Shown here one piece after another: positions 1 through 64,000 of a DNA stretch of 64,000 nucleotides; position 1 is the stretch's first letter, and every line of letters begins with the position of its first letter. Both the position numbers and the translations under genes were made by a program. Origin of the DNA: Methylomicrobium sp. wino1 (lineage in GTDB: Bacteria; Pseudomonadota; Gammaproteobacteria; Methylococcales; Methylomonadaceae); contig NZ_CP024202.1 of NCBI RefSeq assembly GCF_003932755.1, forward strand, positions 3,100,001 through 3,164,000, given 5' to 3'. The notes below the pieces were generated by a model. That model ran no database searches and was not told where the DNA came from. It was given only the letters and a program-made list of their open reading frames with translations.

Positions 1-37
1 GCGCTTGCGCCAAATGTCCGGCCGATAAATGGTTGTT

Positions 38-793
38 TTACCGGGTTATGCCTCTCTTGCTTGGCTTATATTCCGTTTTTACATACACGTCTGAAAAATC
101 AGAACCATCCCAAACATAACAGTAATGTTTACCTTGGCGTACGGGTGACAAAACCTTAGGTCTAAATATTGCGATACACTCTCCACTCGGGTGCCTGACG
201 CTATCGTAAACGATACCGTTTGAGCCATTATTGCGAAGTTCATGCGCAAGCGTCTGAGGATAAGAATATTGGTCCGGACTGGGAGTATAAATATCCTGCA
301 TGTCGCTGTGTTTGCCACGGATATCGTGAAACTCTGTGTTTATGTCCGACGCATAGCTGCGCATGTCTATTTCTATTGGCGGCTGATTGGTTGCCTCAAG
401 AAATCGTTTCCTATGAAACTTGGTTTCCTCAATAGCGGTATCAATATCCTTTGCCGCGTAATGTACGCCATATGAGCCATCGGTAAAGCGGCTGCCTTCC
501 GGATTTAAATGCGTGAATGCGGCCATGATTGGCGTTGTTCCCGGGCCTGAAATTCGCTCGTCCGGCGGGACAAGAGAAATCTCTCCAGCCTCTTCGCGTA
601 AACGATCATTGGTTAGGCTTTCAATAAAGAAAACCACTTCCAAATCCTCCGGGTCTGCAACTCGATCAAATAGACCAACTGGTGGAAACCTGCTTGGAAC
701 GAGTCGCCAACATGATTTCCAGTTGATTAAAGAGTTCTGCAATAACTCACTAAGACCAACCACGTTGGCTATCCAAGTATTGGCGGACGACAT
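38..793 (-). CDS. RES-domain toxin
   Basis: This 251-residue protein looks like a RES-family toxin. Known family members deplete NAD+ and are paired with Xre/MbcA-type antitoxins. The hallmark residues can be placed by eye: Arg30 in the SCWRLVPSRF stretch, Tyr108 and Glu122 in the middle, and Ser191/Ser198 in GSNGIVYDSVR. The length is somewhat above the usual 150-230 residues. Its start lies inside the 3' end of the upstream antitoxin gene (44 bp overlap) and I see no good ribosome binding site, so translation is probably coupled to the antitoxin. The gene appears intact, and its stop lies 38 bases from the window edge. The family call is fairly firm; activity is inferred. Confidence 0.85.
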   Translation of the reverse strand: MSSANTWIANVVGLSELLQNSLINWKSCWRLVPSRFPPVGLFDRVADPEDLEVVFFIESLTNDRLREEAGEISLVPPDERISGPGTTPIMAAFTHLNPEGSRFTDGSYGVHYAAKDIDTAIEETKFHRKRFLEATNQPPIEIDMRSYASDINTEFHDIRGKHSDMQDIYTPSPDQYSYPQTLAHELRNNGSNGIVYDSVRHPSGECIAIFRPKVLSPVRQGKHYCYVWDGSDFSDVYVKTEYKPSKRGITR

Positions 794-1154
794 AAAGATC
801 AGCTACATGTCCCGATAACATTCTGTCCAAAGCAGACTGCCCGTTAAACGGACTCGCTGAATTTGGTCGACTCAACCAAGTATCGGCGGCCTCAGGTTTA
901 GGTAAAAGAATTTGCAGCGCTTTGTAGATCCCAAAAATATAGGAAAGCCGCTCAAGCTTATCTTGAGTCAAGTTAGCTTCCTCGGGCTTCTTTTTCCATT
1001 TAAAGAAAGTGCTTTTTGAGTCTAATCCCAATAGCTTCATGGCCTGCTCCGTATTAAGCCGCCATGCGTCGGTTATATTGAAGAATGTGTTTAAAGCGCC
1101 TTTTGCGATAGAAGATTTATCAAGTGATAAATTATGTTTAGCACTCTTGCTCAT
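750..1154 (-). CDS. Xre/MbcA/ParS-type antitoxin
   Basis: This is the antitoxin partner of the overlapping RES toxin, expected to bind the toxin and repress the operon. The N-terminal half holds a helix-turn-helix-like stretch (LNTEQAMKLLGL followed by STFFKWKK). The C-terminal part has the typical WLSRPN...FNG.SALDRML pattern of the Xre/MbcA/ParS toxin-binding domain. An upstream in-frame ATG at 1184 exists, but it sits at the predicted transcription start. The ATG at 1154 has an AGGAAG ribosome binding site six bases upstream, so I chose the 134-residue form. Order antitoxin-toxin with overlap is the standard arrangement for this system. Confidence 0.85.
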   Translation of the reverse strand: MSKSAKHNLSLDKSSIAKGALNTFFNITDAWRLNTEQAMKLLGLDSKSTFFKWKKKPEEANLTQDKLERLSYIFGIYKALQILLPKPEAADTWLSRPNSASPFNGQSALDRMLSGHVADLYVVRQYLDSQRGWS

Positions 1155-1176
1155 GTTTCTTCCTGTTAATCTATTT

Positions 1177-1219
1177 ATAGACATAATTATAAAATATGTC
1201 TATTTATGCGCTTTGTCAA
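1177..1219 (-). promoter_or_regulatory. Promoter and palindromic operator of the RES/Xre operon
   Basis: On the minus strand a perfect TTGACA (1214-1219) is followed after 17 bases by TATTTT (1191-1196), a good sigma-70 promoter spacing. An inverted repeat with arms ATAGACAT (1177-1184) and ATGTCTAT (1196-1203) flanks the -10 region. This is where an autoregulating Xre antitoxin would be expected to bind. The arrangement is read directly from sequence; the regulator assignment is inferred. Confidence 0.55.
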
Positions 1220-1836
1220 TCATATCCGACTGCACAAAAAATAATGAGAGACCGCTCTGAGTCATCGGGGCACTAGAGGCCGGTTTTTATTGGTGTAGGC
1301 CGGACGGAGAAAGGCTGTGGGGCAGGCCTTACATTTGACATCCAGACTTTGTTCTTCAATTTTTAGTGTTCGATGACAACTATCTTGACACAGGGAGATC
1401 CTGCCGCGCTGGGGTGCCTGTTCTAGTCGAAACTCCGGTTTCGCGGAAGCCAACGAGATAATGCAAAATCAAAGCCTCTGCTGTGATCCGCTTAGTCAAA
1501 TAGGTGAAACTGTGAAGGGCGAGTGCCATAAGAATTGACCCCGATTTACCGATTTATTTGCGACTTATTGACGTCGTTTGTTGAATGGGCTATTAATTAG
1601 GCTATGTTCGCGTAAAAAGTTGGCGTTGCCCGACTTGGACCGCCGGGGCCCAGAGAGCTTGGATGGTGAGGGTTTTCAAGTGCTTGTGACCTGGGTCCCG
1701 GGAATCCCTGCCGGGATGACGATTTCGATGTTTTTTTACACTATTACTGCATACATAGCTATAAATTCAACATTTTTATCGCTATTCTGGATGAGTCGTT
1801 TTCTTAATTATAACGCTAGAAAAAAGAGGGTTTACC
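1220..1836. other. Intergenic stretch with a REP-like hairpin, no supported gene
   Basis: No open frame here resembles a known protein. A 63-codon minus frame (1262-1453) and the first part of a plus frame (from 1578) have no ribosome binding site or family resemblance. The second one reads through a hairpin at 1696-1716 (TCCCGG...CCGGGA) inside a CCTGGGTCCCGG/TGCCGGGATGACG unit that looks like a dispersed extragenic palindrome. Confidence 0.5.
1740..1755 (+). repeat. Direct repeat, left copy, flanking the putative protease gene
   Basis: ACTATTACTGCATACA occurs here and again at 2601-2616. Similar AT-rich sequence continues around both copies. They bracket the gene at 1837-2481, which could reflect insertion of a unit or duplicated upstream regions. 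Confidence 0.55.
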
Positions 1837-2481
1837 ATGCAGCTTCTTGGTCAAAACTATTGGGGTGGTGTTTGCGGGTTCGTCTCTGTAATTCATGGAA
1901 TACTACTATCGAAAAATGACGGCGATGCTCTGAATGGACTGAGTCAGGACGAACTGGAATATAACCTGGGGCTGTCTATATTGGCTTTTCTAAAATATGT
2001 TAAGTTGAGTAAACCGGAGATTGCGGATGAACTGGTTAGGTTCACTCGGACGTTCGGAGGCGTTCATGCCAACAAGACCATTGACACTCTTATCCTAGAG
2101 TGCCAAAAATCAGTCAATGCGATCAAGTTGAGTGGCGGTACTAAAGGAGCAAAGGCAACCGAAGCCGGCTGGGGTATTGCCATGACAAAGAACGCATTGA
2201 TGGCATATATCGACTGGATCGGTGCCAAGGCGACCGAGATCCCACACAATGGTGTCTGGTGCAAAGAGAACTTAAGTAATTTCAAGAATTGTGTATGCGG
2301 TGTCGGTGATAACGCGAACATAAATAACGGCTTTCTTGGCCTACGTCATTGGGTCTACATTAACGAAGCCGGCTACATGTATAACTGGGGGGCCAAGACC
2401 CAAATGACGATAAGCCCCGACCGCCCCTATGAAGGCATGCCCAACCACAACTATTTAGTTCATGTGCTGAAACTAGGCTAA
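1837..2481 (+). CDS. Possible papain-like cysteine protease, unassigned family
   Basis: I do not recognise this 214-residue protein as a named family. Several features suggest a papain-like cysteine protease. The N-terminus GQNYWGGVCGFVSVIHG has Gln6 as candidate oxyanion residue and Cys13 as candidate nucleophile at the head of a hydrophobic helix. His171 lies in LRHWVYI, and an Asn183-Trp184 pair follows twelve residues later, in the Cys...His...Asn order of papain folds. The middle is helical and Lys-rich. There is no signal peptide. An AGAGGG ribosome binding site precedes the ATG. It stands alone, flanked by 16 bp direct repeats. The catalytic assignment is inference; a toxin or effector role is possible but unsupported. 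Confidence 0.5.
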   Translation: MQLLGQNYWGGVCGFVSVIHGILLSKNDGDALNGLSQDELEYNLGLSILAFLKYVKLSKPEIADELVRFTRTFGGVHANKTIDTLILECQKSVNAIKLSGGTKGAKATEAGWGIAMTKNALMAYIDWIGAKATEIPHNGVWCKENLSNFKNCVCGVGDNANINNGFLGLRHWVYINEAGYMYNWGAKTQMTISPDRPYEGMPNHNYLVHVLKLG

Positions 2482-2600
2482 TAACATGGGCTAAATTTTT
2501 GAGAGATGGGGACAGCTCTTTAAATTGTCTATTTTCGCGTAGCGAACCTTACCATTCGCTCTGAGTTTTTAACTGCTTCTGAAAGTAGCGGATGTTTTCA

Positions 2601-2616
2601 ACTATTACTGCATACA
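2601..2616 (+). repeat. Direct repeat, right copy
   Basis: This is the second copy of ACTATTACTGCATACA, identical over 16 bases to 1740-1755, lying 120 bp after the stop of the putative protease gene. Confidence 0.55.
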
Positions 2617-2678
2617 AAGTCTTGAAATTTACATATTTATAGACTGCTACAGGTTAATGGGTTTTTCCTAATTCTACC

Positions 2679-3464
2679 CTATGTTGCCAAAGTATCATGG
2701 GAAGCTTCCGGGCGCGATTTAAGTGCTGTTTTCCAGAAGAAAATAAGCCCCAATGTCAACATTAAGATAGTCGATGGTTCCGGTACGCTTTGAGTGTTGC
2801 CCGTTGACGGCGGCGTTGCACCCTTTAAATTGACAACTTTAAAATAATCGTTACCCATCCCGAGATAACCGCCCGGACTATTGCCCGAAGGGGCGCTACC
2901 GAAAGAACTGTTGTAGGCACTGATCAACCAATAGCTGGAAGTAACGGCCGCCTCGTTGATCGCTTTGGCGGTATTCGTGGCTAAGTTGGCGTAATGACCT
3001 ATCAGCGTCCATCCGGAAGACAATAAACCCTGTGCTGTGTTACCAATTAAACTGGACGGAGCCCCGCCTCCGGTATAGGCCAGTACCGAGATATCGGCAT
3101 CGTAGTATTTCCAGCCGATAGAAATGGATTGCAGCGTTACGTTTTCGCTAAATGAAAACAGTGCGACGTCGACGCCATTATAATTATCGACCGAATGATT
3201 AGGCGATCCGCTGTCATTCGAACTGTATACTCCCAAACCGCTACCGTTCCAGTATGCCGTTGTTGCGTCTCCGAAAGTGGTATTAGTCCCTGTCGATGAA
3301 AAAGCCGTAACGCTCGCCGAAACACCGTCCCCGCTGAACGAGCAAACGCTGCTACCGCATTGGCTCTGCGAGGACGTTATGTTAAAAGAAGCCGTAGCTT
3401 GTGCCGTTATCGGTGAGGTTGCCGCTACGGACAGCAAAAGTGCCGCAGAATAAATTTTCAACAT
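2679..3464 (-). CDS. PEP-CTERM sorted secreted protein
   Basis: This 261-residue protein has a cleavable-looking signal peptide (residues 1-22, hydrophobic AALLLSVAATSPITAQA). Near the C-terminus, from about residue 227, it carries a PEP-CTERM signal: VPEPS, a hydrophobic stretch and then basic residues. Such proteins are processed by an exosortase and belong to surface or exopolysaccharide systems. The body is rich in Ser, Thr, Gly, Asn and Tyr, typical of this class, and has no enzymatic motif I recognise. The tail after the membrane stretch (KSRPEASHDTLAT) is longer than usual. AAGGAG precedes the ATG. It lies 111 bp downstream of a PrsT-like gene on the same strand. No exosortase gene is in the window. 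Confidence 0.85.
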   Translation of the reverse strand: MLKIYSAALLLSVAATSPITAQATASFNITSSQSQCGSSVCSFSGDGVSASVTAFSSTGTNTTFGDATTAYWNGSGLGVYSSNDSGSPNHSVDNYNGVDVALFSFSENVTLQSISIGWKYYDADISVLAYTGGGAPSSLIGNTAQGLLSSGWTLIGHYANLATNTAKAINEAAVTSSYWLISAYNSSFGSAPSGNSPGGYLGMGNDYFKVVNLKGATPPSTGNTQSVPEPSTILMLTLGLIFFWKTALKSRPEASHDTLAT

Positions 3465-3575
3465 ATATTTTTCTCCTTGATGAGCCGAATTATTAATTTC
3501 GGATACTTTTTATCACGGACCGGTTGTCACTACTATTGTACGATGGTACGAAATTTGTTGAATCCGAGTGATGAA

Positions 3576-6374
3576 TTATCGGCCGATCTTATCCCATAAT
3601 GTTTTCGCGTCTTCGATGCCGTTGAAGGTTTGCCCCGTGTTTATTGCAGCTTCAAACTCCGCCTTGGCTTCGTCGAGCCGGCCCAGACGGTAAAGCGCTA
3701 CGCCGATGTGATAGCGGATTTCCGGATCCTCGGATGCCCGGGAGTGCGCGTTGCGTAAATAATTCAAGCCTTTTTCGATTTGTCCTTCGTGGACCAAGAT
3801 CCATCCCAGCGTATCGTTGACGCTGGCAAGCTCGGGCGCCAATTCGCGCGCGCGCTCGGCAACGCGTAAAGCATTGCTGTCGTTTTGCTGAAAATAAATG
3901 TAAGCCAGGTTATTCATTAAGGACGCGTCGTTCGGGTAAATCGTCGACAACCGTTCGAAATGCAGTTGTGCTTCGGGCCAATTGTTTCTATATAAAAACT
4001 CTTCAGCCAAGGCGGCAATCGCTGCATAGTCGTCCGGTCGGTTACCTGACCAAGTTTTCAATAATTCGAATGCATCGTTATTTTGCCCTGTCTGTTTGTA
4101 AGCAAAGTACAGTTTCATCAAATGATCGGTATTTTTTTCTTTGCCGAAAGCCGTTCGATAGTGCTGCAAAGCACCGGTATAATTTTGTTCGCGCCTTTGG
4201 ATATCGCCCATTAACCGGTATCCGTGGGCTTTTTCGGGATATTTTTCAACCAATTCCTGTGCCAAATTTAGAGCCAAAAGCGGATTACCGTAATTCAATT
4301 GCAATTCGGCCAGTCTAATCCGTGCGGGTACATGGGCTTCATCACTCAAAACGGCATTTTTAAGGGATTCGATGGCGTTTAGATAATCTTCGGCGGCAAT
4401 CTGGCGGTTTGCGATGTCATAGAGCCGTTCCGCATGAAATCCGGCGTTCCTGGCCATCCGTTCGAAAATCACGGCCGCCTGTTTATTATTGCCCGACGAC
4501 AGGTATGCTTGTCCAAGCGCACCGAGTATGCCTGCGTCCTCAGGTGCTAAAGCTAAAGCTCCCCTGGCAACTTGTACCGCCTCGGAATACTTCTGCTGTT
4601 TTAATTTTAAATCGATTTGCGCTAAAAAAACCGGCACCGATTTGGCGTTGATTTTTTTGGCTTCCGTCAACACACGTTCCGCTTCGTCATAATTCGAGGT
4701 ATTACCGAGTACTCTGGCCAATTCAATCATGACGGCTTGATTTTGCGGGTATTTGCTGTGCAATTCAGACAAACGACGTTCAGCTTTGTCGAATTTTTTT
4801 TCAGCCGAGTCCAATTTGCCTAGGTTGAATTGTGCGGGAAGGAATTGGGAGTTAATCTCCGCGGCCTTTTCAAAACTGTTCCGGGCTTCGGTCAATTGTC
4901 CCGCAGCCGCCTGAACGATGCCAAGCATGTTCAATATCGTGAGATTTTCGGGTTCTTTGAGATGCAACTGTCGTGCGAGAGCCATTCCTTTGCCGGTTTC
5001 GCCCCTTTTGACGTAGAGAATTAGCAGAGGCAAACCGGCTGTACCGGACACGGGGTTAGCCGCGAAATCGCGTTCCAGTTCTTCAATACCCTGGTTTTCT
5101 TGACCCAAAGCAAGCCATGCCAGCCCCAAATCAGTCCGTCCGCCCTCAACGTGCGAGGTGTTTTCGGACGCTAGGTTGAGCATCTCTGTTGCTTTGTCGT
5201 AACGGCCCAATTTCATATAGGCTTCGGCAAGGATCAACGATAGCCGGAAATCTTTATGCGCGTGCGGTATCACCGGATTCAGCAGTTCGATGACTTTGTC
5301 CGGAGCGTTTTTCGACAGGAGCATCGTTCCGAGCAATTTGTAGACGCCGGGATGATCCGGAAAACGATCGATATAATTTTTTGCGAAAACGGACGCTTGT
5401 TCGAACCGGTTTAGGCTGTAATTGACCAAGGCTGAAAGTAGTAAGCTTTGCGAGTGCTGTAGTAAAAATTCCCGTTTGATCTGACTCAAAATATCGTCGG
5501 CTTCCTCCAGAAACTTAGCTGCTTCATCTACTTTACCGTTACGCGCCAATACAACGGAAAGTAAATAGGCCGCTTTGGGGTCGAAGGGATACGTTTTCCT
5601 AACGAATAGAAGATCGGACTCGGCTTGTCCGTCTTTTTTCTGGTCTATGAAAATTCCGATACGGGCCAAACGGGCGTCGAGATGTTCGGGATCAATGCTC
5701 AACGCTTTGTCGTAATCGGCGACCGCAGCATTCAATTCGCCTTTGGCATGTTTGATGGATGCTTTTATATACCAAGTGCCGGCATTACCGGGTTCCATTA
5801 AGGTAGCCTGATCGGCAAACAACGATGCTTGTTGAAAATCGTTTTTGCGCAGTAACGCGTTGGCTCTCCCTATTGATGGGGCAACCGATGCAGGGTTTTT
5901 CCGTGCGGCCGTATTATATTCTTCAATTGCATTGTCGATCAGGCCGAGTTGCAAATAGGCGTCGCCGCGGAATAAGTGAAGTTCGGATTGAACCGATTGA
6001 CTGTAATGCTCGGGATCGATTTCATTGATTAGTTGACTGTATTTGATCTGGTAAAGATACAATTGCGCTAGATGTCGGACAAGCAGCGATTTGTCGGCTC
6101 CAAGTTTCATTGCACGGGATAAAGCGACTTCGGCACCAGCAAGATTCTTTTCCCGCAAATAAGCTTCGCCCAATAAAATATGCGCCGATACGTAATCAGG
6201 ATGATACTGAAGAGCGTTTTTTAAATGAATGATGGCGTTCTTGACTTCACCATTGCGAAACGCAACAACCGCCTTTTCATAATCTTGACCGGCTTGATCC
6301 GAAATCGCCATGGCTTCGGACGAGTATAACAATACCAGCAAGACGATCAGACTCGATGCGAATTTTTTCATCTC
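3576..6374 (-). CDS. prsT: PEP-CTERM system TPR-repeat protein PrsT
   Basis: This very large protein (about 930 residues) is made of tandem tetratricopeptide repeats from about residue 30 to the end, with typical units such as GEAYLREKNLAGAEVAL and NNLAYIYFQQND. It matches the architecture of PrsT proteins that accompany exosortase/PEP-CTERM systems. The frame extends upstream to 6515. I chose the Met at 6374 because it gives a compact signal peptide (MKKFASSLIVLLVLLYSSEAMA); a Met at 6425 is the alternative. PrsT family members are often called lipoproteins, but this signal peptide lacks a Cys at the cleavage site, so the protein may be periplasmic. The adjacent PEP-CTERM gene supports the assignment. 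Confidence 0.8.
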   Translation of the reverse strand, partial: EMKKFASSLIVLLVLLYSSEAMAISDQAGQDYEKAVVAFRNGEVKNAIIHLKNALQYHPDYVSAHILLGEAYLREKNLAGAEVALSRAMKLGADKSLLVRHLAQLYLYQIKYSQLINEIDPEHYSQSVQSELHLFRGDAYLQLGLIDNAIEEYNTAARKNPASVAPSIGRANALLRKNDFQQASLFADQATLMEPGNAGTWYIKASIKHAKGELNAAVADYDKALSIDPEHLDARLARIGIFIDQKKDGQAESDLLFVRKTYPFDPKAAYLLSVVLARNGKVDEAAKFLEEADDILSQIKREFLLQHSQSLLLSALVNYSLNRFEQASVFAKNYIDRFPDHPGVYKLLGTMLLSKNAPDKVIELLNPVIPHAHKDFRLSLILAEAYMKLGRYDKATEMLNLASENTSHVEGGRTDLGLAWLALGQENQGIEELERDFAANPVSGTAGLPLLILYVKRGETGKGMALARQLHLKEPENLTILNMLGIVQAAAGQLTEARNSFEKAAEINSQFLPAQFNLGKLDSAEKKFDKAERRLSELHSKYPQNQAVMIELARVLGNTSNYDEAERVLTEAKKINAKSVPVFLAQIDLKLKQQKYSEAVQVARGALALAPEDAGILGALGQAYLSSGNNKQAAVIFERMARNAGFHAERLYDIANRQIAAEDYLNAIESLKNAVLSDEAHVPARIRLAELQLNYGNPLLALNLAQELVEKYPEKAHGYRLMGDIQRREQNYTGALQHYRTAFGKEKNTDHLMKLYFAYKQTGQNNDAFELLKTWSGNRPDDYAAIAALAEEFLYRNNWPEAQLHFERLSTIYPNDASLMNNLAYIYFQQNDSNALRVAERARELAPELASVNDTLGWILVHEGQIEKGLNYLRNAHSRASEDPEIRYHIGVALYRLGRLDEAKAEFEAAINTGQTFNGIEDAKTLWDKIGR

Positions 6375-6857
6375 ATTTGCTGGTAGACGGCAGGCTCTGA
6401 TAAATAAATTTCTCAATGTATTCATTAATTTGTATTCCGACGATAGAATAAAGAAATAGTTTAATTCGCTAAGCTGACCGGAACATAGCAAATTCATGCA
6501 GCTCGGCAGTGACATATTTCCACCGCTCCGGTTTCATTCGAAGTTCGCGCCAACCCGACTAACATGCGAAAATTAGGCATAAGATTCCATAGTGTATCCC
6601 AAATAAGGAAAAATCAGCTTTCCGGAACCCCTTGGCTTGCCGAAGCGTCAATCGATGTTACCGAAGCATGGAGTAAAATCAAGTTGCTGAAGGTTCAGCG
6701 CGAAAGTTTTAATTTACGTTTGCAATCCCCACCCTCCAATGGATAATGGACGGCATGCCGGTCGAACGGTTTCATACACGATTACTGTACCGGAAGCGAA
6801 GAGAAAATGACCTTGTTGATCAATTTTAGGCTCCATTTAAATGAACAGGATACGAGA
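6375..6857. other. Intergenic stretch without a supported gene
   Basis: A 60-codon plus frame at 6564-6746 has no recognisable similarity, no convincing ribosome binding site and no neighbour to suggest a role. I see nothing else here apart from the 5' approach to the RAYT remnant. Confidence 0.4.
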
Positions 6858-7329
6858 ATGGCTAGGTCTATATACATTGAATTTTCTTGAGCGTTACCAT
6901 GAGCGGTCACATAGTAACACTCAAGAAAATATCTATCGTAACGATGTCTGTCGGGAGCAGCTTTTGGCGTTTTCACAGATACCGTTGATCTTTACGCTCT
7001 AGTATTGCCATGCGTATTGTTTAATGGACAATCATTGCCTCTTGTTGATTGAAACCGGCGCACCGACTTTACCCAAGCGAAAGTAATATCTCAATTGCAC
7101 CTACACGCAATATGTTAATCGTCAACATCTTCGTGTCGGTCATGTGTTTCAAGGCAGGTTCAATGCGATATTGGTAGAAAAAGAATCTTACTTGCTGAAA
7201 CTGGCAAGTTATATCGTTTTGAATCCGGTAAGGGCGCAAATGATGCGAAGTGCCGAACAGAGGCACTGGAGCAGTTGTAGCGCAACAGCCGGTTATAATG
7301 AAAGTTATCTCTGTTTAACCACACATTGA
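6858..7329 (+). pseudogene. REP-associated tyrosine transposase (RAYT) remnant
   Basis: Degenerate IS200-like transposase of the REP-associated family. Reading across frames from the ATG at 6858 gives MARSIYIEFS, then stops, then SNTQENIYRNDV and REQLLAFSQ. From 7006 the text is CHAYCLMDNHCLLLIET, followed by VNRQHLRVGHVFQGRFNAILV and SYLLKLASYIVLNPVRAQMM. These are the typical conserved blocks, including the family HxH region, here altered to NHCLL. At least three stops and two frame changes are present, so no functional protein can be made. Several palindromes lie just downstream, as expected near RAYT genes, but whether this transposase ever mobilised them is inference. Confidence 0.8.
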
Positions 7330-7463
7330 ATATTTGTGTACTTTACAGATACGAAAAACGAAGCGCAGCGACGATACGGAGTTGATCGGACTTAGATTAG
7401 GTCTTGCAAAAACGCATGACTGCAATATCTGACTCTATCATGTGAACACTCCGGATCCTTCTG

Positions 7464-7494
7464 AAGCACTGCCGAAATTTGCGGTTGGTATATC
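7464..7494 (+). repeat. TGCCGAAATTT motif, copy 1
   Basis: The sequence CACTGCCGAAATTTGCGG followed by TTGGTATATCC resembles copies at about 7688-7725, 16539-16572 and, inverted, 30060-30090. Each has TGCCGAAATTT, a GCG and a GGTATA or GGTGTA about 10 bases on. Confidence 0.5.
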
Positions 7495-7535
7495 CATCGT
7501 AGATGAAAATTCGGCCCCGGGCTGCCCGTCAAAGG

Positions 7536-7620
7536 CCCAGCACCTAAATTACTAAGGCTATTAACCATGGCCAATAGCTATGGAATTTAGGTGCTGGATG
7601 AATACGTCCATGTAGACTCT
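7536..7620. repeat. CCAGCACCTAAATT palindrome, copy 1
   Basis: Inverted repeat with perfect 14 bp arms, CCAGCACCTAAATT (7537-7550) and AATTTAGGTGCTGG (7584-7597). The spacer contains GTTAACC/CCAATAG-type sequence, and the downstream tail GATGAATACGTCCATGTAGA is shared. Related copies are near 35669-35800 and 45827-45912, so it is a dispersed, probably non-autonomous element. Confidence 0.75.
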
Positions 7621-7637
7621 ATACCAGCATTTATCCA

Positions 7638-7725
7638 GGTCCCTCACCTAGCGTTAGGTGAGGGACCGAGCACCCCGGTGCCTCCTTATACACTGCCGAA
7701 ATTTGAAGTGCGAAAAGGTATATAT
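7638..7725. repeat. Hairpin plus TGCCGAAATTT motif, copy 2
   Basis: A 13 bp perfect stem, GGTCCCTCACCTA (7638-7650) and TAGGTGAGGGACC (7654-7666), with a 3-base loop, is followed by CACTGCCGAAATTTGAAGTG and a GGTATAT tail. The same GCTAGGTGAGGGAC text recurs at 16480-16495, also followed by a TGCCGAAATTT motif. Confidence 0.65.
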
Positions 7726-7747
7726 TGAATGTTCACCTTATTTTTAG

Positions 7748-7786
7748 TCGGACGAATGGTCAAAACGTATTTGACCATTCGTCCGA
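7748..7786. promoter_or_regulatory. 17 bp perfect palindrome upstream of the methyltransferase remnant
   Basis: TCGGACGAATGGTCAAA (7748-7764) and its exact complement (7770-7786) flank the 5-base loop ACGTA. It lies 28 bp before the start of the disrupted gene at 7815 and has no T-run after it. An operator for a dimeric repressor or a leftover extragenic palindrome both fit. Confidence 0.45.
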
Positions 7787-7814
7787 ATCTAATGTTCTCT
7801 AAATTTTTTACCAT

Positions 7815-8168
7815 ATGTTCATTCAAGCGTTGTTGGCCTTTTTAGCATTGCCGGGTGTTGTGGCTTTCGCCGTTCCGGTGACATTGGCTTTGGCTAAGCG
7901 ATCCACTAGCCTTGTTCAGCCCTTAGGAATTGCGCCGTTATTCACGGGAGCTTTGGCTTAGTTTTGGTGCGTGCGTGATTTCTATGTCTCGGGCAAGGGC
8001 ACTCTCGCTCCTTGGGCCGATTTTAGGTTTAATGGTGGCGGCCGGCTTGGCAAAGTACACATTTCAGCATCGAATACCAAGTCATGGCCTCAGCTACAAG
8101 AACGTCAGTTGATATTCAAAACCTATAGCCGTATTTTTGGGAAGAGCGCGGTTATTTTAGTCGAATGA
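7815..8168 (+). pseudogene. Isoprenylcysteine carboxyl methyltransferase-like pseudogene
   Basis: The frame opens with MFIQALLAFLALPGVVAFAV and continues into VQPLGIAPLFTGALA. An in-frame TAG at 7959-7961 interrupts it, after which the same frame continues as FWCVRDFYVSGKGTLAPWA. This is the N-terminal membrane region of isoprenylcysteine methyltransferase (ICMT)-like proteins. After that point the sequence departs from the family, and the methyltransferase core with its RNP-type motif is missing. The nonsense codon and the lost C-terminal half make this a pseudogene. The strong palindrome at 7748-7786 precedes it. Stop-codon read-through is not supported because the 3' half is gone as well. 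Confidence 0.7.
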
Positions 8169-8217
8169 TTTTGTTCGCTAGCAATATTCCGTGATAATTC
8201 GTACCGAGATTTTCGGT

Positions 8218-9642
8218 TTATTGAATGCGTATCGTAGTCATCATTCCGGCTTCGGCGTGTTCGAGAATATGGCAATGTAGCGCCCACAGTCCTTTGTCGG
8301 TCGGTACCAAGCCGATATCGACCGATTGCTTGGGACCAATCAATACCGTGTCGCGCCAAAAGCCTTCCCGTACCGGCCGGCCGTCGACCGCGATGACTTG
8401 GAAGAATTGGCCGTGCAGATGCATCGGATGCAAGCGATAAGAACGGTTGGTAAAGCGCAGGCGGTAAAAGCGTTGGGCTTGCAGTTCTTGCGCGATAGTG
8501 TCGTGACCGCTGTGGCCGTCGATGGTCCAGGTAATGCCGTGCTCGCCTCCGCGCATTGCGTTCAGCATGAACTCGTGCGTGACGGGGGCATCGATTGCCG
8601 ATCGCCAGTCCGGAAAATGCTTGGCCTGGATGGGCTTGAAGGTCGGCGTAGTTACGGCTGCCGTGTCTTCCACTTGTAACATGGCCAAGTTGTTGGCTTT
8701 TTTGCCGAAGCTATCCAAAACAGCGAATGTTTTTCCGGCGGCGTTTTTAGGAATGGTCAGGTCCAGATCGATGCGATTGCCGGGAGCCAAATAAAAATTT
8801 TGTAACGTTATGGGGCTTTGGGCCGGCAGACCGTCAACGGCGATAATCTGGGCTTCGATGCCTTCCACCGTGGGCGCGAACACGCGGCCGTTGGCGGAAT
8901 TAACCATTCTGATCCGAATGCGTTCGCCGGGTTTTACCGGAATAGACGGTCGGTAATGGCCGTTGATCGTCACAACGTTGCCCCAGCGCCCATCATGCAT
9001 CAAGTCATGACCGGTGACGAAGCGGTCGTGAATTTTCGCGCCTTTTTCCAATAGCCAGTCATCCAAGATCCAGGCGAGATCTTGCGAATATTTCGGCTCG
9101 TCCGGGTTTTCGACGATCAATAGTCCTTGCAAGCCGCGTTCGATTTGTTCGGGAGAATTGGCATGTGGATGAAACCAGAACGTGCCGGCGTCTTTCGGGG
9201 TAAATTCATAGGTGAAGCTTGCGCCGGGTTCGATGGCCGGCTGGGTGACGCCCGGCACGCCGTCCATGGCATTCGGCAGTCTTATTCCGTGCCAATGAAT
9301 CGAGGTCGCTTGCGGTAACTTGTTGTGCAACGTCAGCTTGAGCGTTTCGCCCAGGTTGATGCGGATAACGGGGGCAATTTTGCCGTTATAAGCCCAAACC
9401 GTAGTCTGGTAAGGCGGTAGGATTCCCCATTCGGCTTCGGCGGCAATCAGTTCTTGGCTATGGACTTTATTCGAAGGCGAGGCGGTTTCCGGATAAGAAC
9501 CGTGAAATTCTTGTTGCAATTGTTCGATCACCGCTTCGTTATCGACGGATAAAGTCTCTTCGGCATGCGGCAACTCTGCGGTCAATAGGCTTAGGATGCA
9601 ACATAACGATAATCGTAGCGAAAACAATAAAGATGATTTCAT
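8218..9642 (-). CDS. Multicopper oxidase family protein
   Basis: This secreted three-domain cupredoxin enzyme (474 residues) has a signal peptide at residues 1-27. All four copper-binding blocks are present: HWHG (His116, His118), WFHPH (His158, His160), HPMHLHG near residue 412, and HCHILEHAEAGMM, with Cys457, His462 and Met467 as type 1 ligands. The axial Met fits a high-potential laccase or CueO/CopA-like oxidase acting on phenols, Cu(I) or other metals in the periplasm. No CueO-type Met-rich insert stands out, so the substrate is open. The signal peptide has no twin-arginine. It is monocistronic, flanked by pseudogene DNA on one side and a divergent YkgJ-type gene on the other. Confidence 0.9.
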   Translation of the reverse strand: MKSSLLFSLRLSLCCILSLLTAELPHAEETLSVDNEAVIEQLQQEFHGSYPETASPSNKVHSQELIAAEAEWGILPPYQTTVWAYNGKIAPVIRINLGETLKLTLHNKLPQATSIHWHGIRLPNAMDGVPGVTQPAIEPGASFTYEFTPKDAGTFWFHPHANSPEQIERGLQGLLIVENPDEPKYSQDLAWILDDWLLEKGAKIHDRFVTGHDLMHDGRWGNVVTINGHYRPSIPVKPGERIRIRMVNSANGRVFAPTVEGIEAQIIAVDGLPAQSPITLQNFYLAPGNRIDLDLTIPKNAAGKTFAVLDSFGKKANNLAMLQVEDTAAVTTPTFKPIQAKHFPDWRSAIDAPVTHEFMLNAMRGGEHGITWTIDGHSGHDTIAQELQAQRFYRLRFTNRSYRLHPMHLHGQFFQVIAVDGRPVREGFWRDTVLIGPKQSVDIGLVPTDKGLWALHCHILEHAEAGMMTTIRIQ

Positions 9643-9862
9643 AGTTTTTATTTAGCGGATTTCAGAACGGGACGTTTATCGAGAGCATTTTACCGCATAA
9701 AATCAAGGAAAAAGCGTGGAAAAAGTGGGTCGTGCATTTTTTTATTATGACAGCCTCGATGGTAGTATTGGCCGTCTTATTCCAAAGCGGTTGATTTTCG
9801 ATCGTTAGCGGCTTTCGGTAGCCGCGACGAAGGCGTGAGCTTCAACAAGCCTCGCAACGGGA

Positions 9863-10426
9863 ATGCTGAGAGAAAGGCGCATTTTTAACGACATTATTCA
9901 AAAGCAAAGTATGCAAACGATGGAAACACTGCTTCGGCTCCATGCCGATATCGAAGAGCGCGTCGATTCTATCCGGCAGGATCATGCCGATTGGTTATGC
10001 CGTATGGGCTGCGACGGTTGTTGCCGGCGGCTCGCGGCTGTGCCTCGACTGACCGAGGCCGAATGGGAATTGTTGCAGGAAGGTTTGGCTGCTTTGCCTT
10101 CGGATCAGCTTCAGGATATCGGACATGATATGTCCGCGTTAGCCGAGCAGCCGTCACGCCCCTACGTCTGTCCATTACTGGACCGCTCTGCGGGAGCCTG
10201 CCGCGTCTATGATTATCGCCCGGTAGCCTGCCGGACTTACGGGTTTTATGTCGATCGTGATCAAGGGCTTTACTGCAAAGACATCGAGGCTCAGATGGAA
10301 GAGGGTTGTTTGGATGGCGCGGTGTGGGGGAATCAGGATGTTGTTGACCGGCGTTTGAGGGATTTGGGCGCTAGCTGCGATTTGACTGAGTGGTTCGCGA
10401 GTTGGCGGGAGCAGTGGGATTTTTGA
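9863..10426 (+). CDS. YkgJ family cysteine cluster protein
   Basis: A 187-residue protein with the cysteine pattern of the YkgJ family: CRMGCDGCC near residues 46-54, then YVCPLLD, GACRVYDYRPVACRTYGF and a later YCKD. The family is thought to bind zinc or an iron-sulfur cluster; its role is not established. The first ATG at 9863 has only a weak GGGA upstream. A start at 9911 (MQTMETLLRL) is equally plausible and would make it 171 residues. It ends facing the convergent glcDEF operon. Confidence 0.8.
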   Translation: MLRERRIFNDIIQKQSMQTMETLLRLHADIEERVDSIRQDHADWLCRMGCDGCCRRLAAVPRLTEAEWELLQEGLAALPSDQLQDIGHDMSALAEQPSRPYVCPLLDRSAGACRVYDYRPVACRTYGFYVDRDQGLYCKDIEAQMEEGCLDGAVWGNQDVVDRRLRDLGASCDLTEWFASWREQWDF

Positions 10427-10472
10427 ACCGGCGAAAAATTGGTACGAAGCTGTTATCCTATAAAAAGCATTT

Positions 10473-10594
10473 TGTCCACGAAACACACAAAAATCACCCA
10501 AATAATCAATTGCTTATACTTTTCAAGCCGCTCACTCAATTGATGGTTCAAGAGCTTGATGTAGCCTATGATGAATTTCGTGATTTTCGTGGAT
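10473..10594. repeat. Imperfect inverted repeat between convergent genes
   Basis: GTCCACGAAACACACAAAAA near 10473 and the roughly complementary ATTTCGTGATTTTCGTGGA ending near 10594 form an imperfect inverted pair. It may be a small decayed MITE-like element or act as a weak terminator between the YkgJ-type gene and glcF. Confidence 0.35.
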
Positions 10595-10606
10595 TCATTG
10601 CCGAAT

Positions 10607-11875
10607 TTAGGGATTACGATCTCCCGTTTCTCCGCATAAAACCCGATCCAGGATTTCGATCCAATGCCGAACCGGTAGTTGGGTTCCGTTTTGCAAATGT
10701 ATCTGACAGCCGATGTTCGCAGTGACGAGAAAAGTCGGATCGTCCCGGGTCAACGCGGCGATTTTGTTGTCGCGTAGCTGCCGGGCGATGTGCGGCTGTA
10801 CTATCGAATAGGCGCCGGCCGAACCGCAACAGAGGTGAGCATCGGCGACGCGGGTCAATCTAAATCCGGCCGTTTTCAGAATGTTTTCGACGACGCCGTC
10901 GAGTCGTTGCCCGTGTTGCAGCGTGCAAGGCGCGTGAAACGCGATGGCTTCGGCCTCGGACGCCGGGCAGTTTTCCAGTAGGCGAGTCAGTTCGGGCCGT
11001 TCCGCGGCGACGATCTCGCCGATGTCTTTGGCCAGTTCCGAAACGCGGGCTGCCTTTTCGGCGTAAGCCGAGTCGTGTTTCAGCAGACGGCCGTAATCCT
11101 TGACCATAACGCCGCAGCCGCTCGCCGTGACGACGATCGCCTCAATCGGCTTATCGGGATTTGCAATGTAGGGCCACCAGGCATCGATCAGACGGCGCAT
11201 CGCATCCAGTCCTTCGGGTTGTGCGTCGAGATGATAGGCGAGAGCGCCGCAGCAAGAGGCTTTTTGCGCTTCGAGAAGCGTTATGCCGAGCTTGTCCAGC
11301 ACGCGCTCTGCAGCGTGGTTGATGTCGGGGTTTAACGCGGGTTGCAGGCAGCCTTGCAGTACCAGCATTCTACGTGGATGATTGGCCTGCGGCGGGTTTT
11401 GCCGAATCTTCGGTTGGGCCGGCACCATTCTTTGCAATCGCTCAGGCAGCAAGGGCCGGCACAACCTAGCCGATTTCAAAACAAACGCAAACAAATTACG
11501 ATTCGGCAGTACCTTGCGCAACGCGAAACGAAGCATCCGGTCGATAGGAGCGCGAGTTATCGTTTGTTCGACTTGATTGCGGCCGATATCGAGCAAGTGC
11601 GCGTACTCCACGCCTGAAGGACAAGTGCTTTCGCAGGCGCGGCAAGTCAGGCAACGGTCCAGGTGTAATTGCGTCTTCCGCGTGACTTCCCGGCCTTCGA
11701 GCAGTTGTTTGATCAGATAAATCCGTCCGCGCGGGCTGTCGAGTTCGTTTCCCGAAAGCCGGTAGGTCGGGCAGGTCGCAAGACAGAAGCCGCAATGGAC
11801 GCAGTTACGCAGTATCGTTTCGGCTTCGCGGCCTTGCGGGGTATTTTGAAATCGTTCGTTGAGTCGGGTCTGCAT
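10607..11875 (-). CDS. glcF: Glycolate oxidase iron-sulfur subunit GlcF
   Basis: Third gene of the glcDEF operon, 422 residues. It carries two ferredoxin-type [4Fe-4S] motifs: Cys25, Cys28, Cys31 and Cys35 in CVHCGFCLATCP, and Cys75, Cys78, Cys81 and Cys85 in CLTCRACESTCP. These are followed by two CCG domains (around GCLQPALNPD...CCGALAYH and APCTLQHGQ...CCGSAGAYS) that bind a further cluster. It passes electrons from the flavin subunits GlcD and GlcE during oxidation of glycolate to glyoxylate at the membrane. The start is 3 bp from the glcE stop, so the subunits are translationally linked. In a methane oxidiser the pathway probably recycles glycolate, which is inference. Confidence 0.93.
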   Translation of the reverse strand: MQTRLNERFQNTPQGREAETILRNCVHCGFCLATCPTYRLSGNELDSPRGRIYLIKQLLEGREVTRKTQLHLDRCLTCRACESTCPSGVEYAHLLDIGRNQVEQTITRAPIDRMLRFALRKVLPNRNLFAFVLKSARLCRPLLPERLQRMVPAQPKIRQNPPQANHPRRMLVLQGCLQPALNPDINHAAERVLDKLGITLLEAQKASCCGALAYHLDAQPEGLDAMRRLIDAWWPYIANPDKPIEAIVVTASGCGVMVKDYGRLLKHDSAYAEKAARVSELAKDIGEIVAAERPELTRLLENCPASEAEAIAFHAPCTLQHGQRLDGVVENILKTAGFRLTRVADAHLCCGSAGAYSIVQPHIARQLRDNKIAALTRDDPTFLVTANIGCQIHLQNGTQLPVRHWIEILDRVLCGETGDRNP

Positions 11876-11878
11876 CGT

Positions 11879-12949
11879 TTAAAACTCCGGAAACAGACGC
11901 TGAGGATTGAAGATGCCGGCCGGGTCGAATTGACGTTTCAGGCGCCGATGAATTTTCAACAAAGCCGGCGGCAGCGGATGAAAGGCCGATATGTTCGGGT
12001 CCTTGCCGCGGAACAACATCGCATGTCCGCCGGCCTTTTCTGCTTGTGCGCGAACCGCTGTCGCAGTACAGTCTTCGGCCGCCGCAAACCAGCGCAGGGC
12101 GCCGCCCCATTCGATCGCTTGTTCGCAGGTGATCGAAAACGGCGGGGCAGTGGACTTGACTGATAAACGCCAGAGCCTTTTGTTGCCGCGAAAAAAGGGA
12201 TGCGTCTGATTTTTGATCGATTCCCAAAAGCTCAGATTGTCGCCGAATTCGTCGCCGCCCAGCTTGACGTGCGCGGCATCAACGGCGGACTCGATGCCGG
12301 ACAGCCGGATATAAAGACGCCGGTCGATATGACAGGTTGCCGAGACCGGCAGCGTTTGGCCGGCGCAGCGCCGCATCGTTTCCAGTGCCTCCTCGACCGG
12401 CAGTTCGAAACAGAGTGTTCGTTCGGATTCCGGTTTCGGCAGCACTTTGAGCGAGGCTTCAAGGATGACGCCCAGCGTGCCCATCGCGCCGGTCATCAGG
12501 CGCGAGACGTCATAGCCGGCGACGTTCTTCATAACCCGGCCGCCGAAGTTTAAAATTCGGCCCCGGCCGTCGAGCAGTTTGACGCCGAGCACGAAATCTC
12601 TGGCCGCTCCGGCATAGCCGCGCCTCGGTCCCGAAAGTCCGGCCGCGATACAACCGCCCAGCGTCGCTGCTCCGTTGAAATCAGGCGGTTCGAAGGCCAG
12701 CATCTGGCCGTGTTCGCTCAATAGGCTTTCCAGTTCGTTCAACGGCGTTCCGGCTCGGGCACTGACGACCAGTTCGCTCGGTTCGTAGTCGACTATTCCC
12801 TGATACGGACGGATTTCGAGCTTCGGATATCGGAGCGCTCGAGCGTTACCGTAAAAATCCTTGCTGCCGCCGCCGCGAATGCAAAGCGCCTGTTTGTTCT
12901 TGTTCGCTTTGACGACGCATTCTGTGAGTTGTTCGACTATCGCTTCCAT
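11879..12949 (-). CDS. glcE: Glycolate oxidase FAD-binding subunit GlcE
   Basis: The frame is open far upstream (to 13576), but that part overlaps glcD. The real start is the ATG at 12949, giving MEAIVEQLTECVVKANKNKQ, two bases after the glcD stop. The 356-residue product has the PCMH-type FAD-binding fold: LCIRGGGSKDFYG, then EPPDFNGAATLGGCIAAGLSG and the GYDVSRLMTGAMGTLGVI block. It forms the glycolate oxidase complex with GlcD and GlcF. Length and order glcD-glcE-glcF match the classical operon. Confidence 0.92.
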   Translation of the reverse strand: MEAIVEQLTECVVKANKNKQALCIRGGGSKDFYGNARALRYPKLEIRPYQGIVDYEPSELVVSARAGTPLNELESLLSEHGQMLAFEPPDFNGAATLGGCIAAGLSGPRRGYAGAARDFVLGVKLLDGRGRILNFGGRVMKNVAGYDVSRLMTGAMGTLGVILEASLKVLPKPESERTLCFELPVEEALETMRRCAGQTLPVSATCHIDRRLYIRLSGIESAVDAAHVKLGGDEFGDNLSFWESIKNQTHPFFRGNKRLWRLSVKSTAPPFSITCEQAIEWGGALRWFAAAEDCTATAVRAQAEKAGGHAMLFRGKDPNISAFHPLPPALLKIHRRLKRQFDPAGIFNPQRLFPEF

Positions 12950-12951
12950 GT

Positions 12952-14406
12952 TCAGAATCTCGGTAAATCCGGAAACTTTTCTTCGCCGCGATGGACATGC
13001 ATCGCGCCGAATTCGGCGCAGCGGCGCAGCGACGGAATCGCCTTGCCGGGATTCAGCAGCGCGTCCGGATCGAATGCGGCCTTGACGGCATGGAAGATGT
13101 CGCGCTCGGCCTCGCCGAATTGCAGACACATTTGATTTAATTTTTCGATGCCGACGCCGTGTTCGCCGGTCAAAGAGCCGCCGGCTTCGATGCAGATTTC
13201 GAGGATGCGCGCGCCGAAGGCTTCGGCCTTTTCGAGTTCGCCGCTCCGGTTTGCGTCGTATAGGATCAGCGGATGCAAATTGCCGTCGCCGGCATGAAAC
13301 ACGTTCATGCAGCGTAGTCCGAATTCGGAAGACAGGTCTTCGATTCGGCGCAGAACCTCGGCGAGATGCTTGCGGGGAATCGTGCCGTCCATGCAGTAAT
13401 AATCGGGCGAGACCCGGCCGGCCGCCGGAAAGGCAGCTTTGCGCCCTGCCCAAAAGCGCCGGCGTTCGGCTTCGTTGCGCGCGGTGTCGATACGGACCGC
13501 GCCGCTCATGTGCATGATGTCCCGTATCTTCTCGATTTCGTCGGCGACCTCTTCGTTCGAGCCGTCGGATTCGCATAACACGATCGCGGCGGCGTCGGGA
13601 TCGTAGCCGGCGTGAATGAAGTCTTCGACTGCCGCTATCGTCATCCTATCCATCATTTCCAGTCCGGCCGGAACGATGCCGGCCTGAATTATATTGGCAA
13701 CTGCCGCGCCGGCCTTTTCGACGTCGTCGAATGCGGCCATCACCAATTGCGCCGTTTCGGGTTTCGGCAACAGTTTCACGGTGATTTCGGTAATGATGCC
13801 GAGCATGCCCTCGCTGCCGGTCATCAAGGCAAGCAAATCGAAACCGGAGCTGTCGAGCGCTTCCGAGCCAATTTCGAGACTGTCGCCCTCGATCGTCAGC
13901 ACCCTCAATTTCAGGATGTTGTGCACGGTTAGCCCGTATTTCAGGCAATGGACGCCGCCGGAATTTTCGGCGACGTTACCGCCGATCGTGCAGGCGATTT
14001 GCGATGACGGGTCGGGCGCGTAATAGAGCCCGTAAGCTTCGGACGCTTCGCTGATCGCAAGATTCCGCACGCCGGGTTGCACGCGCGCGGTGCAGGCATC
14101 GGGGTCGATTTCGAGAATCTCGTTCAGTTTGGCGAGGGACAGCAGCACGCCGTCGGCATGCGGCAACGCGCCGCCGGAAAGTCCGGTGCCGGCCCCGCGC
14201 GCGACGACCGGGATTTTTTCGGCAGTGCAGATTTTCAGGATTTCGATAATTTCGGCTTCGTTGCTCGGTAAAACCGCGATCATCGGCATTTGCCGATACG
14301 CCGACAGTCCGTCGCATTCGTAGGGTCTGAGATCCTCGGGTTCGAACAGCACCGATTCGGACGGCAGGAGTTTTCGGAAGGCTTTGACTAAATTGGCGCG
14401 GGGCAT
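12952..14406 (-). CDS. glcD: Glycolate oxidase subunit GlcD
   Basis: The 484-residue FAD-linked catalytic subunit. The FAD-binding domain shows VVARGAGTGLSGGALP at about residue 68 and CTIGGNVAENSGGVHCLKYG at about residue 140. The C-terminal FAD-linked oxidase domain carries NVFHAGDGNLHPLI and GGSLTGEHGVGIEK, the latter typical of the glycolate/D-lactate dehydrogenase family. It is the first gene of the operon, with glcE two bases downstream. Subunits E and F alongside favour glycolate over D-lactate as substrate. Upstream is a run of about 170 bp before a plus-strand unit; I could not place a promoter with confidence. Confidence 0.93.
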   Translation of the reverse strand: MPRANLVKAFRKLLPSESVLFEPEDLRPYECDGLSAYRQMPMIAVLPSNEAEIIEILKICTAEKIPVVARGAGTGLSGGALPHADGVLLSLAKLNEILEIDPDACTARVQPGVRNLAISEASEAYGLYYAPDPSSQIACTIGGNVAENSGGVHCLKYGLTVHNILKLRVLTIEGDSLEIGSEALDSSGFDLLALMTGSEGMLGIITEITVKLLPKPETAQLVMAAFDDVEKAGAAVANIIQAGIVPAGLEMMDRMTIAAVEDFIHAGYDPDAAAIVLCESDGSNEEVADEIEKIRDIMHMSGAVRIDTARNEAERRRFWAGRKAAFPAAGRVSPDYYCMDGTIPRKHLAEVLRRIEDLSSEFGLRCMNVFHAGDGNLHPLILYDANRSGELEKAEAFGARILEICIEAGGSLTGEHGVGIEKLNQMCLQFGEAERDIFHAVKAAFDPDALLNPGKAIPSLRRCAEFGAMHVHRGEEKFPDLPRF

Positions 14407-14573
14407 CGTGAAATTATTTGAAAATTATTTGAAAGTGAATACTTGAGGGAGATCGTTTAACATAGCAGAAATTTCGTTTTTCCCGAACGTGTGTTGTATA
14501 AAGCAGAAGCTGCCAACCGTTTTTTAGTTTCCAGCATGTGATAAGTCAGTACCCCTTTTTTAAGGAGGAAGCC

Positions 14574-14639
14574 ATGTTACCAAATGGTATAGAAAACAGG
14601 GAGCTGAATAATTCCTTTGGCTATGTGTCATTCGATTAA
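14574..14639 (+). CDS. Possible 21-residue peptide with a strong ribosome binding site
   Basis: A short frame MLPNGIENRELNNSFGYVSF (plus a final Asp) starts seven bases after TAAGGAGG, the best ribosome binding site in this neighbourhood. It ends 27 bp before the cupin gene. It could be a leader peptide or a leftover start of an older gene. I do not recognise the sequence. Confidence 0.35.
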   Translation: MLPNGIENRELNNSFGYVSFD

Positions 14640-14666
14640 ATCTTCAACAAATGCCTGGAAAAATCA

Positions 14667-15053
14667 ATGCAAGCATCGATCAAAAAACTAAATCTCGATG
14701 ATGAATTTTACACTCCCGAGCAGTGTTTCATTATCGAGCAGTCCAATACCGGCGACGATCCGGAAGTATCCATTGCAAGAGCCCGCGTTGAACCAGGCGT
14801 CACGACACGCTGGCATCGTCTTGTCGGAACCGTTGAGCGTTATGTCATCATACAAGGCTTGGGACGGGTTGAAGTTGGAAGTTTACCGCCGCAAGAAGTC
14901 GAGCCAGGCGACATTGTGTTGATCCCTCCGACGTGCCGTCAACGGATTGCCAATATCGGATCGGAAGATTTGATTTTTATGGCGATCTGCACTCCTCGTT
15001 TTTTAGATGTTAATTACCAAGATATCGAAGATAATCCGAATGGATTAACATAG
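14667..15053 (+). CDS. Cupin-domain protein
   Basis: A 128-residue single-domain cupin. The core reads ARVEPGVTTRWHRLVGTVERYVIIQGLGRVEV and then VEPGDIVLIPPTCRQRIANIGSEDLIF, matching cupin motifs 1 and 2. The metal-site pattern is partial: one His (WHRL) and one Glu (ERYVI) in motif 1, but Arg-Gln where the motif 2 His would be, so metal binding may be weak or absent. The function is unknown. The ribosome binding site is poor (TGGAAAAATCA) compared with the small frame just upstream, suggesting possible coupling to it. Confidence 0.75.
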   Translation: MQASIKKLNLDDEFYTPEQCFIIEQSNTGDDPEVSIARARVEPGVTTRWHRLVGTVERYVIIQGLGRVEVGSLPPQEVEPGDIVLIPPTCRQRIANIGSEDLIFMAICTPRFLDVNYQDIEDNPNGLT

Positions 15054-15088
15054 ATGTTAGCCACTTCCTAGCTGGTGATTTTGGATTC

Positions 15089-15313
15089 TACTCCCTTTTG
15101 ATTGAAAAACCGTCTAAGAATAAAAGGTATGGAGTGTGTCTATCGAGGACCGCCGTGAACCCATCCATGGGGGCTTGACGGCAGCGTTCGAACGCCATGG
15201 ATGGCGTGAATGCAGATTTTGCAGGAGCAAAAATCTGCCCTGCTGCCGACATCCTCGCTAGCCACACCTCATACCTTCATAAAGTTAACCATTTTTTGAG
15301 TATAAAGTGAGTA
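15089..15313. mobile_element. TA-bounded palindromic MITE, copy 1 (225 bp)
   Basis: The left end TACTCCCTTTTGATTGAAAA and the right end TTTTGAGTATAAAGTGAGTA are inverted, and GGTATGG...TGTGTCTATCGAGGA pairs imperfectly with CATCCTCGCTAGCCACACC...CATACC further in. The unit recurs at 42532-42703 and 62146-62367. TA at both edges suggests a Tc1/IS630-type target preference (inference). It has no coding capacity. Confidence 0.75.
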
Positions 15314-15514
15314 TCTCAAGCACCTCCAGTCTATTCGGAAACGGCACTCGCATTATTTTTGCTTGTCAGCGCTCAAGTTCGGCTAGTCACAATGCGCAAG
15401 GAATGATTCAATTTCATTGTCGAAAGTAAATATTGAGGTATCCTATTTTCAGAGATTCATTGGGTTTTATAATTAATCGCTCAATAATAATTATAAATTT
15501 AGGAAGGGGTAAAC

Positions 15515-16399
15515 ATGTTAATCCGTATGCTTTATATCAGTTCGGCGACTCGTCCGATGAGTGATGAGGATATGTTGAATTTGCTTGAGAAGTGCCGAGC
15601 TAATAATGCGGCTCGTAACATTACCGGCATGTTGTTGTACTGCCAGGATACCTTCGTGCAAGTTTTGGAAGGTGAAAATAAAGAAGTGGAGGCACTTTAC
15701 AACTGTATTAAAAAAGATCCGCGTCATAGTGGAATCAACATCCTTGAGCGTAAGGTTGTCGATAAAAGACAGTTTCCCGACTGGAGCATGGGGTTTAAAA
15801 AAATTACCGATGCGGATTTATCGAACGTAGAAGGGCTGAATTCGTTTTTTGAGCATGATGCCGGGTCGGATTATTTCATACACGAGCAAAACATCGTTTC
15901 GCTGTTAATGCAGCATTTTAGAAAAAAATATCAAGCCCAAATGGCTCACGCCGAATTACCCACGGAAGATGTGAATCCTCTGATTGGAAGTTTGCATAAA
16001 ACAATTATCAAAGCCGTCAACGTTTTAGCTGTTTTAATGGTAGCGGTGATCATATTCGGGGTTTGGGATGTCGTTGTCGTTATTTTCGATAAATTATTTA
16101 CTCCGCCTTATCTAATGCTGACAGTCAGCGATATTTTGGCGACTTTCGGATCGTTTATGATGGTTTTGATTGCCATCGAAATTTTTATCAATATTACGCT
16201 GTATCTACGTACCGATGTCATTCCTATCAGGTTGGTGCTTGCAACCGCAGTCATGGCGGTTGCTCGGAAAATTATCATTTTCGACTATAAAGTGATCGAT
16301 CCGCAGTATGTCTATGCATCAGGCGTTGTTATACTGGCTTTAGGCGTTACTTATTGGGTTGTTGGGAAGTATCACACGGAAGAAGATAAAACGATATAG
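15515..16399 (+). CDS. BLUF photoreceptor fused to a PsiE-like membrane domain
   Basis: A 294-residue two-part protein. Residues 2-100 form a BLUF (blue light using FAD) domain. By alignment to AppA from memory the key residues are Tyr7 (LYIS), Asn31 (NNAARNITG), Gln49 (FVQVLEG) and Trp90 (FPDWSMG). After a linker, residues 160-285 hold four membrane segments resembling the PsiE (phosphate-starvation-inducible E) family, including VLIAIEIFINITLYLRTDVI and AVARKIIIFDYKVIDP. Blue light absorbed by the cytoplasmic domain would therefore act on a membrane module of unknown function. GGAAGGGG precedes the ATG and an AT-rich TATAAT-containing region lies upstream. No second gene follows in the operon. 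The domain calls are good; the signalling output is unknown. Confidence 0.85.
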   Translation: MLIRMLYISSATRPMSDEDMLNLLEKCRANNAARNITGMLLYCQDTFVQVLEGENKEVEALYNCIKKDPRHSGINILERKVVDKRQFPDWSMGFKKITDADLSNVEGLNSFFEHDAGSDYFIHEQNIVSLLMQHFRKKYQAQMAHAELPTEDVNPLIGSLHKTIIKAVNVLAVLMVAVIIFGVWDVVVVIFDKLFTPPYLMLTVSDILATFGSFMMVLIAIEIFINITLYLRTDVIPIRLVLATAVMAVARKIIIFDYKVIDPQYVYASGVVILALGVTYWVVGKYHTEEDKTI

Positions 16400-16442
16400 G
16401 GTTTTGTCGTAAATAATTTCCCTATTTTTGGAAAGTTCAGTT

Positions 16443-16572
16443 GGTCGATTGACCGGGTCTTTGACAGTCCTTAACTAAACGCTAGGTGAGGGACTGTCAA
16501 AGTCTTTGGCGACCACCTCCCGTGCCTTGCATACGCTATTGCCGAAATTTTATGCGATAGGTGTATCCCAAA
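16443..16572. repeat. Palindrome plus TGCCGAAATTT motif, copy 3
   Basis: Perfect 12 bp arms CTTTGACAGTCC (16459-16470) and GGACTGTCAAAG (16491-16502) are nested in outer GGTCG/CGACC arms. The GCTAGGTGAGGGAC text in the right half is shared with 7650-7665. A TTGCCGAAATTTTATGCG motif and GGTGTATCCC follow, matching the order at 7638-7725. Confidence 0.6.
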
Positions 16573-16671
16573 AATCATGTAGCTAAAGATTATTCAGCTC
16601 AGCTTTAATTTAGTGTTTTAATCTGTAGCAATATAAAATTCTTAATAGCTTCAAATTTACCGTGAGAATCT

Positions 16672-17013
16672 ATGTTTATGAAAAATAAATGTTTAATACT
16701 GGCTTTTAGTTCCGTGCTTTTATCGGCTTGTGTGACCGATCCTTACTCCGGACAATCCCGGATGAGCAAGACTGCGATGGGAACCGGCATAGGCGCGGCG
16801 GTAGGTGCAGGCGCCGGTACTCTATTTGGTGGTAACGATTGGAAAAATGCGGGCCTGGGTGCACTGGCCGGAGGCGCGGTCGGTGCTGCGGTCGGCCTGT
16901 ATATGGATAATCAAGAACAAGAGATGCGCGAATCCTTGCAGGGTACGGGCATCGAAATACAAAGAAGTTCGGAAAATACACTTAACTCGTTGAAAGGTAA
17001 GCCACTGGTTTGA
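16672..17013 (+). pseudogene. OmpA-family glycine-zipper lipoprotein, 5' part, split by an IS
   Basis: The first 105 codons of a gene whose remainder lies at 17623-18171. The N-terminus MKNKCLILAFSSVLLSACVTD has a lipobox (LSAC) for lipid attachment. A glycine-zipper region follows (GTGIGAAVGAGAGTLFGG and GLGALAGGAVGAAVGLY), as in YiaD-like lipoproteins. At 16986 the sequence runs into an IS200-type element. The frame continues only nine codons into it, to a stop at 17013. The truncated lipoprotein could still be made and inserted, but it lacks the peptidoglycan-binding domain. Joining 16986 to 17623 gives one continuous frame of about 287 residues. Confidence 0.85.
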
Positions 17014-17622
17014 CCAGTGGGACTATCAAGGCTTTGCCTTTAGATTTAGTTTTTAAAGACATGTAAATTGCTCGTCGGGGCTTGGCGGTCCGCAGAAAGA
17101 GGAGCAATTACATGTCATACGAAAGCTTAAGTCATTCGAAATGGGACTGCAAATATCATGTGGTGTTTGTCCCCAAGTACCGGAAAAAAGTGTTGTATGG
17201 AAAAATCAGAAAGTTTTTAGGTCCGGTGTTTCATGAGTTGGCGGGGCAGCGGCGGAGCAAGATATTGGAAGGGCATATGGTACAAGATCATGTGCATATG
17301 CTGATACAGATTCCGCCGAAGTATTCGGTAGCGGAAGTGGTCGGATACATCAAAGGGAAAAGTGCGATAGCGGTGGCGCGGCAATTTTCGGGAAGGAAGA
17401 AAAATTTCAATGGAGAGAGTTTTTGGGCAAGGGGCTACGCGGTGTCCACCGTGGGATTTGAAGAGGCCCAAATTAGGAAATACATCCGGAATCAAGAACA
17501 ACTCGAAGGCAATGGGTCTGATGATAACGGTGAGTTTTAATAAAACCACAAAAGCTTAACAATGGCAGCCCTTGGGGCTGCTAATAACCGTCAAGCCCCC
17601 CGCTTTGCGGGGGCGATATGAC
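16987..17622 (+). mobile_element. IS200-type insertion sequence, about 636 bp
   Basis: A compact IS200/IS605-like element with one transposase gene. Subterminal hairpins are seen at both ends: CCACTGGTTTGACCAGTGG near 17001-17020 and GCCCCCCGCTTTGCGGGGGC at 17595-17614. There are no terminal inverted repeats and no target duplication, as expected for this family. The left flank ends TTAAC and the element ends ATGAC. Boundaries are uncertain by one or two bases because both junctions share AC and a following T. They are fixed by restoring the host reading frame. Confidence 0.85.
17112..17540 (+). CDS. tnpA: IS200-type transposase TnpA
   Basis: A Y1-type HUH transposase of 142 residues. The metal-binding pair is His60 and His62 in VQDHVHMLIQIPPK. 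The nucleophilic tyrosine is probably Tyr124 in QIRKYIRNQEQ. An open frame extends to 17082, but AGGAGC eight bases before the ATG at 17112 identifies the start (MSYESLSHSKWDCKYHVVFV). The gene is intact, so the element may still be active by single-strand excision and insertion. A GC-rich hairpin (GCAGCCCTTGGGGCTGC, near 17566-17582) after the stop may terminate its transcript. No TnpB accompanies it. Confidence 0.93.
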   Translation: MSYESLSHSKWDCKYHVVFVPKYRKKVLYGKIRKFLGPVFHELAGQRRSKILEGHMVQDHVHMLIQIPPKYSVAEVVGYIKGKSAIAVARQFSGRKKNFNGESFWARGYAVSTVGFEEAQIRKYIRNQEQLEGNGSDDNGEF

Positions 17623-18171
17623 TTGACGATGCCGAGTAGCATTACGTTCGGTTTCGATTCCGCGCAATTGACGCCTCAGGCGATGACCGCATTGGATTCC
17701 GTTGCTAATGTTTTGAATCAGTATCCCGAATCTAACATTACCGTCACCGGACATACCGACGATATCGGCAGCGAAAGTTATAATCTCAAACTGTCCGATC
17801 AACGGGCTGGCAGTGTTTCGAATTATTTGATTCAGCGCGGAGTGAATTATGCTCGGATTTCACAGCAAGGGATGGGTAAATCGATGCCGAAAGTCCCTAA
17901 TACCAGCGAAGAAAATCGAGCTCAAAATCGACGCGTTGAGTTGGCTATCGTTGCTAACCAACCCCCTGCAAATCCTCAACAACCTCAGGGTATCCCTCAA
18001 CAACAAAATTACCCGCAGGAACAGAACTATCCCAGGCAACCGCAAGGAGGTTACCCGCAACAAGGCTATCCTCAACAACAAAGCTATCCTCCGCAACCGC
18101 AGGGCGGTTATCCACAACAATACCCTCAACAGCCAAGTTATCCCCAGCAGCAATATAATTATCCAAGATAA
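17623..18171 (+). pseudogene. OmpA-family lipoprotein, 3' part, with YPQQ-rich tail
   Basis: This is the remainder of the interrupted gene. It holds the OmpA-type peptidoglycan-binding domain: ITFGFDSAQLTPQAMTALDS, NITVTGHTDDIGSESYNLKL, LSDQRAGSVSNYLIQRGV and NRRVELAI. A tail of about 70 residues made of Pro, Gln and Tyr follows, with units such as GGYPQQ and YPQQ. The tail looks disordered and would sit beyond the domain. No start with a ribosome binding site is present inside this half, though an open frame continues from the IS right end. A separately made product would lack the lipoprotein signal and could not be exported. Confidence 0.85.
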
Positions 18172-18413
18172 AATCTGCGTCGATGCATAGGATAAAGGGT
18201 AGATGCGTGTTTATAGATCTCGCATAGCGGTGAGGTCGCGACACTTCGGTTAATCGAGTCTTACGGGATTTCGTAGACACTAGATGCGAAACCCCGAAAT
18301 AATAACTTAATTCCATTTCAAAACCATAGCGACAAATTTGTTCAACCGCATCCATTCGACAAGCTCGATGAACTGTTGCAAACTAAATAAAAAGTACAGT
18401 CATAGGTGGATGC

Positions 18414-21032
18414 ATGAACAAATTGTTGGCAATATTTGGCAGATTCTTTGTCAAATTAGAAACTTTCTTGATTCAATTCCCGAAAACGGTCATCGCTCTG
18501 CTGTTGAGCGTTTGCGGATTCAGTTTGTACTACACGGTTCACAATCTGGGCATAAACACCGACACGACTGAGATATTGTCGAAAGAGTTGCCGTTTTTGC
18601 AGGATCGGACCCGTTTTCTGGAAACATTTCCCCAGGACGAACAGGCCATTCTTGTGGTAGTTGATGCCGAGACGCCGGAAAGGGCTGCACAGGCGGTTGC
18701 GTACTTAGGGGAGCGGTTTAGAAGGGAAACCGAAGGAGTCGAGTCGGTTTATGCACCGGGAGAGGGTGCGTTTTTCGAGCATCACGGCTTGCTTTATTTG
18801 GATCTCGAAACGCTCAATGAATTGGCCGCGAATTTGATCGAAGCGCAACCCTTTATTGGCGCCTTATCGAGCGATAACACGCTAAAAAGCTTCTTGGAGA
18901 TTATCGGACTGGCCTTGATTGCCGAGAACCGCGAGTTGCCGGTCGATTTGAATCCCTTATTGGAAAACGTCGCTCATGTGACCGAGGGCTTGCTCGATGG
19001 TCGCGATATCGGCCTGTCATGGCAACAATTGATGTTGAGCGATGAGCAGGACCTATTGAGCGCGAAACGCTTTATTTTGTTGAAGCCCGTGCTCGACTAC
19101 ACTGAGTTGATTCCGAGCGAAAAAGCCTTGCAAAGCGTTCGCGCGATAGTCGCGGATGCGAAATCGGCGCTTCCCGATGTTTCGATACGCTTGACCGGCG
19201 AGGTTGTATTGGAACATGACGAATTGGAAAGCGTTCAGCACAGTGCGCAGGTCGCCTCGTTTTTTTCGATGATTCTGGTGTGTACGGCCTTGTTTATCGG
19301 CTTGCGCTCGATGAAATTGGTGCTGATTACTTTTACCGTGTTGTTGATGGGCTTGGTGTTGACCGCAGGTTTCGCCACCTTGGCGGTCGGGCATTTGAAT
19401 CTGATTTCGGTGTCGTTCGCGGTGCTTTATATCGGTATCGGCGTCGATTATACGATACAGCTCAGTTTGCGCTACCAAGAGCTTTTGCGACAACAGATTC
19501 CGCAACAACAAGCGCTGATTCAAGCCGTGCGCAAAGTCGGCCCGTCGATCATGCTTTGCGCCGTGACGACTGCGGTCGGTTTTTTTTCCTTCATTCCGAC
19601 CGCGTATACCGGGGTTTCCGAACTCGGCGTGATTGCCGGCGGGGGTATGTTTATTGCCTTAGTCGTGTCGGTAACGGTATTGCCGGCATTGTTACATCTG
19701 TTTCCGCTTAAGCCGAGTGCTAAGCTGTCTCAAAGCACCTTTCCGGATTGGGTTTACGAGATTCCGATGCGGCATCATATGCGGATTAAATTGATGGCGC
19801 TCGCTTTAACGCTCGCCGGTTTAGGCTTATTGACGCAAGTGCGATTCGATTTCAATCCCTTGAACTTGCGCGACCCGAAAAGCGAATCCGTGGCCACCTT
19901 TTTGGAGTTATTGGAAACCAAACAGACTTCGCCGATGACCTTGACGATACTGGCGGACAATGAATCGGAAGCTCTCGACAAGGCGCGCCAATTGAGCCGC
20001 TTGCCATCGGTCGAATCGGCGCTGACGATCTTCGATTTCGTTCCGGAGGATCAAGAAATCAAGCTCGATACGATTCACGAGCTGGCCTTGCTGATGGGTT
20101 TTCGTTTCGCTACGTTTCCGCCGTTGCAGCAAGACAGAGTCGACAATCATTTGACGACGTTGACACAATTTAAAAATCGAATCGAACAGCATTTACAGGA
20201 TCATCCCGATAGCGAATTGATTGGCAATTTATTGAGGCTGCGTCACGCTTTGGAGAGTTTTTTGCTTCAATTGCAATCGAAATCCTTGCCCGAACAAGAA
20301 AGCATGTTGAACCGCTTGCAAATCAATCTGCTAGGCACCTTGCCGGATACGATGAATCTGCTATTGCAAGCCCTCGATGCCGATATCGTGACGCTTGACA
20401 GCTTGCCGAAGGATTTATCCGAACGTTGGCTCAGCAAGGACGGCATTTACCGTATTCAAGTCTTTCCGAGTAAAAATCTTGGCGATCACGAAAACCTGAA
20501 GCAATTTGTTGCCGAAGTGAGGGGAATTGCGCCGAATGCCACCGATTTGCCGGTGATTTATATCGAGTCGGGCAATGCTGTAGTCAAGGCCTTTCAACAA
20601 GCCTTGATCGGCGCGCTTGTTGCCATTACGTTCGTTTTGTTGCTGGTCAATCGCAGTATTAAAGATACATTTCTAATTTTGTTGCCCTTGTTTATGACCG
20701 CGATATTGACCGCCGCCTCGACGGTCGTCATGGATAATCCTTTTAATTTCGCGAATATCATTGTGATTCCGCTGCTGTTCGGGCTTGGCGTCGACAGCGG
20801 TATTTACATCATGAACCGGTTGCGAAGTATGCCGGACGAACAGCGTAGTGTCTTGCAAACCAGTACGGCACGGGGCGTGATTTTCAGCAGTCTGACGACC
20901 TTGTGCAGTTTGGTCAGCATGGCATTTACGCCGCATCTGGGCTTGGCCAGCATGGGTTTGCTGTTATCGATCGGTTTGCTATTGATGATTGTTTGTACGA
21001 CCTTGGTCTTGCCGGCTTGTGCTCATAAGTGA
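18414..21032 (+). CDS. hpnN: RND/MMPL-family transporter, HpnN-like
   Basis: An 872-residue protein with the RND layout. One N-terminal membrane segment is followed by a large periplasmic loop (residues about 50-290), five segments, a second loop (about 480-730) and five more segments. The GVDYTIQLSLRYQ and GLGVDSGIYIMNRLR stretches in the two membrane halves are typical of the MMPL group. Length, the N-terminal GINTDTTEILSKELPF text and the probable methanotroph host fit HpnN, which moves hopanoids to the outer membrane in organisms where it has been studied. AGGTGG precedes the ATG. No hopanoid synthesis genes are adjacent, so the substrate is inferred from family only. Confidence 0.75.
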   Translation: MNKLLAIFGRFFVKLETFLIQFPKTVIALLLSVCGFSLYYTVHNLGINTDTTEILSKELPFLQDRTRFLETFPQDEQAILVVVDAETPERAAQAVAYLGERFRRETEGVESVYAPGEGAFFEHHGLLYLDLETLNELAANLIEAQPFIGALSSDNTLKSFLEIIGLALIAENRELPVDLNPLLENVAHVTEGLLDGRDIGLSWQQLMLSDEQDLLSAKRFILLKPVLDYTELIPSEKALQSVRAIVADAKSALPDVSIRLTGEVVLEHDELESVQHSAQVASFFSMILVCTALFIGLRSMKLVLITFTVLLMGLVLTAGFATLAVGHLNLISVSFAVLYIGIGVDYTIQLSLRYQELLRQQIPQQQALIQAVRKVGPSIMLCAVTTAVGFFSFIPTAYTGVSELGVIAGGGMFIALVVSVTVLPALLHLFPLKPSAKLSQSTFPDWVYEIPMRHHMRIKLMALALTLAGLGLLTQVRFDFNPLNLRDPKSESVATFLELLETKQTSPMTLTILADNESEALDKARQLSRLPSVESALTIFDFVPEDQEIKLDTIHELALLMGFRFATFPPLQQDRVDNHLTTLTQFKNRIEQHLQDHPDSELIGNLLRLRHALESFLLQLQSKSLPEQESMLNRLQINLLGTLPDTMNLLLQALDADIVTLDSLPKDLSERWLSKDGIYRIQVFPSKNLGDHENLKQFVAEVRGIAPNATDLPVIYIESGNAVVKAFQQALIGALVAITFVLLLVNRSIKDTFLILLPLFMTAILTAASTVVMDNPFNFANIIVIPLLFGLGVDSGIYIMNRLRSMPDEQRSVLQTSTARGVIFSSLTTLCSLVSMAFTPHLGLASMGLLLSIGLLLMIVCTTLVLPACAHK

Positions 21033-21289
21033 ACGGTTTTAGGGAGCGAGGTTAAAATCGTTGTTGAGCTAGTCCAGGTCGTTGAACTCTCGGTAGTGTT
21101 CAGGCATTAAAAATCCCGCATCAAGCAAGCCTGAGCGGGTTCCGGTTTTGTCTACGGCATAAAAAACGCCGAGATTACTTCGGACGGGTATTGACCGGTT
21201 TGGGAAACTTTGGTGTATTTTTACAGGGGACAAGCGGTACTGGGAATTATTTGATTGCCTTTTTACTTAATGTATATACAACCAAAAAT

Positions 21290-21532
21290 ATGAAACTGAT
21301 GTTCGATCCCAATAAAGACCTGAGCAACCAACAGAAACACGGTGTTTCGTTAGCTCAAGCCGAACATCTTGAATGGGAGCTATTGTGGGCTTTGCAGGAT
21401 GCTCGCCAAGATTATGGGGAAACACGATGGATCGGTTACGCCCCCATCGGCAACCGATTGTATTGCGTGGTCTATACCGATCGCGGCGACTCTCGCCGAA
21501 TCGTCAGTTTACGCAAAGCCAATCAACGCTAG
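21290..21532 (+). CDS. brnT: BrnT-like ribonuclease toxin
   Basis: An 80-residue protein beginning MKLMFDPNKDLSNQQKHGVS, the standard BrnT opening (FDP.K...N..KHGVS). It ends with the RWIGYAPIGNRLYCVVYTDR and RIVSLRKANQR blocks. BrnT toxins fold like RelE RNases and arrest translation. The open frame extends to 21191, but family alignment puts the start at 21290. In canonical BrnT the DP-hydrophobic segment is followed by a short acidic region; here LEWELLWALQDARQDYGETR occupies that place. It is followed 10 bp later by the BrnA-like antitoxin. Confidence 0.85.
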   Translation: MKLMFDPNKDLSNQQKHGVSLAQAEHLEWELLWALQDARQDYGETRWIGYAPIGNRLYCVVYTDRGDSRRIVSLRKANQR

Positions 21533-21542
21533 GTCAAACGTT

Positions 21543-21863
21543 ATGCAAGTCATGTCTAAATCAGGCCGCGTCTTCGAACTGCCCAATGATGAGGAAGAAG
21601 GGCAAATCAATGCCGGTATTGATGCCGATTCCGATACCTATGAATTAACCGATGCCGAATTTTCCAGGCTGAAGCCAATGGGGCGGCCGAAAAGCGATAG
21701 TCCGAAAATTCCGGTTAGCATTCGCCTCGATGCCGATATTGTCGACGCGTTTAAAGCCTCCGGAAACGGCTGGCAAACGCGCATCAACGACGCGCTGAAA
21801 GAGTGGCTTAAGGATCGAGATAAAGGCGTTTCGGACGGCTTTCAAAAAACCGTCCGGCGGTGA
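21543..21863 (+). CDS. brnA: BrnA-like antitoxin
   Basis: A 106-residue antitoxin partner of the upstream BrnT. The C-terminal half is the BrnA ribbon-helix-helix domain: GRPKSDSPKIPVSIRLDADI and VDAFKASGNGWQTRINDALK. The N-terminal half is acidic. The open frame begins at 21369 within brnT in another frame. The ATG at 21543 is the first after the brnT stop and gives the expected length; a second ATG at 21552 is possible. Toxin-before-antitoxin order is the rule for this module. It probably represses its own promoter upstream of brnT. Confidence 0.85.
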   Translation: MQVMSKSGRVFELPNDEEEGQINAGIDADSDTYELTDAEFSRLKPMGRPKSDSPKIPVSIRLDADIVDAFKASGNGWQTRINDALKEWLKDRDKGVSDGFQKTVRR

Positions 21864-21948
21864 TGTATTTTTTGTGCTCAAGATTGTTGGTCTATGCCTT
21901 GTTCCCCGGACTTGAGAACAAGGCAAATGAACGGCTTGGTTTTTCCAG

Positions 21949-23877
21949 CTATTGCAAAATACTGAATGACGCATCCAATAGTACAGGGCGATCTATTTGT
22001 TTGCCGATGTAATCGCGCAAGGCGGCGACATCTTCTGATACCAACGGGTCGGAACTGTGCAGCTTTACCGATAAGCGCACTTTTTCGCCAATCGACACAA
22101 CCTCGACATCGTCGACTTCTATCGTCTTATCGTTCACCTTATAGGTTTTCGCATTGATTGCGTTGGTAATGCGGCTGTGTATCGCGGTGTTGGCGAAAGA
22201 GTGATAGAGCGGAACGCTGACAAAGAAAAGCAGCAGCAGCGATAAACCGAGCCCCCGGTTGACTCGAAACATCGTCGAATAACCGAGAAACAGAAAGGTA
22301 ACCGCGGCGGCTAGCGCAATGCCGGCAAAGTTGGTCAAAAATAACAAGCCGGTGCCACTGACGATATTCCAGTCCCACCAGGCAATGCCTATGCCCATCG
22401 AACACAGCGGCGGCACTAAGGCGACCGCGATAGCGACGCCCGGCAGCGTTCTGAGCAGGGTCGCCTTGGCATGCGTATAGGCGGCAGCGCTGCCCGAGAT
22501 GATCGCAACGCCTAAATCCAGCAGGCTCGGTTGCGAGCGGGAGCGGATTTCGGCGGTTAATTGTTCGTAAGGAATCAGTAGCGCGGTAATGACCGACACG
22601 AACAGGCCCAAGGCGATGCCGATGCCGAACACCGTCATGCCGCTTCTGAGTAATTTGCTGTCGTTGCGTAAAATGCCCATCGATAGCGATACGATCGGAC
22701 CCATAAGCGGCGCCAACACCATTGCGCCGACGACGATAGGGCTACTATTAAGATACAGGCCGAAGGTCGCCAGCATACTGCTCAAGACCATCAAGCTGAT
22801 ATAAGGCCCGGATAGCTTGGCGTTGTCGCGCAGCATCAAAAACAAATCCTTGAAATCGGACTCGACCGCAGTCGAGAAGAAAGGCATTCTCTTTTTTAAG
22901 CGGTTAACATGCTTCGCGCTATGTCTGAGCGGTTTGATTTTGGCCGTGTCCTTCGCGTCGTCATGAATGACCTTATGCGCGGCTTTGTAGCGTTCGCCGA
23001 CATTGATCGCAATGCCTTGGGGAATGGTTTTCAACGAGATACGTTCGGCCTTGCGCTGCCGACTGTCAATCGCATACGAAAGAGTATTGGGACTCGATAA
23101 TTCTAACGTGGCGCTTTTGATATACCCGACCGCTTTCGGTAAATGACTGACCGTACGAAGCTTGCAATAAATCGCGATTATCAAGAAATTAAGAAACTCC
23201 ATGACCGATGAAGGTGCCAAAAAAATTGCCGATAATTTGCCGTCTTGTGACGAAATGGATTCGTTAATCAGGTTCGCGGCAAGCGTTTCGATATCGTTTT
23301 CTATGATCAAAACACCGGTGACGGCGGTCTCTATACGCTGACCTTTTTCAGTTGAGACTGACAGCTCGAAAGGTTTGAGTTTGGTTAGATTGGGAATACT
23401 GGCAAGAAATTCGTTTACCTGCTCCCGTAGCGGATTTTTTTCGTAGGCATGCTGGCGCATCGTGATGAAAGGCGCTTCACCGATCAAAACCGTCCAGATG
23501 ACCGCTTCATCGTTACACAGCAGCAAATCCACCGGATAGGCCTTGTCGGGGTCGAGCGCGCGCGGCACCGCATCCTCGATTTGTTCAGCAATGTTGAACA
23601 ATCGGCAGATAATCGACTTATCCTTGGCCGGCAGTAAGCCGACACTGAATTGATAGCGATGGGCTTCGCGTAATAGTTGGGACAATTCGCTGTTGGTCAA
23701 GAGACTCACGACATGTTTTCGGCCTCCCAAGAAGGCTGAAGGATCGTTCATAAACTCGTCGAGCAATACCGGTTCCAATTCTCCGCCGTAATGAATCGCG
23801 GCTTCCAAGGCGCTACGGAGCCGAACCGAGTTTTCGGACTGCTGGTGAATCAATAAGGTTTTTTCCGTCGGCGTCAT
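21949..23877 (-). CDS. DUF389 membrane protein with an N-terminal kinase-like region
   Basis: A 642-residue protein. Residues about 340-560 form the DUF389 membrane domain (SSPIVVGAMVLAPLMGPIVS, SGSAAAYTHAKATLLRTLPG, VALVPPLCSMGIGIAWWDWN). A C-terminal soluble part follows, with LRDYIGKQIDRPVLLDASFS. The first 300 residues may be a diacylglycerol-kinase-like fold (GKLSAIFLAPSSVMEFLNFL, then SISLKTIPQGIAINVG-like text), which I hold weakly. GGGAGG lies four bases before the ATG at 23877; an in-frame TTG at 23889 is less likely. The function of DUF389 proteins is not settled. It stands alone on this strand, converging with brnTA. Confidence 0.85.
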   Translation of the reverse strand: MTPTEKTLLIHQQSENSVRLRSALEAAIHYGGELEPVLLDEFMNDPSAFLGGRKHVVSLLTNSELSQLLREAHRYQFSVGLLPAKDKSIICRLFNIAEQIEDAVPRALDPDKAYPVDLLLCNDEAVIWTVLIGEAPFITMRQHAYEKNPLREQVNEFLASIPNLTKLKPFELSVSTEKGQRIETAVTGVLIIENDIETLAANLINESISSQDGKLSAIFLAPSSVMEFLNFLIIAIYCKLRTVSHLPKAVGYIKSATLELSSPNTLSYAIDSRQRKAERISLKTIPQGIAINVGERYKAAHKVIHDDAKDTAKIKPLRHSAKHVNRLKKRMPFFSTAVESDFKDLFLMLRDNAKLSGPYISLMVLSSMLATFGLYLNSSPIVVGAMVLAPLMGPIVSLSMGILRNDSKLLRSGMTVFGIGIALGLFVSVITALLIPYEQLTAEIRSRSQPSLLDLGVAIISGSAAAYTHAKATLLRTLPGVAIAVALVPPLCSMGIGIAWWDWNIVSGTGLLFLTNFAGIALAAAVTFLFLGYSTMFRVNRGLGLSLLLLFFVSVPLYHSFANTAIHSRITNAINAKTYKVNDKTIEVDDVEVVSIGEKVRLSVKLHSSDPLVSEDVAALRDYIGKQIDRPVLLDASFSILQ

Positions 23878-24227
23878 GATGCCTCCCAATTGTTATTATG
23901 TGTGTCCGGATGATTCTAACATGGAGAAAATAAATGACAGTCAATTCGTTTTCCGTTGCGCTGCAAGTTAAAGGGGCCTAGCAAATCCATCAAGTTAATC
24001 CTAAATTCGGCAGTTCAACTATGAAGCACATGAAGTTAATGAAGTATTTCAAGAGATTACCTAAACATTCCAGCTAGCCTTTCGGGTGAGCGAAAGTTGT
24101 ATACAGACGAATGATAAGCCCAGCTTTAACATTTTTCGGTCTTTAGGTCATGGGTGCTTCATTTGTTAAGGCTGGGCAAGTTATTGAATTAACATCTTAT
24201 TCTTCATGGTGAAATGCTTTTTCAAGG
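23878..24227. other. Intergenic stretch, nothing clear
   Basis: About 350 bp between two minus-strand genes. I see only a partial AATTCGGCAGTTCAACTATG resembling the inverted TGCCGAAATTT motif near 24003, and no open frame worth reporting. Confidence 0.4.
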
Positions 24228-25043
24228 TTAATAAATGTCTTTATTTTTCGGAAGTGCCGGCACTACGGCAAAAATAATACCAAGGTTTTTTAAACCGGCC
24301 TTGGCTCTAACAGTCATGTCGCTTATGAAACGAAACTGCTGGTAGGGTTCGATCGGATAAGCACGGATTCGGTAATGGGTGCCCCAGGGTTGATCCTGGA
24401 CGACCACGGCAACGGGTTTCTCGAAATTAAGATAAGGACTGGTCAATGCGACATCGTGCAGTAATTGTTTGACCAGAGCGGCATCATGATTCGGGTGCAG
24501 ATAAAAATTGGCCACGCATTGCAGAGCCGGCGTCCCGTTATTGGCATTCAGAATCGGTTCGGTCCACAGTTTGATATGCGGAATATAAGCGGCGGTATCG
24601 TCCGGTGTGACGATCTGTACGGCGCGCATGCCGATATGTTTGACTTCGCCGTAAATGCCGTTGATCGTTATCCAATCGCCGTTACGATAGGGTCTTTCGC
24701 CGACTGCGACTACGCCGGCAATCAGGCTGCTGACATAGTCTTTGAAGGCAAAGCCTAACGCGATACCAAGCGTTCCCAATAGCGGTATCAAGTTCTGCAG
24801 AGAAGGCTCGATGAAGCGAGGAATGATCAAAATTAACGCTGTGAAAATCAAGATCAGCCGTAACAGAGGTATCATCGCTAAGATGAACAGCCGAGGGGAG
24901 CCATGTAGACGGTTGGCAACCCACGGGAACAATCTTTGAATCGCTTGAATGAGCAGAAGAGCGCCAAAAATAATTAACGACACCTCCAGGAAGGTTTCGA
25001 AGTCGGGCTTGATGAAAATGTCTGAAAGCTTGTCGTTACCCAT
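24228..25043 (-). CDS. MscS-family mechanosensitive channel
   Basis: A 271-residue small-conductance mechanosensitive channel. Three N-terminal membrane segments are followed by the pore-lining helix IPLLGTLGIALGFAFKDYVSSL and the MscS beta domain (NGDWITINGIYGEVKHIGMR). The C-terminal alpha-beta domain holds VVVQDQPWGTHYRIRAYPIE. Its role would be release of solutes on hypo-osmotic shock. It begins 9 bp after the stop of an unusual pseudo-ATPase-like gene, so the two are most likely one transcript. Confidence 0.9.
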   Translation of the reverse strand: MGNDKLSDIFIKPDFETFLEVSLIIFGALLLIQAIQRLFPWVANRLHGSPRLFILAMIPLLRLILIFTALILIIPRFIEPSLQNLIPLLGTLGIALGFAFKDYVSSLIAGVVAVGERPYRNGDWITINGIYGEVKHIGMRAVQIVTPDDTAAYIPHIKLWTEPILNANNGTPALQCVANFYLHPNHDAALVKQLLHDVALTSPYLNFEKPVAVVVQDQPWGTHYRIRAYPIEPYQQFRFISDMTVRAKAGLKNLGIIFAVVPALPKNKDIY

Positions 25044-25052
25044 GGCCGTCCT

Positions 25053-26255
25053 TTAAAAATCGTCCAATAGAAAGTTTTGCGCGTTTAAATATTGCCGGCT
25101 GGCAAGATAGCCCATTGGCGTGATTTGCCAGTCTTCATGGTGCAGACCGACGACACCTAAGGACGTCAAACGCAATAATAAGTCCATGATGTGATAATCG
25201 GAAAAGGGTAAAATTTCAGCTAAAGCGGATACCGGCAAACCGTTGTGAACCAGTAGCGCATGCAGGATCAGAGCAATATTTTCATCATTCGCGTCCGGTA
25301 TGATAGTGCCCTCGGTGAATTGACCGACCCAAATCGTAAGTTCCGATGTCGATTTTTCAAGTGATTCTTTGTTCGGTTCATCTCTCAAGCTTTCGCGCCA
25401 AAATTGTCTGGCGATTTCGGCATTGCCGCGGCAGCGCATAGCCAATTGCTTCAAGTATTTGCTAGCGCCATTATTATCTTCTTGCGAGACGGATAAGACA
25501 GCTTCTCCGGTTTTGGCGTTGAGGAATTTCGGTTGGTTGTTGTGTGCGGAATCCGCCAATTGCGAGAATAGGATTGAAAGTCGTTCGCCGTCGAAAGCTC
25601 GAAGCGTCAGTGCATTATTGCTCGGTATGTAACAAACTCGGCGTAGGTAAGCCCAAGACCAGCTATCGCAACCGATAAGGCCGGTTCCTAAATCGCCGTT
25701 CAATGCCAGCGCTAAAAAACGTCGTATCAGTGCCAATCCTTCGGAATGGCGCAAAAAACATTTGTCCAGATTCGGCAAGACCCAACAGGCCTGTGAATTG
25801 GGCCAGTTATTTAGCCAAGATTGGCCGTGTTCGAGTATCTGTTCTTGTTTGGGTTTTGCGATCAGTCGAGCATTATGCCGGCCGGTCCAGCGGGCAAGTA
25901 TTTCGCCATTGCCCATAAAGGGATGGCCAACGATGAATTTAACCGGACTATCGTTCGGTTGGTTTTGTATCCAATCATCAAGTGCGCAATCGAGAGCATC
26001 TACGGCCGCATGCCAATCAATCTCGGGAACCAACTCGTCCAAGCGTGCCCTTGAAAAAGTCTGTAATGCCTCTTCGGATTTTATTTGCTCCGATGAATGG
26101 TCGGTATTGGTAAAAAGGCGCTTGAACAATCGCCATTTTTGCCGCGCAACATCCGCACTTAACACAATGGGACACTCAAAATCGCTGATAGGCACGTATT
26201 CCCATAATGCAATCGCTTCGGGCTTTTCCGCTTTTTCGTTTGGCTGGCTATTCAT
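25053..26255 (-). CDS. Unrecognised protein with degenerate P-loop and winged-helix-like end
   Basis: I do not recognise this 400-residue protein. Residues about 107-125 (VKFIVGHPFMGNGEILARW) have the spacing of a Walker A motif (G-x4-G), but Asn-Gly replaces Lys-Ser/Thr. A hydrophobic strand then ends in VLPNLDK at about residue 160, where Walker B would be. GLIGCDSWSWAYLRRV resembles a sensor region. The last 80 residues (ILHALLVHNGLPVSALAEIL...LTSLGVVGLHHEDW) look like a winged helix. It could be an AAA or STAND-type pseudo-ATPase. It lies 9 bp upstream of an MscS channel gene, which suggests a regulatory link. All domain statements here are by eye and provisional. Confidence 0.6.
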   Translation of the reverse strand: MNSQPNEKAEKPEAIALWEYVPISDFECPIVLSADVARQKWRLFKRLFTNTDHSSEQIKSEEALQTFSRARLDELVPEIDWHAAVDALDCALDDWIQNQPNDSPVKFIVGHPFMGNGEILARWTGRHNARLIAKPKQEQILEHGQSWLNNWPNSQACWVLPNLDKCFLRHSEGLALIRRFLALALNGDLGTGLIGCDSWSWAYLRRVCYIPSNNALTLRAFDGERLSILFSQLADSAHNNQPKFLNAKTGEAVLSVSQEDNNGASKYLKQLAMRCRGNAEIARQFWRESLRDEPNKESLEKSTSELTIWVGQFTEGTIIPDANDENIALILHALLVHNGLPVSALAEILPFSDYHIMDLLLRLTSLGVVGLHHEDWQITPMGYLASRQYLNAQNFLLDDF

Positions 26256-26559
26256 GATAGGTAAGGCCCGTTCCTCTTATCGCTTTATGAATGGGATAGT
26301 GCAGCTGTTCGAAGTATAACGAATTTAGAATAAGTTTGACCGGTTCTAGCGAAAATTCATTTTGAGCCTCGTCAGTGTAAAGGCTTATTCCAGGATAGAA
26401 AATACCTGATACTAATTTTAAGCACAAGCAAAGCGATAGTCGATTGCGTCCGGTGTAGGAGTCCCGTATATTGCACGAAGGTTTCCGTGAATCGTGTTAC
26501 AGGAACCGTGATCACTACTCTATACAACAATTCAATACAACAATGGCGGGAGTACGATT

Positions 26560-26847
26560 ATGAGCGAAAAAGACGCGTATGTAGAAAAAATGAAGGCCAA
26601 ACTCGACGAATGGAATGCTGAGATTGACAAGCTCCAGGCCAAGGCGAATCAGGCCGAAGCCGATGCCAAGATTCAATATAATGAAGAAATCAGCGCTTTA
26701 AAAAAGAAACGCGACGAAGCTTCGGCAAGGCTCGAGGAGTTAAAAGCAGCCGGGGAAGGTGCCTGGCAAGACCTCAAAGGCGGTTTGGAAAGTGCTTGGG
26801 ATTCGATGAGTCAATCGTTCAAATCGGCTGCTTCAAAATTCAAATAA
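26560..26847 (+). CDS. Small coiled-coil protein
   Basis: A 95-residue protein that is almost entirely one charged helix (residues 5-68, rich in Lys, Glu and Ala). It is followed by an amphipathic LKGGLESAWDSMSQSFKSAA segment that could lie on a membrane. Similar small coiled-coil proteins occur in many proteobacteria, some being stress-induced, with no settled function. GGGAG lies eight bases before the ATG. It is divergent from the pseudo-ATPase/MscS unit and is followed by a strong hairpin. Confidence 0.8.
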   Translation: MSEKDAYVEKMKAKLDEWNAEIDKLQAKANQAEADAKIQYNEEISALKKKRDEASARLEELKAAGEGAWQDLKGGLESAWDSMSQSFKSAASKFK

Positions 26848-26888
26848 AAATTTCAAATCCATAAAAAATACTCAATTACAATCATCTC

Positions 26889-26926
26889 GGCCGGACTGAA
26901 TTTGAAAATTTTAATCCAGTCCGGCC
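26889..26926 (+). terminator. Hairpin after the coiled-coil gene
   Basis: GGCCGGACTG (26889-26898) pairs exactly with CAGTCCGGCC (26917-26926) around an AT-rich loop. No T-run follows on the plus strand, so it is a probable but not classical terminator. Confidence 0.5.
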
Positions 26927-27083
26927 CATTTCAAGATATTCTTCCTTATTTTCGTATTATCTCGGCTATCTGAATTTTCATTGAACGCTTGTCGTATTGG
27001 CGATTGCTTGCCAGTTGGTTTAACATTTATGGAATTGAAATAGCGATAGAATATTTAAACCGAAAGCAAGAAGGCCAAAGCGC

Positions 27084-29216
27084 GTGAAAACAATTTTTCA
27101 AAGCGAAAACTGCTGGCGAATTGAAAAAGCGCATCGGGCTGCTTTTGTCATAGACGGCGAAAATTACTTTCGAGCCTTGCACGAAGCATTGCAGAAAGCA
27201 CGACGGTCGATCATGATCGTCGGTTGGGATTTGCATAGCGAATTGCGCTTGATTCGAAACGGCGAAACCTCCGAACTCCCCGAAGATTTGGGAAAACTGC
27301 TCGATTTTTTGGCTAAACGGAATCCGGGGCTGCAAATTTATGTGTTGAGTTGGGATTTTGCGATGATCTATGCAATGGAGCGCGAATTTTTCCCCCGCTA
27401 TAAACTGCTATGGAGTACCTGCAAACGAGTCCACTTTTGCCTGGACGGCAAGCATCCGGTCGGCGCGTCTCAGCATATGAAAATAGTTGTCATCGACGAT
27501 GCCGTTGCCTTCGCGGGCGGTTTGGACTTGAGCAAATGGCGTTGGGATACCTCGAAGCATTTGCCGGAAGATAATCGACGGGTCGACCCCGACGGCGAAG
27601 CCTATCCGCCGTTTCACGACATACAGATGCTAGTCGACGGACCGGCGGCTCGAGCGCTCGGCGAATTGGCCGGCGAACGCTGGCGAAGAGCGTACGGAGA
27701 AGCGCCGATGATCGACGAGCGGATCGAGATCGGCGACCCCTGGCCGGAAAGCGTTAAAGCGGAATTCCACGATGTCGGAATCGCGATCGCGCGCACCTGG
27801 CCTGCGTATCGCGATTACGCCGAAGTGCGCGAGATCGAGCGACTCTATCTGGATACGATTGCTGCGGCGCGGAAATTCATCTATATCGAAAACCAGTATT
27901 TGAGTTCCTTTCGAATCGGCGAGGCATTGACGGCACATTTACAAGAAACGGACGGGCCCGAAGTAATCATTGTGCAGCCAAAAAAAACCGGCGGTTGGCT
28001 CGAACAGCATACGATGGACGTGTTGCGCGGTCGGATCCTGTTCAAATTACGCGAGGCCGACCGTCAACGGCGCCTGCATGTGTATTATCCTAGAATCTCC
28101 ATCGATCCGGAGGTGGATTTGATGGTGCATGCGAAAGTGATGGTGATCGACGATTGTTACGTTCGGGTTGGTTCGTCGAACCTGAGTAATCGTTCGCTTG
28201 GTTTCGATTCGGAATGCGATTTGGCGATCGCGGCGGAGGAAGGCTCTCCGGAGTCCAAAGCAATCTCGGAATTTCGTAATAGTTTGCTGGCCGAACATCT
28301 CGGCACAGAAGTCGAACAAGTAGCGAAAGCGTATCATGAAATAGGAACATTGGCCGGCGCGATCGAGTCGTTGAACAAAGGAGAGCGTATGCTCGTGCCG
28401 TTAGACGGCAAAATACCCGATGAAGTCGATCAATGGGTGCCCGAATCCGAATTATTGGACCCTGAGAAGCCAGTAGAGCCGGACGAATTGTTCGACTATC
28501 TTATTGGCCCAAAACAACAACTGCCTGTTTTCAGGCATATGTTGAAGAACATACTGTTGATCGCTATTTTTCTGATGCTTGCGGCATCATGGCGCTGGGC
28601 CGACTTGGGCGAATATTCGGTTTTCGATACAGTTGAAGAGGCCGCTTTATGGGTGCAACAACAGCATTACACATTTCTTTTGATTCCGGCTCTTTACATC
28701 GTTGGCGGCTTGTGTTTTTTTCCGGTCACGGTGTTGCTGATCGCCACGGTACTGTTATTCGGGCCCTGGCAAGGCTTCTTGTATGCTCTGTTCGGCGCCG
28801 AATTGAGCGCGGTGAGCTTGTTCTTGATTGGGCGAAGACTGGGGCGCGATAAAGTGAGCCGATTGAGCGGCGATTTATTGAACAGTCTGACTCGGAAATT
28901 CTCCGAATCCGGGCTGAAATCGGTCATATTCTTTCGTATTTTTCCGGTTGCTTCGTTTTCAATCGTCAATTTGACCGCCGGGGTTTCTAAAATATGCCTA
29001 TACGACTTTGCGCTTGGAACGATGATCGGTTTGCTGCCTGCCTTATCCGTTTTAGTCATTGTGGCTTACGGTATTTCCGTAGCGATGCGTGATTCAGGAT
29101 CGAGTTATTTCGTCGGATTAATGGTCGTCATCGCTTTATTCGGAGTTGCTTTGTTCTTTTTCCTGGGGCGTCTGCGAAAAAAATACGGCAAAGGTGTGAG
29201 CAGCGGGAGCGTATGA
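27084..29216 (+). CDS. Phospholipase D-family protein fused to a VTT (SNARE-associated) domain
   Basis: A 710-residue protein of two parts. Residues 1-460 contain two HKD catalytic motifs, HMKIVVIDDAVAFAGG and HAKVMVIDDCYVRVGSSNLS, as in phospholipase D and cardiolipin synthases. Residues about 490-700 hold several membrane segments with the VTT/DedA pattern (GPWQGFLYALFGAELSAVSL, FFRIFPVASFSIVNLTAGVS). Related fusions are annotated as phospholipase D-like proteins; the substrate is probably a membrane phospholipid. The stop overlaps the start of the next gene by four bases (ATGA), a pairing with an EEP-family enzyme that is common for this architecture. Confidence 0.9.
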   Translation: MKTIFQSENCWRIEKAHRAAFVIDGENYFRALHEALQKARRSIMIVGWDLHSELRLIRNGETSELPEDLGKLLDFLAKRNPGLQIYVLSWDFAMIYAMEREFFPRYKLLWSTCKRVHFCLDGKHPVGASQHMKIVVIDDAVAFAGGLDLSKWRWDTSKHLPEDNRRVDPDGEAYPPFHDIQMLVDGPAARALGELAGERWRRAYGEAPMIDERIEIGDPWPESVKAEFHDVGIAIARTWPAYRDYAEVREIERLYLDTIAAARKFIYIENQYLSSFRIGEALTAHLQETDGPEVIIVQPKKTGGWLEQHTMDVLRGRILFKLREADRQRRLHVYYPRISIDPEVDLMVHAKVMVIDDCYVRVGSSNLSNRSLGFDSECDLAIAAEEGSPESKAISEFRNSLLAEHLGTEVEQVAKAYHEIGTLAGAIESLNKGERMLVPLDGKIPDEVDQWVPESELLDPEKPVEPDELFDYLIGPKQQLPVFRHMLKNILLIAIFLMLAASWRWADLGEYSVFDTVEEAALWVQQQHYTFLLIPALYIVGGLCFFPVTVLLIATVLLFGPWQGFLYALFGAELSAVSLFLIGRRLGRDKVSRLSGDLLNSLTRKFSESGLKSVIFFRIFPVASFSIVNLTAGVSKICLYDFALGTMIGLLPALSVLVIVAYGISVAMRDSGSSYFVGLMVVIALFGVALFFFLGRLRKKYGKGVSSGSV

Positions 29217-29899
29217 AGCTAAGAGTCGCGACTTACAACATTCACAGTTGCATTGGTCGAGATGGCGACAGAAATACGACCCGTATCGCTCAAGTGTTAA
29301 AAGAAATCGATGCCGACTTGATTGCGTTGCAGGAAGTGGAGACATTGATTGCTCATCCCGAAAGTGTTCTGGCCGAGCTCGAACAAGCCGCCGTGGCAAA
29401 TGCGATCAGCGGATTCACTTATTTGGCGAAGCAGGGACACTTCGGTAACGTCTTACTGTCTCGCATTCCTGTTCGCGCCGTGGAACATATCGATATCAGC
29501 GTACCCGGCAGAGAACCGCGCGGCTTGATCGATGCAAAGTTGACGTTCGACAACACGAACCTGACGATACTGGCGACTCATCTTGGTTTGTCCCCGGGAG
29601 AACGGCGACGGCAAGTTCGAGGCGTGTTGTCGGCTTTGGCAAGCAGTACCGCCGATGTCAATATCGTGCTGGGCGATTTCAACGAATGGCTGTTATGGGG
29701 GCGTTCGATGCGCTGGTTGAAGCGTCGCTTTAACAAAATGCCGGCATTGGCGACATTTCCGGCTCATCGACCAATACTGAGTCTGGATAGAATTTGGGTC
29801 GACCCGGCGGAACGCATGATTTCGCTTAAAGTTCATGTATCGGAACTAAGCGTAGTTGCTTCCGATCATTTGCCATTGATTGCCGAGATTGAGCTCTAA
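29213..29899 (+). CDS. Endonuclease/exonuclease/phosphatase family protein
   Basis: A 228-residue EEP-fold enzyme. The metal and phosphate-binding blocks are visible: VATYNIHSCIGRDG, ALQEVE (catalytic Glu), ATHLGLSPGERRRQV (catalytic His), VNIVLGDFNEW (Asp-x-Asn) and VVASDHLPLIAEI (Asp-His). It overlaps the stop of the phospholipase D-VTT gene, so the two proteins probably act together, perhaps as phosphodiesterases in lipid or cell-envelope metabolism. There is no signal peptide. The substrate cannot be read from sequence. Confidence 0.9.
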   Translation: MKLRVATYNIHSCIGRDGDRNTTRIAQVLKEIDADLIALQEVETLIAHPESVLAELEQAAVANAISGFTYLAKQGHFGNVLLSRIPVRAVEHIDISVPGREPRGLIDAKLTFDNTNLTILATHLGLSPGERRRQVRGVLSALASSTADVNIVLGDFNEWLLWGRSMRWLKRRFNKMPALATFPAHRPILSLDRIWVDPAERMISLKVHVSELSVVASDHLPLIAEIEL

Positions 29900-30057
29900 A
29901 TTCCCGGCAATTTTGGGCTCAATAAGTAGTCTTGAAAGTCTGACTCAACATGAAGAGAGTCATTTAAAGACTTCATGAGCTTGTTTGGAATTAAAGGACA
30001 ATAATTTAAAACAACAACGATCGATCGTTGATGCAATAACGGATGATTTCGGGCTGA

Positions 30058-30092
30058 CTTATACCTTTCGCACTTCAAATTTCGGCAGAGCC
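30058..30092 (-). repeat. TGCCGAAATTT motif, inverted copy
   Basis: ATACCTTTCGCACTTCAAAT followed by TTCGGCAG is nearly the exact reverse complement of 7691-7725. It lies in the 298 bp intergenic region between the EEP gene and the BON-MscS gene, where I see no gene. Confidence 0.55.
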
Positions 30093-30197
30093 TGAGAGGT
30101 GCCGGTGTGTGCGTCAAAGGTGTTGCCAGGAGTATACATCGTTGACGAGCTAAAACAATGAAACATAAGACTGAGCTAGGGTCGAAAGGTAAATAAA

Positions 30198-31601
30198 ATG
30201 AAAACAGTAATAAAACAGTTGTTCGTAATTATCGTTTGGCTACTCTGCTTTCTATCCGAAATTCATATCGCTCAAGCTCAGGACTTATCGAAATTATTGA
30301 CCGGCAATGATACTAATGAAAGTGCTCCTGCACCGGATAAAGTCATTACGGTAACGCACTTGAAACAAAATGATAAAAAAATAGAAAAACGTTTGCAGGA
30401 GATTTTCTCAGAACTGGATAATTTAAAAAACATAAAAGTATCCGTTAGTAATGGTGTTGTGACCTTAGAAGGAGAAATTGTTTCAAAAGCAGCGGAAACA
30501 AAAGCTATTCAATTTGCCCAACAAATCGAAAGCGTTGTCGAAGTTGAGAGCCGGTTAATTTTTGATCAAAGTATCACAAAGCGTTTTCCAGAGACGATCA
30601 ATAAAATATTGACGTTCGGTAAGCAGTTGATCGCCGGGCTTCCCTTGATTCTAATGGCGTTGCTAATTTTTTTGATATTCTGGACATTGGGCGGTTGGCT
30701 TTCTCAACGTAGATCACTTTTTCGTCGTATTAGCGTTAACAATTTCATTGCCGAATTATTGGGTAAGATCACCCATTTTGTTTTTATACTAATAGGCATT
30801 GTCCTGGCGCTAAACCTATTGGATTCAGTCGCACTATTGAGCACAATACTCGGTGCCGCCGGTATTTTCGGCTTGGCCGTCGGCTTTGCGATACGAGATA
30901 CAGTAGAAAATTTTATTGCAAGCACCTTGTTGAGTATTCGAAACCCCTTTGAAATCAATGATTTTATTGATATAGAAGGCCAACAAGGCAATGTCGCTCG
31001 TCTGACATCACGAGCTACTATATTAATTTCACCGGATGGCAATCATATCCGTATCCCAAACTCGACGGTATACAAAGCCACGATAACCAACTTTACTCGA
31101 AACCCTGAGAGACGGTTCCAATTCGATATCGGTGTCGGTACCACCGATGATTTGTCAAGAGCTCAGGCTGTAGCTTTGGCCATGCTCAAAACTATACCCG
31201 GTATCTTAAAGGAACCAAAACCTTTAGCCATTATTCATGAGTTAGGTGATTCCAATGTTGTGATGCGTATTTTCGGTTGGGTAAACCAAACACAACATGA
31301 TTTTTTAAAAGTGCGTAGCGAGGCGATTAAATCCGTCAAGCAAGTTTTTGACGAATCATTAATCACGATGCCGAATCCGATTTACGATCTTAGAATGACG
31401 CATGACCAAGAGTCGTCCCCCGAAAAAAACCAACAGTCGGTTAAGAAAGCTTTAAAAATAAATCTGCAAAACATCGATAATCAAGCTGAAGAAGTGCATG
31501 ATATGACAATCGATCGCACTGTCGAAAATCAGATTTCAAAGGAAAATATAGAAGACAAAGGTGAAAATCTTTTGGATCCTAATACACCTTCAGAATTATA
31601 A
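30198..31601 (+). CDS. BON-domain MscS-family channel
   Basis: A 467-residue protein. The signal peptide (residues 1-27, ending AQAQ) is followed by a BON domain at about 60-120 (IKVSVSNGVVTLEGEIVSKA). Membrane segments lie at about 145-170, 190-215 and 218-240, and the last carries the pore pattern GAAGIFGLAVGFAIRDTVEN. The MscS beta domain is INDFIDIEGQQGNVARLTSR. A hydrophilic, Glu/Lys/Asn-rich C-terminal tail of about 65 residues is unusual in length. The periplasmic BON domain may tether the channel to membranes or osmoprotectants. The gene appears monocistronic. Confidence 0.88.
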   Translation: MKTVIKQLFVIIVWLLCFLSEIHIAQAQDLSKLLTGNDTNESAPAPDKVITVTHLKQNDKKIEKRLQEIFSELDNLKNIKVSVSNGVVTLEGEIVSKAAETKAIQFAQQIESVVEVESRLIFDQSITKRFPETINKILTFGKQLIAGLPLILMALLIFLIFWTLGGWLSQRRSLFRRISVNNFIAELLGKITHFVFILIGIVLALNLLDSVALLSTILGAAGIFGLAVGFAIRDTVENFIASTLLSIRNPFEINDFIDIEGQQGNVARLTSRATILISPDGNHIRIPNSTVYKATITNFTRNPERRFQFDIGVGTTDDLSRAQAVALAMLKTIPGILKEPKPLAIIHELGDSNVVMRIFGWVNQTQHDFLKVRSEAIKSVKQVFDESLITMPNPIYDLRMTHDQESSPEKNQQSVKKALKINLQNIDNQAEEVHDMTIDRTVENQISKENIEDKGENLLDPNTPSEL

Positions 31602-31709
31602 ACTTAAAAAGAGCAGTATAACTATTCGGCCACTCCTTCCTGTTATCGGCAACGGTTTGTCGCTTGGTTAGGAACGAGCATGAAATAAATTCGACAAATG
31701 CTGAAAGGG

Positions 31710-31808
31710 GGTTCGGTGGCTCGATTGACAGGCGTCGGCGGCAGGGATAGCCGCCGTCGAGCCTACATGGATGTATTCACGGCGTCCTGTCAAGCGAGTC
31801 GCCGAACC
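31710..31808. repeat. 99 bp imperfect palindrome
   Basis: The arms are 23 bp, beginning GGTTCGGTGGCTCGATTGAC at 31710 and ending GCGAGTCGCCGAACC at 31808, with 20 of 23 positions complementary. The interior holds GCCTACATGGATGTATTCAC, the inverse of the tail of the CCAGCACCTAAATT family. The left arm text recurs at about 45803 next to that family, so the two repeat types are related. Confidence 0.65.
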
Positions 31809-31965
31809 TCCACAGTGCCTAAAACTTGTAGAAGTAAATTTGTGCATATCCCTTAGGGGAAAGAGAGCCGGTCTTACCCTCGCTTTCGAATAAAGAAATA
31901 GTTTTGTGACTTAGACTCAACGCTATAAAGCGTTCCTGACCCATAAACTTTTCGGAGAGACGACC

Positions 31966-32037
31966 ATGGCAAAAAATGACGCGCTTGAAAAAACCGCCGG
32001 CAAGGGCTGGTGTTGCGGCAGGCTCTGGCGGGCATGA
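31966..32037 (+). pseudogene. 5' remnant of the GH63-type glucosidase gene
   Basis: A short frame of 23 codons, MAKNDALEKTAGKGW and onwards, starts six bases after GGAGAG and then shifts out of frame into the glucosidase catalytic region that starts near 32010. MAK...ALEKTAGKGW resembles the N-terminus of full-length bacterial GH63-type glucosidases (from memory). This suggests an internal deletion of roughly a kilobase joined the true start to the catalytic half in the wrong frame. Confidence 0.6.
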
Positions 32038-33632
32038 TTTGGACCAAGCAATATTACGAATTCGATGTCGGCCGCTGGCTCGAAGAGCATCACGGTAAGG
32101 CTACCCGCAACGGCGACTGGGGACACATGCGCAATCACGACATCATTTCGATGCCGGACAAATGGGAATATCCGTGGTTTGCGGTTTGGGATTCGGCTTT
32201 TCATACCTTGGCGCTGGTACTGGTTGATCCCGATTTCGCGAAAGGGCAGCTCAGCCTGTTTCTTGACGAACGGTATCTGCATCCGAACGGCCAGATTCCG
32301 GCTTACGAATGGAACTTCAGCGATATCAATCCGCCGGTCCATGCCTGGGCAGTGCGCATGGTCTATCATATCGACCGCGAGCGCCGAGGCGAGGGCGATA
32401 TTGGCTTTTTGAAAAATGCCTTTGCCGATTTGGAGCACAATTTTCATTGGTGGGAAACGCGTAAGGTCCCCGACGACGATGTTTATCAAGGCGGCTTTTT
32501 GGGTTTGGACAATATCGGCGTATTCGACCGCAGCGAACATCTGCCGACCGACGGGCATCTCGAACAGTCGGACGGCACAGCCTGGATGGCGCTCTATGCG
32601 CAGAATATGATTCAGATCGGCCTGGAGTTGAGCAAGCATGATCCCGGCTATCAGCAAAAGGTCATTGCCTATCTCGATCATTTTTTGGAAATCGCCGCGG
32701 CGATGCATGATATCGGCAGCGAACACCGGGATATGTGGGACGACGTAGATGGTTTTTTCTATGATGTGCTACGTTTCCCGGATGGTAGCTCGACACGTTT
32801 AAAAGTACGTTCGCTGGTCGGCTTGTTGCCGTTATGCGCGATCACGATAATCGAAGCCGATACCTTGGCGAAATTACCCGACTTCGCAGAATGCTATGAA
32901 AACTTGATTAAGCGTAAGGAACATCTGGCCGAGGCGATTTTCTGTCCGGTGACGCCCGGCAGAGAAAATCGACGCTTGCTGGCGATCCTGGATGAAGATA
33001 AATTAAGGCGCGTGTTGACCCGTTTGCTCGACGAACAAGAGTTTCCAAGTCCTTACGGCATCCGCTCGCTGTCTAAATATCACCAGGAGCATCCTTATCA
33101 TTTTCATTGGGAGGGTCAAACCCATACCGTCGCATACATACCTGGCGAGTCCGATACCTATATGTTCGGCGGCAATTCGAACTGGCGCGGGCCGGTATGG
33201 CTGCCAGCTAATCTATTGATCATTCAAGCCTTATTGATAATGCATGCCTATTATAGCGACGATTTTAAGATGGAATGCCCGACCGGTTCAGGCAACCGGC
33301 TCAATCTGTTTCAAATCGCCAAGGAAATTTCATGCCGGCTGATGGATATATTTCTGCCCGATCAAAACGGCAGACGGCCTGTTTTCGGAGGTGCCGAAAA
33401 GTTTCAGAGCGATCCTCATTTTCGCGATCATCTGTTGTTCTATGAATATTTTCATGGCGACGACGGTTCGGGGCTGGGGGCCAGTCATCAAACCGGTTGG
33501 ACCGGAACCCTGGCGACGCTGTTGACGATATACGGTTCGCTCGATCATGAAGAATTGATGGAAGGCGGCATGCAGGAAATCGTCGAAGCATTGGCGGGAA
33601 TGGACGAAACAACAACCCGGCAAACAAGGTGA
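32010..33632 (+). CDS. GH63-type glucosidase, catalytic half only (probably a pseudogene)
   Basis: An open frame of 540 codons from a GTG at 32010 (MLRQALAGMIWTKQYYEFDV). It covers the (alpha/alpha)6-barrel of MGH1/GH63-type glucosidases, with blocks PWFAVWDSAFHTLALV, NWRGPVWLPANLL and YEYFHGDDGSGLGASHQTGW, including the candidate catalytic Asp and Glu residues. Full-length bacterial relatives run to about 880 residues, so roughly 350 N-terminal residues are missing. The GTG has no ribosome binding site; the only good one serves the out-of-frame remnant at 31966. The protein may not be made. The GH13 gene follows after 4 bp. Confidence 0.75.
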   Translation: MLRQALAGMIWTKQYYEFDVGRWLEEHHGKATRNGDWGHMRNHDIISMPDKWEYPWFAVWDSAFHTLALVLVDPDFAKGQLSLFLDERYLHPNGQIPAYEWNFSDINPPVHAWAVRMVYHIDRERRGEGDIGFLKNAFADLEHNFHWWETRKVPDDDVYQGGFLGLDNIGVFDRSEHLPTDGHLEQSDGTAWMALYAQNMIQIGLELSKHDPGYQQKVIAYLDHFLEIAAAMHDIGSEHRDMWDDVDGFFYDVLRFPDGSSTRLKVRSLVGLLPLCAITIIEADTLAKLPDFAECYENLIKRKEHLAEAIFCPVTPGRENRRLLAILDEDKLRRVLTRLLDEQEFPSPYGIRSLSKYHQEHPYHFHWEGQTHTVAYIPGESDTYMFGGNSNWRGPVWLPANLLIIQALLIMHAYYSDDFKMECPTGSGNRLNLFQIAKEISCRLMDIFLPDQNGRRPVFGGAEKFQSDPHFRDHLLFYEYFHGDDGSGLGASHQTGWTGTLATLLTIYGSLDHEELMEGGMQEIVEALAGMDETTTRQTR

Positions 33633-33636
33633 CTTT

Positions 33637-35100
33637 ATGGCGACCGTTGATTATCCATCGCTTTATCAAATCAATACACGGGTCCGGCATCGGCGGTTTT
33701 GCCGCGACCGGGGACGGGCCGCCGGTATCGACGACTGGCCGGATAGCGAATGGCAATGCATGGCTGAACAAGGCTTCGATTGGCTATGGTTACTGGGCAT
33801 TTGGCAAACCGGTCAAGCCGGAGCGCAAGTTTCTCGGCATCATGAGCCGTGGCAGGCAGGTTTTCATGCGAGTTTGGCCGATTTGGCCGAAGACGACATT
33901 TGCGGTTCCTGCTTCGCTGTTACCGCTTATCGAACTTCGGACTGCCTCGGCACAGATAAAGCCCTCGCCGGTGTGCGCAAAAAGCTGAACGAGCGAGGTC
34001 TGAAGCTGATGCTCGATTTCGTGCCGAATCACACCGCATTGGACCACCCTTGGGTTCGGACATACCCGGAATTTTATATTCAAGGCTCGAAAGAAGATCT
34101 CGAACGCGAACCGCAAAATTATATAGAGCTCGAAAGCCGGCATGGTAAACAAGTCTTTGCTTACGGCCGCGATCCTTATTTCGACGGCTGGCCCGATACG
34201 CTGCAACTAGACTACAGCAATCCGAAAGTACAGGAATCGATGATCACCGAATTGCTTGCCGTTGCCGAACGCTGCGACGGCGTGCGCTGCGACATGGCGA
34301 TGCTGATGTTGCCGGACGTATTCGAACGAACCTGGGGAAAATCGATAGAGCCGTTTTGGCCGAAAGCGATCACGGCGGTTCGCGAGCGTTTTCCGGATTT
34401 CATGCTGCTGGCCGAAGTCTATTGGGATCTCGAATGGACACTGCAGCAACAAGGCTTCGATTACACCTACGACAAACGCCTTTACGACCGGCTCAGAGAT
34501 AAGGCCTGCCGAACCGTACGCGATCATTTGGTTGCGGGTCTCGATTTTCAAAACAAACTGGCGCGTTTTCTTGAAAATCACGACGAACCGCGCGCCGCGG
34601 AGACGTTTCCGCAGGATGTCCACGAAGCCGCCGCGATCGTGACTTTTCTGTCGCCGGGTTTGCGTTTTTTTCATGACGGTCAATTGACCGGCAACAGCGT
34701 GCACATTCCGATTCATCTGTGCCGTGGGCCCGAGGAGGTCGCCGACCGACGCTTGAGAGAGTTTTACAGCGGTTTGTTGCAGACTTTGCAAAGACCGGTG
34801 TTTAGAAGCGGCGAATGGACATTGGCAGATTGCCGACCGACTGAAGACGGCAACGAATCCTGGCGGAATTTCATCGTTTATCGCTGGCGATCGGTCGATG
34901 AAACGGCTTGGGTCGTCGTCAACTATGCCGGGCAACCGGGCGAGTGCAGTCTTGAAGGAGCGCAGATACCGAAAACCGAAAATAACACGCAACTCCTGTT
35001 GAGTTCGCAGCCGCAGAAGCCGGGCGTCGAAATCAACGAAGAGGGCATCCGGTTCGATTTTCCGGCGTGGGGTTATCGTGTTTTTACGTTGCCGGACTGA
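33637..35100 (+). CDS. GH13 alpha-amylase family protein
   Basis: A 487-residue TIM-barrel glycosidase of the GH13 family. The catalytic residues can be placed as Asp in CDGVRCDMAML (nucleophile) and Glu in FMLLAEVYWDLEW (acid/base). The third Asp is in LENHDEPRAA, and the first conserved His-containing region is MLDFVPNHTALDHP. The C-terminal 100 residues form a beta domain. There is no signal peptide, so it acts in the cytoplasm, possibly on glycogen, sucrose or maltose-like substrates. It is the only member of the sugar locus that looks complete. A GGTGAC ribosome binding site lies near the ATG. Confidence 0.88.
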   Translation: MATVDYPSLYQINTRVRHRRFCRDRGRAAGIDDWPDSEWQCMAEQGFDWLWLLGIWQTGQAGAQVSRHHEPWQAGFHASLADLAEDDICGSCFAVTAYRTSDCLGTDKALAGVRKKLNERGLKLMLDFVPNHTALDHPWVRTYPEFYIQGSKEDLEREPQNYIELESRHGKQVFAYGRDPYFDGWPDTLQLDYSNPKVQESMITELLAVAERCDGVRCDMAMLMLPDVFERTWGKSIEPFWPKAITAVRERFPDFMLLAEVYWDLEWTLQQQGFDYTYDKRLYDRLRDKACRTVRDHLVAGLDFQNKLARFLENHDEPRAAETFPQDVHEAAAIVTFLSPGLRFFHDGQLTGNSVHIPIHLCRGPEEVADRRLREFYSGLLQTLQRPVFRSGEWTLADCRPTEDGNESWRNFIVYRWRSVDETAWVVVNYAGQPGECSLEGAQIPKTENNTQLLLSSQPQKPGVEINEEGIRFDFPAWGYRVFTLPD

Positions 35101-35110
35101 CGAGCGAAAC

Positions 35111-35218
35111 ATGAACTCGTCGAACGATAGCGGGCATCGCACCGCGCGCGTCGTAATTATCGGCGGCGTTTCCGGTTGCGGAAAATCGACGGTCGGCAAG
35201 GCGCTGGCCGAATATATT
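35111..35218 (+). pseudogene. Gluconokinase N-terminal fragment
   Basis: The frame from 35111 reads RVVIIGGVSGCGKSTVGKAL, a gluconokinase-type P-loop (GVSGCGKST), up to GKALAEYI. It then runs into a different gene out of frame. Only about 36 of some 170 residues remain; the substrate-binding part is lost. It sits 10 bp after the GH13 stop, consistent with a former operon. The junction to the gluconolactonase fragment lies near 35216. Confidence 0.75.
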
Positions 35219-35588
35219 GATCGTCGCCGAAACATTCGCATCGCGCTTGACCGCATTCACGATCGGCGACGACGGCTTGTTGAAAGAGGCTCGAACTTGG
35301 GCCGATTTGGGCGAGGCAACGCCGGACGGTATTTGTCTCGACGACGAAGGCGGCATCTGGGTCGCTAGTCCCGGAACCGGTGAAGTGATAAGAGTCGAAC
35401 GGGGCGGCCAGATTTCGGCCCGGTTCAAACCGCTGGGCGTACCGTACGCATGCATGTTAGGCGGTCCCGAACGCCGGACATTATTCATCGCGACCTCTGA
35501 AACGGACGATCCCGGCAAGGCCAACAACCTGAAATCGGGGCGCATCGAAATGGTCGAAGTTGATGTGCCGGGTGCGGGTTTGCCCTGA
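35217..35588 (+). pseudogene. SMP-30/gluconolactonase C-terminal fragment
   Basis: About 123 codons matching the C-terminal third of SMP-30/gluconolactonase-type lactonases: IVAETFASRLTAFTIG, TPDGICLDDEGGIWVASPGT and VPYACMLGGPERRTLFIAT. The N-terminal blades, with the first metal ligand, are absent. There is no start codon with a ribosome binding site; the frame simply emerges from the gluconokinase fragment in another frame. Loss of both parts by a single deletion is the simplest explanation. Confidence 0.75.
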
Positions 35589-35668
35589 TTTCCCATTAAA
35601 CTATAACCTGAGTTCGGGTTAACCAAACCAGCCAGTATCAGGCAACGCTTCCAGAAGACGCCGTGAAC

Positions 35669-35833
35669 CCAGCACCTAAATTCCATAGGTCTTTGGCAAT
35701 GATTCAAAATCATGGCTTATTTAGGTGCTGGATGAATTATCCAAGGTAGTTAACCATAGCCAATGCGCTATGGAATTTAGGTGCTGGGTGAATACTTCCG
35801 TGTAGGCTTGTGCGCAGCATCCATGCTGCGCAC
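35669..35833. repeat. CCAGCACCTAAATT palindromes, copy 2 (double), plus hairpin
   Basis: CCAGCACCTAAATTCCATA (35669-35687) is followed by TTAGGTGCTGG near 35721-35731 and a second AATTTAGGTGCTGG near 35774-35787 with the shared GTGAATAC tail. A GC-rich hairpin GTGCGCAGCAT (35810-35820) and ATGCTGCGCAC (35823-35833) closes the unit and may act as a terminator. Confidence 0.65.
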
Positions 35834-35928
35834 ACTTCTTCCAGCGCTACCTGATGCTGTCTTAACTCTCTGGAATACATGATTTATCCAGAACTGAGGT
35901 TAAACAACAGAAAAAAAGAGAGACAATT

Positions 35929-36321
35929 ATGCCGCTTATTATCGAGAAATCATTGACTGGGCAGCGTGCTCTGGTGACCGGCGGCAGCTCCGGCATTGGC
36001 GCTGCGATTGCCGTCGCACTGGCCGAAGCGGGAGCGCGCGTGGCGATCAATTATCTGTCCGATGCCGAAGAGGCGGGAAAGTTAGTGGATCAAATACAAG
36101 CCTCTGGCGGCGAAGCGATTGCGGTACAGGCCGATGTTAGCCAAGAAGATCAAGTGATTGCGATGTTTCAACGAGTCATCGAGACTTGGGGCAGTCTCGA
36201 TATTTTGGTCAACAATGCCGGCATACAGCTCGTTTATTTAGAAACCAAGGCAAGCTTTCCGGGCAAAAGGGATTGTAATGGTATTTATCGCAAAAATCCC
36301 AATAAAACGCAGCCATTTTAA
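35929..36321 (+). pseudogene. Short-chain dehydrogenase, truncated
   Basis: The first 100 residues are an SDR Rossmann fold: ALVTGGSSGIGAAIAVALAE, then IAVQADVSQEDQV and LDILVNNAGIQ. After that the frame continues for 30 residues with unrelated text and stops. The active-site Ser and YxxxK motifs are missing, so it is very unlikely to be an enzyme. The N-terminus resembles glucose 1-dehydrogenase-type SDRs, which would complete a glucose to gluconate route with the neighbouring fragments. Confidence 0.8.
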
Positions 36322-36513
36322 ATAGGAGGCTTCGTCCAACCCAACACTCCAGCGGGCTTAGTTAACGCTCCACCGCTGAGCTATGCGTTAGCTATTTAAG
36401 TTACACATAGTACAAGGCGCGTTTTGACAATCAATTAAATATATTTCATCATTATCAACAATCGCTAAACTATGCAGTTTTCAAGAGCTCCCCGGCTCTT
36501 TATGCTTCGATAA

Positions 36514-37845
36514 ATGACCACCGACAATAATAATGTGACGATCTTATTTCCTTTGCCGCAAAATCACCCGCAACGTTTCGTATTGCACAACGAAGTCCAT
36601 GCCCGCGCATCGCTGAATCTGGAATTGCCGATCAGGGCCAGTCATCTTGCCTTGTTATTGACGAGTGACGAAAAACAGCGCGAACGCGATCATCTGAGCA
36701 AGCTATGCGAACGTTACGGTAAGCCCTGTCCAGAAAAAGACGCTAGCCATTTGAGCGAAACCTTCGATACGTTCGAAATCCGCTGGGAGCAGCACGGCGA
36801 ATTCAGCACCTACACGTTTTACGTAGCGAATACGCCGGCCGATCCGTTTTCCGACTCTGCGTTGAAGAAAGTGCCGGTCGATTGGCTTTCCGAATTGCCG
36901 GGTCAGTTGATGGTCGCCGCGCATGCCGTAATCCAACCGGCGGCCGTCGTCAAGAACGGCGACGGTCTCGATATGGCCGCGATTTCCGCCTGTTTCGCGA
37001 ACAATCCGGTCGTAGGTTCCAGCGTGACCGGCGGGGACGCCCAAGTATTTACCGATTTTAGAGTACATGTCGACGGCTTCAGCCGTTTTCTGATCGTCGA
37101 CCATAATTTGCGTTCGGCGCAGGCTGGGCGATTGCTGCACCGACTGTTCGAAATCGAAGTCTACCGAGTGATGGCCCTGCTGGCGTTTCCGATCGCGAGA
37201 AAGCTCGCGCCGGAACTGAAACGGGCCAACCAAAAGCTTTACACGATCACGAATGCGATGGCGCAATCGGACAACAGCAACGACGCCAAACTATTGGACG
37301 AATTGACGTCGCTGGCTGCCGAAATCGAAAACCACATCTCGACACATCTGTTCCGCTTCACGGCCGCAAGTGCTTACTATCAACTGGTCGGTCAGCGCCT
37401 GGAGGATTTGCGCGAAGTCCGGATTCAAGGCATACAGACGCTCGGCGAATTCATTCGGCGGCGCATGGAACCGGCGATGAGTACCTGCTATTCGACCTCC
37501 AAACGCTTCACGTCCCTGTCCGAAAGAGTCGGCAATGCGAGCCAATTACTACGAACCCGTGTCGATATCGTGATCGAACGGCAAAATCAAGGCTTGCTAA
37601 CCTCGATGGCGCGCCGCGCGAAAATGCAATTCAAGATGCAACAAACCGTCGAAAGCATTTCGATCGTCGCGATCACCTATTACGCGACCGGCCTGATCGG
37701 CTCGGTCTCCAAGGCGCTACGTGCGGCCGGTTGGCCGGTCAATCCAGAGCTGGCGGTCGGCGCGGCGATTCCGTTCGTGATGATCGCCGTCGCATTAGGA
37801 CTTAAACGAATCCACAAGATGATCGAAAAAACGAGCGAGGAATGA
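36514..37845 (+). CDS. DUF3422 family protein
   Basis: A 443-residue protein of the DUF3422 family, recognised by the opening HPQRFVLHNEVHARASLNLE and the central TGGDAQVFTDFRVHVDGFSR. It has a helical middle and two hydrophobic segments near the C-terminus (about residues 384-402 and 410-430), suggesting membrane anchoring with the bulk in the cytoplasm. No function is established. The translation start has no strong ribosome binding site. A perfect 11 bp hairpin follows the stop. Confidence 0.88.
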   Translation: MTTDNNNVTILFPLPQNHPQRFVLHNEVHARASLNLELPIRASHLALLLTSDEKQRERDHLSKLCERYGKPCPEKDASHLSETFDTFEIRWEQHGEFSTYTFYVANTPADPFSDSALKKVPVDWLSELPGQLMVAAHAVIQPAAVVKNGDGLDMAAISACFANNPVVGSSVTGGDAQVFTDFRVHVDGFSRFLIVDHNLRSAQAGRLLHRLFEIEVYRVMALLAFPIARKLAPELKRANQKLYTITNAMAQSDNSNDAKLLDELTSLAAEIENHISTHLFRFTAASAYYQLVGQRLEDLREVRIQGIQTLGEFIRRRMEPAMSTCYSTSKRFTSLSERVGNASQLLRTRVDIVIERQNQGLLTSMARRAKMQFKMQQTVESISIVAITYYATGLIGSVSKALRAAGWPVNPELAVGAAIPFVMIAVALGLKRIHKMIEKTSEE

Positions 37846-37855
37846 AGTCGGGTAG

Positions 37856-37881
37856 GTCGGGTTAGCGATAGCTAACCCGAC
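37856..37881 (+). terminator. Hairpin terminator after the DUF3422 gene
   Basis: GTCGGGTTAGC (37856-37866), loop GATA, and GCTAACCCGAC (37871-37881) form a perfect 11 bp stem followed by ATTTTAAGG. The weak T-run makes it a moderate Rho-independent terminator. Confidence 0.6.
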
Positions 37882-38112
37882 ATTTTAAGGCGTTTCATTT
37901 TAAATTATTGGTGTTGGGAATGCTTTTGCCAGAAATTCCGGTTTCCCGAGGCCGGCAAGCCAAAGCTTGCGAATCAATCTTTCCTAAACAAAGGTTTAAG
38001 TACCGAGCGACAAGAAAATCAAAATTTAGAGGCAGAGGCGCGTTTTTGATTCGCCTATGTAAATTGTTAGCTGAATGGAGGGTGTTGGAGTGGGCAAATT
38101 AAACCTGACCTC

Positions 38113-38241
38113 TTTTCTGCCTTTTCTGTTGTAGATGGCGAAATGGCTTTAAGAGGGAGAGCTAATTATGAAATTCCAATTGAAGTAAGGACTATTTGTA
38201 CTCACAAAATTTATGGTATTTCTGAAATATTTGAAAGTTAG
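38113..38241 (+). pseudogene. Gene fragment, unrecognised
   Basis: A frame without a start, FSAFSVVDGEMALRGRANYE and onwards to a TAG at 38239-38241, looks like the C-terminal end of a real protein (IPIEVRTICTHKIYGISEIF). I cannot name the family. A 64-codon frame before it (37908-38102) has no clear identity. This stretch of about 430 bp may be the remains of an accessory gene next to the HNH gene. Confidence 0.3.
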
Positions 38242-38321
38242 TTCAATCAGATCGGTAATGGCGTTTGATAACCTAGCCGGTCTATTTGGCAGCGGTCTAT
38301 TTAGTGGAAATGAGTCAGTGT

Positions 38322-38636
38322 ATGGCGAATAATTGGAATATTCCGGACTGGATGGAAAAAGAAGTTAGAGAAAGAGACAAAGCTTGTGTTTATTGCGGCG
38401 TTGAATTTACATCTTCGCATATTTCTAAAAAATCATCTGCGAGTTGGGAACACATCATCAATAATGAGCAAATCATCACCAGAGAAAATATTGCTCTGTG
38501 TTGTTGTGGTTGTAATGCCAGCAAGGGGCGGAAGGTTCCTTCTATGTGGCTACAATCCAAATACTGCAAAGAACGTGGCATTACCCCGAATTCGGTAGCG
38601 CCAATTATCAAACATGCAATTGCAAATGGGCAGTAA
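38322..38636 (+). CDS. HNH endonuclease-like protein
   Basis: A protein of about 104 residues with a zinc-binding HNH layout: CVYCGVEF near the N-terminus, SWEHIIN (first His), an Asn in TRENIALCC, and a CCGCNASKG second Cys pair. The frame is open from 38286. The Met at 38322 (MANNWNIPDWMEKEVRERDK) matches the typical start of such proteins as I recall them; an ATG at 38310 is also possible. It could be a nuclease in defence or repair, but there is no partner gene. The flanking DNA is gene-poor with a nearby fragment, hinting at acquisition. Confidence 0.8.
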   Translation: MANNWNIPDWMEKEVRERDKACVYCGVEFTSSHISKKSSASWEHIINNEQIITRENIALCCCGCNASKGRKVPSMWLQSKYCKERGITPNSVAPIIKHAIANGQ

Positions 38637-38770
38637 GTGCTCGTATAACAAATTTCACCAACAACGGCATTTCTTCTATGTTCCATTGCTGCCGGTGAGA
38701 TTGCCCGTTAATGAGTGATTTCCTTTAAGATGTCACCGAAGCCGAACTGCGAAAGGTCAATACCAAAGGA

Positions 38771-40060
38771 TTATGTCCGACTTGATCCTAGCCAACCCGG
38801 TAAGCCTAATGTGAGCGCCGGCCAATAAGTAATGATCAGCACGGCTAGCAGCAGAATGAAGAAAAAAGGCAATGTGGCTCGGTATAGCTGCATTAGCGGG
38901 CGCTGAAACCGGTAGCTGGCGATAAACAGGTTCATGCCCACCGGCGGCGTGAAGTAGCCGATTTGCATATTCGCTAGAAAAATAATACCCAGATGCACCG
39001 GGTCTACGCCGTAACCAACCGCGATCGGCAGCAGCAACGGAATCATGATGACCAACGCGGCGAAGATGTCGAGCATCATGCCCAAGATCAGCAAAAACAC
39101 GTTCAGCGCGATGAGAAAGGTCAATCGGCTCGAAATATGATCGTGAACGAATTCGAACAAACGTCCGGGTACATCGGCATCGATCATCACGTTCGTGGAA
39201 GCCAACGAAACACCTAAAATCACCAGAATGCCACCGACCATGACCATTGCGCTCCGCATCACGGCTGGTAATTGGTTGAGACTGATTTCGCGGTGAATCA
39301 AGACTTCGACAATCAGCACATAGACCGTCGTGACGGCGGCAGCTTCCGATACCGCGAAATAACCGCTGTAAATGCCGCCCAGCACGATAAACGGCAGCGG
39401 CAATTCCCAGCGTGATTCGCGTAAAGCCTGCCAAGCTTCGTTTACGGTGAATCGCGTCAGCCCAATAGCGCGGTTATGCCAATAACTCCAACCCGATAAC
39501 ATGACCAACATCAGCAGACCCGGCATGACGCCGGCCAAGAACAATTCATCGATCGTAAATGGCCGGCCAACGCTCATTTGTTGTGCGATAACGCCGTACA
39601 ATATCAGCGGTAAGGAAGGGGCGAACAGCAAACCGAGGCTACCGGATGTCGTGACCAAGCCGAGACTGAAATTTTCACGGTAACCGGCTTTGATCAAGGC
39701 CGGATAAAGTAAGGCGCCCAATGCGACGATCGTGACGCCCGAAGCGCCGGTAAACGCCGTCAACAATGCGCAAGCCGTTAATGAAACCATGGCCAGGCCG
39801 CCGGGCAACCAGCCCAGCACCGCTTGTGTCAGGCGCATCAGCCTTGTCGGTGCTTGGCTTTCGCTCAATAAATAACCGGCAAACGTAAACAGGGGAATCG
39901 CCAGCAATATCGACATATCGGCCAGTCGGTAAAACTCGATCGCCACGACCATTAAGTCGATTTCGTTATGATAAAAACCGAGTAGGGCACTGGCGGCGAT
40001 AATCGCGAACAATGGAGTGCCCAATAGTGCCAGAATAATTAGCGCAATCGCGATGAGCAT
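38771..40060 (-). CDS. dctM: TRAP transporter large permease (DctM)
   Basis: A 429-residue membrane protein with about 11-12 segments, the large subunit of a tripartite ATP-independent periplasmic transporter. Typical blocks are GASGVTIVALGALLYPALIK, FAPSLPLILYGVIAQQMSVG and FTPPVGMNLFIASYRF. It forms the sodium-driven translocation pathway with DctQ. Its start codon overlaps the dctQ stop as TGATG. Order on this strand is tatT, dctP, dctQ, dctM. The substrate is unknown; the TatT partner suggests a carboxylate different from the classical DctPQM set, which is inference. Confidence 0.93.
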   Translation of the reverse strand: MLIAIALIILALLGTPLFAIIAASALLGFYHNEIDLMVVAIEFYRLADMSILLAIPLFTFAGYLLSESQAPTRLMRLTQAVLGWLPGGLAMVSLTACALLTAFTGASGVTIVALGALLYPALIKAGYRENFSLGLVTTSGSLGLLFAPSLPLILYGVIAQQMSVGRPFTIDELFLAGVMPGLLMLVMLSGWSYWHNRAIGLTRFTVNEAWQALRESRWELPLPFIVLGGIYSGYFAVSEAAAVTTVYVLIVEVLIHREISLNQLPAVMRSAMVMVGGILVILGVSLASTNVMIDADVPGRLFEFVHDHISSRLTFLIALNVFLLILGMMLDIFAALVIMIPLLLPIAVGYGVDPVHLGIIFLANMQIGYFTPPVGMNLFIASYRFQRPLMQLYRATLPFFFILLLAVLIITYWPALTLGLPGWLGSSRT

Positions 40061-40539
40061 CAGGGCGCCTCTCTATTCAGCAAGACCGAAAGCCCATGTA
40101 ATGTAAAACGCAGGCTCATGATGCCGAAGCCGAATGGAATGACCAGTTGGCAAATCCAGGCGGGAACCGAGGCGAATGCCATGGTCGCATATTGATAGTC
40201 CATCAGCATCAATCGCGCGCCTTGCCAAGCCAGCAGAGCGCAAATGATTGCGGTGAACCAGTGGCTGAGGAGTTGAGCGGGTATTTTTAGAAATCGAGGA
40301 AGGAATTTGCTAAGGACATCGATACTGATATGGTTATTATCGCGGGTTGCAGCCATCGCCCCGAGCAACGCGATCCATAGTACCAGGATACGCAGCAGCG
40401 GGTCGGCCCAGTCCAAGCCTGCGCCCCAAACGTTTCGGAGCACAACCTGGCCGATAGCCAGCAAAATCATCGCGGCGAGTACCAACGCCAGTATGCCGTC
40501 TTCTAGTCGCCTTAAGCCGTTGATGAGACGCCGACACAT
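40060..40539 (-). CDS. dctQ: TRAP transporter small permease (DctQ)
   Basis: A 159-residue protein with four membrane segments, the small subunit of the TRAP transporter. WADPLLRILVLWIALLGAMA and AATRDNNHISIDVLSKFLP are the conserved DctQ text. It forms the membrane complex with DctM and receives substrate from the DctP-like binding protein. The start lies 4 bp after the dctP stop and the stop overlaps dctM. Confidence 0.93.
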   Translation of the reverse strand: MCRRLINGLRRLEDGILALVLAAMILLAIGQVVLRNVWGAGLDWADPLLRILVLWIALLGAMAATRDNNHISIDVLSKFLPRFLKIPAQLLSHWFTAIICALLAWQGARLMLMDYQYATMAFASVPAWICQLVIPFGFGIMSLRFTLHGLSVLLNREAP

Positions 40540-40543
40540 GGGT

Positions 40544-41548
40544 TTAACGGACTGAGCCTTGGCGAAAATCGTTCAGATGCCGTCTTAAGGTCTCGATGAT
40601 CGATTGGCTGAGAATGCCTTCCCGTTCCATTTTCGATTTAGTATCTTCGAGCATCGCTTGCCAATTTTTTCGATCGTTTTCATCGGTTGCGACGAATTGA
40701 ATGCCTTGGTTGCGTAAAACCCTGAGCGCTTCGGTATTATCTCGGCGATTAATGCTGTTGAACTCTTTATAAACCGCGCCGATTACATCGCGAACGATTC
40801 GTTGATCGTCCGGTCTCAATCGCGAGAAGGCCCGTGCTTGAACGATCATCGTACCGTACAAATAAGCCAGCGGTTCGTCGGTGACGAATTTGACGCGGGC
40901 GTGCCATTGCAGCGCGATCGCGCCCATCGGCGAGGTTGCGACCGTATTGATCAGGCCGGTTTGCAATGCAGTCATTACATCGGTTAACGGCAGCGATATG
41001 GGCGATACGCCGATGGTTTGAAAGGCACTCCGGCTGATGTAATCGCCTTCGGGCACCCAAATTTTTTGACCTTTTAGGTCGTCGACCCGCGACACCGGTT
41101 TGTCCGACATCAAATAAGCAAAACCGCCTTCGCTCAGGCCGAAGCTGATAAAGCCGTTTTGCTCGAGACCTTTGATGATCAAATCGTCCATGCGCGAGCG
41201 CACATAATCGACTTCGTCGAAAGAACGAAAAATCAACGGCAGGCTATACACCTGAGAATCCGGGTAAATGTTCTTCAAGCCGCCGCCGGGAAAAATACCA
41301 CCTTGTAATTGATTGACATTGATTTTACGCATCACGCTGGCATCATTGCCCATGATGCCGCCCGGATAAAAACGAAAGGTGACGCGGCCATTCGTACGCC
41401 GTTTGATTTCGTCGGCAGCCTCGCGCATTTTTTCCATCCAGACCGTACCGTCAGGCGAAGCCGTTGCGATCTTGAGAATTTGCGATAGGGCCTGAGGCGA
41501 AAAAACCATCAGGCACGTTAAAAACAGGGTCGCGATTAAATGAGGCAT
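40544..41548 (-). CDS. dctP: TRAP transporter substrate-binding protein (DctP-like)
   Basis: A 334-residue periplasmic binding protein with a signal peptide (residues 1-22, ending ALSQ). It has family blocks IKRRTNGRVTFRFYPGGIMG, LKGQKIWVPEGDYISRSAF (with a conserved Arg for carboxylate binding) and LQTGLINTVATSPMGAIALQ. It captures the ligand for the DctQM membrane subunits. It lies between tatT (3 bp upstream) and dctQ. Proteins of this type with TatT partners bind TatT trimers in the periplasm, known from the Treponema Tp0956-Tp0957 pair. Confidence 0.93.
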   Translation of the reverse strand: MPHLIATLFLTCLMVFSPQALSQILKIATASPDGTVWMEKMREAADEIKRRTNGRVTFRFYPGGIMGNDASVMRKINVNQLQGGIFPGGGLKNIYPDSQVYSLPLIFRSFDEVDYVRSRMDDLIIKGLEQNGFISFGLSEGGFAYLMSDKPVSRVDDLKGQKIWVPEGDYISRSAFQTIGVSPISLPLTDVMTALQTGLINTVATSPMGAIALQWHARVKFVTDEPLAYLYGTMIVQARAFSRLRPDDQRIVRDVIGAVYKEFNSINRRDNTEALRVLRNQGIQFVATDENDRKNWQAMLEDTKSKMEREGILSQSIIETLRRHLNDFRQGSVR

Positions 41549-41551
41549 GGT

Positions 41552-42412
41552 TTACTCGTGGAAATAGCTGTCGGATTCGTCAAATAATTGTTGGGCTTCT
41601 TGTTGCGCGATGGTATTGGAAAGAAACAAGCCCGGGACATTGGGGTCGGCCTGCAGCACTTCGCGCAACAAACGGTCGTGCATTTCACGGTCATACAGCA
41701 TCCGTGCATAATTGCGCGCCAAGGCGACCTTGACGGCCAGGTCGTTGCCGCGCGACAGTTCTATCGCGCGCTCGAAATGGCTTCTAGCGGTTTCCGGATT
41801 GCCGCCCAAAGCCGGCGATAACTGCGAGCGGAGTAGTCCTAGGTAGTAATGTGCCCGTCCGGAATCGAAGGACTCGTCCAATTCGAGGACTCTCTCGAAC
41901 AACGATTCGATTTTCGGGCGGTCGGCAATCGCGTTCCAATCTCGGCTGTAAGCTTGCAACCACGCAGCCCAAGCCAAACCGTAGGTATAGAGCTCATTCA
42001 AGACCGCGCGATCGGCATTTTGCAAAGCCGGTGCAAAGGCGTCATGTGGTAATTGGTCGATATGGCATAAAGATGGTCGTTCCAAACAAAGCGCTCGCTC
42101 GGCATAAGCACGCGCTTTTTCTGAAAGCTTGCCGGAACGAACAGGGTCTTCCACCAGTGCCGAAGCATAAAAAGCATAGAGTTTAGCGCCGGAAACCAGC
42201 TGGTCCGTATTTTCCGGTTGTTGCTCGATCAAACCGTCGGTCATCAACAAGTAAGCCGGCAAGCCTTCGCGCACGATCTCGATGTCGTTTTGATTGAGAA
42301 TAGCATCAGACAAAGAATCGGAAAGGTTTTGCAGAGACGCGCTCACGCAGCCAGTTAAAAACGCCGATAAAATCGGCAAAAAAATAAATCGGGTTAATTT
42401 CAATTGGACCAC
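41552..42412 (-). CDS. TRAP transporter TatT-component lipoprotein
   Basis: A 286-residue lipoprotein, with lipobox LTGC near residue 22. It is the TatT component that associates with a TRAP substrate-binding protein. It has degenerate TPR-like helical repeats (GRAHYYLGLLRSQLSPALGG, ETARSHFERAIELSRGNDLA, KVALARNYARMLYDREMH). Family work shows trimers with a pore that contact the P protein. It is the first gene of the four-gene TRAP operon. It is unrelated to twin-arginine TatT-like names. Confidence 0.9.
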   Translation of the reverse strand: MVQLKLTRFIFLPILSAFLTGCVSASLQNLSDSLSDAILNQNDIEIVREGLPAYLLMTDGLIEQQPENTDQLVSGAKLYAFYASALVEDPVRSGKLSEKARAYAERALCLERPSLCHIDQLPHDAFAPALQNADRAVLNELYTYGLAWAAWLQAYSRDWNAIADRPKIESLFERVLELDESFDSGRAHYYLGLLRSQLSPALGGNPETARSHFERAIELSRGNDLAVKVALARNYARMLYDREMHDRLLREVLQADPNVPGLFLSNTIAQQEAQQLFDESDSYFHE

Positions 42413-42531
42413 AAGATTTTTCCGATCGATTTGAGTTTAGGACAGTCATTATACCTTTCTTAGCGGCTGACGTAATAACCGCCATGCAGTGTTGAGTTTA
42501 AATGTCACACTGGATTCTTGCTACTCCCTTT

Positions 42532-42703
42532 CGATTGAAAAACCATCCCAGAATAAAAAGGTATGGGATGTGTCTATCTAGGACCGCCGTGGACCCGTCC
42601 GTGGGGGGGCTTGACGGCAGCTCCCTGCTGCCGACATCCTCGCTAGCCACACCCCATACATACCCTTTATAAAGTAAACTATTTTTTGAGTATAAAGGGA
42701 GTA
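42532..42703. mobile_element. TA-bounded palindromic MITE, copy 2 (172 bp)
   Basis: Edges TACTCCCTTTCGATTGAAAA and GAGTATAAAGGGAGTA are inverted complements over the outer 10 bp. The inner GGTATGGGATGTGTCTATCT and GGGGCTTGACGGCAGC text is shared with copies at 15089 and 62146. This copy is shorter than the others by about 50 bp in the middle. It lies between the TRAP operon start and the mutM stop. Confidence 0.75.
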
Positions 42704-42713
42704 AGTTTGAGTT

Positions 42714-43529
42714 TTATTTTTGACACCGTCTGCAAAAAACCGTGCTTCTATTGGCAATGCGTATTTCGGTGAGCGGAGTTAAGCAAGTGCGGCAGGGCTC
42801 TCCGGCTCTTCCGTAGACTTGCAATTGTTGTTTGAAATAACCCGGCTTTCCGGTTTCGTTGACGAAGTCTCTTAGCGTCGTGCCGCCTTGTTCGATTGCG
42901 CTGCTCAAAACTAACCGGATGCACTCGGCAAGTTTTCGATAACGAGCCGGCGATATGAGACCTGCGGCGCGGGTCGGTTTGATGCCTGCCATGAACAAGG
43001 CTTCGTTGGCATAGATATTACCGACGCCGACCACGATATGGCTGTCCATGATAAATGATTTGACTGCAATGCTTCGTTTTTTAGATAACCGATAAAGATG
43101 GTCGCCGTTGAAGCCGGTCAGCAGGGGTTCGGGGCCCAGTTCTTTCAATAAAGGATGTTCCGTAATCGCTTCGGAAGTCCACAGTACCGCGCCGAAGCGT
43201 CTCGGGTCGTTGAAACGCAGTATCGTCGTTTCGGAAAATACCCAGTCGATATGATCGTGCTTCTTGATTTCTTGCTCGCGGTTGACGATGCGCAGACTCC
43301 CCGACATGCCCAAGTGAATGAGCAGTACCCCTTTTTCGGTGTGCAGCAATAAATATTTCGCTCGCCGGTCGACCCGTTCGATGTGTAGTCCATTCAATAG
43401 TCGATCTAAATGGTCCGGCACCGGCCAGCGCAGGCTCGTTTGGCGCACCACCGTTTCTTTGATGGTTTGGCCTTCGATATGAGGCTTAATGCCTCGGCAG
43501 GTCGTTTCGACTTCAGGTAATTCGGGCAT
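42714..43529 (-). CDS. mutM: Formamidopyrimidine-DNA glycosylase
   Basis: A 271-residue base-excision repair enzyme that removes 8-oxoguanine and formamidopyrimidines. The mature N-terminus PELPEVETTCRGI provides the catalytic Pro2 and Glu3. The helix-two-turn-helix (VVGVGNIYANEALFMAGIKP) and the C-terminal zinc finger (Cys-x2-Cys in PCRTCLTPL and VFCRRCQK) are complete. Length is normal. It is downstream of the GldF/GldG-like pair on the same strand, 51 bp apart. Confidence 0.95.
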   Translation of the reverse strand: MPELPEVETTCRGIKPHIEGQTIKETVVRQTSLRWPVPDHLDRLLNGLHIERVDRRAKYLLLHTEKGVLLIHLGMSGSLRIVNREQEIKKHDHIDWVFSETTILRFNDPRRFGAVLWTSEAITEHPLLKELGPEPLLTGFNGDHLYRLSKKRSIAVKSFIMDSHIVVGVGNIYANEALFMAGIKPTRAAGLISPARYRKLAECIRLVLSSAIEQGGTTLRDFVNETGKPGYFKQQLQVYGRAGEPCRTCLTPLTEIRIANRSTVFCRRCQK

Positions 43530-43580
43530 GATTGGGATTTAAGCGATTCCGTAAGGTTTGGCAGTGCAACCGGTATTTTT

Positions 43581-44918
43581 TCAACGGCGCTTGCGCCGGT
43601 ACCAAATCAACCAACCGATTATTAGCAATACCAACGGAACAATCAACAGGAAGCCGAAGCCCATCAGGGTAACCGATAACGGTGTCAGCTGTAGATGCCG
43701 ATCCGGAGCGGATTTGACCGGAATTGCGACATAGCGGTCGTCGCGGAGCAGCCAATTGATCATTCTTAGACCCAGCTCAAGGTTGCCGACGTTGCCAAGG
43801 TAGGCATTGGCGAGAAAGTCGCCGTCGCCGATCACGATGATTCGTTGTTCTGTCGTTTCGTCGATTTGGTGGGTTAGGGCGTAAGCCAAGTTTAGCGGGC
43901 CTTCGCGTTCTTCCGAGTCGGCATCGTATTGAGCTGTGGCGCCGGTTTCCGTCCATGATTTGTCGGAGCTTTTTATTAAGACCGCGCTGTCGAATGAGCT
44001 TTCCTTGCGGCTTTGCAGCGCCGCTGCGGCGGGAAATAACGTCATAGTCTGTAGGTTTTGCGTGATCGTATGACCGGGGTATTTAGGCACTACAACGAAA
44101 CTCGGATCGTCTATGCCATAAAGTTTGGCGCTAACATCAACAATCGTGCCGGGTAATCTTTTGATTCCTAAGTATTCATCCAAGCCGCTCGGAATCAGGC
44201 TGTCGGGATCGGCCAGCCATAATAAATGGCCGCCTTGTTCGAGATAGTCATGCAAGATGCTGACTTCTCCAGGCAACAAGTCGACGCGCGGGCCGGCGAT
44301 GACCAATAAGTCCGAATTATCCGGAATCGTCAGAATGTCGGCCCAGTTGAGCGTTTGCGCTTTGATATTGCGTTGCAACAGCTCTTCGCCGAAGCGACTC
44401 AGGTCGAAATTGGCTTGCCCTTCGGGCGACCGTTCGCCGTGGCCGGTCAAAAAACTGATCCAACGGACATTAGAGCCGGACAGTTGTTGCAAGGCATTGG
44501 TAAGTGTCGACTCGTCCAGAAAATTGATACGTTCGGTGCGGCCTTGATAATCGACAAAGATAGCGCCCGAGGCGCCGATTTCCAGTTGCCGCGTTTTTTT
44601 CGGCGTCGAGTCGGGATCGATGAAAGTCAATTCGATATCGGGCTTGTGGAGCTTAAAGCGATCGATCAATTGCTTGATCTGGGATCTGAGCGCAGGATCT
44701 TTTTTGATATAAGCCGTCACGACGATTTTATCGGACAACGAATTTAAGACATTTTGACTGACCGAAGATAGGGTATTGCGCGATCCGGCGCTGATGTCAA
44801 AGTGGACCGGGCGTAGCGTGCTCAACCATGCCAAACCGAAAAGAACGCTAAGCCAAAGTGTGGTATGGAGCAGGTTTTTGATGCGCAGTTGCCGGTGAAT
44901 ATGGCGCGAAATTTTCAT
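43581..44918 (-). CDS. GldG-like ABC-transport auxiliary protein
   Basis: A 445-residue protein of the GldG type: an N-terminal membrane segment (TTLWLSVLFGLAWLS), a large periplasmic region (DISAGSRNTLSSVSQNVL; RWISFLTGHGERSPEG; LLVIAGPRVDLLPGEVSIL) and a C-terminal membrane segment (VTLMGFGFLLIVPLVLLIIG). Such proteins accompany an ABC permease and ATPase; in non-gliding bacteria their job is unknown. The start overlaps the permease stop by four bases. The ATPase gene is not present upstream. Confidence 0.85.
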   Translation of the reverse strand: MKISRHIHRQLRIKNLLHTTLWLSVLFGLAWLSTLRPVHFDISAGSRNTLSSVSQNVLNSLSDKIVVTAYIKKDPALRSQIKQLIDRFKLHKPDIELTFIDPDSTPKKTRQLEIGASGAIFVDYQGRTERINFLDESTLTNALQQLSGSNVRWISFLTGHGERSPEGQANFDLSRFGEELLQRNIKAQTLNWADILTIPDNSDLLVIAGPRVDLLPGEVSILHDYLEQGGHLLWLADPDSLIPSGLDEYLGIKRLPGTIVDVSAKLYGIDDPSFVVVPKYPGHTITQNLQTMTLFPAAAALQSRKESSFDSAVLIKSSDKSWTETGATAQYDADSEEREGPLNLAYALTHQIDETTEQRIIVIGDGDFLANAYLGNVGNLELGLRMINWLLRDDRYVAIPVKSAPDRHLQLTPLSVTLMGFGFLLIVPLVLLIIGWLIWYRRKRR

Positions 44919-45706
44919 TTTTGCAGCCGGTCGTTATCGAGGTTACGAATGCTGAGGATCAGGAAAGTCGCGATAAATAACGCGAAATAGATTAGGTCGA
45001 CGGTGTTGATCAACCCGCTTTGCAGGTTTTGAAAATGCCTCAGCAAGGATAGGTATTCGAATAATTCGCTTTTATTGTCGCGAAGCCCGGCCGACCAGTC
45101 CACAATCCATAAGAGCATTAACAGCCCGAATGCGCCCATCGCTGCAACGGTCGGATGTCCCGCGAGACACGACATGAATAGGCCAACCGAGCTGAAGGCG
45201 GCCAGCAACAACAGCAACGCCAGCACGTTCGCCAGCAGTTTGCCGAAATCGAGCGTGCCGCCGGCGAGCAGCGATAGGGGCATTAGCGTGATCAACAAGA
45301 GCACGGTCAGCATTAAGCCTAAAATTCCCAGATATTTGCCGATGACGATTTCGGTGCTCGATACCGGCGCCGAAAGCAACAGGGCCAAGGTTTTATTGCG
45401 CCGTTCTTCGCAAATAAGGCGCATCGTCAACATCGGCGTTACCAGCATGAAGATAATCGCGGCATTACCGTACAGCGGGACGGCGATTACATCGGTCAAG
45501 CCGGGAGCATTATCCAAGCCTTCGAGTTGAGGTTGGAGGATGATGAAGGTTTCGACTTGGGTGAGAAACAAGTAGGCTAGGATAAATTGTAGAATCGCAA
45601 GTATGGACCAGGCCAACGGCGATAAAAATAGGCTTTTGAACTCGCGTAAGGCTATTGCTGTAATCATTTTGGTGATAGCGTCTTTTGGGTCGTGATTGAG
45701 ATCCAT
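44915..45706 (-). CDS. GldF-like ABC transporter permease
   Basis: A six-segment permease of the ABC-2/GldF type: IALREFKSLFLSPLAWSILA at the N-terminus, TPMLTMRLICEERRNKTLAL as the coupling region, then four more hydrophobic stretches. It precedes the GldG-like gene and overlaps it. The start is uncertain: a Met at 45667 (MITAIALREFKSLF) would match family openings better than the first Met at 45706. Upstream is repeat-rich DNA instead of the usual ATPase gene, so the ATPase may be encoded elsewhere or lost. Confidence 0.85.
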   Translation of the reverse strand: MDLNHDPKDAITKMITAIALREFKSLFLSPLAWSILAILQFILAYLFLTQVETFIILQPQLEGLDNAPGLTDVIAVPLYGNAAIIFMLVTPMLTMRLICEERRNKTLALLLSAPVSSTEIVIGKYLGILGLMLTVLLLITLMPLSLLAGGTLDFGKLLANVLALLLLLAAFSSVGLFMSCLAGHPTVAAMGAFGLLMLLWIVDWSAGLRDNKSELFEYLSLLRHFQNLQSGLINTVDLIYFALFIATFLILSIRNLDNDRLQK

Positions 45707-45802
45707 GCGATCGACAGTGTAAGCGCAAACATGTCGGGAAACAATTTTAAACCCTATGTAGGAATATGCACAAAATAACTTCTACAAGCAATACGCTTTG
45801 TG

Positions 45803-45912
45803 GCGATTCGGTGACTCGCTTGAAAGGCCCAGCACCTAAATTACTCAAGATAGTTAACTATGCCAATAGGCTATGGAATTTAGGTATTGGGTGAATACGT
45901 CCATGTAGACGC
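45803..45912. repeat. CCAGCACCTAAATT palindrome, copy 3
   Basis: GATTCGGTGACTCGCTTGAA (the arm text of the palindrome at 31710) runs into GGCCCAGCACCTAAATTACT. A right arm GGAATTTAGGTATTGG near 45875-45890 and the GTGAATACGTCCATGTAGAC tail follow. The pairing is less perfect here than at 7537-7597. Confidence 0.6.
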
Positions 45913-46032
45913 TCCGCGTCGACTGCGGCTGGTAGGTAGATTGAGAGTGTAAAATATATTCGTTAGCTCTTGCTTGTTTTATCGATTACTGGGGACGCAG
46001 AACGTTCCAGTATGCATTCCCACGCAGAGGGT

Positions 46033-46370
46033 CACTGCCATTAAGTTACCTGATTAGCAAGATGCTTCAGCTTGCCGAAGCCAAGTGTCCGAGCGGGGGC
46101 CATTCCCAGCCGCAGCCACTTCTGCGGGACGGGTCCTCTGTGGGAGCGACGCCTTCGTCGCGATTTCGGAGCCTTTGCGGCTTGGCAGCTAATGACTTTT
46201 ATCGAGGCCTTGGCGCTTTCGGCTTCGACGATCGCGATCTGGGGATCGCTCCCACAGGATAAAAATTCCCTTCTGCAGGACGGGGTTGCAAACCCCGTCC
46301 TGCAGAAGGATACTCTGGCTTTTTGCGCTTTAGCTGAAGAAGCTTGCTAATCAGGTAACTTAATGCAGTG
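46033..46370. mobile_element. 338 bp MITE with 11 bp target duplication
   Basis: The left end CACTGCCATTAAGTTACCTG and right end GGTAACTTAATGCAGTG belong to about 38 bp inverted repeats with few mismatches. ACGCAGAGGGT occurs immediately before (46022-46032) and after (46371-46381), a target-site duplication. Inside are two more palindromes, a TGTGGGAGCGACGCCTTCG unit and a TTCTGCAGGACGGGGTT/AACCCCGTCCTGCAGAA hairpin. It has no coding capacity. It is inserted in a TTCCCACGC...GGAACGAT palindrome. Confidence 0.8.
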
Positions 46371-46414
46371 ACGCAGAGGGTAGGAACGATGATAATAAAA
46401 CCGTATCCTCGGGG

Positions 46415-47275
46415 TTAGCGTGGGGTTTTTCCGATCAATTGGCCTAATTTCACCGGGCTGTCGGCCGTAAAATCCGCTTGCCAAGCGGCATTGTCCTTGC
46501 CGAATAATACGATGATCGTCGAGCCCATGTTGAATCGACCCATTTCCTCGCCGATATTCAACTGCGGAGCATCGGTTTCGTAATGCCAGGTTCTGACTGT
46601 TTCGATCGTCGGTGGCGTGACCACGCCGTGCCAAACCGTTTCGACGCTCGATACGAAGATCGCGCCGACCAATACCAAAGCCATCGGACCCGCTTCGGTA
46701 TCGAAGATCGCCGCGACGCGCTCGTTGCGCGCGAACAGCCCGGGTACGCTGTTGGTTGTTGCAGCGTTGACGCTGAATAAACGGCCGGGGATGTGTATCA
46801 TTTCTTTCAAGGTGCCGGTCAGCGGCATGTGCAGTCGATGATAATCCCGAGGCGATAGATAAATGGTCGTGAACGAGCCGTTCTTGAAGGGGGCTGCGCG
46901 TTCGACATCGCCGCCGAGCAGTTGAGTTGCGGTAAAGCTTTTGCCTTTGGCCTGGAAAATGTCGCCGTCCTTGATTTGACCCGCCTGGCTGACGACGCCG
47001 TCGGCCGGTGAAACGATCGCGCCGGATTCATTGGCGATCGGTCTGGCTTCGGGTTTCAATTGGCGCGTAAAAAACTCGTTGAAGCTGGCATAGGCATCGA
47101 TATTCGGCTCGAGCGCCTCGCTCATGTCGACGCCGTAGTGCCGAATGATTTGCTTGATGAACAGGTTTTTCCAAAGCTTGTTTTCGCAATGGGTCAGTTT
47201 GCTCATCAACTGCGAGAGCGTATGATGAGGCAAAACATATTGGGGCAGGGTGGTTAGGGTTTCTTTAATCGTCAT
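46415..47275 (-). CDS. psd: Phosphatidylserine decarboxylase
   Basis: A 286-residue membrane-associated enzyme that converts phosphatidylserine to phosphatidylethanolamine. The self-cleavage site is GST in FNMGSTIIVLFGKD near the C-terminus, giving the pyruvoyl alpha chain. The catalytic Asp and His lie in IVSPADGVVS and YHRLHMPLTG, and the substrate block is YASFNEFFTRQLKPEARP. Length is normal. Its start overlaps the stop of the FlhB-C-like gene by 11 bp. Confidence 0.94.
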   Translation of the reverse strand: MTIKETLTTLPQYVLPHHTLSQLMSKLTHCENKLWKNLFIKQIIRHYGVDMSEALEPNIDAYASFNEFFTRQLKPEARPIANESGAIVSPADGVVSQAGQIKDGDIFQAKGKSFTATQLLGGDVERAAPFKNGSFTTIYLSPRDYHRLHMPLTGTLKEMIHIPGRLFSVNAATTNSVPGLFARNERVAAIFDTEAGPMALVLVGAIFVSSVETVWHGVVTPPTIETVRTWHYETDAPQLNIGEEMGRFNMGSTIIVLFGKDNAAWQADFTADSPVKLGQLIGKTPR

Positions 47276-47558
47276 GGTTCGTGAAATTTTCAGGAGTTTT
47301 GCCGCTCAGAAAGTAAGCGAACGCGATCACTTGCGCGACCGCGATATAAAGTTCTCGGGGGATTTCCTCGCCTAGCGGTACCTGAGCCAGAATTCGGGCC
47401 AACTCGGGTTCGGCCTGCAGCGGAATGCCGTGTTGTTCGGCAATAGCCATTATCTGTTCGGCGGTAAGACCTTCGCCTTTCGCGGTGACTTTCGGCGCAT
47501 GTTTGCCGTCGTATTTGAGCGCGACGGCAATATCGGCATTGTAATAGGTCTTTGCCAT
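47265..47558 (-). CDS. FlhB C-terminal-like (FhlB) small protein
   Basis: A 97-residue protein matching the cytoplasmic C-terminal domain of flagellar export protein FlhB: YYNADIAVALKYDGKHAPKV, AEQHGIPLQAEPELARILAQ and LGEEIPRELYIAVAQVIAFA. The autocleaved NPTH of full FlhB is not present (the equivalent is YYNADIAVAL). The open frame reaches 47600, but the Met at 47558 fits the family start. Such proteins can substitute for the FlhB-C domain; here there are no flagellar genes nearby. It overlaps psd. Confidence 0.85.
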   Translation of the reverse strand: MAKTYYNADIAVALKYDGKHAPKVTAKGEGLTAEQIMAIAEQHGIPLQAEPELARILAQVPLGEEIPRELYIAVAQVIAFAYFLSGKTPENFTNHDD

Positions 47559-47566
47559 CGAAAAAT

Positions 47567-47956
47567 TTAGGGCAGAAGCACCGGTTCCGGCGCTTGCCAA
47601 TCGGGGTTTTTATGTTCGGCGATCACATTCGTGTAAATACCGCCCCGCACATTGAAATTCGCGCGGATACGCATGAAGTTGGGATGGATCGCCGCGGCGA
47701 TGTGATCGAGAATTTCATTCGTGACCGCTTCATGAAACGCACCTCGCTCGCGGAAAGACCACATATAGAGTTTCAGCGATTTGAGTTCGACGCAGAGTTG
47801 GCTCGGAACATATTCGATTGTTAACGTCGCGAAATCGGGTTGGCCGGTTTTAGGGCACAGACAGGTGAATTCCGGGATGTCGATGCGAATCGTAAAATCC
47901 CTGCCGGGTCTTGGGTTGTCAAAGGTTTCGAGCTGTGTGCTGGGTTGTGTCGTCAT
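47567..47956 (-). CDS. queF: NADPH-dependent 7-cyano-7-deazaguanine reductase
   Basis: A 129-residue unimodular QueF that reduces preQ0 to preQ1 in queuosine synthesis. The catalytic Cys is in [14 protein letters not shown]; the substrate Glu and NADPH-binding stretch is [20 protein letters not shown] and [15 protein letters not shown]. Size is typical of the short form. It sits directly upstream of the FlhB-C-like and psd genes, 8 bp away from the former, so it may head a small operon. It is divergent from smc with about 100 bp between. Confidence 0.95.
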
Positions 47957-48057
47957 GAATCGATGATAAAAAGCAAAAATAAAAAGTCGAAGTTAATTCG
48001 GATATCGTTAATAATACGCGGTTAGTTCCATTTAAACCAAGCAGCATTGTACCAGTA

Positions 48058-51000
48058 ATGAAACTGGAAAAAATCAAACTTTCAGGATTTAAATCGTTTG
48101 TCGATCCGACCGTGATCCCGATTGCCGGTAATTTAACCGCGATCGTCGGGCCCAATGGTTGCGGCAAGTCCAATATCATCGATGCGGTTCGTTGGGTGAT
48201 GGGGGAGAGTTCGGCCAAGCACTTGCGCGGCGGCAGCATGGTCGATGTGATATTTAACGGTTCGGCATCGCGTAAACCGGTCGGCACCGCATCGGTCGAA
48301 TTAATATTCGATAACAGCGAAGGCAAGGCCGGTGGCGAGTTCGCGAAATACAATACGATTTCGATCAAACGTCAGGTCAGTCGTGACGGGCAATCGTTAT
48401 ATGTTTTAAATAATACGCGCTGCCGACGCAAGGATATTACCGACTTGTTTCTAGGTACCGGACTAGGTTCGAGAAGTTATGCGATCATCGAACAGGGCAC
48501 AATTTCGCGTATGGTCGAGGCGAAGCCGGAAGAACTTCGCGTGCATATCGAAGAAGCGGCGGGAGTTTCCAAGTACAAAGAACGGCGTCAGGAAACCGAG
48601 TCGCGCATGCGGCATACGCGCGAAAACTTGGAACGTTTGACCGACTTGCGCGATGAAGTCGAAAAACAATTGAAACATCTACAAAAACAAGCCGAAAAAG
48701 CCGAAAAATATACCGGACTAAAGCAGCAAGAGCGCCTGTTCAAACTTGAATTACTGGCAATGCGCTGGGATAGTTATCATCAATCCTTGCAGGCTTTGGA
48801 TAAGCAATTGCATGAGGTCGCCGAAGAACATAATCGTCTGTTTGTTGCGGCACGCGAAACCGACGCTGCTATCGAAACCGCGCGCGCCGAGCATAAAGAT
48901 CGCCAGGCGGCGATGAATCGTACTCAAGGCGAGTATTATCAGGCGTCTTCCGAAGTCAGTCGTTTGGAACAAACGATCAAATTGAATCAAAAAAGCCACG
49001 AAGAGATCGTAGTCGAGATTGACCGGCTCAAGCGGCAGCTCGAACTGTCGGCTAACGAACTTGAAACCGATCAACTGCAATTGGAAGATATTAAGCAAAC
49101 CTTATTCGAAGCCGAGGAAGCTTTGTCGCTGAGCCAGGAGCGCGCCGAGGATGCGGACGCGGTGCGCCAACAATCGCAGGATGAAAAAAGTGCTTGGCAA
49201 CGGAAATGGGAGGTCTTTCTATCAGAAAGTTCGGCCTGTAGAGAGCAAGCCGAAATAGAACGGCTGAAAATCAAGCAACTGGACAGTCAGAACCGACAGT
49301 TACAAGCACGTTTGGATAAATTGCAAGCGGAACAAAACGAATTGACCGCGAGCCATTTACAAGCCGCGATCGAAGATTTGTCCGCAACGGTCGAATTGCT
49401 TCAAGAGCAGCGCGATGAGAGGCATGGGCAACTGGAGAATTTATTGACGCGCATCCAGGAGCAACGCCGGCAGCTCAAGCAATATAATCAGGATTTACAC
49501 GGCTTGCGTTCCGAATTGCATGGCGTCAACGGCAAGATTTCTTCACTGGAATTATTGCAACAACATGCGATGGGCAAGGATAACAAGCATTTGGCCGGAT
49601 GGTTGGCGCAAGCTCATTTAACGGACAATAAACGTCTGGCGGAGTTGCTCGAAGTCGAAAACGGCTGGGACCATGCGCTCGAAACCGTGCTGGGGGCTTA
49701 TCTTGAATCGATTTGCGTAGAGGACGCCGAAACGTTCTTCCCCGTCTTGCAAAACCTGACCGAAGATTCGGTAACACTGTTTCAAACTCGGGAGTACAAC
49801 AGCGAGCTGCAACAAGGCGCATTGCCGGCATTGATCGACAAAGTTAAGGCGCCTTGGAGTTTGGATGGCTTGTTGACCGGTATTTATTGCGCGAACGATT
49901 TGGCCGCCGCAAAAGCGATGACGTCTTCGCTCAAGCCTTATGAATCGATTATTCTACCCGACGGCACTTGGATCGGTTGCGGTTGGCTGAGTATCATTCG
50001 GACTAAAGACAGCAAAACCGGCGTGTTACAGCGCGAAAAGGAACTGCGGTCGTTAAAACTTCGCCAATCGGAATTGCAACAACAAATTGAGCAACTCGAG
50101 GAACAACTCGAATATGCCGAGCAAACCTTGAAAGATATCGAAGCACACCGGGAAAACTGGCAGCGCGAGGAAAAAGCACTCGGTTCGGAGCTATCGGCTA
50201 AAAGCGCCGAATTGAGCGCGGAATCGGCTCGGCACGAGCAGCAACAACGGCGCTTGGCGCAGATTCGGCATGAAATCGAAGGAATCGTTGCCGAAACCGC
50301 CGAACAGGCCGAGATGCAAGCCGAAGCCGAACTGAAATTGCAACAAGCCGAGCAGCAGTTGTATCGACTTGATGAGCAAAAACAAGCGCTGGAAGAAGCC
50401 AACCGGGTTTTGCAAGCCAAGCTGCAAACCGCCGAAGCTCTTGCTTCGGAAATTAAGCAACAGGTTTTCAGTTACCAGTCCAAGATCGAATCATTGCGCT
50501 CCTCGGAGTCTTTGACGATAAAGCAAATCGAACGCTTAAGCCTGCAAAATCGACAAGCCGGCGAGCGTATCGCCGAACTGGAACAAAAGCTCGTCGACAC
50601 GGCTGCACCGATTGACGATGAAAAGCTATTATTGCAACAATACCGCAACGATAAAGAAAGGCTTGAGAAGAATCTGAAGGCCGCGAGAAAATTGCTCGAG
50701 GAAACCGAACAAACCATCGCCGGTTTAACCGAGAAACATACGCAAATTCAGCGCGACTTGGAAAAACGGAAAGCAAGCTTGGACAAGCTTCGTTTCGAGC
50801 AGCAAGAGTGTCAGGTTCGGCGGCAAACGATCACCGAACAGTTAAATGAAATCGATGCCGTGCCCGAGCAGGTATTACAGCAAATACCGGAAGACGCTAA
50901 TGAAGAAGGCTGGAAATCGAAAGTCGATACACTGGCCGCTCAAATTGAAAAATTGGGTGCGATCAACCTGAGCGCGATCGATGAATATCAAGTTCAGTCG

Positions 51001-51567
51001 GAACGTCTGAAGTTTCTCGACGATCAGCATGCCGATTTGACCGAAGCCTTGGATACTCTCACGCAAGCGATCAATAAAATCGACAAAGAAAGCCGGCAGC
51101 GTTTTAGGGAAACATTCGATAAAATAAACAACGGCCTGCAAGAAAAATTTCCAAAGTTATTCGGCGGCGGTCAGGCTTACCTGGAATTGACCGAGGTTGA
51201 TGTATTGGAGGCGGGTGTCAATATCATTGCCCGTCCGCCAGGTAAGCGGAACAGTTCGATTCATTTGTTATCGGGTGGCGAAAAAGCATTAACGGCGGTT
51301 GCGTTGGTATTTTCTATCTTTGAGCTGAATCCGGCGCCGTTCTGTTTATTGGACGAGGTCGATGCGCCACTAGACGACGCTAACGTGGGCCGTTTTTCGA
51401 AAATGGTCGAGGAAATGTCTGCGGCCGTGCAGTTTTTATTTATATCGCATAACAAGGTGACGATGGAGATTGCAAAACAATTGGCAGGTGTTACGATGAG
51501 AGAGCCCGGAGTGTCGCGTATGGTCGCGGTGGATATCGAAGAAGCAATGAGTCTGGCGGAAAGCTAA
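48058..51567 (+). CDS. smc: Chromosome segregation protein SMC
   Basis: A 1169-residue SMC protein. Walker A is GPNGCGKSNIIDAVRWVMGE at about residue 31. Long coiled coils (about 170-480 and 670-1000) flank a hinge near 500-660. The C-terminus has the signature LLSGGEKALTAVALVFSIF and Walker B CLLDEVDAPLDDANV. It forms the head-hinge ring that organises chromosomes. It is followed directly by zipA (the stop and start overlap by one base), an arrangement seen in gammaproteobacteria with a bacterial-type SMC in place of MukB. Queuosine genes are divergent. Confidence 0.95.
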   Translation: MKLEKIKLSGFKSFVDPTVIPIAGNLTAIVGPNGCGKSNIIDAVRWVMGESSAKHLRGGSMVDVIFNGSASRKPVGTASVELIFDNSEGKAGGEFAKYNTISIKRQVSRDGQSLYVLNNTRCRRKDITDLFLGTGLGSRSYAIIEQGTISRMVEAKPEELRVHIEEAAGVSKYKERRQETESRMRHTRENLERLTDLRDEVEKQLKHLQKQAEKAEKYTGLKQQERLFKLELLAMRWDSYHQSLQALDKQLHEVAEEHNRLFVAARETDAAIETARAEHKDRQAAMNRTQGEYYQASSEVSRLEQTIKLNQKSHEEIVVEIDRLKRQLELSANELETDQLQLEDIKQTLFEAEEALSLSQERAEDADAVRQQSQDEKSAWQRKWEVFLSESSACREQAEIERLKIKQLDSQNRQLQARLDKLQAEQNELTASHLQAAIEDLSATVELLQEQRDERHGQLENLLTRIQEQRRQLKQYNQDLHGLRSELHGVNGKISSLELLQQHAMGKDNKHLAGWLAQAHLTDNKRLAELLEVENGWDHALETVLGAYLESICVEDAETFFPVLQNLTEDSVTLFQTREYNSELQQGALPALIDKVKAPWSLDGLLTGIYCANDLAAAKAMTSSLKPYESIILPDGTWIGCGWLSIIRTKDSKTGVLQREKELRSLKLRQSELQQQIEQLEEQLEYAEQTLKDIEAHRENWQREEKALGSELSAKSAELSAESARHEQQQRRLAQIRHEIEGIVAETAEQAEMQAEAELKLQQAEQQLYRLDEQKQALEEANRVLQAKLQTAEALASEIKQQVFSYQSKIESLRSSESLTIKQIERLSLQNRQAGERIAELEQKLVDTAAPIDDEKLLLQQYRNDKERLEKNLKAARKLLEETEQTIAGLTEKHTQIQRDLEKRKASLDKLRFEQQECQVRRQTITEQLNEIDAVPEQVLQQIPEDANEEGWKSKVDTLAAQIEKLGAINLSAIDEYQVQSERLKFLDDQHADLTEALDTLTQAINKIDKESRQRFRETFDKINNGLQEKFPKLFGGGQAYLELTEVDVLEAGVNIIARPPGKRNSSIHLLSGGEKALTAVALVFSIFELNPAPFCLLDEVDAPLDDANVGRFSKMVEEMSAAVQFLFISHNKVTMEIAKQLAGVTMREPGVSRMVAVDIEEAMSLAES

Positions 51568-52301
51568 TGGATAAAGAAATTTTAAGAATGGTTATTATTG
51601 TCATGGGATTGATTGTGATCGCGGTCATGTTGCTGTGGTCTTATTTCAAAGGTAAAAAATCCCGGCGGGATGGTTTTTATTTCGATGATAAGAAATCGGT
51701 GCGGAATATCGACCCATCGTTGGCCTTGCATCCTGAACACGACGAATTCGACATCGTGCCGCTTGACTCCGCGCAAGATGAGGATGATTCCGCTGATTTC
51801 AAGGATTATTCGACTGAAACGCGATACGGCTACGAGCCGGGTAAGCAGTCGGAAACTGAGGCGTCGACTCGGCCGAATCAAGCCAAAAAGTCGAAAGAAC
51901 AATTGCCTGCGTTGATTCAATTTAGTTTGATAGCCGCCGAAGATGAAGGATTTAACGGTACCGATTTGACTTTGGCTTTCGATAGTGTCGGATTGGTCTA
52001 CGGCAATATTAAGATTTACGAACGTTTGGATAGTAGAGGCTTGGTCGATTTCGGCGTGGCCAGCATGGTTGAGCCGGGTATATTTCCCGACCAGGATTTG
52101 GAAAAATTCACGACGCCGGGCTTGGTGTTTTTCATGCAACCGCGTGAAGTCGACGATCCTGTGGCGGTATTCGACGATTTTATCGAAACGATCGATATAT
52201 TAAGCGAGGAGTTGGATGGCGTGCCGTGGGACGATCAGCGGCAACCGTTGACCGACGAAACGGTAGAAGTATTAAGGAATCGCTTGTCGTTGGTGAATTG
52301 A
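51567..52301 (+). CDS. zipA: Cell division protein ZipA
   Basis: A 244-residue inner-membrane division protein. An N-terminal segment (ILRMVIIVMGLIVIAVMLLW) is followed by a short linker with acidic and charged residues. The C-terminal ZipA domain (about 110-240) includes GLVYGNIKIYERLDSRGLVD, TTPGLVFFMQPREVDDPVAV and FDDFIETIDILSEELDGVPW. It links FtsZ to the membrane. The linker is shorter than in E. coli ZipA, which lacks little else. It overlaps the smc stop and ends in a strong terminator. Confidence 0.92.
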   Translation: MDKEILRMVIIVMGLIVIAVMLLWSYFKGKKSRRDGFYFDDKKSVRNIDPSLALHPEHDEFDIVPLDSAQDEDDSADFKDYSTETRYGYEPGKQSETEASTRPNQAKKSKEQLPALIQFSLIAAEDEGFNGTDLTLAFDSVGLVYGNIKIYERLDSRGLVDFGVASMVEPGIFPDQDLEKFTTPGLVFFMQPREVDDPVAVFDDFIETIDILSEELDGVPWDDQRQPLTDETVEVLRNRLSLVN

Positions 52302-52303
52302 TC

Positions 52304-52341
52304 AAAAGGGTTCGAGACGGACGTCTGTCTCGAACCCTTTT
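52304..52341. terminator. Bidirectional terminator between zipA and the SmbP-like gene
   Basis: Perfect 15 bp stem AAAAGGGTTCGAGAC (52304-52318) and GTCTCGAACCCTTTT (52327-52341) with an 8-base loop. It has A-runs and T-runs on both sides, so it can end transcripts from zipA on the plus strand and from the convergent minus-strand gene. Confidence 0.85.
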
Positions 52342-52382
52342 GTTAGCTTTGTTGCTGTCTCGGCTACTCGACAATAAATGAT

Positions 52383-52814
52383 TTATTGATTTATGTTCTT
52401 ATAGCCGGTGACAGGCCATTTGCCTGATGACGATTTTGGAGCTTCAATCTCAAGTTCTGCTGCGGCAGCCGATCCTTTGGATTGAGCTGATCGTTGAATG
52501 TGTTCAACGGCTTCTTCGGCCGGTGGTGTCGCTATGTCGGCATGATCCATCTTACCGTGTTCGATGGAATATTCCAGTACTTTAACGGCGGCTTCCAAAT
52601 GCGCTTTTTCCTCGCCTTCCGCTGTTTCTAATGCTTTTATCGCATGTTCTAAAGCAGCTTCTGCATGTTCGACCAGAATCGAAGCATGGCCCATTTTGCC
52701 GTGTTCGACCGCGGCATGCGCATGTTCTAATGCCACCGCAGAATGATCCTCTGCCATGACCAATTGGCTAGCGCTCATCAATAAACCTATGGTCATTGTT
52801 TTTAATAGTTTCAT
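52383..52814 (-). CDS. SmbP-like His-rich metal-binding protein
   Basis: A 143-residue periplasmic protein with a signal peptide (residues 1-21, ending VMA). Its middle is made of His-rich helical repeats (HSAVALEHAHAAVEHGKMGH, HAEAALEHAIKALE, LEYSIEHGKMDHAD). This resembles SmbP, the small metal-binding protein first described in Nitrosomonas europaea, which binds copper and other divalent ions. The tail after residue 115 is extra compared with the short SmbP. AAAGAGGAT precedes the ATG. A role in copper buffering for methane or ammonia oxidation is plausible but inferred. Confidence 0.82.
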   Translation of the reverse strand: MKLLKTMTIGLLMSASQLVMAEDHSAVALEHAHAAVEHGKMGHASILVEHAEAALEHAIKALETAEGEEKAHLEAAVKVLEYSIEHGKMDHADIATPPAEEAVEHIQRSAQSKGSAAAAELEIEAPKSSSGKWPVTGYKNINQ

Positions 52815-53340
52815 ATGAATATCCTCTTTATGATGTTGTTATAGTAAATTTTAAGGAACAAAATTTGTATGGCTTTTAACGACTGATTGCATTTGTAACA
52901 TATAGAATGTTGATTTTATTGTGCTTGTGTCGTCGAGCAACTTAGGTTGAAACTCCTTGTGCAGACCAACTTTCTACTTAACGGTCATTCCCATCAGTAG
53001 CCGAGGTTTAGGTTGTTTTCGCCCCCTTAGTTGATAAGCATACCATGATGATTTGTTTATCGTGGACATTATGAAAACGAAGTTTTCCAATGTATTTAGT
53101 TTTAATGACTTTGTTGTGAGTCATAGATTTTTCGGTAACTGAATGTTTCCGCTTAAGGATAACGACTCTGTACCTTGAGGCAAATTAGGACTGAGCCGTT
53201 ACGCCAAATATCCCTATTAAGATCGAGTCGAACTTTAATTTGACAACCTAAGTCCGACGTAAATAACCCTACACCTTTTTAGTGAGCTTTAGCAAGGTCT
53301 TTAACCGATTTTGTTTCCAAAAAAATGAATTTGCGGTTAA
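52815..53340. other. Intergenic stretch of about 525 bp, nothing clear
   Basis: Between the SmbP-like gene and the SRAP-family gene. I see no open frame of interest, no strong hairpin and no member of the repeat families seen elsewhere in the window. It probably includes the SmbP-like promoter region. Confidence 0.4.
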
Positions 53341-54012
53341 TCAATACGCTATTTGAATGGGTTGAATGCAAGTTTCATCGTTATGGACCGGATTATTGAC
53401 ATGCTGGCTAATCGGCGTCAATTCCATTTGTTGATAAGAATTGACTTGATCGAAAGCAAGCACGTCGGTTTCGAGTTTTCGCTTATTCAACCAATCGCTG
53501 TAATTTTCCGGTTGGATAATGATCGGCATACGTTCGTGAATAGCGGATACCGGTGCCAAGGCAGGACAGGTGATGATCGTGCAGGAATAAACAGTTTCGT
53601 TGCCGCTTTCCCAATGCTCCCATAATCCCGCGAACGCGAAGAGCCGACTATCCGGAAAATGCACATGATAAGGTTGTTTACCGATTTCGGTTTGTTGCCA
53701 TTCGTAAAAGCCGGTAGCGGGTATCAGGCAACGGCGTTTAGAATATGCCGCTCTGAACGAAGGCTTGTCGGCCAAAGTCTCGGCTCTGGCATTGATTAAT
53801 CGGTGGGCGATTTTGGCATCTTTGCTCCAGGACGGAATCAAGCCCCAATGTAAATAAACGCTTTTGTTGCTGCCGTCCTCCAATTGCACGATGTTCAGAA
53901 TTTTTTGACCGGGCGGTATATTGTAATCGGCCCGGTAATTCGGCAAACGCTTCAACCGAAAATGTTCGATGATTGTGTCGCTCGTCGTGATTAAATTAAA
54001 CCGTCCGCACAT
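53341..54012 (-). CDS. SOS response-associated peptidase (YedK/HMCES family)
   Basis: A 223-residue SRAP-domain protein. After Met removal the N-terminal Cys2 (MCGRFNLIT) is the residue that crosslinks to abasic sites in single-stranded DNA. Other active-site blocks are YNIPPGQKI (Asn), IPATGFYEWQQT (Glu) and SAIHERMPIII (His-Glu). It protects stalled forks at abasic sites. It is divergent from a PLP-dependent enzyme, with only 2 bp between the two start codons, so promoters must lie within the opposite genes. Confidence 0.93.
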   Translation of the reverse strand: MCGRFNLITTSDTIIEHFRLKRLPNYRADYNIPPGQKILNIVQLEDGSNKSVYLHWGLIPSWSKDAKIAHRLINARAETLADKPSFRAAYSKRRCLIPATGFYEWQQTEIGKQPYHVHFPDSRLFAFAGLWEHWESGNETVYSCTIITCPALAPVSAIHERMPIIIQPENYSDWLNKRKLETDVLAFDQVNSYQQMELTPISQHVNNPVHNDETCIQPIQIAY

Positions 54013-54014
54013 AG

Positions 54015-54917
54015 ATGCACCCTAAACTTATCGCACTCGAAAATCAATTTGCACGTTCGATTTTAACAAAGGTTTCAGCCCCTTGCCTGGACAGAAGGCA
54101 GGTTGAGTTATGGATCAAACGTGACGATTTGCTACATCCTATCGTATCCGGTAACAAATGGCGTAAACTTAAATACATACTCAACCATGCCTTATCGCTG
54201 GGTGCGATTAAGATTGTCAGTATGGGCGGCGCCTATTCGAATCATTTATATGCCTTGGCCTATGTCGGGCATCGGCTCGGTATTCAAACGGAAGGTTTTA
54301 TTCGCGGCGAGCCGCAGTCGAATCCAACCTTAAACGATTTGCGTCGATGGAGAATGCATTTGCATTTTGTATCGCGTGAAGACTATCGTAATCTCCGGCA
54401 ATACAAAGACTGGAATAGCTTGCCGGGAATCGATACCGACGCTTATTGGCTGCCGGAGGGCGGATCGGTCGATTTGGCTTTGCAAGGCGTGGCCGAGATG
54501 GTTTCGGAAATCGACATTCAATATGATGTCGTTTGTTGTCCTTGCGGAACCGGAACAACCTTGGCGGGCATTATCGAAGCGGTTCAGCCCGATGTCCGCG
54601 TCATCGGGTTTTCGGCGTTAAAAGGCGGATCTTTTTTGAAGCGTGACGTTGAGGCTTTGTTGGCCCAAGCCCGAGATAATTGGGATATCATCACGGATTA
54701 TCATTTCGGCGGTTTTGCGCGGACCAAGCCCGAATTAATCGAATTTATCGAGCGATTCTCGAGTGAAACCTCGGTTAGACTGGAACCCGTTTATACCGGG
54801 AAAATGTTTTACGGTATTTACGATCTAATCGGGAAAGGCTTTTTTCCTGCCGATCGGCGCATTGTCGTCATACATACCGGCGGCCTGCAAGGCAACAGAG
54901 GTTTTTGCTTAACATGA
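54015..54917 (+). CDS. PLP-dependent D-cysteine desulfhydrase/ACC deaminase-like protein
   Basis: A 300-residue fold-type II PLP enzyme. The catalytic Lys is in VSGNKWRKLKYILN, with a substrate block SMGGAYSNHLYALAYVG and a phosphate-binding run CCPCGTGTTLAGIIEA. It belongs to the ACC deaminase/D-cysteine desulfhydrase group; which amino acid it uses cannot be told from sequence. The stop overlaps the next gene, a methyltransferase, as ATGA, so the two are coupled. Confidence 0.85.
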   Translation: MHPKLIALENQFARSILTKVSAPCLDRRQVELWIKRDDLLHPIVSGNKWRKLKYILNHALSLGAIKIVSMGGAYSNHLYALAYVGHRLGIQTEGFIRGEPQSNPTLNDLRRWRMHLHFVSREDYRNLRQYKDWNSLPGIDTDAYWLPEGGSVDLALQGVAEMVSEIDIQYDVVCCPCGTGTTLAGIIEAVQPDVRVIGFSALKGGSFLKRDVEALLAQARDNWDIITDYHFGGFARTKPELIEFIERFSSETSVRLEPVYTGKMFYGIYDLIGKGFFPADRRIVVIHTGGLQGNRGFCLT

Positions 54918-55633
54918 TGAAAAAAATCGAAATAAGCTTAGAGCATCGATATCATAGCCACCGATTATTGCATCGCATACTTGAGCCCGAATTGATGGAA
55001 GATCCCAAACAGGTGCAAGCCTATGCGCAAGCAGATTTTTCGGAGCCTAATGAACGTTTCATGCAAAACCTGAGAACATTGATTGGAAAAGAGGACTTAA
55101 TAAGCCACGCATTGGATTTGGGTTGCGGCCCGGGGGACATCAGTTGCCGCTTTGCGATGGGTTATCCATCGGCTCATGTCGATGCCTTGGATGGATCGGC
55201 GGTGATGCTTGACTATGCTGAATCCACGACACCCAATGATTTGAAGGTGCGCGTCCGGTTTATTCACGGAAAATTACCAACGGTTTCCTTACCTCGAAGC
55301 CGTTATGATTTGATTATCAGCAATAGCCTTTTACACCATTTGCCGGAACCGCAAGCTTTATGGCAATTTCTCAAGCGTTATGCCGCTAATGGAGCTCGGG
55401 TTGCCATCATGGATTTATTCCGTCCCCAAAGCGTTCGGCAAGCCAAAGACATCGTCGAAATGTATGCCGCTTCGGAACCCGAAATTCTGCAGCGCGATTT
55501 CTATCACTCGTTATTGGCGGCATTGACGCTCGAAGAAATCGAGAAACAGTTGCACGAAGCCGGTCTGAATTTTGATGTCGCACGCATCAGTGATCGGCAT
55601 GTTTTTATTTCGGGGACTATTATTTTTAAATAA
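54914..55633 (+). CDS. Class I SAM-dependent methyltransferase
   Basis: A 239-residue methyltransferase. The SAM-binding motif I is ALDLGCGPGDISCRFA at about residue 67, motif II includes VDALDGSAVMLDYAES, and YDLIISNSLLHHLPEP marks motif IV/V. There is a helical N-terminal part of about 60 residues. The substrate is unknown. The frame begins at 54905, but the ATG at 54914 overlaps the upstream stop as ATGA. It is the second gene of a two-gene unit with the PLP enzyme, which hints at amino acid or metabolite modification. Confidence 0.88.
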   Translation: MMKKIEISLEHRYHSHRLLHRILEPELMEDPKQVQAYAQADFSEPNERFMQNLRTLIGKEDLISHALDLGCGPGDISCRFAMGYPSAHVDALDGSAVMLDYAESTTPNDLKVRVRFIHGKLPTVSLPRSRYDLIISNSLLHHLPEPQALWQFLKRYAANGARVAIMDLFRPQSVRQAKDIVEMYAASEPEILQRDFYHSLLAALTLEEIEKQLHEAGLNFDVARISDRHVFISGTIIFK

Positions 55634-55706
55634 TTAAGAACCCGAGCGGCACCCAGTATCGTCAGGCAAATTATCAAAAATCGTAGCTATTCAGTCTCCC
55701 GGTACT

Positions 55707-55738
55707 TATCGTTCCCACGCTGGAGCGTGTGAACGATA
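55707..55738. repeat. GTTCCCACGC hairpin, extragenic
   Basis: TATCGTTCCCACGC (55707-55720), loop TGGA, and GCGTGTGAACGATA (55725-55738) form a 14 bp stem with one mismatch. It belongs to the same TTCCCACGC...GAACGAT class that the MITE at 46033 has invaded. It may also terminate the upstream methyltransferase transcript. Confidence 0.6.
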
Positions 55739-55783
55739 GGGGATGTGAATAATTAACAATAATCTGTTACGGAAATTAGTAAT

Positions 55784-57877
55784 ATGGAAAAAGAAAACGA
55801 AATCGGTGAAGTGATAAACCTCGACAGTTACGATCTCTATCTCAATCGCGAGCTTAGTCTGCTCGAATTCAATCAAAGAGTCTTGGCGCAAGCCAAAGAC
55901 TTCCGTGTACCGTTACTGGAACGACTGAATTATTTATGCATTTCCTGCTCGAATCTCGACGAGTTTTTCGAAGTCCGGGTCGCGAGTCTTTTGCAAATGG
56001 CTGAAATGGACCCTAAGGCCATCGGCGTCGACGGTTTGTCGCCGCATGAACAGCTCGAAAGGATTTCGGCCAAGGCGCATGATCTAGTCGAGGATCAGTA
56101 TCGGGTCTTGAATGACATCTTGTTGCCGGCCTTAGCAGAGGAAAATATTCATTTTATCCGGCGTACGGAATGGACCGCTAAACAGCTCAAATGGTTGGAG
56201 AATTATTTTAACGAAGAATTGCTGCCGATTTTAACGCCGGTCGGCTTGGATTCGGCGCATCCGTTTCCGCGAATTCTCAACAAGAGTTTGAATTTCATCA
56301 TTTCGTTGACCGGCAAGGATGCCTTCGGCCGCAATAGCGGCCGGGCGGTTTTGCAAGCACCACGAGCTTTACCAAGAATCATTCAATTGCCGGCCGAAGC
56401 GACCGGCAGCGGACCTCACGATTTTGTGTTTTTGTCGTCGATTATTCATGCCTTTGTCGATCAATTGTTCAATGGCATGAATGTCAAGGGCTGCTATCAG
56501 TTTCGGGTGACCCGCAATAGCGATTTCTTTGTCGATGACGATGCGATAGACGATTTGTTGCTCGCGGTCGAAGGCGAATTAGCGATGCGTAATTACGGCG
56601 ATGAAGTCAGGCTAGAGATTGCCGCAAATTGTCCTGAAGAAACCGTCAATTTCCTCATGGCCCGTTTCGAATTGACGCCGGATCGACTGTATTTGGTCGA
56701 TGGCCCGGTCAATCTAAACCGCTTGCAGGCAATCATCAATCATGTGGAGCGGCCTGAACTGAAATTTACGCCTTTTAAACCGGCCATTCCGTCGCAATTG
56801 GCTCGAAATAAAGATATTTTCGCTGCGATCGACAAGCAAGACATTCTTTTGCATCACCCGTTCGAATCGTTTTTACCGGTCGTCGAATTTCTGAAGCAAG
56901 CTGCCTCCGATCCCGATGTCTTGGCGATCAAACAAACATTATATCGCACCGGTGCGGATTCGCCGATTGTTGGCGCATTAGTGAAAGCCGCTCGGGCCGG
57001 TAAGGAGGTTACTGTAGTGATTGAACTGCGCGCCCGGTTCGATGAAAAAGCCAATATTAATTTGGCTGCAAAACTTCAGGAAGCGGCCGTGCATGTCGTT
57101 TATGGGGTCGTGGGATATAAAACACATGCCAAAATGTGTCTGGTATTGCGTAAGGAAGGCAAAAAACTGCGTAATTATGTGCATCTCGGTAGCGGTAACT
57201 ATCACCCGAAAACAGCATTGCTTTATACCGATTACGGTTTGTTTTCCTGCGACAAGGAGCTTGGTGAAGACGTTCGCCGCGTATTCGCGCAATTGACCAG
57301 TCTCGGTAAAGTGACCAAATTGAATAAACTGCTGCAATCGCCTTTTACGCTACATAGCGGTTTGATCGAGAAAATCGAGCGCGAAATTAATCATGCTCAA
57401 GCGGGAAAGCCGTCTGGAATTATTATTAAAGTCAACGCGATAGTCGAACAACAGTTGACTAAAGCCTTGTATCGGGCCTCGCAGGCCGGTGTGAAAATTA
57501 ATTTGATTGTCAGGGGTATTTGTTGTCTAAAACCCGGTATTCAAGGGGTTTCCGAAAACATTGAAGTCCGATCTATTATTGGCCGATTTCTTGAGCATAC
57601 CCGTGTTTACGCATTTGAAAATGACGGCAATCAGGAAGTTTATGTTGCCAGCGCCGATATGATGGGACGTAATATGTTCAAAAGAGTCGAGACTGGCTTT
57701 CCGATAGAGAATAAACGATTACATCAAAGGGTTAGAAGCGATCTGGAGTTGTATTTAAAGGATAATTGCCAAGCATGGCTGTTACAGCCGGACGGAAAAT
57801 ATGTTCAATTGTCGCCGGGAGAAGAGGAAGAAGCTATTCAGGCCCAATCGGAGCTCTTGGTGTCATTGCAAAATTAA
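55784..57877 (+). CDS. ppk1: Polyphosphate kinase 1
   Basis: A 697-residue PPK1 that makes polyphosphate from ATP. The N-terminal and head domains are followed by the catalytic C1 and C2 domains. The phosphorylated His is in KTHAKMCLVLRKEGKKL, corresponding to His435 of the E. coli enzyme, and the second is in NYVHLGSGNYHPKTALLYTD, corresponding to His454. ELSLLEFNQRVLAQA and SCSNLDEFFEVRVASLL open the protein as expected. Length is normal (E. coli 688). No ppx gene is adjacent. The ribosome binding site is weak. Confidence 0.95.
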   Translation: MEKENEIGEVINLDSYDLYLNRELSLLEFNQRVLAQAKDFRVPLLERLNYLCISCSNLDEFFEVRVASLLQMAEMDPKAIGVDGLSPHEQLERISAKAHDLVEDQYRVLNDILLPALAEENIHFIRRTEWTAKQLKWLENYFNEELLPILTPVGLDSAHPFPRILNKSLNFIISLTGKDAFGRNSGRAVLQAPRALPRIIQLPAEATGSGPHDFVFLSSIIHAFVDQLFNGMNVKGCYQFRVTRNSDFFVDDDAIDDLLLAVEGELAMRNYGDEVRLEIAANCPEETVNFLMARFELTPDRLYLVDGPVNLNRLQAIINHVERPELKFTPFKPAIPSQLARNKDIFAAIDKQDILLHHPFESFLPVVEFLKQAASDPDVLAIKQTLYRTGADSPIVGALVKAARAGKEVTVVIELRARFDEKANINLAAKLQEAAVHVVYGVVGYKTHAKMCLVLRKEGKKLRNYVHLGSGNYHPKTALLYTDYGLFSCDKELGEDVRRVFAQLTSLGKVTKLNKLLQSPFTLHSGLIEKIEREINHAQAGKPSGIIIKVNAIVEQQLTKALYRASQAGVKINLIVRGICCLKPGIQGVSENIEVRSIIGRFLEHTRVYAFENDGNQEVYVASADMMGRNMFKRVETGFPIENKRLHQRVRSDLELYLKDNCQAWLLQPDGKYVQLSPGEEEEAIQAQSELLVSLQN

Positions 57878-58017
57878 TGCTGAGCGCTAATTTCCAGCTT
57901 GTTTTCCAGTTCTTAAAACATGCCTCGGCAGCCTAAGGATTTCACGAAAAATAACTCCACAGGAAGTTATTTATGACCGAATCCTAAGAGATTGCTTGCC
58001 AGAGTTATCGATTGCCT

Positions 58018-58854
58018 TTATGGCTCGATTGTGAATCGCCGTTGTTTGATTGCCCAGGCGACGTCGACCGCTTGCCTATTTTCTTTGATATCGTGGACGC
58101 GGAATAGCTTGACGCCAGCCATGACGCCGAGGGCCGTAGTGACGGCGGTGGCTGTGATCAACTCGGTGGGTTCGGCGACTTCAAGAATAGAACCCATGAA
58201 GCGTTTACGGCTAGTGCCCAGCAAAACCGGATAACCGCTTTCGACGAAGCGGTCCAAATGCGCCAATAAATCCAGATTGTCCTGTTTACGTTTACCGAAA
58301 CCGATGCCGGGGTCGATCGCGATATTGCTTCGGTCAACGTCTCGTTCGATCGCTTGCTTGATACGCTGCATCAAATGATTCAGCACTTCGCCTACCACAT
58401 CTTGGTAATGAGGCTTATTCTGCATCGTTTTGGGGGGGCCTTGTTTGTGCATCAGGATGAGCGGAACCCGATGTTTTGCGGCCAGCTCAAAAATTATGGC
58501 GTCGTCTTCGCCGGCTGAAATGTCGTTGATCATATCGGCGCCGGCCGACAGTGCCGCTTCGGCGACCGAGCTCTGTGTCGTATCGATGCTGATCAGACTA
58601 TCCGAAGCAAGATGTTTTCGGATGGCTTCGATGACCGGCACGACGCGTTCGATTTGTTGCGCGGCGCTCACCGGATCGGATCCGGGGCGGGTGGATTCGC
58701 CGCCGATATCGATGATGTCGGCGCCTTCGGCAAGCATCTTGCGGCATTGTTCCAATGCGTTATCTAGGCTGTAATGTCGCCCGCCGTCGGAAAAACTGTC
58801 GGGCGTGACATTTAAAATGCCCATGATTAGCGGTTTTTTTATCGTGTTAAACAT
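58018..58854 (-). CDS. folP: Dihydropteroate synthase
   Basis: A 278-residue TIM-barrel enzyme of folate synthesis. Signature blocks are MGILNVTPDSFSDGGRHY, ADIIDIGGESTRPGSDPV and PLILMHKQGPPKTMQNKPHY, with the loop IDPGIGFGKRKQDNL. The open frame extends to 58965 and would overlap the divergent gene, so the start is placed at the Met at 58854 (MFNTIKKPLIMGIL). It is divergent from the cofactor operon with about 80 bp between. Its neighbour at 59476 is a separate DHPS-like protein, so the two should not be confused. Confidence 0.93.
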   Translation of the reverse strand: MFNTIKKPLIMGILNVTPDSFSDGGRHYSLDNALEQCRKMLAEGADIIDIGGESTRPGSDPVSAAQQIERVVPVIEAIRKHLASDSLISIDTTQSSVAEAALSAGADMINDISAGEDDAIIFELAAKHRVPLILMHKQGPPKTMQNKPHYQDVVGEVLNHLMQRIKQAIERDVDRSNIAIDPGIGFGKRKQDNLDLLAHLDRFVESGYPVLLGTSRKRFMGSILEVAEPTELITATAVTTALGVMAGVKLFRVHDIKENRQAVDVAWAIKQRRFTIEP

Positions 58855-58898
58855 AAATAAAATTTCGGCTGTATTCGAAGTGGTCTTTGATGATCGGG

Positions 58899-58904
58899 TA
58901 TAAT
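58899..58904 (+). promoter_or_regulatory. Candidate -10 element of the cofactor operon
   Basis: A perfect TATAAT lies 30 bp before the ATG at 58934. No good -35 hexamer is found at 16-18 bp spacing, so regulator-assisted use is possible. It shares the 79 bp divergent region with folP. Confidence 0.35.
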
Positions 58905-58933
58905 AACGGACTATTTCAATTTTGATCGAATAA

Positions 58934-59479
58934 ATGGATAAACCGCGTCTAGCTTGGGCCGTCACCGGCTCCGGGCATTATATCGAAGAATGCCTGGAGT
59001 TTTTGATGACATTGGACGATGTCGATCTTTACCTGAGCCAAGCAGGCGAGGAGGTTTTAAAGATGTACGGCATTAAACTCGACGAGGTTCGCGCCCGAAT
59101 GCCGGTTTTTCGTGATAAAGCCGCTTCGTCGCCGCCGGTCGGCCGTTTTTATACCGGCTATTATCATAGTTTCGTGATGGCGCCGACGACCTCGAACACC
59201 GTAGCCAAATGCATCTTGGGCATTGCCGACTCGCTGGTGACCAATCTTTATTCACAAGCAGGCAAATGCCGCGTCCCCAGCATCGTCTATCCGTGCGACA
59301 TCGCGCCCGAAATGGAAACCACCGCGCCGGGCGGTAAGAAGGTCATGGTATATCCGCGTCCGGTCGATTTGGACGCGACCGATAAACTACGCGCCTTTCC
59401 GTATACGCAAGTCGTCGAAAGCGTCGACGAATTAAGCGAAGCGGTCAATCGGCGCCTGAAAACGTTGGGCCTGGTATGA
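58934..59479 (+). CDS. DmrB/AfpA-like flavoprotein of the methanopterin cluster
   Basis: A 181-residue flavoprotein of the archaeoflavoprotein/DmrB type. It opens with LAWAVTGSGHYIEECLEFLM, a phosphate-binding turn, and has VMAPTTSNTVAKCILGIADS as the FMN site. Members of this group include dihydromethanopterin reductase (acceptor), which completes tetrahydromethanopterin formation. It is the first of four co-directional genes with overlapping or 4 bp junctions, ending with mfnB. The specific DmrB role is inferred from family and context. Confidence 0.8.
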   Translation: MDKPRLAWAVTGSGHYIEECLEFLMTLDDVDLYLSQAGEEVLKMYGIKLDEVRARMPVFRDKAASSPPVGRFYTGYYHSFVMAPTTSNTVAKCILGIADSLVTNLYSQAGKCRVPSIVYPCDIAPEMETTAPGGKKVMVYPRPVDLDATDKLRAFPYTQVVESVDELSEAVNRRLKTLGLV

Positions 59480-60864
59480 GCGAGCACATCTTGTTTTTGA
59501 CCGGAAAATTGGCCGAAAAACAATTACACCAGATTCTGGAAAAAATGCAGCCGGAGTTTACCTATACGGTGCATCAGCTGGGCATTAAAGTCGCAGCGTT
59601 GATGACCACGGACATGATTTGCCGCCGTCTCAAAGAAACTTATCAAGCTGACCGGATGATCCTACCCGGACGATGCCGGGGGGATCTGGACAAGGTGATG
59701 CAACAATTCGGTTTACCGGTCGAGCGCGGCCCCGATGAGTTAAAAGACTTGCCCCTATTTTTCGGCAAGGAAGCGCACAAGCCCGATCTTAGCGATTATC
59801 GCGTAAAAATTTTTGCCGAAATAGTCGATGCGCCGAATGTTTCTGTCGATGAGGTCGTCGAGCGGGCGCGTTATTACAGACGCAACGGCGCCGATGTGAT
59901 CGATATCGGCTGTTTGCCGGGAACGCCGTTTCCGCACATGGAAGCCATTATCCGAACATTAAAACAGGAAGGCTTTACGGTCAGCATCGATTCGCTCGAA
60001 GCCGACGACTTGCTCAGAGGCGGCAAGGCCGGCGCCGATTTCATGTTGAGCCTGCACGAAGGAACGCTCTGGGTCGCCGATGAGGTCGAAACGACGCCGA
60101 TTTTGATTCCGGAAATTCATGAAGACTTGGCGTCGCTCGATCGTGCGATCGAAGCCATGCAGGCTAAAAACCGCCCATTCCTGGTCGACCCTATTTTGGA
60201 CCCGTTGCATTACGGTTTCACCCAATCGGTAATGCGTTATCATCAGGTACGGCAAAAGTATCCCGATATCGAAATCATGATGGGCGTCGGTAATATCACC
60301 GAATTGACGCATGCCGATACGGTCGGCATGAACGCGCTGTTATTGGGCATTTGCTCGGAGCTCGATATCAATGCGATTCTCGCGACCGAAGTCAGCAAAC
60401 ATGCTTGCCGGGCGGTTAAGGAAGCCGATTTGGCGCGGCGCATCATGCATGCCGCCAAGCAAAATAACATGTTGCCCAAGCATATCGACTCGGGGTTGAT
60501 GGCGCTGCATGAAACCTCGCCGTTTCCCTATACGCTCGATGAAATCAAAGAATTGGCCGGCGAGATCACCGATCCGAGCTACCGCATTCAAACCAGTCGC
60601 GAAGGTCTGCATATTTTTAACCGTGACGGTTTTCATTCGGCGACCGACCCGTTCGATTTATATCCGAAACTCGGCGTCGAAAACGACGGCGGTCACGCCT
60701 TTTATTTAGGCGTCGAACTGGCACGTGCCGAAATCGCCTGGCAACTTGGGAAGCGCTTCAATCAAGACGAGGCCTTAGGTTGGGGATGCGCGACTGAGTT
60801 GACTGATGCCATGGTCGATTTGCACAGCTTTAAACCGGCCGGCACGACGCTAAAAAAAAATTAA
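59476..60864 (+). CDS. DHPS-like DUF6513 protein of the methanopterin cluster
   Basis: A 462-residue protein with a pterin-synthase-like TIM barrel in the middle (DAPNVSVDEVVERARYYRRN, GADVIDIGCLPGTPFPHMEA, NRPFLVDPILDPLHYGF, GVGNITELTHADTVGMNALL). The N-terminal region, about 100 residues, is ILFLTGKLAEKQLHQILEKM. Homologues are found in the methylotroph H4MPT gene cluster and in methanogens; this is a likely condensing enzyme of methanopterin synthesis, distinct from folate FolP. Start and previous stop overlap as ATGA. Exact reaction is unproven. Confidence 0.85.
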   Translation: MSEHILFLTGKLAEKQLHQILEKMQPEFTYTVHQLGIKVAALMTTDMICRRLKETYQADRMILPGRCRGDLDKVMQQFGLPVERGPDELKDLPLFFGKEAHKPDLSDYRVKIFAEIVDAPNVSVDEVVERARYYRRNGADVIDIGCLPGTPFPHMEAIIRTLKQEGFTVSIDSLEADDLLRGGKAGADFMLSLHEGTLWVADEVETTPILIPEIHEDLASLDRAIEAMQAKNRPFLVDPILDPLHYGFTQSVMRYHQVRQKYPDIEIMMGVGNITELTHADTVGMNALLLGICSELDINAILATEVSKHACRAVKEADLARRIMHAAKQNNMLPKHIDSGLMALHETSPFPYTLDEIKELAGEITDPSYRIQTSREGLHIFNRDGFHSATDPFDLYPKLGVENDGGHAFYLGVELARAEIAWQLGKRFNQDEALGWGCATELTDAMVDLHSFKPAGTTLKKN

Positions 60865-60868
60865 ACAG

Positions 60869-61432
60869 ATGATTTTAGAAACGATAGTCACCACACAAAA
60901 TTCAGAAGGCAGGGCGCATATTGCGCCGATGGGCATTCATCGGCACGATGATGAATTGATCATTTTGCCGTTTCGGCCTTCGACGACGCTCGACAATCTT
61001 TTGACCGGCGGCCATGCCGTAATCAATTATTGCGATGATGTCAGGGTGTTTGCCGGCTGTTTGACGGGACGGCACGATTGGCCTTTGATCGAGGCCGACA
61101 AGATTACCGGCAAGGTCTTAGCATGCGCATTGGCGCATAGCGAAGTCGAAGTGGTCCGTGTCGAAGAAGATGCGTTGAGGCCGAAGCTGTTTTGCAAAAT
61201 TATTCATACGGCCAACCATGCACCGTTCATGGGTTTCAACCGGGCCCAGTATTCGGTATTGGAAGCGGCGATCTTGGTTAGCCGGCTGGAGATGTTGCCG
61301 CAAGAAAAAATCGATGCCGAATTGGATTATCTGAAAATCGGACTCGAAAAAACCGCAGGATACAAGGAGCTGGAGGCTTGGTCCTGGTTAATGGCGGTCA
61401 TCGAACAGCACATACGAGAGAAAAATACATGA
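60869..61432 (+). CDS. DUF447 family protein
   Basis: A 187-residue protein of the DUF447 group, with a flavin-reductase-like split barrel: TTQNSEGRAHIAPMGIHRHD, PFRPSTTLDNLLTGGHAVIN and AHSEVEVVRVEEDALRPKLF. Its genes co-occur with H4MPT synthesis genes in methylotrophs and methanogens, but a defined reaction is not known to me. The start is 4 bp after the upstream stop and its stop overlaps mfnB as ATGA. Confidence 0.85.
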   Translation: MILETIVTTQNSEGRAHIAPMGIHRHDDELIILPFRPSTTLDNLLTGGHAVINYCDDVRVFAGCLTGRHDWPLIEADKITGKVLACALAHSEVEVVRVEEDALRPKLFCKIIHTANHAPFMGFNRAQYSVLEAAILVSRLEMLPQEKIDAELDYLKIGLEKTAGYKELEAWSWLMAVIEQHIREKNT

Positions 61433-62109
61433 CAGGGATGCTCGCCAGTGTCAGCAAGCTTAATGAAGCATTGAGGATTTTGAATTTCGAAGTCGATATC
61501 ATCGATTTGAAACAGCCTTCCCAAGGCGCTTTGGGGGCGCTGGATACCCTGACGGTTGCGCGTATCGTCACGGCAATCAATGGACAATGCCCAATCAGCG
61601 CGACGGTCGGCGATTTGCCGATGATTCCGGAAGTCATCGTGAGTGCGGTAGCGGATATGGCGGCTACCGGCGTCGATTACATCAAGATCGGTTTTTTTCC
61701 CGGCGGCGATTGGCAGGGTACGCTGGATGCATTGACACCTTTGGCTCAAGCCGAGTTGGCGTTAATCGGGGTCATGTTTGCCGATAGCGAACTCGAATTA
61801 CATTCCGTGGCCGCATTCAAGCAAGCCGGTTTCAAGGGTGTGATGTTGGATACGATGGACAAAAGTTCGGGTTCGTTGCCTCATATTTTGGCTGATGATG
61901 CGATTATGGGATTTGTAGCTAAATGCAATGAACTCAAATTGTTATGCGGACTTGCCGGGTCGCTCCGGGCTGAGGATGTGCCGGATTTGTTACGCCATAA
62001 ACCCGATTATTTAGGTTTTCGAGGCGCTTTGTGTAGGCGGCACGATAGAACCTCGCATTTGGATGATGAGGCGATACTTGCGGTCAAGAAAGCGTTTTTG
62101 CAGGGTTAG
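61429..62109 (+). CDS. mfnB: (5-formylfuran-3-yl)methyl phosphate synthase MfnB
   Basis: A 226-residue TIM-barrel enzyme that makes 4-(hydroxymethyl)-2-furancarboxaldehyde phosphate from two triose phosphates, the first furan intermediate of methanofuran. The N-terminus MTGMLASVSKLNEALRIL leads into VDIIDLKQPSQGALGALD, with catalytic Lys candidates there and in VDYIKIGFFPGG. LLCGLAGSLRAEDVPDLLRH follows. A frame to 61378 exists, but the ATG at 61429 overlaps the DUF447 stop. It is the last gene of the operon. Confidence 0.9.
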   Translation: MTGMLASVSKLNEALRILNFEVDIIDLKQPSQGALGALDTLTVARIVTAINGQCPISATVGDLPMIPEVIVSAVADMAATGVDYIKIGFFPGGDWQGTLDALTPLAQAELALIGVMFADSELELHSVAAFKQAGFKGVMLDTMDKSSGSLPHILADDAIMGFVAKCNELKLLCGLAGSLRAEDVPDLLRHKPDYLGFRGALCRRHDRTSHLDDEAILAVKKAFLQG

Positions 62110-62145
62110 ACGGAAGTGGGTAGGTCGAGCGTAAACCATGCAAAT

Positions 62146-62367
62146 TACTCACTTTTGATCGAAAAATCGCCTACGAATAAAAGGTATGGGATGTGTCTAT
62201 CGAGGACCACCGTGAACCCTTCCGGGGCTTGACGGCAGCAATCGAACGCCAATGATGGTGAATGCAGATTTTGCATGGAGCAAAAATCTGCCCTGCTGCC
62301 GGCATCCTCGCTAGCCACACCCCATACCTTCAATAAAGTTAACCATTTTTTGAGTATAAAGGGAGTA
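62146..62367. mobile_element. TA-bounded palindromic MITE, copy 3, at a gene start
   Basis: Left edge TACTCACTTTTGATCGAAAA and right edge GAGTATAAAGGGAGTA pair as in the other copies, with internal GGTATGGGATGTGTCTATCG and CTCGCTAGCCACACCCCATA text. The right end lies two bases before the ATG at 62370, so the terminal GGGAG acts as ribosome binding site of the symporter gene. Confidence 0.8.
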
Positions 62368-62369
62368 AA

Positions 62370-63587
62370 ATGCCGATCACGACAAAAATTTTGATTGGGA
62401 TGTGCTTGGGGCTATTGGCAGGAAGCGCGATCAATGCTTTTGGGCATGACAGTGGGGCGATTCGGGATTACCTGGTCGACGGCTTGTTTCATGTGGTTGG
62501 CGCCTCTTTCATCAATGCCTTGAAAATGTTGGTCGTGCCGCTGGTCAGTTTCTCGCTGATTTGCGGCGTGTGCGGTATCGGCGATATTGCCGCGTTAGGC
62601 CGTATCGGCATTAAAGCCTTTGGTTTGTATTTGTTGACGACCGGCCTTGCGATTGCCTTAGCCTTGTTGCTTGCCGTTTCGGTCGGTCCCGGACGCGATT
62701 TCGAACGTAGCGGAGATACCACTGAGTTCAGCGCGCCCGAAGCGCCCGGATTGGCCGAAGTACTGATCGGGATCGTACCGAGTAATCCGGTCAATGCTTT
62801 CGCCGAAGGCAATATGCTGCAAATCATTTTTTTCGTGATCCTTTTTGCGATCGCGATGATGATGACCGGTGAAATCGGCTTGCAATTATTGAGATCTGCC
62901 GAACAGCTGAACGAAGTCATGATGAAGCTTGTTATGCTGGTCATGCAGTTTGCGCCGATCGGGGTTTTTTGTTTAATCGCGAAGAGTTTTTCCGAACAGG
63001 GTATCGGTTTGATTGTGCCGATGCTGGGTTATTTTTCGGTGGTTATTGCGAGCTTGTTTCTCCATACTTGGGTGACGCTATGTTTGCTGTTATGGTTGAT
63101 GACGCGAATGAATCCTTGGGAATTCATGAAAAAAATGCGTCCGGTACATATCTTCGCCTTTAGTACGGCGAGTTCCAATGCGACGATTCCAATAAATTTA
63201 CGCGTCGTCGAACACGACTTGGGCGTGCCGAATTCGACTGCGGCGTTTACAATTCCGCTCGGTGCGACGATTAACATGGACGGTACCGCGATTATGCAGG
63301 GAGTCGCGACAGTGTTTATCGCCAATGTCTATGGCATCGAATTGGGTTTGATGCAATATCTAACCGTCATCGGCATGTCGATATTGGCATCGATCGGCAC
63401 GGCCGGTGTCCCCGGCGTCGGATTGATCATGCTGGCGATGGTATTCAACCAAGTCGGACTGCCGGTCGAGGGCATTGCCCTGATTTTAGGCGTGGACCGG
63501 CTTTTGGACATGCTTAGAACGGTCGTTAATGTAACAGGCGATGCGGCGGTGACCTGTATCGTCGCAAGGGGAGAGCATGGCCATTAA
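62370..63587 (+). CDS. SLC1-type dicarboxylate/amino acid:cation symporter
   Basis: A 405-residue symporter of the glutamate/dicarboxylate SLC1 family. Helical hairpin 1 has the serine-containing FAFSTASSNATIPINLRVVE, the unwound TM7 has NMDGTAIMQGVATVFIANVY, and hairpin 2 has GTAGVPGVGLIMLAM. TM8 is LDMLRTVVNVTGDAAVTCIV, with the Asp of the substrate site. Transport is driven by Na+ or H+; the substrate (C4-dicarboxylate, glutamate, serine or other) is open. Its ribosome binding site is the end of a MITE, which may set or limit expression. Confidence 0.9.
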   Translation: MPITTKILIGMCLGLLAGSAINAFGHDSGAIRDYLVDGLFHVVGASFINALKMLVVPLVSFSLICGVCGIGDIAALGRIGIKAFGLYLLTTGLAIALALLLAVSVGPGRDFERSGDTTEFSAPEAPGLAEVLIGIVPSNPVNAFAEGNMLQIIFFVILFAIAMMMTGEIGLQLLRSAEQLNEVMMKLVMLVMQFAPIGVFCLIAKSFSEQGIGLIVPMLGYFSVVIASLFLHTWVTLCLLLWLMTRMNPWEFMKKMRPVHIFAFSTASSNATIPINLRVVEHDLGVPNSTAAFTIPLGATINMDGTAIMQGVATVFIANVYGIELGLMQYLTVIGMSILASIGTAGVPGVGLIMLAMVFNQVGLPVEGIALILGVDRLLDMLRTVVNVTGDAAVTCIVARGEHGH

Positions 63588-63742
63588 CCGATATCCTCGC
63601 TAAAAACATTCTTGCCCCTCCTAGAAATTAGATGCCCTTTCCATCAGATAGCAGTAATAACCCAACGGCTTCAAGCCTAGACACTACAGCAGTTAATTAA
63701 GCGCGAGTGTTAATTTTAAAAGATGGGATTTGTCTGTTTGCT

Positions 63743-63751
63743 TGTTATAAT
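63743..63751 (+). promoter_or_regulatory. Extended -10 promoter of dapA
   Basis: TGTTATAAT is a TG-extended -10 element (TATAAT at 63746-63751) lying 43 bp upstream of the dapA ATG. No matching -35 hexamer is obvious, as is common with extended -10 promoters. Confidence 0.55.
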
Positions 63752-63794
63752 GCTCGGTATTTTTACAATTGCTTAACAGGTTCGAGAGATTGGG

Positions 63795-64000
63795 ATGATT
63801 CAAGGCAGTATCGTAGCGCTGGTTACACCGATGACAGAAGACGGTTCGATTGATAAGGACAGCTTAAAAAAATTGATCGAATTCCATATCGATCAAGGTA
63901 CGGACTCGATTGTTGCAGTCGGTACTACAGGCGAGTCGGCAACGCTCGATGAAGACGAGCATTGCGATTTTATTCAATCGGTGGTCGATTATGCCGGCGG
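63795..64000 (+). CDS. dapA: 4-hydroxy-tetrahydrodipicolinate synthase, 5' part
   Basis: The first 68 codons of dapA, cut by the window end. [20 protein letters not shown] and [17 protein letters not shown] are the classical opening and the GTTGE substrate loop of the DHDPS family (lysine and diaminopimelate synthesis from pyruvate and aspartate semialdehyde). The Schiff-base Lys and catalytic Tyr lie outside the window. A GAGA stretch eight bases upstream is the likely ribosome binding site. Confidence 0.93.

Follow-up and report, generated by a model that had tools for sequence, protein, structure and literature searches.

The fusion gene and its two domains

The 64-kb window, by which we mean the whole stretch of DNA that was analysed, contains an open reading frame (start ATG 15515, stop TAG 16399) whose 294-residue product combines an N-terminal BLUF photoreceptor domain with a C-terminal PsiE domain (Table 1). 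The source genome is a single contig of 5.06 Mb. A purine-rich stretch resembling a Shine-Dalgarno sequence precedes the start codon, as a purine-rich stretch likewise does in the sibling fusion genes. The first-pass annotation had described this frame with Tyr7, Asn31, Gln49 and Trp90 in place, and both its coordinates and these residues are exactly as reported there; Met92 is also present beside them. It had further suggested HMM searches on the two halves, and these gave matches to both domains that clear the Pfam cut-offs by a wide margin: PF04940 reached 113.2 bits (cut-off 25) over profile positions 1–92 of 92, and PF06146 reached 124.6 bits (cut-off 23.9) over positions 3–120 of 122. 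The latter match covers residues 168–286 and so removes the earlier concern that the C-terminal part might give no significant PsiE hit. A scan against NCBIfam yielded no model above its own cut-off for the fusion protein. The fusion seems to be two complete proteins joined end to end.

Table 1. Positions of the fusion gene and its parts in the window, and of a pst-like gene set near a stand-alone PsiE gene in another genome (locus L237)
Feature	Position	Strand	Evidence
BLUF-PsiE fusion gene, 294 aa	15515..16399	+	ORF, two Pfam domains, orthologues
Shine-Dalgarno-like purine stretch	15502..15509	+	read from sequence, 5' of ATG
BLUF domain, residues 2-93	15518..15793	+	Pfam PF04940 E=6.4e-33
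Photocycle codons	Tyr7 15533-15535, Asn31 15605-15607, Gln49 15659-15661, Trp90 15782-15784	+	
Linker, residues 94-154	15794..15976	+	Foldseek alignment, partial similarity to stand-alone BLUF C-termini
PsiE domain, residues 168-286	16016..16372	+	Pfam PF06146 E=3.3e-36
Four predicted membrane helices	~16004-16078, 16130-16207, 16220-16282, 16301-16366	+	hydropathy
pst-like set and PsiE, G970	L237:3-3315 and 5151-5660	-	neighbour listing

The N-terminal half is a member of the BLUF family, as evidenced by a full-length domain, the photocycle residues and the fold. Among 58 distinct fused proteins, Asn31 and Gln49 are each present in 58/58, Met92 in 57/58, and Tyr7 and Trp90 in 56/58 each. The AlphaFold2 model reaches pLDDT values of 78–91, taken in blocks, over residues 1–90. 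Its ten best Foldseek matches are chains of TePixD (Tll0078; E=6e-11), and all 50 matches listed are BLUF proteins. By sequence, the nearest solved structures are Tll0078 and Slr1694, and solved examples of BLUF-effector fusions (AppA, BlrP1 and photoactivated adenylyl cyclases) are also among the matches. Phenylalanine occupies the Tyr7 position in two fused proteins (L088:2037-2903 (+) and L096:2063-2944 (+)), which come from genomes G110 and G108 of one genus and in which the photocycle is expected to be blunted.

The Foldseek alignment to 1x0p_H, a PixD chain of 138 residues, runs over 143 columns, gaps included, which implies that the C-terminal PixD helices are probably part of the match. 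In the model, linker residues 94–154 would thus probably correspond to PixD-type C-terminal helices followed by an H-x-E-L-P motif, and the linker is partly similar to the C-terminal region of BLUF proteins that occur without a partner domain. The motif occupies residues 145–149, just before the PsiE half, and an ELP motif is also found near the N terminus of four stand-alone PsiE proteins (L234, L238, L239 and L240), while other stand-alone PsiE proteins differ there.

The C-terminal half had been described as carrying four membrane segments, and topology prediction agrees. Hydropathy places the segments at approximately residues 164–188, 206–231, 236–256 and 263–284, and AlphaFold2 predicts helices at 155–195, 204–233, 238–255 and 263–292, although at low confidence (pLDDT ~48–62), the alignment behind this part of the model comprising only five PsiE rows. 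The score above the curated cut-off and the four predicted helices support membership of the PsiE family. Across 126 PsiE domains, fused or not, Phe211, Ala248 and Arg251 are invariant, and Lys252 (98%), Glu222 (96%), Tyr280 (94%) and Asp257 (93%) are highly conserved; the charged residues Glu222, Arg251, Lys252 and Asp257 fall within predicted membrane helices or at their ends. A sequence search for a solved relative of PsiE gave none at E values up to 1. Several long PsiE frames were considered as further fusions and rejected, L073 after a Pfam scan showed no second domain, and L155, L156, L158, L160 and L161 after being judged to be open beyond the gene.

The short PixD-type BLUF proteins (TePixD/Tll0078 and Slr1694) have the fold and the photocycle residues in common with the fusion protein, but the source chain runs on into a four-helix membrane domain. 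PixD is soluble and acts via a separate partner, PixE. AppA, BlrP1 and the photoactivated adenylyl cyclases are, like the fusion, one-component systems with BLUF and output in the same chain. The known outputs of BLUF-effector proteins are soluble enzymes or binding domains, whereas that of the fusion is an uncharacterised integral membrane domain. The initial observation that BLUF is coupled here to something other than the familiar cyclase or EAL outputs stands, the output being a PsiE membrane domain in a methanotroph. With PsiE of E. coli and of stress islands the fusion has in common the PF06146 domain and its signature residues, whereas most PsiE relatives examined have no sensor domain. 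The literature found on BLUF, PsiE and methanotrophs, which was mostly non-subscription and available in part, contains no description of a BLUF-PsiE fusion, and in the equally partial literature found on PsiE no function is stated for this protein. Judging from sequence, the fusion would be a BLUF photoreceptor with a membrane output.

Distribution and origin of the fusion

An intact frame with 95–97% identity is present in four of the five other genomes of the source genus, and the closest relative named to species is that of Methylotuvimicrobium buryatense 5G (95%). The fifth genome (G001), which is 79% complete, has a BLUF-only match and no PsiE match. Full-length relatives with 42–52% identity were found in five genomes from other genera of the family (41 genomes searched). 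When the search was extended to the order, at least 50 of the 311 genomes searched proved to carry it (49 checked), a lower bound because weaker matches fall outside the count. It is also intact in 5 of 78 genomes of another Pseudomonadota class, that of G697, and is in two pieces in G842 of the same class. The 50 genomes of the order and the five of the other class make up the 55 fusion genomes considered below. In 54 of them a single ORF carrying both domains was verified, whereas G115 was included on the basis of frame length. One copy, in G291, ends before the end of PsiE (profile positions 3–95). Two genomes were kept outside the 55: G224, whose copy is cut by a contig end (L024/L112), and G304, whose copy is in two frames.

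Elsewhere in the class of the source genome the fusion is rare, as in an even draw of 369 class genomes a full-length match occurred only in two, G000 and G004, both of the source genus. Of 124 matching plasmid records, one covers most of the length, and belongs to Candidatus Thiodictyon syntrophicum, a purple sulfur bacterium. This copy is one gene on a record titled complete sequence, and is annotated merely as a PsiE family protein (WP_100923190.1). A Rhodospira MAG likewise carries the fusion. Phage records gave two matches, to the BLUF part only, and a viral origin was considered and rejected, as 69 pattern-matching stretches in viral contigs included zero relatives.

Together these searches answer the earlier suggestion to look for the same fusion in other genomes, and replace the picture of an isolated oddity with that of a recurrent protein, shared by numerous methanotrophs and some other bacteria and found in an order, a second class and a plasmid. 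They also bear on the concern that the frame might be an isolated error, that is, a frame or assembly error merging two neighbouring genes. Separate BLUF and PsiE genes do exist, and are even neighbours in G353, but the intact orthologues in four sibling genomes rule out a frame error, and the single ORFs in nearly all fusion genomes together with the one gene on the plasmid record make a merging artefact vanishingly improbable.

Fused and stand-alone PsiE domains are interleaved on the PsiE tree, the deep branches of which are weak. On this tree of 43 rows, which were thinned by identity with L111 and L112 left out and 15 distant rows then removed, four changes are needed, and a single fusion clade has a p-AU of 0.036. 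On the BLUF tree, which omits L065 (a broken fusion), L256, L016 and a spurious L077 row, the corresponding p-AU is 0.24. The two trees leave room both for a single early fusion that was lost again in places and for a small number of separate fusion events.

Genes beside the fusion and beside stand-alone PsiE

Gene neighbours were surveyed at 24 fusion loci, namely L021, L022, L023 and L152 plus 20 stretches taken from the order, each ~15 kb long at most (18 from the source family and 2 from family f6), and were also listed for five further loci of the other class. Genes related to light, UV and oxidative damage are those that turn up repeatedly beside the fusion. DUF1722 (RudS) occurs within 5 kb of the fusion in 16 of the 55 fusion genomes and 11 of 21 genera, or in 14 genomes and 9 genera without the partial matches in G177 and G728, compared with 0.16 expected if placement is uniform, with relatedness covered by the genus counts alone. 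Under the same assumption, photolyase would be expected within 8 kb in 0.20 genomes, and it was found there in 10 of 55 (6 of 21 genera). Contig ends render these counts conservative. The association covers part of the range, with no DUF1722 within 5 kb in 39/55 genomes, no photolyase within 8 kb in 45/55, and no photolyase match anywhere in 12/55; the fusion aside, every neighbour cluster is limited to 8 or fewer of the 24 loci.

Pfam scans of chosen genes confirmed DNA photolyase in L180, L181 and L231, LitR-like MerR regulators with B12 domains at fusion loci L176, L181 and L189, a MerR regulator without a B12 domain in L231, and a TudS-DUF1722 protein, which is RudS, at L186. They also identified a lipocalin (L231), a glutathione peroxidase (L230), a pyrimidine-dimer glycosylase (L185) and, behind the fusion in L228, an MsrB/SelR gene. 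The molybdopterin oxidoreductase genes in L176 and L182 and the ferric-reductase-like gene in L176, also recognised by Pfam, are presumably MsrP/MsrQ-like. Short LOV proteins with the motif G(R/H)NCRFLQ are encoded in L176, L182 and L186, with PAS recognised by Pfam in L176. In G030, a PsiE that stands alone but belongs to the subfamily of the fused domains is clustered with a MerR-type regulator, in which a B12 domain was searched for and none found, and with photolyase, RudS, lipocalin and flavin oxidoreductase genes. In two genomes of the other class the fusion lies directly behind thiI (L228:4247-6717 and L229:4103-6218; Pfam scan on L229 only), the product of which makes tRNA 4-thiouridine.

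In Pseudomonas, the expression of light-inducible genes is governed by regulators of the LitR class together with a short LOV protein (PMC9758184), and RudS is found in light-responsive operons (PMC11417400). Homologues from the Pseudomonas regulon (photolyase, RudS and LitR) adjoin the fusion in part of its range. The words 'BLUF' and 'PsiE' are both absent from the main text of the RudS paper (PMC11417400), and the sole mention of 'BLUF' in the available text of the LitR paper (PMC9758184) is of E. coli BluF. By contrast, the source genome keeps the fusion gene (3.12 Mb) apart from its photolyase gene (0.46 Mb) and its DUF1722 copies (0.46 and 2.71 Mb); the 0.46-Mb region contains RudS, DUF1499, lipocalin and ferric-reductase-like genes. 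The sole photolyase match of this genome (G000:C1:463478-463939, L253) falls in a frame that stays open for 226 aa, compared with 456–457 aa in its four siblings.

Directly around the fusion in the source genome are cupin and FAD-linked oxidase genes upstream and a split OmpA-family gene downstream. The latter (16672-18171) is in one piece in the relative L021, and in the source has ~630 extra bases (~16988-17620) with an IS200-type transposase ORF (Y1_Tnp) at 17082-17540. Four siblings have a second BLUF gene ~6 kb from the fusion (G004:C1:359089-359388, with equivalents in G002, G003 and G005), for which the source genome gave no match near its fusion or elsewhere. A search for shared upstream elements found none common to 58 upstream regions, TGTACA being present in 2/58, and a promoter scan, which found 3 compared with 4.1 expected, was given no weight. 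A TTTACATGNTAAATT-like element (one mismatch allowed) was considered as a mark of a regulon, occurring at 3 of 36 loci searched, and was rejected because it is always 5' of the fusion gene and never 5' of the light genes.

The first-pass annotation had regarded the PsiE half as a phosphate-starvation module, which would make the fusion a light input to phosphate starvation. The name 'phosphate-starvation-inducible' stems from the regulation of psiE in E. coli, and this, with the family name derived from it, speaks for such a role, as does the gene order in G970, in which a pstSCA-like set of periplasmic-binding-protein and permease genes is found ~1.8 kb away from a stand-alone PsiE gene belonging to another subfamily. 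Against it, a search of the 64-kb window that allowed up to 3 mismatches found no Pho box of the E. coli type, where 0.22 would be expected by chance (a methanotroph Pho box could differ), and no phosphate genes were recognised by eye around the 24 fusion loci. We therefore did not retain the phosphate reading, which we consider very improbable.

Stand-alone and differently fused PsiE domains have other partners. A 398-aa frame (L157:1557-2750 (-)) joins a protoglobin (E=1.7e-26) to PsiE, and a second copy with 84% identity, in G1058, has two stops inside the match and no long ORF and may be broken; this search covered 12 genomes of that order. Another frame of 484 aa (L154:767-2218 (-)) joins the membrane protein TerC (E=1.5e-49) to PsiE. 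In G353, genes for BLUF and PsiE are back to back and divergent (L153:3535-3945 (-) and 4224-4715 (+)), and the other three genomes of that family have neither a BLUF nor a PsiE match. Several stand-alone PsiE genes are located near ion-transport genes. That of G007 follows the last subunit gene of an Mrp/Mnh-type operon by 153 bases. Of 36 genomes chosen among those with a stand-alone PsiE, three (G429, G446 and G668) encode an Na/H exchanger within 5 kb of it and the other 33 do not, where a hand estimate (~120 hits x 10 kb / ~3.1 Mb) would give ~0.4. A P-type cation ATPase gene adjoins PsiE in G446, and on an Azonexus plasmid nhaR, a PsiE gene and a mechanosensitive-channel gene follow one another (L257:6917-9230). 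The available portions of three papers place PsiE of a transmissible stress island next to the K+/H+ antiporter KefB/KefC (PMC7010813, PMC8290217, PMC7685784). To judge from these portions, PsiE beside KefB in heat- and stress-resistance islands has a stress-related context, like the fusion.

Proposed function and alternatives

We propose that the fusion is a membrane blue-light sensor which controls an ion-homeostasis module during photo-oxidative stress, an explanation to which we give about even weight as a whole. Its components differ in strength. The light part is probable and, with the stress context, fairly well supported; the ion part is much less firm and tentative, falling somewhat short of even. 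In mechanistic terms, blue light would switch the hydrogen-bond network between Tyr7, Gln49 and the flavin, the linker helices would pass the change in BLUF to the first membrane helix, and the altered PsiE bundle would affect ion or proton balance across the membrane, either directly or via a neighbouring transporter. This would provide a rapid, transcription-independent adjustment of the membrane under blue or near-UV light stress.

We infer the ion or proton role of PsiE from the conserved charges Glu222, Arg251, Lys252 and Asp257 in or at the membrane helices, and from the partners and neighbours of its relatives, namely TerC, cation antiporters, NhaR, an MscS-type channel and a cation ATPase. 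These ion-transport neighbours are few and belong to stand-alone PsiE genes, none to the fusion, and the stand-alone PsiE that adjoins a pst-like set runs counter to the ion reading. In a broader version, PsiE would conduct ions or protons, or gate an antiporter, under the control of interchangeable partner domains; BLUF-PsiE would then be a natural blue-light-gated ion pathway that rebalances ions immediately on the threat of light damage, with protoglobin-PsiE as its gas-gated counterpart. This version is speculative and in our view improbable.

PsiE profile matches are present in 184 of the 311 genomes of the order, and the fused photoreceptor offers a controllable input for this family, which means that the output of PsiE can be sought by comparing light with dark. 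If the output is ion flux, the fusion would be a naturally occurring BLUF-gated membrane protein that might serve in optogenetics. Even without ion flux, it would extend the BLUF family by a membrane output and bacterial light-stress responses by a new part.

The main rival to an ion output is docking or redox sensing. Under light-controlled docking, PsiE would be an anchor or oligomerisation platform and the BLUF domain would hold and release a soluble partner, so that the output would be this signalling partner, much as PixD holds and releases PixE in a light-dependent manner. The closeness of the BLUF half to PixD-type proteins and the light regulators (LitR-like and LOV) adjoining some fusion genes are consistent with this. 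Docking nevertheless appears rather unlikely, as the conservation of PsiE residues over the 126 domains, charges included, goes beyond what an anchor needs, and any one candidate partner gene accompanies the fusion at 8 of the 24 loci at most.

The proposed blue-light sensor must also be weighed against a sensor of redox or flavin state, or of temperature, that sets PsiE activity in oxidative stress and does not respond to light. Oxidative-damage genes are indeed among the neighbours of the fusion (MsrP/Q-like, MsrB and glutathione peroxidase), protoglobin, one of the other domains fused to PsiE, is of a haem sensor type, and PsiE lies near KefB in stress islands in the available text of the reports cited above (PMC7010813, PMC8290217, PMC7685784). 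Against such a sensor, which we regard as distinctly unlikely, the photocycle positions are kept in 56–58 of the 58 fused proteins, and the photolyase, RudS and LOV neighbours point to light itself.
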